DNA of 36,220 bases from a virus. Made by a program: the position numbers and the translations under genes. The notes beneath the pieces are model-generated. The model ran no database searches. It worked only from the letters and a program-made list of their open reading frames with translations, and was not told where the DNA came from. The stretch is from positions 1 through 36,220 of the IMG/VR virus record IMGVR_UViG_3300010370_000104. One strand, written 5' to 3'. Of this stretch, positions 1-36,220 are shown one piece after another (the stretch's first letter is position 1; each line of letters opens with the position of its first letter).

Positions 1-522
1 AACAAAAATAAAATTGAAATAGCGATTTTAGGTTTAGACGCTGGAAATAAATTAACTAATAGTTCTACTAATACATTAAAAGAGAATATGGCTACTTGGC
101 TTTCTGAGTATAGAATGATAAATGACTATGTTTTAGTACGTGACGGTAAAATTATTAATCTAGCTTTTGATATTGATATCTATGTGGATAAATCTTTTAA
201 TTCAGGTGAGGTTATCAATAATACAATAAACACTGTAAGTTCTTATTTTAATATCAATAAATGGCAAATGGGTGATAATATTTATTTAGCTAATTTGATT
301 GAACAAATAAACAATGTTGCCGGTGTTTTAAATGTGATAGATATAAAAGTTTATAACAGAGTAGGTGATGAATATTCATCTAATGAAATATCACAAAGAT
401 ATATTGATGATCTCACCAGAGAAATTGATTTAACTGAAGATTATGCTTTATTTGGTGAGTATGATACAATGTTCGAAATCAAATTCCCAGAGTCAGACAT
501 TAAAGTCCGTACAAAATCTTAA
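1..522 (+). CDS. Baseplate wedge protein, gp6/gpJ-like, C-terminal part (5' truncated by window edge)
   Basis: The frame is open from base 1, so the ATG at 88 is internal and the gene begins upstream of the window. About 173 residues remain. They include an 'ENMATWLSEYRMINDYVLV' stretch followed by alternating strands and a 'FNINKWQMGDNIYLANL' segment. This resembles the C-terminal region of T4-type gp6 / baseplate-J wedge proteins, where a helix-strand domain is followed by a short 'IDKW...I..S.I...' motif. In T4 two gp6 copies pair with gp7 to build the baseplate wedge in the virion. The next gene starts 2 bp after the stop, as expected for a tightly packed late operon. The family call comes from remembered motif similarity and is good but not certain. 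The true N-terminus is not visible. Confidence 0.72.
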   Translation, partial: NKNKIEIAILGLDAGNKLTNSSTNTLKENMATWLSEYRMINDYVLVRDGKIINLAFDIDIYVDKSFNSGEVINNTINTVSSYFNINKWQMGDNIYLANLIEQINNVAGVLNVIDIKVYNRVGDEYSSNEISQRYIDDLTREIDLTEDYALFGEYDTMFEIKFPESDIKVRTKS

Positions 523-524
523 TT

Positions 525-2303
525 ATGGGTGATAATAATATTACAAATTTAATAGGTAGTGCACGTTTTAAAATAGCTCAAAATAAAAACACAAACGTTC
601 AATTAGAGTTAGAAAACACATCCAAACAAATCATTGAATATGATATTGATAGTATTGTCGACCAGGAGGAACTTTTTAATCAAGAAAGAGAAGCTTCTAA
701 AAAATATCGTATAAATGGTCGTTTAAATATTTTAACTAGTAATGCAATATCACCAAACGCAACAAGTAAATATTGGGACCCCTTATTTTATGGGTCACCA
801 AGACCCTCACCTGCTAATTGGTTGATGCAAATTTGTTACCCATCTAAAAATGATTATTACACCAAAGTTGGTACTTATGAGGCTTATTTTGGTTTAGAGT
901 ACACATCACTAGGTACTACTTTAGTAAATGGTGACAACAGATTAACACTTTATGGTTTACAACTTAAGCATAATGTAAAAGCTGGTGAGTATGTATACAT
1001 ATATAGTACAACAAATTTTAACCCATTACAAGGTTTTCATTATGTTTTAGAAACTGGTGTTGGGGGTAAATTTATGGAAAGGGTTTTAACTTTAGATACT
1101 ATTGTTACAAATGCACCAACTGGTGTCGGGTCCTTTTTAAGAATCACCAACCCATCTTTTGACGATATCAAGTTTAATAATCCATCAGAAATAATTGCTG
1201 CTGTAGCATCAGATATTAATGGTGTGACAACAGGTCAATATAATATTGGAGATGAAAAATATGTAACAATAACCACAACTTTACCACATAAATTAATAGT
1301 AAATAATTTTGTTGATATTAGAACAGGTAATGTAAGTAAATTAAATGGTTTGTGGCGAGTTTACAATATTTTAAGTTCAACAAAATTTGTGATAAAAAAT
1401 TATGTCGGACAAAAAGGTACCCCAATGGTTGGTTTTAATAAACCAAAATGGAGGTTGTTAGATGGTACACCTTCAGAATATTATATTCGAAAATTTGAGG
1501 TTTTGACGGCTAATGACTATAATGTAAACAAATGTGCTTTTAGTCAAGGAATTTATTCTGATAACGTTGCTAATGATACCTGGTTATTTCAATTCGAAAA
1601 AGATATAAATGTTCAAAATTTAAGAACCAATAGAAATGGGGAAATTTCAGAATTATATTATACCATAATAAAAAGAGCCGGGGTCAACCCTTATCCATTT
1701 GGTAATGTAACTAGTCATTGGGATTTTAGTATTTCAAATGCAACAGATACTAATGGTTTAGAATATATTTCTAAAGTAAAACAATCAAATATTGGTACTA
1801 TTGAAAAAGCTACAGCTAGAAGTGAAAGTATACAAAATGGTAGAGTAATTCCAATAGAAGGTAGTTTTTATTTTGGTGATTTTGTTGAGTTTAATAGTAT
1901 AGAAATTAGAGAGTACACAATATCTGAAATAGTACATAGATTTGGTGTTGACAGTGTTTTAAATAAAAATCCTGTTAATAATTATTATTATAAGCCTTTT
2001 AGAAAACTACAAATTAGAAAATATTCTAATAATATTGAAACAACTAGTGTTGATGAAATTTATTTAAATAGACCAGGTGATGCCGTTATTTATGCAGACG
2101 GTACAGTTTCTTGGCGTGATTTATTGACTATAGGTTTTTATGAGGAAGGTGATAATGGTGTTAATTATCCTTTTTTAAATGATGCACACTACTTTTATTT
2201 TAATCATATATTGTATGTAAGATTACAGTTACCAATAATAGAACCAATAAATTTAGAGGAATCATTCTCAGTAGATCCAAATGATATAAATACCGAATGT
2301 TAA
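525..2303 (+). CDS. Putative baseplate/virion structural protein (592 aa)
   Basis: I do not recognise a family. The protein is 592 residues, mostly alternating short polar and hydrophobic strands with many Asn, Tyr and Thr, typical of beta-rich phage structural proteins. It has no signal peptide or membrane segment. A region around residues 225-300 is rich in Val/Thr strands and looks like a small beta-sandwich insertion. It sits directly after the gp6-like gene (2 bp gap), and its stop overlaps the next start by 7 bp, so translation is probably coupled. By position it could be a baseplate wedge or peripheral component (T4 gp7/gp8 region), but nothing in the sequence proves that. The start was chosen as the first ATG after the upstream stop. 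Confidence 0.6.
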   Translation: MGDNNITNLIGSARFKIAQNKNTNVQLELENTSKQIIEYDIDSIVDQEELFNQEREASKKYRINGRLNILTSNAISPNATSKYWDPLFYGSPRPSPANWLMQICYPSKNDYYTKVGTYEAYFGLEYTSLGTTLVNGDNRLTLYGLQLKHNVKAGEYVYIYSTTNFNPLQGFHYVLETGVGGKFMERVLTLDTIVTNAPTGVGSFLRITNPSFDDIKFNNPSEIIAAVASDINGVTTGQYNIGDEKYVTITTTLPHKLIVNNFVDIRTGNVSKLNGLWRVYNILSSTKFVIKNYVGQKGTPMVGFNKPKWRLLDGTPSEYYIRKFEVLTANDYNVNKCAFSQGIYSDNVANDTWLFQFEKDINVQNLRTNRNGEISELYYTIIKRAGVNPYPFGNVTSHWDFSISNATDTNGLEYISKVKQSNIGTIEKATARSESIQNGRVIPIEGSFYFGDFVEFNSIEIREYTISEIVHRFGVDSVLNKNPVNNYYYKPFRKLQIRKYSNNIETTSVDEIYLNRPGDAVIYADGTVSWRDLLTIGFYEEGDNGVNYPFLNDAHYFYFNHILYVRLQLPIIEPINLEESFSVDPNDINTEC

Positions 2304-3121
2304 TAAAGTATCAAATAAGAAATACATTTAATACAGTTACTGCACAAACGGTAAATGTGATACCACCAATTTCAGAAGAACAACTTCAAGCAGCAAATGG
2401 TGGTGCTTTATCTACAACTGGTTTAATATCGGGACCTTATAAATCTATTATATTACCAATAGAACAAGCTTTTTACCCTGTAGATTACACAGATGATGTG
2501 AATAAATTTGTTCAATCAGAAACTAAAAAGTCTATTAACCCTTATTTTGATGCAGAGACTATAAAATATACTTTTAAAAATAATGACCTTAAAATAATTT
2601 TTAAATTCTGGGATGTTGAAAACCAAACATTAACAGTTAATTATAATGCAGCAGGTTTTACAGGTAATGAAATAGTTAGAAGAAGAAATAACTTTAAAAA
2701 TAGTTTTTTTAGGTTATATTTTTATGATGTAGACAATAGTCAAGACAGTAATTTATTATTTATAGAAGACCTAGACATTGGTGAAACAAGAGCACCAATA
2801 ATACCTTTTAATAGTATTTATTGGTTACGTAATGATGAGTTTTTTATGAAAAATATTGGTAACAGAAAAATTTATATGATAGCGAGATTTTTTAACGCAA
2901 AAACAGGTAAAATAAAAAATTTTGTTAATATACCTAACACAGTCAATATTCCAATAGATATATCTCTTTATAGTGACCCAACTAATAAACAATGGAGAAA
3001 TGTTGCTTTTGAAATTTTAAACCCTAGGAATAATGGTGGGGATTTTAATTTTATACCTGTAGTACCTTATGGTACGACTACAGTTAATACAATAACACTT
3101 TCAGAATTGGTTATGGCATAA
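2297..3121 (+). CDS. Putative baseplate/tail structural protein (274 aa)
   Basis: A 274-residue protein of unrecognised family. It starts inside the last codons of the preceding gene (ATG within GAATGTTAA, 7 bp overlap), and the next gene starts immediately after its stop, so it belongs to the same cotranscribed set. The N-terminal ~45 residues are low-complexity and probably extended. Residues ~60-270 are beta-rich with basic patches such as 'NEIVRRRNNFKNSFFRLYF'. There is no signal peptide, transmembrane helix or catalytic motif. A structural role in the baseplate or tail is inferred from position only. Confidence 0.55.
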   Translation: MLIKYQIRNTFNTVTAQTVNVIPPISEEQLQAANGGALSTTGLISGPYKSIILPIEQAFYPVDYTDDVNKFVQSETKKSINPYFDAETIKYTFKNNDLKIIFKFWDVENQTLTVNYNAAGFTGNEIVRRRNNFKNSFFRLYFYDVDNSQDSNLLFIEDLDIGETRAPIIPFNSIYWLRNDEFFMKNIGNRKIYMIARFFNAKTGKIKNFVNIPNTVNIPIDISLYSDPTNKQWRNVAFEILNPRNNGGDFNFIPVVPYGTTTVNTITLSELVMA

Positions 3122-4747
3122 ATGGAAATTATAAAAAAACAAATTAGTAGTCAGAGTTTTAGTGGAGGTTCGATGAACAACGTGACTACTATTTATTTTC
3201 CAATTTATCTAACTCAAAAATTTGAAGATTTGGGTTTATATACCGATACCACTAATCCGTTACCAAAAACAACTATAGCCTTTCCAGGTATTTTAGATTT
3301 AAATTACGATGGAACACAACAAAAAGAATGTTTAATTACAAATAAATGCCAAGTTGTATCCACAATAACTAATTGTACAACATATGGTGGCAGTGAAGGA
3401 TCTATTCAAGTAACACCTATACCTACTGCTGATTGCCCTGGACCTGTAACTTATGAGTGGTATGGTCCACAAGGTTTTAGTAGTCAAAATTTAACCATTA
3501 CTAATTTGTATGCAGGTGATTACAGTTTGAAAATAACTGATGCTAATTGTGATAAAACATATAAAATTTTTAATGTACAAGAACCACCACCGTTATCAAC
3601 TGATTTAATAGTAAATAATTCACAAGTTAACGCTAGTACTGGTATTTGTAACGGTATTGCAACTGTTATTGCAGTTAATGGAGTTCCACCTTATACTTAC
3701 GCTTGGTATTCAGCTGGAACTACAACACCAGTTTTAGGTACAACAACAACTTTAAATAATCTTTGTATTGGTAGTTATTATGTTGTAGTTACCGATTCAG
3801 ACGGTGCAGTAGTATCAACTACTTTTGAAATAACTGAACCAGAACCTTTATCGGGTAGAACGATTAATATTATTAATATAGATTGTAATAATGAACCTGG
3901 TTCTGTTGAGGTTGAGGGTTTTGGTGGTATTGTAGGTACTGGATATACCTATCAACTTTTACAAGGTAATCCGGCTACTGTGATACAACAAAATGTTACA
4001 GGTTTATTTGAAAACATAACACAATCTAATAGTGCTTACATTGTTAGAATAATAGATTCCATCGGACAAACATTTGATTTATATGTTTCAGTAACACAAC
4101 CAGTATTACCAATAACTATTACACCTACAGGTATTATTCCATTTGCCACCATTCCTGTTATGAATAATGATGGTTTATCTTTAGATGACGGTGATTTATT
4201 ACCATTCGGTAGATACAGTTTTAGTATAACAGGTGGTCTAGGGATTCAACAAGGTGCTTCTGTTGTTTATGATGTAAGTTTAGAACCTGTAATGGTACAA
4301 AATAGTGTTACAGGTGTTTATAATAGTTCAGCAAATCAAGGGGTTGATCCAATATTAGCAAATTCAAGTACTTTTTATACATTAGAAAGTGGTTGGTATT
4401 CTGTTCTTGTATCTGATGGTTTTTGTGAAAAATCATCAAACATATATATCGGACACGAATTTGATCCAAGTGTTGGTGTTGTGGATGCATCAGGTTCAGG
4501 AGGCTACCTACAAGCACAAGTCTCAAACCCAGTTGGTTATTATCTTCTTTCAATAACATGGTCTGATGGTGCATCATTTGCTTGTCCAGGAGCTTTGATG
4601 GGAAGCCCTTGTCCAACAACAAACGTAAATTCAAATACACACGCTTCAGGAACTGAAATAGATTTAGAAGTTATTTTTGTTAACTCATCAACCCCAACAG
4701 TGTCGTTAGATTGGAGATCATTTAAAAGAAGATATAGAATACCTTAA
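3122..4747 (+). CDS. Virion-cluster protein with SprB-like repeats (541 aa)
   Basis: The protein has an N-terminal ~75 residues of unknown fold and then three SprB-like repeats at about residues 78-155, 158-241 and 243-328 (the third is degenerate). The visible signature is 'GSIQV...YEWYGPQG...L...YAGDYSLKITDANCDKTYKI..QEP', then 'GVPPYTYAWYSAG...CIGSYYVVVTDSDG...ITEPEP'. SprB repeats are known from the giant gliding adhesins of Flavobacteriia. The remaining ~210 residues are beta-rich, with another 'GWYSVLVSDGFCEKSS' segment that may be a fourth diverged copy. There is no signal peptide, so the protein is probably virion-assembled rather than secreted. It starts one base after the preceding stop. 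Likely role: baseplate-peripheral or receptor-contacting protein. The domain call is strong; the function is inferred. Confidence 0.7.
   Translation: MEIIKKQISSQSFSGGSMNNVTTIYFPIYLTQKFEDLGLYTDTTNPLPKTTIAFPGILDLNYDGTQQKECLITNKCQVVSTITNCTTYGGSEGSIQVTPIPTADCPGPVTYEWYGPQGFSSQNLTITNLYAGDYSLKITDANCDKTYKIFNVQEPPPLSTDLIVNNSQVNASTGICNGIATVIAVNGVPPYTYAWYSAGTTTPVLGTTTTLNNLCIGSYYVVVTDSDGAVVSTTFEITEPEPLSGRTINIINIDCNNEPGSVEVEGFGGIVGTGYTYQLLQGNPATVIQQNVTGLFENITQSNSAYIVRIIDSIGQTFDLYVSVTQPVLPITITPTGIIPFATIPVMNNDGLSLDDGDLLPFGRYSFSITGGLGIQQGASVVYDVSLEPVMVQNSVTGVYNSSANQGVDPILANSSTFYTLESGWYSVLVSDGFCEKSSNIYIGHEFDPSVGVVDASGSGGYLQAQVSNPVGYYLLSITWSDGASFACPGALMGSPCPTTNVNSNTHASGTEIDLEVIFVNSSTPTVSLDWRSFKRRYRIP
3353..4105 (+). 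repeat. Three SprB-like protein repeats
   Basis: This region encodes three tandem ~80-residue beta-sandwich repeats with the order Cys/Asn - 'G.I.V' - 'PYTYxWYS' - '(A/I)G(D/S)Y.(L/V).(I/V)TD..G/C' - 'EP'. Copy 2 fits best and copy 3 has lost most Cys and 'TD' signatures. The copies have diverged at DNA level, indicating old duplication or acquisition of a pre-formed array. Confidence 0.65.
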
Positions 4748-4749
4748 TT

Positions 4750-5163
4750 ATGATATCAGGAACAACATCACATAGATTAACAGAGATTTCGAGGTATAGT
4801 ACCACACAACCATTTTTAGTTGGTGTTAATGGTGTTACTAATATCACTTACAATTCTGATGGCAGTATAAATCAAATATTTTATACCCTAGATGGTATTT
4901 ATTTTGTCACAACTTATACCCCACCAGATTACCCAACAATTTTTTATACAAATTTAACGGGTAATTATTTTCAGAATATAAATTTAATTAAGGAAGAATC
5001 AAAAATGAACGTAGTTCTTCCCCCAAAAATAGATAATCAAATATTTATTGAAAGAATGAGTTTAGCTGTTTTTGAAAGACACACTAGACTATCTAATATA
5101 ACTAATATTGGTAGTTTAACTGAATACAGAAATGGTTATTACAGAATAGTACAAAATATATAA
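4750..5163 (+). CDS. Small virion-cluster protein of unknown function (137 aa)
   Basis: A 137-residue protein, 2 bp after the SprB-repeat gene and 1 bp before the next gene. The N-terminal half looks beta-rich ('GVNGVTNITYNSDGSINQIF' resembles a beta-hairpin repeat). The C-terminal half carries 'ERMSLAVFERHTRLSNI'. No family is recognised, and there is no signal peptide or membrane segment. 'VFERHTRLS' loosely resembles 'VFERHSDLV' in the 12119-15343 protein (about residue 398), a possible shared attachment or folding motif in these structural proteins. A structural role is inferred from operon position. Confidence 0.5.
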   Translation: MISGTTSHRLTEISRYSTTQPFLVGVNGVTNITYNSDGSINQIFYTLDGIYFVTTYTPPDYPTIFYTNLTGNYFQNINLIKEESKMNVVLPPKIDNQIFIERMSLAVFERHTRLSNITNIGSLTEYRNGYYRIVQNI

Positions 5164-5164
5164 T

Positions 5165-6058
5165 ATGGCAATAGGAAATTATGGTATCACCAGACCCGCA
5201 ACAGTTAATCCCACAGATATGGAGATTTATTACACTTATGCTCCATCTAGAGATACTGCACCAACAATACCTTTACAAAGTTTAGACCCAGTACAAGTTA
5301 TATCAAGATTCAACGACCCAGTAGCTAACGCTAACGGTATTTCACTATTCGATGGTCTCTATAATTTACAATTACCAGTTGCTAATTTCTCAACAAAAGG
5401 GATATATACGGTTGTAATTAAACCCAGAGAAATAAAAACTACCATAACAGATTGTGGTGTTTTAGCTGCGTTCCCTGATGTCAAAGGTATTTTATTAAAT
5501 ATTAATACTTTAGGTATTTCTGACGTTAACTCTCTAGTTGGTTATAGGGTAGAATATTTTGACGACCAAGGAAATAGAATAGAAAATTTTTTTAGAATCA
5601 TAACATCGGCTAACAGGACTGAACCTGTTGCGGTTAATCTTACAAATACAACACAATCCGCTGCTAGGTATAGATTTAATAGTGCATCAAATTTAGTTTT
5701 TTGTACATTAACACCAGGTTCCGCACCCACAATCACACCTAATCAATTTCCTGCTATTGGTACCCCAGGCCAGGCAATATCGGTTACAAATACTTTTTTC
5801 AACCCTATAATGTTGGAAATTGATATGGTAGAATACGATATTGAAACTTTAGCTATCGGTTTATACGGTAATCAGTCAAAATCAATTCAAGACGGTACTT
5901 ATACTATATATGACTTTCAAAATAATATATACAAACAATATACTCTTTACGAAATACAAGATCAGTTTACAAATGAACCATTATACGAAATTAGGCAACA
6001 AAGAGCAACTGTAGACTTATCTAAAGATTTTAATACTATAACGACTATAACTTTATAA
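5165..6058 (+). CDS. Putative baseplate/tail structural protein (297 aa)
   Basis: A 297-residue protein with no recognised family. It opens with 'MAIGNYGITRPATVNPTD'. A Pro/Gly-rich middle (residues ~175-200) separates two beta-rich parts. The C-terminal ~90 residues contain 'SIQDGTYTIYDFQNNIYKQ' and end in 'KDFNTITTITL', a terminal strand style common in phage structural proteins. It lies 1 bp after the preceding stop and 7 bp before the next gene. No signal peptide or enzymatic motif is visible. The likely role is a baseplate or tail-associated virion component, on context alone. Confidence 0.5.
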   Translation: MAIGNYGITRPATVNPTDMEIYYTYAPSRDTAPTIPLQSLDPVQVISRFNDPVANANGISLFDGLYNLQLPVANFSTKGIYTVVIKPREIKTTITDCGVLAAFPDVKGILLNINTLGISDVNSLVGYRVEYFDDQGNRIENFFRIITSANRTEPVAVNLTNTTQSAARYRFNSASNLVFCTLTPGSAPTITPNQFPAIGTPGQAISVTNTFFNPIMLEIDMVEYDIETLAIGLYGNQSKSIQDGTYTIYDFQNNIYKQYTLYEIQDQFTNEPLYEIRQQRATVDLSKDFNTITTITL

Positions 6059-6065
6059 AAATAAA

Positions 6066-9000
6066 ATGGCTTTAATAAAAGTTGTACCTAGGTCAATAAC
6101 TGAACCTTATAAAAAAAGAGAGGGTGATTTTTCACCTAATTTAGTTGGTTTACAGTTTACCGATCAATCAGCTGCCGTTTTTACATTTGGTAATTTTAAT
6201 ATTACGACAAATCCTACCGCTAGAATAGCTAAAGATTTTGTTTTAGGTGGACAATGGTCTGAATATTATAGTTTAAATAATTTAAATATAACACCTGAAG
6301 AATCTAAAATTTTAGAGTCTAATAATTTTTTAATTAAATTAAATTTTGACACTAGAAAAGTAAGTAGATATGCTTATTTTGGTAGTTTATATAATGAATT
6401 AAAAGCCTCTGTTGAAGGTATAATTAAAAAATGGAAAGGTAGTATTTATTTAAATCCTACTTTAAACAGTAATACGGTTTATAATACTGTATTAAATTTT
6501 AATTATGATACATCAACTAATGTGGCTACATTTGCTATACCGGTAAGTGTTATAAGTAACCCTTTTCAGTTAACTGTAGAGGCTAACGGTAATTTTTCTA
6601 TTGTCCCAGAAAATAAAATTTTTAATTTATCTTTAAGTTATAATAAATACGTTATATCAAATGAACATGGTAATTTTCCTGTCATAGGGTATATAGGTTC
6701 TAATAGTAACAATCAATACTTAAGTATAACTACAAGAGGTAACCCTTTTCCTGATTTAATTGGTACAACATTTGGTCCTCGTACTTATCACTTAAGACCT
6801 AATAATAATGAAGTCGAGCTTTTCTTTTCTGAATTAACTGATTTAGAAAGTATTTTATTAAATAGATTAGTATCCCCAAAATATACTTATACCTTTGACG
6901 TACCATTACAAACAGAAAATGGTACAAACTATATAGAAACGAGAACTGTAACTTGGCCGGTTTCTGATGGTTACAATATTGATATTAACACAGATGCTTA
7001 CGCTGATTATGTTACAACACTTTTCGATATAGGTAATGATTTTGATAAAAATAAAACTAACCTAGTTTCAAGAAGATTTGTTGCTGAATCAATACATGAA
7101 TATGATACAAACGGTGGTGGTGATGAAGTTTATGGAATGAAAGTTACTAAACTTTTAAAAATATATGGAAGAGAATTTGATGAAGTTAAAAAATATATTG
7201 ATGGTATTTCATTTGCAAATGTTGTTACTTACAATAAATTAGATAACACATCAGATGAGTTAATAAAATTGATAGCTAAAAATTTAGGTTTTGATGTTTT
7301 ATTGACAACAACTACTGATAATTTTAATTTATTACAACAAAATGCAACCACATCTAATACACCTTTTAGTGGGTATTCTAGAAGTTTGTCTGCAAAAGAA
7401 TTAGACATTGAACTATGGAGAAGATTAGTTATTAATGCTTGGTGGTTGTTTAGATCTAAAGGTACAAGAAAAGTTTTAGAATTTTTCTTTAATTTATTTA
7501 AAATACCTTCTTGTATGGTTTCACTTAATGAATACATTTATTTAGCTGAAAATAGGTTAAATTCAAGTGAAATTAGTTTAGACATTATTGAGTATATTGA
7601 TTCAGTAACCGAAGTAGGTGAATTTGTTGTAGATAATTTAGGTTTCCCTAGTCCACCACCACAAAGAATCGATAATTATTTCCAAAATGACGGTTTTTGG
7701 TATAATGGTGGTAGTGAAAGTACTGACGGTAACAATCCACATTTCGGACCTTATGATGTGGGTGAAAAATATATGAATCAATTTAGGTGTATAATACCTA
7801 ATTATGATGATTTTAATCAAGTTACAACAATAACTGTTGACTTTACAGAAAACTTTTTTACCGATTTTAACGAGGGTAGTTTTTCAATAAGACAAAATGG
7901 TTTACCTGTACCTTATTATGATACTGGATATGAAAATGTATTAAATTCTAGAACAACAAACGCAACTATACAAGAAGCTGGTTTAGTGGAAGTTGGTGAT
8001 ACTTTTGCTCCCGAAGTTGGAAAAGAAGAATTTGATTACAATTCTATGCGTATTGATTTTGTTGCAGGCAATAATTCAACAGTTTGTCAACCTTGTTCTT
8101 ACCCCCTAGAATTTGCTTTAGATGGTATAATTTATACTACAATGCCAGAATATGGACCTCTAACAGATGAAGAGTGTTGTTATAATGATTTAATACAATC
8201 ACCTGATGGTAATCTAATTTGTTATTGGTGTCCTCCACAAGAATCTATAATTGAAATCTGTTCAGATCAAACACGTCCTGTTGACGGGATTCAAGGTACT
8301 ATTTGTACTTTATTAAAACCAAACGGTCAAAATATTATTAACAAAAAATGTTGTGAAATTAGAGGTGGTACTTTAGTACAAAGAAGTGATGGTGTTACTG
8401 AATGTATTAAAATTCAAGAAAATTGTGCTTATGTAATACAAAATCATGTTTATTTAGTGGAACAAACTTTAGAATTGCTTTCTGAAGATTGTTGTACTGA
8501 AGTTAACGGATATTGGGCAAACGGTTATGTTGACGTTTACGATAATACAGGAACTTTTTTATATCAAGTACAAGATATTGTCGGTAGCTCTGTAGCTATA
8601 GGTTTTGGTACTAAACTTTATTGTTCTTCTTGTCCACAACAAATTTCATTAAATAGTAATTTTGTTTTTGATAGACAAACAAATTCTGATTTAACCGAAG
8701 ATTGTTGTGATAGTTACGGATTTACTTATTTAGCTGGTTCAGCAAGATGTACAAATTGCCCAACACCAAGGATAGGTGAAACAGCACCCTATGAACTTTT
8801 ATTAAATAATACTGTTGACCCTAATTGCTGTCAAGTATATGGTGGTTATTACTACGCTTATTCTACTGACGGTACTCAAACACAAGAAAAATGTTGGTCT
8901 TGTCCTAATATAAATGATACCACTATCGATATAAACAATATTATAACTTACAATGGAAGTAATTTGTCACAACAATGTTGTAATGCTTATGCGGCTTTAA

Positions 9001-10106
9001 CCAATCAATCTACTAGTCATGTCAACAAAGTTTGTTATAGAATCGGAGGTTTAACACAAACACAAACTATTTCTTTAGATTCAAGTAATATTGTATATGT
9101 AACAAGTGATGGTAAACTTTATGGAAGAAGATTAGAAAATGCAGGAAATACACAAAATTTAGGTGATTATTCTGATTTCTTAAATCCTGAAGATTTCTTA
9201 TTACAATTACCTTCAGGTTATATACCAGTAAGTAATCCACAAAATTCACCTTCATACGCAAATGTTCCATTAGCACTTACTAATAATAGACTTTGGGTGA
9301 TGAATCAAAATGGTACTAAAATATTACAATATAATATTGCGTTAAATCCATTTACGGCTAATATAGCTGGTGAAATTATATTACCAACACCAGCACAAGG
9401 TTTATTTGCGACTAGTGATAATACATTATTAACCACATTAATGGTTAACGGTTACAGAACAGTTGTTGAGTTATTTAATTTAACATTAAACCCATTAAAT
9501 ACACCTTTTGGTGTTGCAGTACAATACAACACTAAATTTACTCTAACTAAATTTACTTCTGAAAATAATCTAGGAATATCCTACTACCCTTCAACAGCTA
9601 AAGTAGTTCAAATAATTTTAACACCTTCTACAAATAAACTTATAGTTTTAACTAGAAACGTTAAAGGTGATGGACAAAATCAACCTTATATTTTCCAATA
9701 TAATTATGGTTCAGATTACTATAATTCAGTTTTAGGTACTACAATATTAAATGGTGGTATCGAAATGTATTTTAAAGTTAACCAAATAAATACTGGTATA
9801 AACACACCGTATGGATTATTTGGTTCACAACAAAATTCACCAAATACTTTATACACATTTAATTATCTTAACAGTGACATTTGGAAAGTCTTTAGAACAC
9901 CACAATCATCACCAACAGATAATTTCTACAACGTAGTACAAATACCAAACTCCAATATGTTATCCACAGTATCAAATCTTAACGTTATTGGTGTGACTCA
10001 ATTACCTATTAATCTTAACGCAATAGACTTTACAATACAATCTAGTAACTTCTATTTGTGTTCAAATAACGTTCAAGGGCCAGACCCAAGTAATTGTGCG
10101 ACTTAA
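6066..10106 (+). CDS. Large baseplate protein: gpI/gp7-like core with Cys-rich repeats and propeller-like C-terminus (1346 aa)
   Basis: Residues ~1-390 are beta-rich and of unknown fold. Residues ~397-482 ('DELIKLIAKNLGFD' then 'ELWRRLVINAWWLFRSKGTR' and 'VLEFFFNLFKIP') match the helical pattern of P2 gpI-type tail proteins, which correspond to the core of T4 gp7. P2 gpJ/gpI and T4 gp6/gp7 form the baseplate wedge, and this gene lies five genes after the gp6-like gene. Residues ~674-996 hold about six Cys-rich 'CC' repeats such as 'LTEDCCDSYGFTYLAGSARC' ending in CxxCP. Residues ~997-1346 show repeated 'DGKLYG', 'NNRLWVMNQNGTKILQYN', 'NKLIVLTRN' strands, like propeller blades. It is one open frame with no sign of frameshift. 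The gpI-like call is moderate; the C-terminal host-contact role is inferred. Confidence 0.65.
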   Translation: MALIKVVPRSITEPYKKREGDFSPNLVGLQFTDQSAAVFTFGNFNITTNPTARIAKDFVLGGQWSEYYSLNNLNITPEESKILESNNFLIKLNFDTRKVSRYAYFGSLYNELKASVEGIIKKWKGSIYLNPTLNSNTVYNTVLNFNYDTSTNVATFAIPVSVISNPFQLTVEANGNFSIVPENKIFNLSLSYNKYVISNEHGNFPVIGYIGSNSNNQYLSITTRGNPFPDLIGTTFGPRTYHLRPNNNEVELFFSELTDLESILLNRLVSPKYTYTFDVPLQTENGTNYIETRTVTWPVSDGYNIDINTDAYADYVTTLFDIGNDFDKNKTNLVSRRFVAESIHEYDTNGGGDEVYGMKVTKLLKIYGREFDEVKKYIDGISFANVVTYNKLDNTSDELIKLIAKNLGFDVLLTTTTDNFNLLQQNATTSNTPFSGYSRSLSAKELDIELWRRLVINAWWLFRSKGTRKVLEFFFNLFKIPSCMVSLNEYIYLAENRLNSSEISLDIIEYIDSVTEVGEFVVDNLGFPSPPPQRIDNYFQNDGFWYNGGSESTDGNNPHFGPYDVGEKYMNQFRCIIPNYDDFNQVTTITVDFTENFFTDFNEGSFSIRQNGLPVPYYDTGYENVLNSRTTNATIQEAGLVEVGDTFAPEVGKEEFDYNSMRIDFVAGNNSTVCQPCSYPLEFALDGIIYTTMPEYGPLTDEECCYNDLIQSPDGNLICYWCPPQESIIEICSDQTRPVDGIQGTICTLLKPNGQNIINKKCCEIRGGTLVQRSDGVTECIKIQENCAYVIQNHVYLVEQTLELLSEDCCTEVNGYWANGYVDVYDNTGTFLYQVQDIVGSSVAIGFGTKLYCSSCPQQISLNSNFVFDRQTNSDLTEDCCDSYGFTYLAGSARCTNCPTPRIGETAPYELLLNNTVDPNCCQVYGGYYYAYSTDGTQTQEKCWSCPNINDTTIDINNIITYNGSNLSQQCCNAYAALTNQSTSHVNKVCYRIGGLTQTQTISLDSSNIVYVTSDGKLYGRRLENAGNTQNLGDYSDFLNPEDFLLQLPSGYIPVSNPQNSPSYANVPLALTNNRLWVMNQNGTKILQYNIALNPFTANIAGEIILPTPAQGLFATSDNTLLTTLMVNGYRTVVELFNLTLNPLNTPFGVAVQYNTKFTLTKFTSENNLGISYYPSTAKVVQIILTPSTNKLIVLTRNVKGDGQNQPYIFQYNYGSDYYNSVLGTTILNGGIEMYFKVNQINTGINTPYGLFGSQQNSPNTLYTFNYLNSDIWKVFRTPQSSPTDNFYNVVQIPNSNMLSTVSNLNVIGVTQLPINLNAIDFTIQSSNFYLCSNNVQGPDPSNCAT
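8085..9052 (+). repeat. Six-fold Cys-rich 'CC' protein repeats in the gp7-like protein
   Basis: About six units of 45-60 residues follow the pattern 'L(T/S)xxCC - x(1-4) - G/Y - x(10-30) - C - x2 - CP'. Examples are 'LTDEECCYN...CYWCPP', 'INKKCCEIRGG', 'LSEDCCTEVNGYW...CSSCP', 'LTEDCCDSYGFTY...CTNCP', 'VDPNCCQVYGGYY...CWSCP' and 'LSQQCCNAY'. The paired Cys suggest metal binding or disulfides in an extracellular particle. I do not know a named family for it. Confidence 0.6.
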
Positions 10107-10119
10107 ATATTAATATAAA

Positions 10120-12084
10120 ATGTCATTAACCTGTGCCGATGTAACAAGTTCAGTAGCTTTAATTCAACAAGACCTTAATGGTGCCCTAATAATACCAGGA
10201 CAAGGTGGTATTCCCCAAGATTGTTGTAATCTTTTTACCCTAGCTTCTTACGACCCAAATGGTATTTATACTTTTGTTGCTGGTAGTTGTATGTATCAAC
10301 AAGGTTCAGTTGTTGACCCAAATCAACCACCACCACAGTTTTGTGAAATCAGTAATTTATATGAAGTAACTTGTGTTAATGCTAATAATTTTTCGTCTTG
10401 GAACGACTATTATACTATTATAAACGGACAGTCACTTTATGATGTAAATCCTATTTCTTGGTCTACGATGCTTGATTACGTCAATAATGGTAATTCTTTT
10501 TATAGTTTAAATGCTACCGCAGAAATAGTATCTGATGAAACTTGTTGTCAAACAATAGCATTACTTGGTGGTAATGCTGTTTATACACTCTATGGAGGTC
10601 AATTCGGGTTTCCAATCTGTCAATGTAATAGTTTAAACCCACAACCACCACCACCTTCTTGTCCAGTTGGTACTTTATCCGATGTCGTTTGTGTTAATAT
10701 TAGTAATTTCCAAGTTTGGAATACTAGTTATACACAAATAAATGGACAATCAATACAACAATCAGATCCAATATTATGGGGCCTTATTATAAATTTTATT
10801 AATGCAGGTAATTCTTTTTATGCTGTAGCTGCAACGGCAAGAATAGTACAAGACCAATCTTGTTGTGACAAAATTGTTATGTTAGGTGGTGATGCGGCTT
10901 TTACAGCATCAAATGATTTTGACGTTTGTAAATGCAATCAAGTTATTATTTCACCTCCACCTCCACCTCCATCAGAACCTTCTTGTCCTGTTAACAATGT
11001 AAATGATGTCGTTTGTATAAATCAAAATAACTTCCAATCTTGGTACAATAATTATGGTATAGTTATTGAACAGAATAACCCTTCACTTTGGAGTATTTTA
11101 ATCAATAATTATATTAATACCAATTCTTCTTTTTCTGTATTAGCTTCTACAGGTGACGTTGTTCAAAGTCAAAGTTGTTGTTCTAGAATTGCTGAATTGG
11201 GTTTTAATGTAAGTTTTTCACCGTCTGAAAAAATTTGTAGATGTAATCCAGAAATTACCCCTCCTCCACCACCCCCTCCTTCTCCAGTTATTAGTGCAAC
11301 AACAGTTGTAATTGATTATACCCTATGTGATCTAACTGATGTTGAAGTGGTTAATTCTTTTGATATTTTTAATAACGCAATACAAATAGTAGTTGAAAAA
11401 GATACCACGATACCAGTTTCTGAAGCTTGTTGTAATAAACTAAGAGATGAGAATAATTTTCCTTGGATTTGGTCCGATCCATATTGTCTAGTTAATAACC
11501 AATCAGGTTGTTTACCGATAAAAATAGAATTAAACGAAAATTTAATAATAACAAAACCATGTGCTAGTGAAATAGAAATTTCTATGTGGTTATATTTTGG
11601 TACACCATCTAATCCTTGTATCGAAATACCAAATATTGGTTCTGGATTTGGTTCATTGCCATCCCCAGAAACTGGTGATACTACTGGCCTTATTGTTGTT
11701 ACCGATAATACTGGAGCAATAGAACCAGGGCCTATAACAAGTGGTGGAACCCTTATAGTGACCGGTGATGATACAGCTGGTTTAGGTTTTTCGGGTAAAA
11801 AGTTTATTGGTGATGGATTTAACAACTTACCAACTTCAGGTTTTAGTAAAACAATGGATAATGACGGTAATACTGAAATACCTAAAAAACCAATAACACC
11901 AACAGGTGGTTCAATTGAAGATGGCACGTTAAGAATTGTTAGTTTTAATGACCGAACAAAAAGTAATCAAAACGGTAATAAAACAATGACAGAAAATAAT
12001 AAAAGTGGATTTGGTGGTAAAAATCTTTTAATTTACAATAAAGATTACACTAGTGTTACACAAGATAAAAATAATAAATGTTAA
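10120..12084 (+). CDS. Cys-rich, proline-linked repeat fibre/adhesin-like protein (654 aa)
   Basis: A short N-terminal CC unit (CC at residues 35-36) is followed by three tandem ~90-residue domains at about 80-170, 183-272 and 290-376. Each has 'V(T/V)C(V/I)N..NF..W...Y', 'W...(I/L)..(Y/F)(V/I)N', 'CC..I..LG' and 'C.C(N)'. The domains are separated by proline runs of 4, 6 and 7 residues (about 176-179, 279-284, 381-387). Residues ~403-457 form a second CC type ending in 'FPWIWSDPYC', which recurs three times in the next gene. The last ~180 residues are Gly/Thr/Asp-rich, low complexity and probably disordered. There is no signal peptide. The gene sits 13 bp after the gp7-like gene. Likely a multi-domain appendage or receptor-binding protein; the function is inferred. 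Confidence 0.6.
   Translation: MSLTCADVTSSVALIQQDLNGALIIPGQGGIPQDCCNLFTLASYDPNGIYTFVAGSCMYQQGSVVDPNQPPPQFCEISNLYEVTCVNANNFSSWNDYYTIINGQSLYDVNPISWSTMLDYVNNGNSFYSLNATAEIVSDETCCQTIALLGGNAVYTLYGGQFGFPICQCNSLNPQPPPPSCPVGTLSDVVCVNISNFQVWNTSYTQINGQSIQQSDPILWGLIINFINAGNSFYAVAATARIVQDQSCCDKIVMLGGDAAFTASNDFDVCKCNQVIISPPPPPPSEPSCPVNNVNDVVCINQNNFQSWYNNYGIVIEQNNPSLWSILINNYINTNSSFSVLASTGDVVQSQSCCSRIAELGFNVSFSPSEKICRCNPEITPPPPPPPSPVISATTVVIDYTLCDLTDVEVVNSFDIFNNAIQIVVEKDTTIPVSEACCNKLRDENNFPWIWSDPYCLVNNQSGCLPIKIELNENLIITKPCASEIEISMWLYFGTPSNPCIEIPNIGSGFGSLPSPETGDTTGLIVVTDNTGAIEPGPITSGGTLIVTGDDTAGLGFSGKKFIGDGFNNLPTSGFSKTMDNDGNTEIPKKPITPTGGSIEDGTLRIVSFNDRTKSNQNGNKTMTENNKSGFGGKNLLIYNKDYTSVTQDKNNKC
10357..11247 (+). 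repeat. Three tandem ~90-residue domains with polyproline spacers
   Basis: Three homologous domains are encoded here, each starting near 'V(T/V)C(V/I)NxxNFxxW' and ending near 'CxCN', with proline-rich linkers between them. Copies 1 and 2 are closest (both contain 'INGQS' and 'GNSFY'). Copy 3 has lost the 'INGQS' loop. Linker proline codons are mostly CCA/CCT. Confidence 0.65.
11326..11490 (+). repeat. 'CC...W.xG.CY' repeat unit, copy shared with the next gene
   Basis: A single ~55-residue unit (residues ~403-457 of the 654-residue protein): an initial Cys, an amphipathic strand region, 'TIPVSEACCN', then 'FPWIWSDPYC'. The same order occurs three times at the start of the 12119 gene ('SLTEPCCN...YLWNNGVCY'). 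This links the two genes by duplication. Confidence 0.55.
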
Positions 12085-12090
12085 TTTTTA

Positions 12091-12099
12091 ATATTTATA
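12091..12099 (+). promoter_or_regulatory. A/T box ATATTTATA upstream of the delta-60 gene
   Basis: A second copy of the nonamer seen before the 20327 gene, located in the 34-bp gap 12085-12118. It may be a late-promoter element of this phage. The only support is its position in two of the rare gaps. Confidence 0.2.
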
Positions 12100-12118
12100 T
12101 GAAAAATAAATTTAGTGT

Positions 12119-15100
12119 ATGGCTTTATTAGATAACCCTAACCCGTGTTCAGACATCTCAAATCCACAAAATAATTTTTCTGTAGATCCTAACACAAATA
12201 AGATAAGTATAACTTCATCACAAAACACTGCAATACCTATAACTGAAAATTGTTGTAATGTAGTTTATTTGGGTAATTTGATGGGTAATGGCCCTTTTAT
12301 TTGGCAAAACGGTGCTTGTTATTATGGTTCGATACCTAGTGAACCGAGTAGTACTTGTAGTACAATTTTTAATCCAACAAATTTTACGTTTACAACGGGT
12401 TCTAGTAATCAAATAATAGTACAACCTATTTCAGATGGTTCACAAGTTAGCTTAACTGAACCTTGTTGTAATCCTGTCTTTTTAACACCTATTTTAGGAC
12501 CAAACACATACTTATGGAATAACGGTGTTTGTTATGTTAATTTTATCCCAACACCACCAACAATACCACCTGATTGTGTTGAAACATCAAACCCTTTAAA
12601 TAGTTGGAATATTGGACCAGAAAATGAAGTCATTCTTCTTGGTGCAACATTAACACAAAATTGTTGTAATAACACAGTTTTAAGTTACATAGACCCACAA
12701 GCTAATTTTATTTGGCAAAATGGTATTTGTTATTTGAATAGTGCACCATCTATACCAGAACCACCAGAAGGAACTGAGGAGACACCTTGTTGTTATAATC
12801 CGTCAACACCAATTACTGCTAGGATAACAACAAGTGATGAAAATTTAAATTCTATATTAAATCAAATCCAAACTTATGACTCTGAAGTTAATCTTTTTGA
12901 TAATTGGGTTGAGTTAAGAGCGACGATACCTGCTCCATCTATCGATAATGGTATAGCAATTGACACAAATTACGCTTTTAATTTTGCTTTAGAAATTACA
13001 AACGGTGTTAATTGCTGTTGTGATTACAATATTTTTGTTGATGATATTAAAATAACTTGTACTTCCGGCCTTACAGATTTTATTTACCCAAATAAATGTC
13101 CTGGTTTTACTTTGACTAAAGTTATTGATAATAAAAAATCATGGGTTTATAATCCAGGGTCACCAGAAGTTGGTGTATCTGTATATGACCAAATAGAAAG
13201 AAATGACGGTAGTTTTGGTACAATAGCGGGTGAAGGTGATATTAATAGAACTTTCGCACCAAGTCCAGACGCTGATATACCATGGCGTTACACTGATTAT
13301 CTTAAACAATCTGGTGTTTTTGAAAGACACAGTGATTTAGTGCTCAATTCAAAAGAACTTTGGTTAACTTTTGATATGTGTGCGGATTGTCCTGTTAGTG
13401 GTGTAACTTTAACTTGCCCAGTAGGTTATACATTAGAAACTACTAATGGTATAAGTTATTGTATTACAACAACTGGATATACAATAGTAGAAATTAATGA
13501 AACAACAAATTGTTACTTATTAAATTCATCAACTGGTTCTTATAGTGCTTGTACAAATTACAATTTAGAAGTAGGAAATTATTATAGTGGTGATGTTGTT
13601 ATTTCTGCTGGTACTTTAAATTATTTAGATTTTGTTACAAGTTTTGATTCAGTTACCATAACAGCTTTAGTAAAACAAAATGACAATAAATTTTTAATAG
13701 GTGGTAACGGTTTTATACCTACAGGTAAAAATTTAGTCAGATTAGAAGCTGACGGTACTTTAGATACTACATTTAATTTTGGTGGTAATAGTTATCCTCT
13801 TTGTAAAGATGTTATTGTACAATCAAATGGTAAAATAATTTCAGGGTGGGGTACTAATTTTGATGCAAATCCTATTTTACTACAGAGGGTTGATAGTGGT
13901 GGTACATATGATGCTACGTTTTTTTATAATTTTGCTAGTTTTAATAATCCAGCGGTTATTTTTAAATTAAAATTAAATAATGATGACTCATTTTATGTTG
14001 GTGGTTCATTTAATGATTTTTATGGTCTAAATAGACCTAAATTAGTTAAAATATCATCTTCTAGTACAATAGATACTTCTTTTGATACTTTAAATAAATT
14101 TGTTGGTGATTATGTTATTGATATAGATACACTCTCAGATGGTACAGTTATAGCGGTCGGTAATTTTGATACTTATGACGGAATAGTTGTTGATAATGTT
14201 ATAGCCTTAACTACAAGTGGTACTACCAATACAGCGACAATAACTTCAGTCATATCAGGTTCACCCTCTATAAACGGAAATCAAACTGTATGGGCTTGTC
14301 ACGTTGATGCTAATGATAACATCTACATTGGTGGTGATATTAATGGAGCTCCTGGTCTTCCAGCTAGAATACGTAAAATAATACCATATGTTGGTTATGA
14401 TACTACTTTTTCTGCTAATGCTGGTGCTGGCTTTAATGGTAGAGTTACCAAAATAAAACAAGATAATGACGGTAATTTAATAATAACTGGTGCTTTTACA
14501 ACATATAAAGGAATATCATCACCAGGTGTAATAAAATTAGATACTAACGGTAATGTTATAGAAAGTTTTGATGTAGGAAGTGGCATACTGATAAGTACGG
14601 TAGCGCCAACTAAATTTGCTAATAACATAGCTATAACACCAGAAAATGATATTGTATTAGTTGGTGCATTTGATTATTTTAATAATTGTAGTGTAAAAAA
14701 TATTATTAAAATAAATAATTCTGCCACAACAATTTCAAATTGTTATAATGTTGTTGCTTTAGGTAGTTGTGAAAATTGTTGTCCTTATGTGGCTCAAAAT
14801 TTTGTTGGGCCTTATTCAGATACTGGATGTACTATTCCGGCTTTAAGTCTTACTTTATTAGCTGACACAATACAAACACCTACTGTTACTTACTTATCAC
14901 TTTTTGACTTAGAACAATATAAAAAACAATTCCAAAGTTTTTGGATTCCTTTTATGGAACAATTTGTTCCAGCTACAACAATTTGGGTTGCTGGTGAAAG
15001 ATGGTGTAACGACCCATGTCCTACAGAAGTAGATTGTGGTTTTGAGTTAACAAGTGAAGATGCTGTTGTACAAACAATAGAACAAAAATCTTTTACTTCG

Positions 15101-15343
15101 GCAAATGGAGCAAAATCTTTTACTTCGACAACCCCAGAAAATTTAAAATCAAGTGCATCTTTTGGTTCACCAAGTGGTAATGATGCTAACTCCAACAATT
15201 CTAATGAAAATGTTATTATAACAGAAGACGTTGGTTTAGTGAATCAAAACGTAATAACAAAAACGTTCGCAGAAAACAATATTGACATTCAAGCTTATAG
15301 AAGTAAATTTACTGCTTACAGAATACAAACTATTACAATATAA
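12119..15343 (+). CDS. Large fibre-like protein: CC repeats plus seven-unit delta-60 beta-propeller (1074 aa)
   Basis: Residues ~9-206 hold three CC repeats ('SLTEPCCN', then '(F/Y)(I/L)WQNGxCY') followed by 'ETPCC'. Residues ~220-515 are a beta-rich section including 'DIPWRYTDYLKQSGVFERHS' and a 'CPVGYTLETTNGISYC' unit. Residues ~515-866 contain seven blades of the pattern 'KFLIGGNG...NLVRLEADGTLDTTF' / 'SFYVGGSFNDFYG...KLVKIS...IDTSF' / 'NLIITGAFTTYKG'. This matches the delta-60 (DUF5122) repeat, which forms propellers in bacterial surface proteins. The C-terminal ~200 residues include another CC pair ('CENCCP') and a Ser/Asn-rich tail with a duplicated 'KSFTS' motif. The gene follows a 34-bp gap and its stop overlaps the next start (TAATG). 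The domain calls are good; a tail-fibre role is inferred from context. Confidence 0.68.
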   Translation: MALLDNPNPCSDISNPQNNFSVDPNTNKISITSSQNTAIPITENCCNVVYLGNLMGNGPFIWQNGACYYGSIPSEPSSTCSTIFNPTNFTFTTGSSNQIIVQPISDGSQVSLTEPCCNPVFLTPILGPNTYLWNNGVCYVNFIPTPPTIPPDCVETSNPLNSWNIGPENEVILLGATLTQNCCNNTVLSYIDPQANFIWQNGICYLNSAPSIPEPPEGTEETPCCYNPSTPITARITTSDENLNSILNQIQTYDSEVNLFDNWVELRATIPAPSIDNGIAIDTNYAFNFALEITNGVNCCCDYNIFVDDIKITCTSGLTDFIYPNKCPGFTLTKVIDNKKSWVYNPGSPEVGVSVYDQIERNDGSFGTIAGEGDINRTFAPSPDADIPWRYTDYLKQSGVFERHSDLVLNSKELWLTFDMCADCPVSGVTLTCPVGYTLETTNGISYCITTTGYTIVEINETTNCYLLNSSTGSYSACTNYNLEVGNYYSGDVVISAGTLNYLDFVTSFDSVTITALVKQNDNKFLIGGNGFIPTGKNLVRLEADGTLDTTFNFGGNSYPLCKDVIVQSNGKIISGWGTNFDANPILLQRVDSGGTYDATFFYNFASFNNPAVIFKLKLNNDDSFYVGGSFNDFYGLNRPKLVKISSSSTIDTSFDTLNKFVGDYVIDIDTLSDGTVIAVGNFDTYDGIVVDNVIALTTSGTTNTATITSVISGSPSINGNQTVWACHVDANDNIYIGGDINGAPGLPARIRKIIPYVGYDTTFSANAGAGFNGRVTKIKQDNDGNLIITGAFTTYKGISSPGVIKLDTNGNVIESFDVGSGILISTVAPTKFANNIAITPENDIVLVGAFDYFNNCSVKNIIKINNSATTISNCYNVVALGSCENCCPYVAQNFVGPYSDTGCTIPALSLTLLADTIQTPTVTYLSLFDLEQYKKQFQSFWIPFMEQFVPATTIWVAGERWCNDPCPTEVDCGFELTSEDAVVQTIEQKSFTSANGAKSFTSTTPENLKSSASFGSPSGNDANSNNSNENVIITEDVGLVNQNVITKTFAENNIDIQAYRSKFTAYRIQTITI
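12143..12736 (+). repeat. Three tandem CC repeats at the protein N-terminus
   Basis: Three units (residues ~9-71, 79-141, 152-206) have the order: Cys, Asn/Pro-rich strand, polar strands, '(I/L)T(E/Q)xCCN', ~12 residues, '(F/Y)(I/L)W(Q/N)NG(A/V/I)CY'. Copies are similar in length and diverged at DNA level. Confidence 0.65.
13661..14717 (+). repeat. Seven delta-60 (DUF5122-type) propeller blades
   Basis: Seven blades of ~45-55 residues each carry an '(I/V)GG/(V/I)xGxF' strand and most end in 'xxLxxxGxxDTTF' or a variant. The terminal blades are the most degenerate. Seven copies are the number expected for a closed beta-propeller. Confidence 0.65.
15085..15127 (+). repeat. Short perfect direct repeat, 16 bp with 27-bp period
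   Basis: AAAATCTTTTACTTCG occurs at 15085-15100 and again at 15112-15127, in frame, encoding two 'KSFTS' units nine codons apart in the Ser/Asn-rich C-terminal part of the 1074-residue protein. Probably a slippage-type duplication within a flexible linker. Confidence 0.6.
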
Positions 15344-17073
15344 TGGGATTTTTATGTAATATTAGAAACGATAAGGTTAAAGTTAGCCAAAGTGATTTGG
15401 ATAACCAAGAATTATTAAGAAATGTTGGCTTAAGTAATATTTTTAATATTAATACAACAATTGATGTTTGTGTGGAAGAATTTAAATCTCCACAATATTA
15501 TGTTTCTGGTGCAACTAAATTATTTTCTTTAATAGAATCTAGTAGTGCTTGTACTACCAGTTTTACTAATTATAATAAAAGTTATCCAGTTTGTCAAAGT
15601 GGGTACACGTTATCTGCAGGTACAAATATTTGTTATCAAGTAAGTGGTGCAACAACTGCAACAACATCAGCAAACACTTATACTATAAATCAAACTTTAG
15701 CAACTTACAATTTAGATTATACACCTAATTTTAATATTTCTTTTATACTGACTGGTATGACAGACTATACAGGGTATACTGGTAGTTTCTGTTATAAAAT
15801 ATTTGGAAAAAATAACTTTAGGGTTTCACAACCAGTTGCAGGTTTACCGCCAACCTCAGAATTGGTTAATAATTGTATTGAATACAATCAAATAACAGGT
15901 GGTAGTGTTACGTATCAATTTTTAAGTGGTAACACCTCTAAAACTTGGAATGAATATTTAATTAGACCGTATTATACATTTACTTCTAAAACTTGTAACA
16001 AAGGTCAAAATTTTAATACATGGGATTCAGAAGTACAACTCAACCAGTTCAATCCAAATACGGATTTTTATTTTTCAACAGTAATAAATCCACCTGTACC
16101 TGAATTAAACCCACCACAAGGTCAAGCTGCTGAAGATGTTTATTTTGTACAAGATATTTTATTAAATAAAGGTGTTGTTGGGGAAACAGGTCCACAAGCA
16201 ATAAACGATGAACTTAATTATTTTTTATTAGGAGAACCACCTTTGGGTACTAATGTAATGATTTTTGTCAATGGAGTTAAGATGACAGAAAATTATGATT
16301 ATACTCTTTTGTATTATAATGGTGCTCTTGCACCACCAGCAGTTGTTTTCCAAGGAATGGCTTTAAAATCAACCGATGTTGTTGTGGCTAATTATTTAGT
16401 CGGGACAAATGAATCTTTTATTACAACATCCAATTGGTTTATAAATAACTTACAAGTTTCAACTATAACAACAAATACTAACCCTGGTTATAATGTAGCT
16501 ATAAACTATAATTCAGTCACAGGAAAACAAGAAATGTTTTTGAATAAACCAATAAGTCAGACTAACGCAGTTGTTTTATTTGTTAACGGTGTCCAAATGT
16601 TAGAAGGTGTACAATTCTTTAAAAGTACGACTGAAAACAATAAATTAATATTTAATGATAGTACAATGGGTACTATTGTCATAGGTGACATTGTTTCTGT
16701 TTTTGCTGTCTCTACTGGTAATATTACTGGAGGTTATAATTATGGTTCTTTAGATACAAACAGTTTTACAGCAAATTGGACGGTACCGACAGCGTTACCA
16801 GAAAATGTAAGTAATGATTTTGTTTTACAAGTTGCAAATTATAATGATACTGGGTATACGATAGTTTTATACCAATCAATAGCAATACCTTTCTTTAGTT
16901 CACAAGGTAACTATACTGCTACCATAAATAGTTTAACATTAAATCAAAGATATAGATTTAGAGTTTTATCAAGAGCAACATATACTGATTTAGCAAATAA
17001 TAAAATAAAAACTTGTTCCTATAGTGAAGGGTTTTTCGACACTACAAGTCAGAAATTAAATAATAGTTATTAA
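15343..17073 (+). CDS. Fibre/structural protein with duplicated 'FVNG' domains and FnIII-like C-terminus (576 aa)
   Basis: The start overlaps the upstream stop by one base (TAATG). The N-terminal ~45 residues begin 'MGFLCNIRNDKVKVSQSDLD' and may be an attachment segment. Residues ~60-250 are beta-rich with Cys pairs. Two homologous units lie at ~297-354 ('GTNVMIFVNGVKMTENYDYT') and ~402-460 ('TNAVVLFVNGVQMLEGVQFF'). Each continues with a short insertion and then '(D/I)xVxVxxxxxxT', the style of small beta domains seen in phage tail fibres. Residues ~470-568 ('SFTANWTVPTALPEN' to 'TINSLTLNQRYRFRVLSRAT') read as a fibronectin type III-like domain. No signal peptide is present. A role as a tail fibre or fibre connector is inferred. 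Confidence 0.6.
   Translation: MGFLCNIRNDKVKVSQSDLDNQELLRNVGLSNIFNINTTIDVCVEEFKSPQYYVSGATKLFSLIESSSACTTSFTNYNKSYPVCQSGYTLSAGTNICYQVSGATTATTSANTYTINQTLATYNLDYTPNFNISFILTGMTDYTGYTGSFCYKIFGKNNFRVSQPVAGLPPTSELVNNCIEYNQITGGSVTYQFLSGNTSKTWNEYLIRPYYTFTSKTCNKGQNFNTWDSEVQLNQFNPNTDFYFSTVINPPVPELNPPQGQAAEDVYFVQDILLNKGVVGETGPQAINDELNYFLLGEPPLGTNVMIFVNGVKMTENYDYTLLYYNGALAPPAVVFQGMALKSTDVVVANYLVGTNESFITTSNWFINNLQVSTITTNTNPGYNVAINYNSVTGKQEMFLNKPISQTNAVVLFVNGVQMLEGVQFFKSTTENNKLIFNDSTMGTIVIGDIVSVFAVSTGNITGGYNYGSLDTNSFTANWTVPTALPENVSNDFVLQVANYNDTGYTIVLYQSIAIPFFSSQGNYTATINSLTLNQRYRFRVLSRATYTDLANNKIKTCSYSEGFFDTTSQKLNNSY
16231..16722 (+). repeat. Two homologous 'FVNGVxM' fibre domains
   Basis: Two ~58-residue units share '(N/V)V(M/L)(I/L)FVNGV(K/Q)M..(N/G)(Y/V)(D/Q)' and a closing '(D)xVxVxxx'. 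They are separated by a ~47-residue spacer. The copies are diverged in DNA, suggesting an older duplication. Confidence 0.5.
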
Positions 17074-20000
17074 TGTCAAATAAATCTTTTAGAATAAGAA
17101 CAACACCTGGTGTTAGTAAAAATATAAGTTTAAAAATAGAACAGGACTTTGATTTTCTTGAAATTCTAAGTTTAAAGATTGCTCAAGAAAATTTGTATAA
17201 AAGTTTTTGTGCTGGTTACGGCACCATAGTAGGTAGAGTTATTTCTAACGGTGGATTCGGTATACCTAATGCTAAAGTTTCTATTTTTGTACCGATAACT
17301 GACGAAGATCAAAACAATGTTTTTAAACAAATTTTATATCCTTATAAAACACCTTACGATAAGAATAGTGAAGGAATTAGATATAATTTATTCCCAAAAG
17401 AACCAAAATGTGATTTAAATGTTGGTATTGGTAGTTTTCCTTCTAAAGAAGAAGTTTTAGAAGATCAATTAATTTTAGAAATTTTTGATACATATTATAA
17501 ATACACCACCAGAACAAATGAAGCTGGTGATTACATGATATTTGGTGTACCTACTGGACAACAAAATTTACATATAGATGTTGATCTCAGTGATATAGGT
17601 ATAGCTAGTATAAGACCTTATGATTTAATAGCACAAGGTTCTCCTGAGAGATTATTTGATTCAAAGGTTTTATTTAAAAAATCAACAAATCTTCAAAGTT
17701 TACCCCAAGTAAAAACTCTTGATACAACTGTTGATGTCATTCCTTTTTGGGGTGATGTTGAGACTTGTGATATTGGTATCACTAGAGTTGATTTTGATAC
17801 TACTTTAAACTTAACATATACTTCTTTATTTTTTGGTTCCGTTTTTACTGACGCAGGTAGAATGAACCTTCAAATAAATTGTAATCCAAGAAATTCACAA
17901 GGTGAACAAGATAAGTTAACAACAGGTAGTGGTAGAATTAGGATGATAAGAGTCGCTCAAATAAATCAAAGTAAATGGGCAGATGAAACTAAAATACAAC
18001 CAATAGAATTAGAAGATTTCGATATTGAAGGTGGCCAGTTGATAGATGATGACGGTAATTTCGCTTTTACTGTCCCAATGAATATATGTAACGTTGTCAC
18101 AAATGAATTTGGTCAACTAGTTGCTTCAGGTAACCCTGATGTGGGTATTGCAACAAAGGGAATGTACCGTTTTGCTATGTCATTTAATGGCGCTTTAGAG
18201 GGACAAAGTTTTAGAACAGCTACTATGTTTTTCCCTAGTTTAAATGCTGATGTTGGTGGTACAAAAGGTGTTGTAGATACAGGTGATTTAGATGATGCAA
18301 ATGGAACTCAAGACCAAAGATTTACAACAGATATAACTCAATACAATAACGCTTCATCAGTAACAGAGAAAATAGTAGCACCAGTTTTTGATGATTTACC
18401 ATTATACAGTAATTCACGTATAGATAAAGATTTTCATTTGTTTGAGTGGAGACAAGTTTATACGATTGCTCATTATATAAAAAAATATAAAAAAGGTGCA
18501 AATAGATTTAGTTTTTTAGGTTTAAAAAATACAGATGCAACTGACGCTTCAAATCCGTTACCTTATAGTAATGCGATATATAAATTTGATATTTTATATT
18601 TTATTTTATCTGCCGCATTAGAGGTTTTCACCTTTCTTGTGGGATTATTATTGTTTTTAGCTTTAGTGTGTTTTGGGTTTTGTTTTAGATTTACAATACT
18701 TAAAATTACTATTGGTCTTTGTTTTAGTGTTTGTCCTTTAAATTTCTTATCAAAATTAATTAAAAAAATAACTTTACCTGTTGAAGATTGTGGTGGTGCT
18801 GACAAAATAACCATTAATCTTAATAGTTGTGGAGCAAAAACGGGATATTGTGGTCCACAAAAATTACCGGTTAGAGTTTCTAGAACATCTCCAAATTGTC
18901 CACCACCTAGGAGTATTAATGGTGGCAGAATACCTGCAGATGATAACATAACTAATGTTTGTCTTGATTTACTCGCTAAATGGAAATGTTGTGTTAGGTT
19001 TGCTTTAGCAGAAGACAGAAAAGTAATTAGGAGGGTTTTTAATGACGCTTGGTTAATTGGTTCCGCATATTTATTTCAATTTAAATATAAGAAAAAAATT
19101 AAACGTAGAACGGGTGTTTTCAAAAAAGAAAAATTTTGTGGTCCTGGGTCTTCTTTGTTACGAGCCGATAATTATCTCCAAAATGGTTGTTGTCCTGAAA
19201 CTAAACAATCATCTTCTGGTTGTAGAAAATGTTTGTTAAGGGGTGCTGCACAATCAAATGACTCTGATTTTTGGCTTTGGGTTGCAGCTGACCCAGGAAA
19301 AGTAGCTGCGGCAACAAGTGTTGTAGGTTTAGCTATTCTTTATCAACAATATTTACAAAATCCTGGGCAAACAGTATTTGGTAAATACCAAAAAACTTAT
19401 CATAATATTGCAGTCAGTAACGGTAAAGTTGGTTCTGCGGACATAGATGACATAATATATTGTAACGCTTTAATGCCCACAAAAATTATAAGTTTAGGTC
19501 GTGTAGAAGCATGTCCCGATGTCATAACCGAAATTGAAAACGCAATAAATGAAAGTGATACTTTAGATTCATATAGTCAAAATCCTGATTTCTATATAGG
19601 TACTTATTATGAAAAAGGTTGGGATAATAATTTGTGGGTACAACAATTACCAAATACTAGTTATAAAGAACCAACTGAAGTTTTACAATACTTATTATTT
19701 AATGAGAATGGTTGTAATGTTGATGACCTATTTGATAGGACTCAAGGGTGTCATGAATTTGAACTTAAAGCAGACAATTATTTTTGGGTTAAAGAAGTAT
19801 CAAAGATTTACAATGACATAGAAACAACACCAATTACTTCACAAAGTAATGTTTTTGAAGAATTTAAACCGGATTCGATAGCTAAACCAATAGCTGATTT
19901 ACCTAATTTAGATGCTGTAACAGACCCGATTCTTGTAGATAGTAGTAATCCTTTTGTTGGACCATACAGTGGATTTGTTGTTGATTTAGATACAGCTAAC

Positions 20001-20279
20001 AGATTTAGTCCTTGTGGTAAAATACAATGCACACCACTACATAGTTGGGACGGCGGTACAACTTGGCTTGATATGGGTTCTACAACAACTGGTGATTATT
20101 CTGAAATTTCAAACAATGTTGATGCGTTTGATTATTCTACTTCCCCTAGCACTAGAAATAATAGAAATACTAGAGCAAATGCAACTTATTTTTATTTTGG
20201 TATAAGACCAGGTAAAACTGCTTTAGATAAATTAAGAAATAATTACTTTACAATACCAACATCTGGTCTTACAATATAA
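17073..20279 (+). CDS. Large virion-cluster protein with carboxypeptidase-regulatory-like domain and hydrophobic membrane-type segment (1068 aa)
   Basis: The start overlaps the upstream stop (TAATG). Residues ~50-172 ('GTIVGRVISNGGFGIPNAKV', later 'TRTNEAGDYMIFGVPTGQ') fit a carboxypeptidase-regulatory-like beta-sandwich, here with a long insertion. Residues ~200-470 are beta-rich. Residues ~505-566 are strongly hydrophobic, enough for two membrane helices ('FILSAALEVFTFLVGLLLFL' then 'ILKITIGLCFSVCPLNFLSK'), followed by a basic stretch. Residues ~570-730 are Cys- and Lys-rich ('KWKCCVRFALAEDRKVIRRV'), and a weaker hydrophobic stretch follows near residue 745. There is no N-terminal signal peptide. 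Such a segment inside a tail-cluster protein suggests contact with a host membrane during DNA entry, or a buried core. The function is inferred; the domain evidence is moderate. Confidence 0.58.
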   Translation: MSNKSFRIRTTPGVSKNISLKIEQDFDFLEILSLKIAQENLYKSFCAGYGTIVGRVISNGGFGIPNAKVSIFVPITDEDQNNVFKQILYPYKTPYDKNSEGIRYNLFPKEPKCDLNVGIGSFPSKEEVLEDQLILEIFDTYYKYTTRTNEAGDYMIFGVPTGQQNLHIDVDLSDIGIASIRPYDLIAQGSPERLFDSKVLFKKSTNLQSLPQVKTLDTTVDVIPFWGDVETCDIGITRVDFDTTLNLTYTSLFFGSVFTDAGRMNLQINCNPRNSQGEQDKLTTGSGRIRMIRVAQINQSKWADETKIQPIELEDFDIEGGQLIDDDGNFAFTVPMNICNVVTNEFGQLVASGNPDVGIATKGMYRFAMSFNGALEGQSFRTATMFFPSLNADVGGTKGVVDTGDLDDANGTQDQRFTTDITQYNNASSVTEKIVAPVFDDLPLYSNSRIDKDFHLFEWRQVYTIAHYIKKYKKGANRFSFLGLKNTDATDASNPLPYSNAIYKFDILYFILSAALEVFTFLVGLLLFLALVCFGFCFRFTILKITIGLCFSVCPLNFLSKLIKKITLPVEDCGGADKITINLNSCGAKTGYCGPQKLPVRVSRTSPNCPPPRSINGGRIPADDNITNVCLDLLAKWKCCVRFALAEDRKVIRRVFNDAWLIGSAYLFQFKYKKKIKRRTGVFKKEKFCGPGSSLLRADNYLQNGCCPETKQSSSGCRKCLLRGAAQSNDSDFWLWVAADPGKVAAATSVVGLAILYQQYLQNPGQTVFGKYQKTYHNIAVSNGKVGSADIDDIIYCNALMPTKIISLGRVEACPDVITEIENAINESDTLDSYSQNPDFYIGTYYEKGWDNNLWVQQLPNTSYKEPTEVLQYLLFNENGCNVDDLFDRTQGCHEFELKADNYFWVKEVSKIYNDIETTPITSQSNVFEEFKPDSIAKPIADLPNLDAVTDPILVDSSNPFVGPYSGFVVDLDTANRFSPCGKIQCTPLHSWDGGTTWLDMGSTTTGDYSEISNNVDAFDYSTSPSTRNNRNTRANATYFYFGIRPGKTALDKLRNNYFTIPTSGLTI
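18585..18773 (+). other. Region encoding probable transmembrane hairpin within a virion-cluster protein
   Basis: Codons 505-566 of the 1068-residue protein encode two ~20-residue hydrophobic runs separated by a short Cys/Phe/Arg turn and followed by Lys-rich sequence, the pattern of a helical hairpin. No other protein in the structural block shows a comparable segment. Confidence 0.5.
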
Positions 20280-20300
20280 AAAAATAAAAAAACAAAAATA

Positions 20301-20330
20301 ATGATATTTATAAAAAAAAGTAAAAAGTGA
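20301..20330 (+). CDS. Possible 9-residue leader peptide overlapping the GTG start
   Basis: ATG at 20301 opens nine codons (MIFIKKSKK) and stops at TGA 20328-20330, sharing bases with the GTG start at 20327. The stop/start overlap would allow translational coupling of a gene that lacks an ATG and a Shine-Dalgarno sequence. It may be chance in an A-rich gap. Confidence 0.2.
   Translation: MIFIKKSKK
20304..20312 (+). promoter_or_regulatory. A/T box ATATTTATA in the longest gap of the structural block
   Basis: The 47-bp gap before the GTG-start fibre gene contains ATATTTATA 14 bp upstream of the start. The same nonamer lies 19 bp upstream of the 12119 gene (12091-12099). These are the only two plus-strand gaps over 30 bp within the structural block. 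In AT-rich DNA the match can be chance, and the nonamer also occurs inside genes (for example near 31334). Confidence 0.2.
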
Positions 20331-22393
20331 GTTATATTGATAAAAATTCGAATACGGTAATTTCCGCTAGATTAACCAACGAAGGTCGTAAGTTACTTTC
20401 TTTAGGTTTATTAACTTTTAATACATTTAGATTAGGTGATTCTAATATTGATTATAGTACTCTTGGTTCTACCTATGATATTAGTTTAGAAAATATTATT
20501 AGAGCTAAAGCAGAAAATCCTGACATTAAAACACCTTTACTACCAAACTCTAATTTAAGTAATACTTATTCCTCAATACCAACTCTATCACCACTTAATA
20601 TTCAAACTATATTTGAATCTCCAAGATTAGGTTTTTTCCAATATGGTAGTGGAACTACTGTGGTTGAATACACGGCCTATACAGATACAGTGTGTCATGT
20701 TTTACAGGCTGATGCAATTATACCTGTTACTGGTATGACAGGTTCTAGGACAGTACCTATTAAACAATCAAATAACTATGGGTCAAACACTTACGAACCT
20801 CAAATAGGTGATGTAATGTTGGTTAAAATGAGTAATAATGTATTAAGTACAGATTTAGGTCCGGCAGTTATTAATTTAAACACACCAGTACCTTATCTTT
20901 GGTATCAAATACAAAATGTTTCTGGTTCTCTAGCTGCTAACACATTAGAAGTAACTGTTGATAGAAATTTTGCTAACTTTTCGGCTTACACTACTAGTAA
21001 TAATGCCTATGTCACATTTTACCCATTAGGTACTGGTGGAACACAAAATAAATTATTCACTTGTAATTTAGGTTTTTTTAGTGGTGGTTGTGTTTGGAAC
21101 ATGAATAATGTTTGGAGTTACCCAATAGCAGGTACTAATTATCCTGGTGGTACTTATGAGAGTTTTGATAAATATGGGTCCGAAACCTATATAGGCTCAA
21201 AAGAATATTTTGGATATACATCGGAAATAGGTTTTCTTTATACAGCTAATACAGCTTGTAATTTAGTACCTTCAATTAGTATCATACATTATACTAATTG
21301 TGAAACTTGTGCAAGTCAATCTGAAACTAGGTATGGCCAAAAATTTTATGCTGACGTTACCACAGGTAATTTCCCTAAATTAATAATGCCTACTTTAATG
21401 TGGCACGCAACAACAACACCAGGTTCAATAGGTCAAGTTTTCTTTGGTACTGGTAACACGAAATATGTGACACTTTCTGGATCGAATACAACAGTTAAAT
21501 ATAGAGATGTTGTTGATAATAGTGGAAATAAAGTTGGTAGGGTTTATCCTGAACTTCAAATGTTCACTATAGACGACCAAGAATTGGTTGCAGCACTTTC
21601 TTATAAATCAAATAGAAATTGGACACTACCTAGATTAAATACTGGTTTAGTGGCTAATACGGATGGTATTATTAACTCAACACAAAACCTCTTCTTAAGT
21701 TATTTATTTGTTAGTAGTTCAGGTTATACTACAGGCTTACACTCTCAATATGTAACTTGTGTTAACTTTACTACTGAAGAATGTAATTGTGCACCTACTT
21801 TATTACAAAATGTAAATTTCTCTATACCGGCTGGTCAATTACCTTATATGACAGTTTCAGGAGGTACAGGTTGGCAAGCGGATAGATTTTACTTAATAGC
21901 ACAAAGACAACAAATAGGGACAAACCCGACACCAAATAATTGGACCATAATAGATTACACATCACAAATAAACGGTCACACAGTTGGTAATATAATAGAT
22001 CCAAATAATCTATATGGAACAACATTTACGTTAAATAACACAACATATTTAAATTCGGGTACAACTTACGATTTAAGTAATTTTATTAGTATACCAACAC
22101 AAACAGAGTCTGAATATTTAAATTTTGGTGATGAAAGATTCTTCTTTGGAAATGTTGAAACTAATTCGGTTATTGATAAGTACAGAACAAAATTCGTATT
22201 TACAGTACCACCAAATACTTTTAATACATCAACAAACCCTACATATTCAACATCTACAGGACAAAATGTACATATAAATGAAGTTGCGATTTATGATGTT
22301 AATAAAAATTTAGTAGCTATCGGTAAAATGAATTTACCGATAGAAAAAGTACCAAATGCAACAATAATCATTGAAATAGCTTTTGATTTATAA
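20327..22393 (+). CDS. Tail-fibre-like protein, GTG start (688 aa)
   Basis: The frame begins with GTG; the first residues 'MSYIDKNSNTVISARLTNEG' flow directly into a module ('RLTNEGRKLLSLGLLTFNTF' then 'RLGDSNIDY') that recurs in the next two genes, so GTG is the likely start. A 9-codon reading frame (20301-20330) ends in a TGA overlapping this GTG and may couple translation. The middle is beta-rich with a Cys cluster ('TNCETCASQS', 'TTEECNCAP'). The C-terminus, 'VHINEVAIYDVNKNLVAIGK' then 'EKVPNATIIIEIAF', resembles the 'ElgLyDadGnLiAvg' ending of phage collar/fibre N-domains and is also similar to the end of the 23981 protein. It overlaps the next gene by one base (TAATG). Likely a fibre or fibre-attachment protein; inferred. 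Confidence 0.6.
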   Translation: MSYIDKNSNTVISARLTNEGRKLLSLGLLTFNTFRLGDSNIDYSTLGSTYDISLENIIRAKAENPDIKTPLLPNSNLSNTYSSIPTLSPLNIQTIFESPRLGFFQYGSGTTVVEYTAYTDTVCHVLQADAIIPVTGMTGSRTVPIKQSNNYGSNTYEPQIGDVMLVKMSNNVLSTDLGPAVINLNTPVPYLWYQIQNVSGSLAANTLEVTVDRNFANFSAYTTSNNAYVTFYPLGTGGTQNKLFTCNLGFFSGGCVWNMNNVWSYPIAGTNYPGGTYESFDKYGSETYIGSKEYFGYTSEIGFLYTANTACNLVPSISIIHYTNCETCASQSETRYGQKFYADVTTGNFPKLIMPTLMWHATTTPGSIGQVFFGTGNTKYVTLSGSNTTVKYRDVVDNSGNKVGRVYPELQMFTIDDQELVAALSYKSNRNWTLPRLNTGLVANTDGIINSTQNLFLSYLFVSSSGYTTGLHSQYVTCVNFTTEECNCAPTLLQNVNFSIPAGQLPYMTVSGGTGWQADRFYLIAQRQQIGTNPTPNNWTIIDYTSQINGHTVGNIIDPNNLYGTTFTLNNTTYLNSGTTYDLSNFISIPTQTESEYLNFGDERFFFGNVETNSVIDKYRTKFVFTVPPNTFNTSTNPTYSTSTGQNVHINEVAIYDVNKNLVAIGKMNLPIEKVPNATIIIEIAFDL

Positions 22394-22623
22394 TGCCTTT
22401 AATTGGTGGAGATACAGCAAAATTAAGATTTCTTTTAACACAAAGAGGACAAAAAACTTTGGCTGAAAAGGGTTTACTAAATGAAATAAAATACTATTCT
22501 CTTTACGACCCAGGAATTAATTATCAAATAGACGCATTTCCAAATTTAATAAATAATGTTTGTGGTAGTAATAAAAATATAACATCAGAACGTATAACTC
22601 CTAATGATAATTTAATTTTATAA
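22393..22623 (+). CDS. Stand-alone shared N-terminal module protein (76 aa)
   Basis: A 76-residue protein joined to both neighbours by TAATG overlaps. Its sequence ('KLRFLLTQRGQKTLAEKGLL' then 'IKYYSLYDPGINYQID') aligns with the first ~50 residues of the preceding 688-residue protein and with the start of the following 373-residue protein: (I/L)T..G...L...G, (F/Y)(Y/R).L.D...NY. It is therefore mostly the shared module with no fibre body. It may be a small adaptor, a competitor for the same attachment site, or a degenerated paralogue. No family name is known to me. Confidence 0.55.
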   Translation: MPLIGGDTAKLRFLLTQRGQKTLAEKGLLNEIKYYSLYDPGINYQIDAFPNLINNVCGSNKNITSERITPNDNLIL

Positions 22624-23744
22624 TGGCAACAATAAAAACAAGTATAACGCCAGCAGGATATCAAGCTTTATTAAGAAACGGTAAAGAAGCTTTTCAATTT
22701 TATCGTCTTTTAGATAATACCCATAATTATTTAACATCTGGTCCAGAAAATTTAATTTTTGATGTCACAGGAAGTCACTCCGAAATAACTATGGCTAAAA
22801 CAGATTTTGCTGGTTATAGAGGTTTATTTCTAAATACACCATCACAAAGAGAAATTACAAACGCTATAAATAGGGTACAATATGGTTTTAAAAGAACAGA
22901 TTGTAGTGACCCTTGGGATGAGGCTAATGTTAATTTAAGAATTAACATTCACAGTTGGTTCAATCAACTTTTAGCTTCAACTTATAGTGCTTCAATGACT
23001 GAATCTTTAAGTTTAAACTTAATAGATAACACTTACGCTGAAATACAACAATTAAATACGTCTACTGGTGTTTATAGTACTTCACAAGTTATAGATAATT
23101 TTACTGCTATAGCTTGGAAAACAGTTACTTCTTTAGATGAAACAAATTTAAATCTTATAAACCCTAGGTTTGTTCAAATTAAAGGTTCTGGAAGATATGA
23201 TATGACAGATACACGTGGAGGTAAATTTCCATCACCATTTTTATTATCATTCTCAACTAGTTTAGTAAACGGATTTGCAATACCAGGTACTGGTGTTAAA
23301 TTTAGTTTTATGCCAGATTTTGGTTATTGGGTTAACAATACAACTTTTGCTTCAATACAAGATGTCGAAACAGATCCAACAATGTTTGATAGTTTTAAAC
23401 CTGCAGCTAGAATTGGTAACGATGTATATGTTTTAAACACATCAACCCCATACCCATCAACTTATGGTCTTATTGGTTTTGCAAAGCAATCTTTTTATAA
23501 AAATGATGGTTCAGGTGAAACACTATTACAAGGTTTAATAAAAGCTGGAAAATTATTTTTTATGGCTAACGGTAATTATGATAGTATATCACAAACTTAT
23601 AGTTTAGTTATAAATCTAAATATTATACCTACACATCCAGAAATAAATTTTATATCCAATAAATTTGCTGGTAATGTAACATTTAATTTTGTGTATAACG
23701 CAAACGATACGACAACAACAAATAATATAATAGAAATTATATAA
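22623..23744 (+). CDS. Fibre-like protein with shared N-terminal module (373 aa)
   Basis: The start overlaps the upstream stop (TAATG). Residues 1-40 ('IKTSITPAGYQALLRNGKEA' then 'FYRLLDNTHNY') carry the module shared with the two genes before it. The rest is beta-rich with no recognised domain. It includes 'SFMPDFGYWVNNTTFASIQD' and ends with strands 'NVTFNFVYN'. No signal peptide or catalytic motif is visible. Probably part of the same distal tail or fibre complex as its neighbours; inferred from shared module and gene order. Confidence 0.55.
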   Translation: MATIKTSITPAGYQALLRNGKEAFQFYRLLDNTHNYLTSGPENLIFDVTGSHSEITMAKTDFAGYRGLFLNTPSQREITNAINRVQYGFKRTDCSDPWDEANVNLRINIHSWFNQLLASTYSASMTESLSLNLIDNTYAEIQQLNTSTGVYSTSQVIDNFTAIAWKTVTSLDETNLNLINPRFVQIKGSGRYDMTDTRGGKFPSPFLLSFSTSLVNGFAIPGTGVKFSFMPDFGYWVNNTTFASIQDVETDPTMFDSFKPAARIGNDVYVLNTSTPYPSTYGLIGFAKQSFYKNDGSGETLLQGLIKAGKLFFMANGNYDSISQTYSLVINLNIIPTHPEINFISNKFAGNVTFNFVYNANDTTTTNNIIEII

Positions 23745-23747
23745 TAT

Positions 23748-23978
23748 ATGGCTGTAATATTACCTTTAATACCACAAGAAAACGTATCATATAGGATACC
23801 AGACAGTTCTTATATGAACCCACCTGAAGCAATAGCGGGAATAAATTATTATATGTCCGCTTCAAAGAAAAATTTTCTTTTTAAAGAACCAGGAGAAGCT
23901 GCAACATTAGTAACAATTGATTTTTTGGCAGTAGATAACCTATTTAGAACAGGTACCAATACTTTTAAAACCATATAA
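23748..23978 (+). CDS. Small virion-cluster protein of unknown function (76 aa)
   Basis: A 76-residue protein, 3 bp after the preceding stop and 2 bp before the next gene. It begins 'MAVILPLIPQENVSYRIPDS' and ends 'LAVDNLFRTGTNTFKTI'. It lacks the module of the three preceding genes, is not basic, and has no signal peptide or membrane segment. The tight spacing and in-register codon use support it as real. No function can be assigned. Confidence 0.5.
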   Translation: MAVILPLIPQENVSYRIPDSSYMNPPEAIAGINYYMSASKKNFLFKEPGEAATLVTIDFLAVDNLFRTGTNTFKTI

Positions 23979-23980
23979 AA

Positions 23981-25204
23981 ATGAATTTAGAAAAAATAAA
24001 TAACGTATACGCAACGGAAGAAAAAAATACCTCTAGTGTATATACTATGGGTTACGGTGATAACATTAAATTTTATAAAGTTCCAGCGTACAATGATTCT
24101 GGTTATACAACTAGTTCTTTATCCCATCTTTGGACTTATTTAAATTTAGGTAGTGAGGCTTTATATAACCAAAAAAATCTTCCTTACGCAAGTGGGGGTC
24201 TTTTAGACACTTCTTTTGAAGACTTACCAGATGCTTTTTATAACACTGGAGCAGTTGCTTTTTCAATTAATAGTGAACAATACAGGGTTCAATTAAACGG
24301 ACAAAATATTGCACTTGGAATCCCAGTTAATACAACTGCGGTTAGTGCTTTAACTTCAGGTATAACCGCAACCACTTTATACGGTTCTTTTATTTATAGT
24401 CCAGATAATTTAACAAAGGATCAGAGTTCTTTGTGTTCAGGTTCTAAAGCAGATTCCTTTATTAGTGAACCAACAAAACAATGGACTGATGGTATTGGTA
24501 TAGGTTACGCGTATCAAATGGGTAATAACCCAATACCTGGTTCTACTTATCCTTATTATGATAGTGGAGTTGTTTATCTAGTATCACCACTCATTTCTGG
24601 TAGTACTACAATAACTGGGGCAACTACAGGTTCTAGTACCGCATGGAGTTATAATTTTGGACAAACCAACAAATTTGGAAATGGAGCTAGACAAATATAC
24701 CCAACAGGCAATAACCCAGATTACCCTAATTATTATGACAGAATTGTTGGTGCAATATATCTAAATTATGGTTTTGGTATAATTTGGAACCCTGAATTAG
24801 TTGGTTCTTTTGATTGGACAAGAAAGGCAGCTGGTGATGAAACCACCACTAGTGGTGCAACTTTTACATCTGGTAATACCGTTTTTGTGGCAGCTGACAT
24901 GGATGTGGCAGAAATTTTAAATATCGATATAATTGCAGAACCTAACAAATGGGTTTCTTCGAGTAATCAAACTTATATTGGTACAGGTGAAGATTGCGGT
25001 ATTGCTATCTCAACAATAACTTTACATGACCAAGCTGGTAGACTTTTAGCAATTGCAAAACCTGATGAAGCAATTATAAAAGAAGTAAATGAATACAAAA
25101 TCATAAATTTATCAATACCAATATCTGGACCAATAGGTACTAGTTTAGCCGATACTGTTGGTAGAATAGATTGTAGTACTTCATTTGGAATACCTTGTCC
25201 ATAA
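23981..25204 (+). CDS. Fibre-like protein with collar-type C-terminus (407 aa)
   Basis: The N-terminus 'YTMGYGDNIKFYKVPAYNDS' may be a diverged form of the preceding module. The body is Gly/Ser/Thr/Tyr-rich and beta-type ('SGSTTITGATTGSSTAWSYN'). The C-terminal segment 'CGIAISTITLHDQAGRLLAI' followed by 'KIINLSIPI' parallels the end of the 688-residue protein ('VHINEVAIYDVNKNLVAI'), the pattern of phage fibre domains that display 'lyDxxGxLlAi'. It is the last gene of the structural block, with a 22-bp gap to the RuvC-like gene. Likely a fibre or baseplate-attached protein; inferred. Confidence 0.55.
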   Translation: MNLEKINNVYATEEKNTSSVYTMGYGDNIKFYKVPAYNDSGYTTSSLSHLWTYLNLGSEALYNQKNLPYASGGLLDTSFEDLPDAFYNTGAVAFSINSEQYRVQLNGQNIALGIPVNTTAVSALTSGITATTLYGSFIYSPDNLTKDQSSLCSGSKADSFISEPTKQWTDGIGIGYAYQMGNNPIPGSTYPYYDSGVVYLVSPLISGSTTITGATTGSSTAWSYNFGQTNKFGNGARQIYPTGNNPDYPNYYDRIVGAIYLNYGFGIIWNPELVGSFDWTRKAAGDETTTSGATFTSGNTVFVAADMDVAEILNIDIIAEPNKWVSSSNQTYIGTGEDCGIAISTITLHDQAGRLLAIAKPDEAIIKEVNEYKIINLSIPISGPIGTSLADTVGRIDCSTSFGIPCP

Positions 25205-25226
25205 TAGTTTTTAAAAATGTTTTTTA

Positions 25227-25877
25227 ATGTCACAAACAGAAAGTAAGAAGACTGAAAAGTCTTATGTCATGGGCTTGGATATAAGTACCAAGACAATTGG
25301 AATGTCCCTTTTCGATATAAACGGGAAATTGGTTGAATTGACACACTTTACACCCAAAATTAAACCACAACCTGAAAATAAGTTGGAAGAACTTTTTAGA
25401 AAGGTTGATGCGTTTGAAAGGGTTTTAACCAGATATGTTGAATTGGATATTGAAAAGGTTATAATTGAAGAACCATTACTTAATAGTAATAATGTTTACA
25501 CTGTTGGAACTCTTTTACGTTTTAATGGTATGATATCTAAAATTGTAGAAGAAGTTTTAGGTGTGGTACCTGATTTTATTTCATCTTATGATGCTCGTGC
25601 TTTTGCCTTTCCTGAATTAATGGAGATAAGAAAACAAGATAAAAAAGGACAACCATATAAAGAGAAAGAATTGAAAGACAAAAAACCAGTTCTTTTTGGT
25701 GGTCACCCTTGGGATGTTGATAAAAAGCAAGTTATCTGGGACAAAGTTTCTGACCGTGAACCCCAAATTAGTTGGGAGTTTGATAAATACGGCAAAGTTA
25801 AAAAAGAGTGTTACGATATGGCAGATAGTTATACTTGTACACTTGGTTACATGCGAAAAGAAGGTATTTGGAAGTAA
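25227..25877 (+). CDS. RuvC-like RNase H-fold nuclease, probable Holliday junction resolvase (216 aa)
   Basis: The protein has an RNase H-fold layout: 'VMGLDISTKTIGMSLFD' with the first acidic residue at D18, 'EKVIIEEPLL' with E81/E82 at the end of a strand, and 'CYDMADSYTCTLGYM' with D197 and D200. This order and spacing match RuvC-type resolvases, which cleave Holliday or branched DNA using four carboxylates. Residues ~131-190 form a Lys-rich insertion ('DKKGQPYKEKELKDKKP') larger than in bacterial RuvC, as is common in phage versions. It would resolve replication and recombination intermediates before packaging. It opens the nucleic-acid block; the next gene starts 35 bp downstream. A second ATG at 25217 is in another frame. 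Confidence 0.8.
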   Translation: MSQTESKKTEKSYVMGLDISTKTIGMSLFDINGKLVELTHFTPKIKPQPENKLEELFRKVDAFERVLTRYVELDIEKVIIEEPLLNSNNVYTVGTLLRFNGMISKIVEEVLGVVPDFISSYDARAFAFPELMEIRKQDKKGQPYKEKELKDKKPVLFGGHPWDVDKKQVIWDKVSDREPQISWEFDKYGKVKKECYDMADSYTCTLGYMRKEGIWK

Positions 25878-25912
25878 TTTACTAAACCATTTCTTTTTCT
25901 TAAATTTAATTT

Positions 25913-26887
25913 ATGGGACAAATTGAAGTAACATTATTATTGGATGTGGTTAAAGAAATTTTGGGTCAACCAAAAAAAGAAAACCCAACCAAAGGTCAAT
26001 TCTCTTTTGATTGTCCAGTTTGTTCTGCCGAAAAAGATATGCCTGATGGTGATGGTAAAGGTAATTTTGAGGTCAATCTTAATAAAGGTCTTTATCATTG
26101 TTGGGCATGTGGAGCAACTCACAATACACACGGTTCTATTGGTAAATTAATCACTAAGTTTGGTCGAAAAGAACATAAGAAAAAATTAAAACAGTTGGGT
26201 ATTGTTTTAAGTGAAACCAAAGTTAAAAAGAAAGAAATTCAAGAAATCAGAGAAATTTCTTTACCTGAAGAATTTATAAAATTCAAAGACAGTAATTCAA
26301 ATGATTTAACACATAAAGAAGCTTGGAATTATTTAGTTAAAGGTCGAAATTTAACACCAGAAATTATTGAGAAGTTTAGTATTGGTTATGCAAAAACTGG
26401 TGAATATAAAAATAGAATTATATTACCTTCTTATGATAAAGATGGTAAATTAAATTATTTTACTGCGAGGTCTTGGCCAAGTTGGTTAAAACCAAAATAC
26501 AAAAACCCAGATTTACCGAGAGAAGAAGTTATCTTTAATGAAAACTTAATTAATTGGGATTCTACAATTTATTTGGTGGAGGGTCCTTTTGACCATATAG
26601 TTTTACATAATTCAATACCTATGTTGGGTAAAGAGTTACATTCAAAACTATATGATACGATTATGAAGAAGGCAAACGCGTGGGTTGTTATTTTATTGGA
26701 TGACGATGCTTGGGATAGAGCAAAACAAATATATTCCCAATTAAATGTTGGTCGTTTGCACGGTAAAGTTAGAATAATAAAAATGGCAGAAGGTTATGAC
26801 ATATCACAAGTAAATGAAGAATTTGGTCGTGATGGTGTTATTGATGTTTTACGTTCTGCATTTAAACTTAAGGAAAGTGCAATTTAA
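25913..26887 (+). CDS. DNA primase, DnaG-type with zinc finger and Toprim (324 aa)
   Basis: The N-terminal zinc-binding motif CPVC (C34, C37) and CWAC (C63, C66) matches CHC2/DnaG-type fingers that recognise template. The segment 'NRIILPSYDKDGKLNYFTAR' (~168-186) corresponds to the RNA-polymerase basic domain of DnaG ('RI.FPI.D..G....F..R'). The Toprim domain shows 'IYLVEGPFDHIVL' with E223 and 'VVILLDDDAWDRA' with D263-D265, the metal-binding acidic set; 'MAEGYDISQ' parallels DnaG 'LPEGKDPD'. At 324 residues it is shorter than bacterial DnaG and lacks a helicase-binding C-terminal domain, as in many phage primases. It would synthesise lagging-strand primers. Its stop overlaps the next start (TAATG). 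Confidence 0.85.
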   Translation: MGQIEVTLLLDVVKEILGQPKKENPTKGQFSFDCPVCSAEKDMPDGDGKGNFEVNLNKGLYHCWACGATHNTHGSIGKLITKFGRKEHKKKLKQLGIVLSETKVKKKEIQEIREISLPEEFIKFKDSNSNDLTHKEAWNYLVKGRNLTPEIIEKFSIGYAKTGEYKNRIILPSYDKDGKLNYFTARSWPSWLKPKYKNPDLPREEVIFNENLINWDSTIYLVEGPFDHIVLHNSIPMLGKELHSKLYDTIMKKANAWVVILLDDDAWDRAKQIYSQLNVGRLHGKVRIIKMAEGYDISQVNEEFGRDGVIDVLRSAFKLKESAI

Positions 26888-27090
26888 TGGGTTTTAACAA
26901 AAGATTCATAAATCAAGATGTTTTAAAAACTTTAATTCAAGAAGGTGATATAGAAAAAATTATTGAATATATTAAGAAACCAGATGCTTTGGTTATTATA
27001 GATGATTTTTCAAAAAAAGTTTGTGACGCAGTTTTAAATAACCAAATGGATGTTTTAATTGGAATTATAAATGGCGAGAAAAAGAGATAG
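26887..27090 (+). CDS. Small protein of unknown function (67 aa)
   Basis: A 67-residue, Ile/Lys/Asp-rich, probably helical protein. It overlaps the primase stop by one base and the following nuclease start by 20 bp, so it is embedded in a coupled set. No motif is recognised and there is no signal peptide or membrane helix. It might be a small partner of the primase or of the downstream nuclease, but only position suggests this. Confidence 0.5.
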   Translation: MGFNKRFINQDVLKTLIQEGDIEKIIEYIKKPDALVIIDDFSKKVCDAVLNNQMDVLIGIINGEKKR

Positions 27091-27820
27091 TATTGTTTAT
27101 TTAGAACCAGTTGAACATAAATACTACCACAAAAAAACTGGTGAGGTTTTTAAATCGGTAACTACGGTGTTAAGTATGTTGGAACCACCTTTTAATGCAG
27201 AAGAGGTGGCTCTTGCAATACAAAATCAAGACCCTTCCAAAAAGAAAGAACAGTATCAAAATATGTCACAAGAAGAAATTCTTGCGGAATGGAAAAAAGT
27301 TAATGATGAGGCTAATGAATATGGGACTGAAATCCATGAAATAATGGAACGTTATCTTTTGGCAGATAAAATTTATATTCCTAAAAATGATTACGAAAGA
27401 AAAATAATTTCCAAGTTCCAAGAAATTGACCCTATGACAACTGGTACTATTTATCCTGAAACTATATTGTTTTCGGAAAAATATAAATTAGCAGGAACTT
27501 CTGATATCATTGAAGACTGTGGTGATTACTTTAACGTATGGGATTTTAAAACCAACAAAAAATTACGATACATTTCTGAATACAAACATTGGTTGAATAA
27601 ACCAGTAAGTCATTTAACAGATTGTCAGTATAGTATTTACTCTTTACAACTATCTATTTATGCTTATATGTACCAACAAGAAACCAAAAAGAAAGTAGGT
27701 AGGATGGGTCTTTTTTATCTTAATCCAGAAACGGATAAATTTGAATTAATTCCTGTTATTTATTTAGGTTTAGAGGCAAAAGCCGTTTTGGATCATTGGT
27801 TAGAAATAAATAAAAAATAA
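27071..27820 (+). CDS. PD-(D/E)XK nuclease, RecB/Cas4-like (249 aa)
   Basis: The protein shows the RecB-family nuclease layout: 'GTEIHEIMERYL' with H89; E130 in 'YPETILF'; D145 in 'LAGTSDIIEDC'; the 'VWDFKT' core with D158 and K160; and 'QYSIYSLQLSIYAYMYQQ', the Q-x3-Y helix typical of this group. These residues coordinate metal and cleave DNA, usually as an exonuclease at DNA ends. The N-terminal ~30 residues ('YLEPVEHKYYHKKTGEVFKS') match the leader seen in phage members, which recall 'sVTtvL'. Its start lies 20 bp inside the upstream gene. The placement beside primase and resolvase fits DNA recombination or processing. There is no Fe-S cysteine set, so it is closer to phage RecB-like exonucleases than to classical Cas4. 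Confidence 0.8.
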   Translation: MARKRDSIVYLEPVEHKYYHKKTGEVFKSVTTVLSMLEPPFNAEEVALAIQNQDPSKKKEQYQNMSQEEILAEWKKVNDEANEYGTEIHEIMERYLLADKIYIPKNDYERKIISKFQEIDPMTTGTIYPETILFSEKYKLAGTSDIIEDCGDYFNVWDFKTNKKLRYISEYKHWLNKPVSHLTDCQYSIYSLQLSIYAYMYQQETKKKVGRMGLFYLNPETDKFELIPVIYLGLEAKAVLDHWLEINKK

Positions 27821-27831
27821 ATAAAAAAATT

Positions 27832-28140
27832 ATGCAACAATTAAACGAAACAACTTACAACGAAAAAATTAATGAAGATAAATTAACTTTGGTTAAATAT
27901 AAAGCCAGTTGGTGCGGTCCGTGCAGGGTACTTGCTCCAGCTTTAGACAGTATTATTGAAAAATATCCAGGAGTTAATTTTGGTGAAGTTGATATTGACC
28001 AGAATATGTCTTTAGCTCAGAAAGATAATGTGAGAGGCGTACCTGCAGTTATTTTTTATAAAAACGGTAAAGTTTTAGATACCTTAGTAGGATTACAACC
28101 GTTACAAAATTACATCAGTAGAATTGAATCTTTAAGTTAA
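27832..28140 (+). CDS. trxA: Thioredoxin (102 aa)
   Basis: A canonical thioredoxin of the usual ~100-residue length. The active site 'KASWCGPCRVLAPALDSI' carries WCGPC, and the cis-proline motif is 'RGVPAVIFYKNGKVLD'. It follows a beta-alpha-beta arrangement and is cytosolic (no signal peptide). Known roles of phage thioredoxins are as an electron donor for ribonucleotide reductase or as a polymerase processivity factor. No reductase or polymerase lies in this window, so the partner is unknown. It starts 11 bp after the nuclease gene and overlaps the next gene by one base (TAATG). Confidence 0.93.
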   Translation: MQQLNETTYNEKINEDKLTLVKYKASWCGPCRVLAPALDSIIEKYPGVNFGEVDIDQNMSLAQKDNVRGVPAVIFYKNGKVLDTLVGLQPLQNYISRIESLS

Positions 28141-28502
28141 TGAGTAAAGTTTTTTTAATTGACATCGATGGTACTATCTGTGATGATATCAAAAATGAAG
28201 ATAGTCATTTGTACCCTACAGCAAAACCAATTATAAGTTCTTTAGAAATTATAAATAAGTGGTATGATGAAGGTAATGTTATTACTTTCTTTACAGCAAG
28301 AGAATCTAAAGATAGGCAAGTAACCGAAGAATGGTTAAAAAATAATGGTTTTAAATACCACGCTTTAGTTATGGACAAACCCAGAATTAAAGATGGTCAA
28401 GAATATGTTTGGATTGATAATCGTAAAGTAAGAGCGGTAACCTATTTAGGTACTTGGTCAGAGTTAAAAGAAGTTGAAGCTAAAATACAAGTCTTTGCTT
28501 AG
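28140..28502 (+). CDS. HAD-superfamily phosphatase (120 aa)
   Basis: A small HAD phosphatase with no cap domain. Motif I is 'FLIDIDGTICDD' with nucleophile D8 and acid/base D10. Motif II is T52 in 'TFFTARE'. The lysine of motif III is probably K80 in 'VMDKPR', and motif IV is 'WIDNR' (D93, N94). Length and motif spacing resemble the polynucleotide 3'-phosphatase / phosphoheptose-type small HADs carried by large phages. The substrate cannot be read from sequence. Nucleotide or DNA-end phosphate removal fits its neighbours. It overlaps thioredoxin at the start and shares four bases with the convergent gene at its end. Confidence 0.8.
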   Translation: MSKVFLIDIDGTICDDIKNEDSHLYPTAKPIISSLEIINKWYDEGNVITFFTARESKDRQVTEEWLKNNGFKYHALVMDKPRIKDGQEYVWIDNRKVRAVTYLGTWSELKEVEAKIQVFA

Positions 28503-29056
28503 TCTTTTATTTTGAATTCAATAGTAAGACGGTCATAACCTTTCCAACCTTCTTTAATAATCCAACGGTATTCTAATTCAGATTGTGAAAAAAATCTATC
28601 CTTTGTTTGTACACCAATATTTGATTTAGCTATTTTGTTCAAAATATCGTCATCAATAAATTTTTTTAATTCCCGAATAAAAGAGTTATATCTTTCTTTA
28701 CCTAACTCAGGGTCACCATTACCAAAATATTTTGTCACTTTTTTAATATCTTCTAAGCGAGCAACTTTAATAATTGGTTCAGAATATAAAGTCCAGTTAT
28801 TTAAATTTTTTGAATAATAATCTTTAATTTCTATTTTTTGATTATCACTGGTAATAGCATCATATTTTTCAAAAGTAGAATCTGATGTTGGTATGAATTT
28901 ACTGGCTTTAAAACCTAAAAAAACAATTTTTTCATAATTGTTTTTACCAAAACCTGCCCAAACGATTTTAGGTGACTTTGATGCATGTGTCCAACCCTTC
29001 TCTTCACAGATTAATTTTTCAAATTGAATTCCAGTTTTATTTCTTATTTGTCCCAT
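28499..29056 (-). CDS. Candidate PD-(D/E)XK-type nuclease, unknown target (185 aa)
   Basis: An isolated minus-strand gene whose 3' end overlaps the HAD gene by four bases. I do not recognise a family. The arrangement 'GIQFEKLICEEKGW' followed ~55 residues later by 'KYDAITSDNQKIEIKDY' (D66, E76, K78) fits the (E)...D-Xn-E-X-K pattern of PD-(D/E)XK endonucleases, including restriction-like enzymes. The remainder is Lys-rich with a C-terminal 'RWIIKEGWKGYDRLTIEFKI'. No signal peptide is present. Its opposite orientation and private promoter region suggest separate timing from the flanking genes, as for moron or anti-defence genes. The nuclease call rests on one motif and is tentative. Confidence 0.5.
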   Translation of the reverse strand: MGQIRNKTGIQFEKLICEEKGWTHASKSPKIVWAGFGKNNYEKIVFLGFKASKFIPTSDSTFEKYDAITSDNQKIEIKDYYSKNLNNWTLYSEPIIKVARLEDIKKVTKYFGNGDPELGKERYNSFIRELKKFIDDDILNKIAKSNIGVQTKDRFFSQSELEYRWIIKEGWKGYDRLTIEFKIKD

Positions 29057-29077
29057 TTACTGATTCGTTTATTTAGT

Positions 29078-29095
29078 TTATATTTACAAATATAA
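29078..29095. promoter_or_regulatory. Perfect palindrome in divergent promoter region
   Basis: TTATATTT-AC-AAATATAA is a perfect 8-bp inverted repeat with a 2-bp spacer, centred in the 68-bp gap between divergent genes (29056 minus, 29125 plus). On the minus strand it contains TATATTTG (29094-29087), which fits the Bacteroidota -7 element TAnnTTTG about 30 bp before the minus start. On the plus strand it gives TATATTTA, one mismatch from that element, about 38 bp before the plus start. I see no clear -33 TTTG on either strand. It could be a bidirectional promoter, an operator, or both. Confidence 0.35.
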
Positions 29096-29124
29096 CAAAT
29101 AAAATAAAATAAGTAAAATAAAAG

Positions 29125-30285
29125 ATGTCCGATAAAAAAAGTGTTGTTTTTGAAACGAAGTTAACCCCTGAAGAGACTTTAGAAATCACAAATAGGTTAA
29201 TAGGATTCTATGATAATTTAGAAACCATTCAGGATTATTTCTTGGCAAGAAAAAAAGAAAAGGTAGAAAATATTGACCATGAAAAATATGCTGCAATGAT
29301 GTTTGACAAATTTGACATGGAACCAAAAGATATGAATATTAGTATTGAGGTTATTGACGGTAAACTTTTTAATCCTGCAGTTCAAATTATAACTTCTTTA
29401 CCATTAGAATCTCAGATTGGTCGTCAGATTATGTTAGGGGTTAAAGAAACAACTACCAACAAATGGATTGGTTTTATTCGATTAGCATCACCAGTACTTT
29501 CAATTAAACCAAGAAACGAACTATTTGGTGATATGAGAGTTACAGCAAATGAAGTTAATAAGTTTATGATTAACGGTGCGATTATTGTACCTGTACAACC
29601 TTTTGGTTATAACTATTTGGGTGGTAAGCTTTTAAGTTTAATTTGTTGTTCTCATGAAATAAGAGAATTATTGAAAGAAAAGTACGGTGAAAAGATTGAT
29701 ACTGTCTTTATGGAAACTACTTCTTTGTACGGGGATATCAAAGGTATGAGTCAATACGATGGTTTAAAACCATTTGTTCGATATGGCAGTATGACAGAAT
29801 CTGATATCTTTTTATTCCCTGGTGATGAGGTCTACGATTCTATTAGAAGTTTTATGCGAGGTCATTATGGAAATCCTGAATGGGGTGGTTCTATTGTTGA
29901 CCCAGGACCGTCTGGTCCAAAGATGAGAGAGTTTAATAAGATTCTTTCTATTTTAAAAAACCATTTGAAAGTACAACATCCTTTAAAGTTTAAAGAGTTT
30001 TCCGATTTCACCCAAACTCATATGAAAGCAAAAACCAAGAAAAGGTATTATTATTGTACTTATGGTTATGAAAATGTCTTTCAATATATTGCGAGTAATG
30101 GTACCGTTGATTTAATCAAAAAAGATAATTATGATAACTATCATTTAAATAATTTAATTCAATGGTGGAAAAATAAGGCACAAAATAGATTTCAGAAACT
30201 AAAAGATGAAGCAAGAGTTAGAACTGAAATTGAAATCTATACACCTGAAACTATTGAAGCAGGTAAAATTGACATGGTAAGATAA
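29125..30285 (+). CDS. DUF4338 (DruA-like) protein (386 aa)
   Basis: The central part (residues ~113-225) shows the DUF4338 signature: 'WIGFIRLASPVLSIKPRN', 'VPVQPFGYNYLGGKLLSL' followed by 'CSHEIRELLKEKYG', and 'VFMETTSLYGDIKGMSQYDG'. DUF4338 includes DruA of the Druantia anti-phage system, and members also occur in phages. The biochemical activity is not established to my knowledge. The N-terminal ~110 residues and the Lys-rich C-terminal ~160 residues are unrecognised; the last part includes a helical 'QWWKNKAQNRFQKLKDE'. It begins a plus-strand set with a P-loop ATPase and a Mom-like enzyme, so a role in DNA modification or counter-defence is plausible. Spacing to the next gene is 9 bp. 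The family call is fairly secure; the function is inferred. Confidence 0.72.
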   Translation: MSDKKSVVFETKLTPEETLEITNRLIGFYDNLETIQDYFLARKKEKVENIDHEKYAAMMFDKFDMEPKDMNISIEVIDGKLFNPAVQIITSLPLESQIGRQIMLGVKETTTNKWIGFIRLASPVLSIKPRNELFGDMRVTANEVNKFMINGAIIVPVQPFGYNYLGGKLLSLICCSHEIRELLKEKYGEKIDTVFMETTSLYGDIKGMSQYDGLKPFVRYGSMTESDIFLFPGDEVYDSIRSFMRGHYGNPEWGGSIVDPGPSGPKMREFNKILSILKNHLKVQHPLKFKEFSDFTQTHMKAKTKKRYYYCTYGYENVFQYIASNGTVDLIKKDNYDNYHLNNLIQWWKNKAQNRFQKLKDEARVRTEIEIYTPETIEAGKIDMVR

Positions 30286-30294
30286 AAAATAAAA

Positions 30295-30912
30295 ATGTAC
30301 GTTGAGATATCACCTAGACAATCAGGCAAAACTACAAGGTTAATAGAAGCTTTAGTTTCTCATTTACGTCAAAATGATTACGATAAAGTGGCTATTATAG
30401 CATCAAACATATCCAGAGCTAAATTTATAAAAGAAAAAGTCACTGGTCATCTTTTTAATGTTATAAGACCACACTGGATTGGTAGTGATAATAACTTTAG
30501 ATTACTAGTTAATGATTATTATTTAAATAATGTTGTTATAGCTACTGATGTTAATTCTTTGGTGGGTGAACGTATTGATTACTATTTTTTTGACGACTTC
30601 TCTTCTATTGAACCAAGAAAATTATTATTTGAAAAAAGAATAATTGAAAACGGTTATTATTGTACAACACCTTGTCAAAAAAGGTCAACCATCAATATGA
30701 TAACTAATCATTGTCTATATAATAATATTGAAATAAAATTTTTTAACCCTTGGAATGAAAATAAATTAAAAGAACAAGAAGGTTTTGCTGATTATATTAG
30801 AGAACATATTCTTAATGAGTGGGTTGAATATATGGAAAGCATCGGTATGGATGTTGCTGAATTAAAAGAAAACTGGATTCCAAAATGGGTTAGAAAACAC
30901 AATTTTATTTAA
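30295..30912 (+). CDS. P-loop ATPase, terminase/helicase-like NTPase domain only (205 aa)
   Basis: The N-terminus carries a Walker A-type loop, 'ISPRQSGKTTRLIEAL' (residues ~5-20), lacking the first Gly, as in terminase-type ATPases. Walker B is 'IDYYFFDDF' with D100/D101. A strand 'KVAIIASNISRAKFIKE' follows Walker A as in SF2/terminase cores. At 205 residues it is an ATPase domain without a nuclease or second RecA domain, so it is not a packaging terminase by itself. It lies between the DUF4338 and Mom-like genes (gaps of 9 and 4 bp) and may power that unit. Function unknown beyond nucleotide binding. Confidence 0.65.
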   Translation: MYVEISPRQSGKTTRLIEALVSHLRQNDYDKVAIIASNISRAKFIKEKVTGHLFNVIRPHWIGSDNNFRLLVNDYYLNNVVIATDVNSLVGERIDYYFFDDFSSIEPRKLLFEKRIIENGYYCTTPCQKRSTINMITNHCLYNNIEIKFFNPWNENKLKEQEGFADYIREHILNEWVEYMESIGMDVAELKENWIPKWVRKHNFI

Positions 30913-30916
30913 TCGA

Positions 30917-31714
30917 ATGAAATATCAATTTGAAATAAGGGAAGTTAACAGGGTAGTTGCAACGGATTTTGTTCAAGAAAGACATTACTCAAAGGTAATG
31001 CCAAAATTAACTAAACATTGGTTGGGTTGTTTTTTAGAAGAAGAATTGGTTGGTGTATTGACTTTGGGTTGGGGAACTCAACCATTACAAACAATTAAAA
31101 AGTTATTTCCTAATTTAAAATCAGAAGATTATTATGAGATTGGTAAAATGTGTATGGATGAAAAAATGCCAAAAAATTCCGAATCTCAAATGTTGTCTGC
31201 AGTTATTAAATGGATGAAAAAAAATCTACCAGAAAAAAAGTTTTTATATACATGGGCTGACGGTATAGTTGGTAAGGTAGGTTATGTTTACCAGGGTTCT
31301 AATTTTAATTACGGTGGTTTTATTTGGACAGATATTTATATTTCAGCGACTGGTGAAAAAATACATCCCAGAAGTTCGAAAGCTTTGTTGAAAGAAAATG
31401 CAGAGTTTTTGGGTAAAGATAAATTATTTTGGATGACACCCGATTTTATGGTAACAAGAGGTATTAGAAGAATTCGGGGTAAACAATTTAGATATATTTA
31501 TCCTTTAAATAAAGATGCAAAGAAAATAATGGATAAAGAATCTACGGTCGATTGGTATCAAAAATACCCAAAAGAAGCTGATTTATTGTGGAAAGAACAA
31601 ACAGGAAAAGGTGTCTATGTTAACCTTACTGGTATACCTGAGATGGATTTGAGTATTGTTGAGTATAACGAGAAAAATGTTAATGCTCATAAGAAAAATG
31701 GAAGAATGGTTTAA
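30917..31714 (+). CDS. Mom-like DNA-modification acyltransferase (265 aa)
   Basis: A GNAT-like protein with the features of the Mom family: 'VQERHYSKVMP' near residues 19-29, 'GCFLEEELVGVLTLGWG', 'YYEIGKMCMDEKMPKNSESQ', 'SAVIKWMKKNL' and 'FLYTWADGIVGKVGYVYQGS'. Mom of phage Mu modifies adenines in DNA (methylcarbamoylation) and protects the genome from restriction enzymes. The C-terminal ~110 residues, rich in Arg/Lys ('TRGIRRIRGKQFRYIYPLNK'), may bind DNA. At 265 residues it is somewhat longer than Mu Mom. It follows the ATPase by 4 bp and overlaps the next small gene by 17 bp. The exact modification made here cannot be read from sequence. The family call is good. Confidence 0.78.
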   Translation: MKYQFEIREVNRVVATDFVQERHYSKVMPKLTKHWLGCFLEEELVGVLTLGWGTQPLQTIKKLFPNLKSEDYYEIGKMCMDEKMPKNSESQMLSAVIKWMKKNLPEKKFLYTWADGIVGKVGYVYQGSNFNYGGFIWTDIYISATGEKIHPRSSKALLKENAEFLGKDKLFWMTPDFMVTRGIRRIRGKQFRYIYPLNKDAKKIMDKESTVDWYQKYPKEADLLWKEQTGKGVYVNLTGIPEMDLSIVEYNEKNVNAHKKNGRMV

Positions 31715-31994
31715 TACTTTTTTAAAAGAACACGGATTTACTTTATCACCAGTAATTTTGGACCCAACATCCTTTAGTCCTTATAGAGTGATAAGACATC
31801 CAAAAAAACCAGGTGTTAGTGTTTTAGTTTTGGCAGAAGTAAAAAATGACATTATATCTGACAGGGATAATCACCAAGAATTTGTTGAATACATAGTAAA
31901 AGTAAAAACCAAAGAAATCACCGAAAAATTTGGTGATATTATGGGACCATTTAATCCAAATAAAAATCTAAAGAATTTTAATTTTTACGAATAA
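31698..31994 (+). CDS. Small protein of unknown function after the Mom-like gene (98 aa)
   Basis: The likely start is the ATG at 31698 ('MEEWFNTFLKEHGFTLSPVI'), which overlaps the Mom-like gene by 17 bp. An in-frame ATG at 31656 would give 14 more residues ('MLSITRKMLMLIRK'), but these arise from reading the conserved Mom tail out of frame and the overlap would be 59 bp. The ~98-residue product is mixed alpha/beta with 'SPYRVIRHPKKPGVSVLVLA'. No family is recognised. Its stop is directly adjacent to the stop of the convergent operon. It may act with the Mom-like unit, by position only. Confidence 0.5.
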   Translation: MEEWFNTFLKEHGFTLSPVILDPTSFSPYRVIRHPKKPGVSVLVLAEVKNDIISDRDNHQEFVEYIVKVKTKEITEKFGDIMGPFNPNKNLKNFNFYE

Positions 31995-32570
31995 TTAACG
32001 GTATAAAGTTATTGTACCTTTTTTAAGTTCTCTTACATCACGAATTGATTTATATTCTATAATGTAAAAATAAACACCAGTAGGGCAATTAACACCTTTA
32101 AATGTCCCATCCCAACCTATAGTTAAATCTCTAGTCCCAAAAATTAAATTTCCCCAGTTATTATATATTTCAAAATTCACTTCATTAATATAAGAAGTGT
32201 GTAAATAAATAATATCATTTAAGTAATCACCATTAGGTGTAAAAGAATTAGGGATGATTAAAATCGGTTCTCTACATGTAAAAACCTCAATACTGTATTC
32301 TTGTACAATAGATTCACACATACCGTTATCGATATATGCTGTTACTCTATAATCACCTATTGAACTAAAAGTGTATCTTAATGTGTCTAATTTAGAAGAA
32401 GTGAGTAAAACATCATTCTTGTAAACCTCCCAAAAATAATCACAATTGGGTGTCCCAATAGCAAAATATTCAAAAGACATTTTTTCACCTTTACAAAATT
32501 CAATTTTTTGGTCTTGAGCGAATATTTGTAAACTTAAAAAGGTGAAAAATATTAATAATAATTTTTTCAT
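31995..32570 (-). CDS. Secreted protein with T9SS type B (gliding-motility-associated) C-terminal signal (191 aa)
   Basis: The signal peptide is 'MKKLLLIFFTFLSLQIFAQ', with likely cleavage at IFA/Q, the A/Q boundary common in Bacteroidota. Residues ~25-100 look like an Ig/PKD-type domain ('CDYFWEVYKNDVLLTSS', 'IGDYRVTAYIDNGMC'). Residues ~107-191 match the type B sorting domain: 'IPNSFTPNGDYLNDIIYLHT', 'FEIYNNWGNLIFG', 'GWDGTFKGVNCPTGVYFYII' and a terminal 'KKGTITLYR'. In Bacteroidota this domain directs export across the outer membrane by the type IX secretion system and surface attachment or release. It is the last gene of the minus-strand operon, 2 bp after the previous gene. The domain call is strong. 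Why a phage would carry it is inferred: altering the infected cell's surface. Confidence 0.85.
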   Translation of the reverse strand: MKKLLLIFFTFLSLQIFAQDQKIEFCKGEKMSFEYFAIGTPNCDYFWEVYKNDVLLTSSKLDTLRYTFSSIGDYRVTAYIDNGMCESIVQEYSIEVFTCREPILIIPNSFTPNGDYLNDIIYLHTSYINEVNFEIYNNWGNLIFGTRDLTIGWDGTFKGVNCPTGVYFYIIEYKSIRDVRELKKGTITLYR

Positions 32571-32572
32571 CT

Positions 32573-33136
32573 TTAGTTATGTTCTATTGGTAGTAATAAT
32601 GGTTGTGGTAAAACATCTACTTGCATTATGTTTGTAAAAACACATCCAGCATCTGTATATGTGTAAATTAAATTAAAAGTTCCAGCACCACTTGTTGTAG
32701 GACAAAAATCACTATTAATAACCCCATTACCAGACCAAGTACCACCTGCTGGGGTAGCCTGTAAAGGAACACAGTTAGCATATTCACACATATCTGCTAC
32801 TGGAGTTAGGTTAAGTGTTACATTATAAATAAAAACATCTAATGTCACTATTGGACTTAAACACCCTATGTTATTGGAAGCTTGTACTTGTACTGCACCA
32901 ACTATTAAACCTGGATTGGCATTAGACCAATCAACTTGGATTTGATTAGTTCCTTGACCTCCTGTAATAACACCTGGAGGAGTTACGGTCCAAGTATAAA
33001 TAAGTCCAGCAGTTGGTGTTACTTCGTAGATTGAACCACCTAATTGATAACAAACCGTATCTGGGTTAATTGTTGTTAATTGAGCCCACACTAAAGTGGG
33101 TATGATAACAAATAAGAATGTGAGTAATTTTTTCAT
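32573..33136 (-). CDS. Secreted PKD/Ig-like domain protein (187 aa)
   Basis: The signal peptide is 'MKKLLTFLFVIIPTLVWAQ', with likely cleavage VWA/Q. Two beta-sandwich units follow. The first ('GLIYTWTVTPPGVITGGQGT' then 'QVQASNNIGCLSPIVTLDVF') matches PKD-like domains of Bacteroidota surface proteins. The second ('PLQATPAGGTWSGNGVI' to 'FNLIYTYTDAGCVFTNIMQV') matches the 'TPAGGTWSG.GV' module of the same proteins. The protein ends soon after, with 'LLLPIEHN' and no C-terminal sorting domain. It overlaps the upstream gene by four bases and precedes the type B gene by 2 bp. Without a sorting signal it should stay periplasmic or be carried by a partner. The domain calls are good. Confidence 0.78.
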   Translation of the reverse strand: MKKLLTFLFVIIPTLVWAQLTTINPDTVCYQLGGSIYEVTPTAGLIYTWTVTPPGVITGGQGTNQIQVDWSNANPGLIVGAVQVQASNNIGCLSPIVTLDVFIYNVTLNLTPVADMCEYANCVPLQATPAGGTWSGNGVINSDFCPTTSGAGTFNLIYTYTDAGCVFTNIMQVDVLPQPLLLPIEHN

Positions 33137-34353
33137 GGGTTTAAAGTATGAATCATTCTTGTTATGCTGGTTCCGATACAGATGATGTAATTACCAGAAG
33201 AAACATCAGTTAAGTCAAAAGTTTGTGACCCACTGAAAGAAACATCTCTGTAATATTTGACACATCGACCAGCAATGTCAAATAGTTTAATATCACCCCT
33301 TAATTCGGGTACGTTTAAAAATTTTATTGTCACATAACTTCTACCTAATAAGATTTCTGTTAATTGATTTTTAGATTTATTAAAAAAACCAGAAAAATTA
33401 TCTATATTTACTATGATACTATCAGAACCTACACATTCACCATTACTAGAATTTAAGGTAACTAAATAAGTACCTGGATTTTCGTAAACGTGCACTGTAT
33501 TGAGTAAATTGGTTGAATTTATATTTGTACCATCACCAAAAGACCAATTATGATTAATACCATTTACGATATTGGCAAAAAATATTATTGGGTCATTAGT
33601 AGTTGTGTTTGTTGTTGATGTGTTTAAAAAAACTGTTACCTTCTTAGAATTAGGTATTGTAAAATAATCAACAGTTGAGTAATTATTGAAACCGACATAA
33701 ACTATGTAATTACCCGAAGTCAAAGAATCAATGTCAATAGTACCGTTAAAACTATATAAGTAAGTAATCAAATTGTCGTCTTGATCTTTAACGATTAAAT
33801 CAACTATTTCGTTTGAATTATAAACAATTGTAACTTTACCATCGTCATCCTCACATCCAGCTTGTGTTGTAATAAATCTTACTGCCGGTCTAAAATGTAA
33901 AAGAAATCTATTTTGAATATTACCAACAGGTAATGAAAACTGATAACTAGGTGTGTTTCTTAAATTAATTGTTATATTTTCTTCTAAATCTTCTAAATAT
34001 AAACCAGAAGTAATATCAAAACTAGTAAAATCTGTTGCTTTTATTTCATAATTTGTTGCAGTTTGACTTTTAATTGCCAGAGATATTGTTTTATCCTGGT
34101 CCAATACACCCATTGCATTAATACTGATATTGTTAGAATCGATTATTGTATATAAACTAGGTACACCAGGTAAAGAAGAGAATAGTTTTACAGCATCTTC
34201 TGTTGGTAAAAAAGCATCATTATTCTCCGAACCAAAATAGATAATGGTCTCATCAACAAAACCGTTACCATTTAGTTCCATTCTGAGTAAATTTTCAGTA
34301 AAACCAAAAATTGTGATAAAAATAAAACTTAATGTTAAAAAAAACTTTTTCAT
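33133..34353 (-). CDS. Secreted PKD protein with T9SS type A C-terminal signal (406 aa)
   Basis: The signal peptide is 'MKKFFLTLSFIFITIFGF', with cleavage near GFT/E. Residues ~20-165 are a beta-rich N-domain ('LRMELNGNGFVDETIIYFGS'), followed by a second unit at ~165-245. A PKD domain lies at ~260-325 ('NHNWSFGDGTNINSTNLLNT' then 'VYENPGTYLVTLNSSNGEC'). The C-terminal ~70 residues ('GDIKLFDIAGRCVKYYRD', 'TFDLTDVSSGNYIICIGTS', ending 'MIHTLNP') match the type A (Por secretion) sorting domain, whose consensus is 'v.iyd..Gk.v' and 'idlS.l.sG.Yil.i'. It would be exported by the host T9SS and usually anchored to the surface. It is joined to the next gene by a four-base overlap. The domain order is clear; the phage role is inferred. 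Confidence 0.82.
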   Translation of the reverse strand: MKKFFLTLSFIFITIFGFTENLLRMELNGNGFVDETIIYFGSENNDAFLPTEDAVKLFSSLPGVPSLYTIIDSNNISINAMGVLDQDKTISLAIKSQTATNYEIKATDFTSFDITSGLYLEDLEENITINLRNTPSYQFSLPVGNIQNRFLLHFRPAVRFITTQAGCEDDDGKVTIVYNSNEIVDLIVKDQDDNLITYLYSFNGTIDIDSLTSGNYIVYVGFNNYSTVDYFTIPNSKKVTVFLNTSTTNTTTNDPIIFFANIVNGINHNWSFGDGTNINSTNLLNTVHVYENPGTYLVTLNSSNGECVGSDSIIVNIDNFSGFFNKSKNQLTEILLGRSYVTIKFLNVPELRGDIKLFDIAGRCVKYYRDVSFSGSQTFDLTDVSSGNYIICIGTSITRMIHTLNP

Positions 34354-34356
34354 AAA

Positions 34357-34956
34357 TTAATTGTGACTTATGTTTGTTATTCCAGGAAGAGTTGCGTTTA
34401 TATTGCCATTGTAAATGTTAAAAGGGTTTGTTGGACATGCGTTCATATTCCAACTACCCCAATCGCCATCTGCACCTGCTGTTACTTGTATTAGTAAATT
34501 TTGTGGTGTACACCCTTGAGCTGTAGTTACTTGGAAACAAAAAGACCAAACACAATTAGTTCCATAGTCGCCCCAATCGTTTGCTGGATTACCGTCAACT
34601 GGACCTCCTTGATTGATTTCAAAAAACCAACCTGGACCAACAGGGCCTTGGCTTGTATTTACAACATTCATCCACAACCAAGTTCCACCTGCTGATTGAG
34701 CACAGTTTTGTGGAGGAGCCATTGGAGTTAAGTTTGTCCAACCTGGCCCTAAATTTATATCAAATCCTTCCAACCAATTAGAAGATATGTTCCAACCATT
34801 CCAACCTGTCATTGTGTAACATACAGTTACTGTAGTCCCAGGTAGATATCCACCCGCAGGAGGAACTGGATTGAGACTGAAGGTTTGGTTACCGACACAC
34901 TGACCGTATGTTAAACCGTTTATTAAAAGTAAAATTAAAAGTAAAAATTTTTTCAT
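34357..34956 (-). CDS. Secreted Trp/Gly-rich Bacteroidota-type surface domain protein (199 aa)
   Basis: The signal peptide is 'MKKFLLLILLLINGLTYGQ', with likely cleavage TYG/Q. It is not a lipobox, because residue -1 to the Cys is Gln. The mature part is rich in Trp and Gly ('VTVCYTMTGWNGWNISSNW', 'EGFDINLGPGWTNLTPMAPP', 'WSFCFQV', 'VTAGADGDWGSWNMNAC'). It resembles the N-terminal domain of some large flavobacterial proteins that end in T9SS signals. It ends at 'LPGITNISHN' with no sorting domain of its own. Its start overlaps the upstream cytosolic gene by four bases (ATGA), and the next gene begins 3 bp later. I do not know its molecular role; binding or scaffolding at the periplasm or cell surface is plausible. 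Confidence 0.7.
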   Translation of the reverse strand: MKKFLLLILLLINGLTYGQCVGNQTFSLNPVPPAGGYLPGTTVTVCYTMTGWNGWNISSNWLEGFDINLGPGWTNLTPMAPPQNCAQSAGGTWLWMNVVNTSQGPVGPGWFFEINQGGPVDGNPANDWGDYGTNCVWSFCFQVTTAQGCTPQNLLIQVTAGADGDWGSWNMNACPTNPFNIYNGNINATLPGITNISHN

Positions 34957-35639
34957 ATTTTAGATATTAAATCATAACCGTCTATAACTTCAACATCGTG
35001 GTCATATACAATAGATAATCTTCTTTCTTTATCTTTTTCGTTATCAATATTTTTATATGTTGAAATTAAAAGTAATTTTTTGTCTCTTTGATTGGCATCC
35101 ATACCACTGTATCTTTTATCAGAAGTTTTCCAGTTTAAACATTCAATGGTAAATATCTTTGAATCTACTTCTTTTGGTGTTAAAAGTTTTTTACCATTTT
35201 TATTATACCATTTAAAACCTAACTCAAACAATTTTTTTTGTAAAGTATAAGTTTCTTCAACATCAACACCGTTTTCAAAAAGAATAATAAAACCAGTTTT
35301 TAAAATTGGTAACCCTTTTTCATTAAGTTCTACTTTTTTAATATTAAGTTCAGTTTTCCAATTAAAATTTTCATCGTACATTTTTACTAAACCTTCAGAA
35401 GCTAAATTTTCTAAATAAGATTTACCAAAAGTTGAGGTACCGTAACCATCCACACTTTTAAAAACATAAGCTTCGTAAGTACCTTTTTCATCACCCCAAT
35501 TTTCTATTGAATGTTTAGGATCAAACTTTACAAATATCATAGTTTCCCAATTGTTACCTGATTTGATTAGGTATTTTTTATTTGGGACAAATTCTATTTT
35601 ACTTGGTAATTGAATCCAACTGTAATCTTCTTCGTACAT
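34953..35639 (-). CDS. Cytosolic protein of unknown function, first gene of the secretion cassette (228 aa)
   Basis: A 228-residue mixed alpha/beta protein with no signal peptide, starting 'MYEEDYSWIQLPSKIEFVPN'. It contains 'WGDEKGTYEAYVFKSVDGYG' and a Lys/Asp-rich C-terminal half ('STYKNIDNEKDKERRLSIVY'). No family or catalytic motif is recognised. Its last four bases overlap the first signal-peptide gene (ATGA), so it is cotranscribed with the secreted proteins. It might be a regulator or unrelated early gene. The promoter should lie in the 58-bp divergent gap 35640-35697. Confidence 0.55.
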   Translation of the reverse strand: MYEEDYSWIQLPSKIEFVPNKKYLIKSGNNWETMIFVKFDPKHSIENWGDEKGTYEAYVFKSVDGYGTSTFGKSYLENLASEGLVKMYDENFNWKTELNIKKVELNEKGLPILKTGFIILFENGVDVEETYTLQKKLFELGFKWYNKNGKKLLTPKEVDSKIFTIECLNWKTSDKRYSGMDANQRDKKLLLISTYKNIDNEKDKERRLSIVYDHDVEVIDGYDLISKI

Positions 35640-35697
35640 TTTTGGTTATTTACTATTAAATTAGAAAATCTTATTATTAGATAAATATACAAAAATT
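35640..35697. promoter_or_regulatory. Divergent intergenic region, probable back-to-back promoters
   Basis: This 58-bp A/T-rich gap separates the minus-strand secretion cassette from the plus-strand SbcD-like gene, so it must hold promoters for both unless the genes are read from afar. On the minus strand TTTGTATATTTATC (35693-35680) resembles TTTGTAAATATAAA in the other divergent gap (29090-29077). No full TTTG/TAnnTTTG pair is visible. Confidence 0.35.
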
Positions 35698-36220
35698 ATG
35701 AATAAAATTCAAAAAATAATTCATACAGCTGATATCCATATTCGTTTATTTAAGAGACACGAAGAGTATAAAGAACAATTTCAAAAATTTTTTAAAGAGT
35801 GTCGAGAACAACAACCTGACCGTATTGTTGTTGTTGGTGATATTGTGCATTCTAAAAATACTGTGACACCTGAATTAATTAGTATGGTAACTTCATTTTT
35901 TAATGAATGTACAAAAATAGCAAAAACAATTGTTATTTTGGGTAATCATGATTTTTTGGTTAACAACTTAGATAGAATGGATACTTTATCACCCATTTTT
36001 GAAAGTATGCAAAATCCAGAACTTATTTTTTATAAACATACAGGTTGTTATTTAGATGAAAATGTTGTTTGGTGTGTTTACGGTCATATGGAAGGCTCTG
36101 AACGTCCTAACATTGAAGAGGCTAGAGAGTTATATGGTGACGAAAAAACTTATATTGGTTTATACCATGACCCGTTGATTGGTTTAAAAACTGCTGTTGG
36201 TTTTGAGTTTGAAGACGGTA
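35698..36220 (+). CDS. SbcD / T4 gp47-like (Mre11-family) nuclease, 5' part (3' truncated by window edge)
   Basis: ATG at 35698 opens a frame that runs off the right edge (174 complete codons visible). Metallophosphoesterase motifs appear in order: 'IIHTADIHIRLF' (D12, H14), 'RIVVVGDIVHSKN' (D48), 'TIVILGNHDFLV' (N83, H84, D85), then 'VVWCVYGHMEG'. This is the layout of Mre11/SbcD and T4 gp47, the nuclease partner of an SbcC/gp46 ATPase in DNA-end processing and recombination. The ATPase gene is expected downstream, outside the window. The start is preceded by an A-run and no Shine-Dalgarno. Confidence 0.85.
   Translation, partial: MNKIQKIIHTADIHIRLFKRHEEYKEQFQKFFKECREQQPDRIVVVGDIVHSKNTVTPELISMVTSFFNECTKIAKTIVILGNHDFLVNNLDRMDTLSPIFESMQNPELIFYKHTGCYLDENVVWCVYGHMEGSERPNIEEARELYGDEKTYIGLYHDPLIGLKTAVGFEFEDG

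Follow-up and report, generated by a model that had tools for sequence, protein, structure and literature searches.

A phage gene cassette with host T9SS sorting signals that may encode a split surface adhesin

Gene organization of the locus

The window analysed in this study is the whole of IMG/VR record IMGVR_UViG_3300010370_000104 (36,220 bases), and all inferences were drawn from sequence and prediction. Four consecutive minus-strand ORFs, designated P1 to P4, are present in it at the positions given in the first-pass annotation (Table 1), with gaps of 2-3 nt or a 4-nt overlap between them. The operon begins with the gene for a non-secreted 228-aa protein, which is found in the same place at loci L003/L004 and L013-L015 of other viral contigs. 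Genes of a large tailed phage lie elsewhere in the window, encoding a baseplate wedge, a primase, a RuvC-like resolvase, an exonuclease, an SbcD-like protein and a Mom-like protein. PHROG matches were absent for most structural genes of the window, and P1-P4 matched no PHROG tail or head family at E <= 0.01.

Table 1. Positions of the cassette genes and their predicted features in the window
Feature	Position	Strand	Description
P1, 191 aa	31995..32570	-	signal peptide, Ig-like region, C-terminal T9SS type B sorting domain; putative anchor subunit
CHU_C / type B CTD of P1	32004..32258	-	CHU_C match
P1 signal peptide	32517-32570	-	predicted cut before Gln19
P2, 187 aa	32573..33136	-	signal peptide, two Ig-like domains (PKD_6), IEHN end; putative constant spacer
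I-x-H-N tail of P2 (IEHN)	32576..32587	-	relatives' C-termini
P2 signal peptide	33083-33136	-	predicted cut before Gln19
P3, 406 aa	33133..34353	-	signal peptide, PKD domain, weak type A CTD; putative optional extra
Type A sorting domain of P3 (residues 340-397)	33163..33336	-	PF18962
P4, 199 aa	34357..34956	-	signal peptide, beta-sandwich domain, ISHN end; putative tip subunit
I-x-H-N tail of P4 (ISHN)	34360..34371	-	relatives' C-termini
P4 signal peptide	34903..34956	-	predicted cut before Gln19
228-aa cytoplasmic-type protein	34953..35639	-	operon's first gene; overlaps P4 by 4 nt

Sorting signals and domains of P1 to P4

Hydrophobic, K/R-led N-termini were found in 69 of 70 P4, 71 of 74 P2 and 68 of 72 P1 members, as compared with 106 of 1204 other ORFs. 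Signal peptides were assessed by a hydrophobicity heuristic plus Gln19, a residue that is invariant in the alignments of P1, P2 and P4 relatives (55/55 for P4). A Gln at +1 is known as the Bacteroidetes "Q-rule" for signal peptidase I (PMC5837995, PMC10653852). A/Q or G/Q cleavage had been claimed for all four proteins; this is good for three of them, as the signal peptide of P3 ends in ..FGFT/EN.

P1 scored 54.6 bits against TIGR04131 (cut-off 35) and 63.1-64.5 bits against CHU_C, PF13585 (cut-off 27; E 2.8e-17), well above both cut-offs, and the type B sorting domain proposed earlier was thereby confirmed. All 44 P1 relatives scanned matched CHU_C at E <= 0.001. By its C-terminal domain and its N-terminal Sec signal peptide, P1 is a predicted T9SS type B cargo.

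The type A domain proposed for P3 was matched by both models but with no margin, the scores being 23.0 bits against TIGR04183 (cut-off 23) and 27.0 bits against PF18962 (cut-off 27). This domain is probably real but weak, because the P3 relatives exceed the TIGR04183 cut-off of 23, with 30.5 bits in L002 and 26.0 bits in L004. The HMM searches suggested in the first-pass annotation, TIGR04183 and TIGR04131, thus each had their match, in P3 and P1, respectively. P3 also carries a PKD domain (PF18911, 34.1 bits). Since full-length copies were found nowhere but in the window, L002 and L003/L004, P3 is an optional part; a scan of the viral contigs with P3 as the query returned no relatives, and its relatives surfaced only via P4.

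Neither P4 nor P2 matched TIGR04131, TIGR04183, CHU_C or PF18962, and SprB repeats (PF13573) were absent from P1-P4. The notion of a phage operon with products addressed to Sec and, in the case of P1 and more weakly of P3, to the T9SS of the host is upheld; P4 and P2 themselves lack a T9SS signal. P2 contains a PKD-like domain (PF19408, 38.3 bits), and no Pfam family matched P4. The AlphaFold models have pLDDT values of 87 (P4) and 91 (P2), and in that of P2 the last strand stops at residue 176, with residues 177-187 forming a coil. When the PDB was searched by fold, P4 returned nothing below E 0.001, its top-ranked entries being folds of pilins, integrins and adhesins, and P2 returned general Ig-fold matches with Z of 6.6-8.8, a level rated as common by the search tool. 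As judged from dN/dS between the window and L002 (about 0.11 for P4 and 0.14 for P2), both proteins are under purifying selection.

The cassette in other viral contigs

Homologues were sought in other phage genomes, as had been recommended, and relatives were found on many viral contigs, at least 97 for P2 and at least 131 for P4. P4, P2 and P1 are encoded by separate genes in that order at 56 or more loci with distinct P2 sequences, each such sequence being counted once as the loci are metagenomic fragments with possible near duplicates; the E-values of the locus search relate to candidates only. Median intergenic gaps in the 56 split loci are 9.5 and -1 nt. The P4, P2 and P1 distances are correlated (Mantel r 0.74, 0.84 and 0.67; none of 999 permutations as high), and the upstream neighbours of the split cassettes fall into about 20 different clusters. 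Therefore, the cassette is inherited as a unit, in many contexts.

In L004 and L013-L015, the gene order is SbcD-like, 228-aa gene, P4, (P3), P2, P1, Mom-like, ATPase-like and DruA-like, and the SbcD-, Mom- and DruA-like genes are 84-93% identical to those of the window. A chimera of phage and host DNA, named earlier as a possible artefact, was ruled out by this synteny, as the order is kept on both sides of the cassette in L004 (a 122.6-kb contig) and in L013-L015. L002 has the four cassette genes in common with the window, P4 being 90% identical, but its neighbours are all different, with holin-like genes between P2 and P1. L004 is syntenic with the window and its SbcD-, Mom- and DruA-like genes are 88-90% identical, but its P4 is just 68% identical. 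The cassette changes faster than most flanking genes. When named phage records were searched for P1-P4, the hits were confined to two huge phages, both uncultured, and one short, unverified contig with bacterial-looking gene content.

The C-terminal tail and the single-chain forms

P4 ends in I-x-H-N in all 55 aligned relatives, and P2 does so in 62 of 64, the other two ending in IxHD; one further P4 of the larger set (L153) ends in INHY. This tail, common to P4 and P2, had been missed by the first-pass annotation. It sits beyond the last strand in both AlphaFold models. Among the 1204 other ORFs of the loci, only 12 have an IxH[ND] C-terminus, and all 12 have signal-peptide-like N-termini and are located at such loci. 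Some of the tail-bearing ORFs replace P4 as the first gene and encode a Gly-rich ALK_LTK_GRD protein (L035, L037) or an SprB repeat (L047); the tail-bearing first genes in L046, L053 and L076 encode P4 plus an extra N-terminal part, and the tail-bearing ORFs of L034, L038 and L083 contain PKD domains.

On eight viral contigs, P4 and P1 are fused into a single polypeptide, in cassette order, and five of these have a recognisable P2 in between. The five P4+P2+P1 chains (L131, L135, L137, L160 and L161, with those of L131 and L135 near-identical) are 505-527 aa long, approximately the sum of the mature parts. In the other three (L112, 505 aa; L038, 602 aa; L120, 683 aa) the middle was not scored as P2, and the L038 chain contains a Cys-rich stretch. 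Two huge phages carry related arrangements. LR745206 (634 kb) encodes P2 and P1 in one 732-aa protein and a Gly-rich tip in an 833-aa frame with CHU_C, and LR756502 (642 kb) encodes a P4-like domain, SprB-like repeats and CHU_C in one 1670-aa protein. When proteins that are separate elsewhere occur fused in an unchanged order, this is a classic sign that they act together.

The P4/P2 joint of the L160 chain, TSPISHVMDTVC, aligns with PISHN-stop and NPDTVCY of the split form, so that the fused junction reads ..TSPISH-VMDTVC.. as compared with ..PISHN-stop / ..NPDTVCY... At several other fused joints (L131, L161, L112) the I-x-H part is lost, and IxH[ND] was missing from all 35 domain ends examined in PKD arrays of bacteria. 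As the motif is lacking both from these other joints and from the bacterial domain ends, I-x-H-N is a feature of the split form, located at the cut point, and does not belong to the joint as such.

Discussion

Signal peptides, a type B domain, a constant gene order, co-inheritance, C-terminal tails and fusions are all read directly from these sequences, and from them we infer joint export, joining by the tail, surface display and a biological role. The reading that we prefer, and regard as somewhat probable, is that P4 (tip), P2 (spacer) and P1 (anchor) are the parts of a split adhesin that is exported via the host T9SS; a shuttle would hold it in place, and the tails would link its parts. Each part would cross the inner membrane through Sec and be cut before Gln19. 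The type B signal of P1 would then lead it to the host T9SS and to a host PorP/SprF-type shuttle holding it at the outer membrane, and P4 and P2 would cross that membrane together with P1. The I-x-H-N tail of P4 and P2 would be the joining device, docking on, or being linked to, the next part, so that the fibre would be ordered outer membrane - shuttle - P1 - P2 - P4, as in the single chains. With an exchangeable tip, the infected cell could be decorated with a chosen binding module. The four proteins had earlier been treated as separate cargos; P4, P2 and P1 are better regarded as parts of one putative adhesin, which is a single chain in other phages, with P3 as an optional addition. The earlier interpretation as a whole is therefore partly supported. 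A broader claim, that phages possess a virus-specific, multi-subunit fibre for the host surface, in which one subunit has the T9SS signal, the rest are carried along and joined by tails, and phages exchange the tip gene with one another, is advanced only tentatively.

The gene for the shuttle of a type B cargo is often close by, and none was found near the cassette, which counts against the split adhesin. Type B cargos are bound at the cell surface by PorP/SprF-type proteins (PMC9143113, PMC12618676). PorP_SprF was absent from all 21 phage records, whereas three Bacteroidota genomes encode 5-41 copies each, so that the shuttle used by P1 is probably supplied by the host. In Flavobacterium johnsoniae, orphan type B cargos are served via a shared shuttle (PMC12618676). 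No precedent for a T9SS cargo carrying partners free of a sorting domain was found in the open-licence PMC literature.

A surface role under changing selection would fit the data, because tips are exchanged, the cassette moves between phages and it changes faster than most of its flanks. Decoration would most likely serve receptor masking or changed adhesion. Mutations in gld/spr (gliding/T9SS) genes give phage resistance in Flavobacterium columnare (PMC9233685), and since such a surface change yields resistance, the most parsimonious purpose is masking. The data agree equally well with altered adhesion or gliding, because type B domains target either the moving gliding track or static sites (PMC12618676). 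The same three-part fibre might accordingly be loaded onto the gliding machinery, changing movement or attachment rather than masking a receptor, and the SprB repeat in one alternative tip (L047) points in this direction. Whether the P1 domain uses the gliding shuttle is not readable from its sequence, and we consider this version rather improbable.

The tail could instead be a sorting or stability signal and not a joint. Being nearly invariant, at the extreme C-terminus and on proteins with different domains, it resembles sorting signals, and P4 and P2 might reach the surface independently of P1 by means of a new stand-alone export or retention signal. This is unlikely, as each known T9SS signal is a folded domain some 70-100 residues long (PMC10202324) and the tail has four; moreover, the single-chain versions put P4, P2 and P1 in one fibre, and the tail is absent at the domain ends of the bacterial adhesins examined. 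That the three proteins belong to the virion, as components of the tail or as decoration proteins whose N-termini are signal-like, is very unlikely in our judgement. Ig-like domains are common on phage virions, and tail sheath and tube genes lie near the cassette in 14 of the 56 loci, nine of them with a baseplate hub gene too; however, no sheath, tube or hub gene was detected in the available flank of the other 42. Virions are assembled in the cytoplasm, whereas Gln-cut signal peptides are kept in nearly all members and the type B domain in 44/44 P1. Least credible of all, and highly improbable, is that host adhesin genes were picked up with no phage function or that host DNA was misclassed as viral. 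Related domains do occur in Bacteroidota proteins. However, the 97 or more P2 relatives on viral contigs stand against 12 weak, partial ones found with the P2 profile in 84,980 genomes, and dN/dS is low for P4 and P2. In searches of 395 Bacteroidota genomes each, P4 had one match, a 382-aa protein resembling a type A cargo, and every P2 match among those listed lay in an ORF of at least 450 aa, none in a short ORF of its own. In the bacterial genomes searched, the cassette domains thus appear, among the matches listed, only inside other, longer proteins; rare host copies are possible, because the first-pass Bacteroidota genome searches were loose and their counts are lower bounds. Bacterial contamination was ruled out by the distribution of the relatives and by T4-type genes on the contigs, with Gp23, terminase or tail sheath found on 17 of the 26 larger contigs tested.

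The first-pass annotation was aware of no described phage programme that decorates the infected cell via T9SS; a phage-encoded T9SS type A cargo, with superinfection exclusion suggested as its function, was reported for Cryophage in 2020 (PMC7468147), and ORFs with T9SS domains were noted in crAss-like phages of cluster 2 (PMC6949934). Like the present cassette, the Cryophage genes carry T9SS sorting domains and vary in content; their cargos are single-chain enzymes or a PA14 protein with type A domains, but a split assembly, a type B anchor or a C-terminal tail is not described in the parts of that report available to us (PMC7468147). The cassette also resembles the SprB-SprF gliding adhesin of F. 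johnsoniae in its type B sorting domain on an adhesin (PMC12635249, PMC9143113), but SprB is a single, giant protein of the host served by a dedicated shuttle, SprF, whereas the phage parts are three small proteins for which no shuttle gene was found. Separate subunits joined via a C-terminal segment are known from the type V pili (FimA/Mfa1) of Bacteroidia, the subunits of which are lipoproteins polymerised after protease cutting. The cassette differs from these in its Gln-type Sec signal peptides, its T9SS anchor and its one gene per part; Gln, and not the Cys of a lipobox, stands at +1 of the predicted cleavage site. The open-licence PMC literature yielded no description of the split cassette or of its I-x-H-N tail. 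UniProt holds a P2 relative with 46% identity, A0A6J5NML0 (185 aa, uncultured Caudovirales, PKD-like), and A0A6J5L8Z9 (199 aa, gliding C-terminal domain), which by its name and length could be a relative of P1; these are database entries named by domain only, and the system itself is undescribed in the papers searched.

If the preferred reading is true, many large Bacteroidota phages use the host T9SS to remodel the surface of the cells they infect and possess an exchangeable display system on it, and I-x-H-N as a joiner of separately exported subunits would be new for the T9SS field. The compact three-gene form makes such remodelling testable. An arms race at the surface is also directly testable, because gliding/T9SS mutations confer resistance to phage while the phage would send proteins along the same route.

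A search for copies of the Gly-rich tip among the other (tail) genes of the same phages, aimed at signs of receptor mimicry, returned only the tip itself in G002 and G004, and in G005 a second match, located in a short stretch of another long ORF.

Features of the cassette and neighboring genes

In the alignments of the tip (P4), spacer (P2) and anchor (P1) proteins of the cassette (window 31995-34956), the number of invariant cysteines was odd for P4 (seven) and P1 (three) and even for P2 (six), and a disulfide linking the subunits is possible. When compared to the cassette of viral-contig locus L002 (8001-11636), identities were 90% for P4, 77% for P2, 50% for the optional P3 and 45% for P1, declining from tip to anchor as though the anchor adapts to differing host shuttles (PorP/SprF-type proteins). 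Two small membrane proteins separate P2 and P1 in L002 (10515-11082), and one of them clearly matches holin families.

Type B sorting (CHU_C) domains were found in two phage genomes larger than 600 kb, three in LR756502.1 and four in LR745206.1; one carrier, a 1670-aa protein, combines a P4-like domain with many SprB-like repeats. The glycine-rich domain of the alternative first gene in two other viral loci (L035 and L037) also matches phrog_7388 and phrog_5811, phage families of unknown function.

Beside the cassette, a gene row conserved as a group in the syntenic loci L004 and L013 possibly represents a DNA modification set. It encodes a DruA-like protein (PF14236 and phrog_19197) with relatives in Synechococcus and Pelagibacter phages, an ATPase scoring slightly below the Terminase_6N cut-off, and a DNA modification protein resembling Mom (PF25680). 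Elsewhere in the window, a gene for a 541-aa protein with a Hoc-like Ig region lies near the baseplate wedge gene.

Coordinates of the features
Feature	Location	Strand	Basis
DruA-like, Terminase_6N-like ATPase and Mom-like genes, consecutive	window 29125-31714	+	family matches, the ATPase slightly below cut-off
541-aa protein with Hoc-like Ig region	window 3122-4747	+	phrog_2973
L005, locus of LR756502.1	7473-12485		CHU_C-bearing phage genome >600 kb
Alternative first gene	L035 6933-7982; L037 6933-7982		glycine-rich ALK_LTK_GRD-type domain
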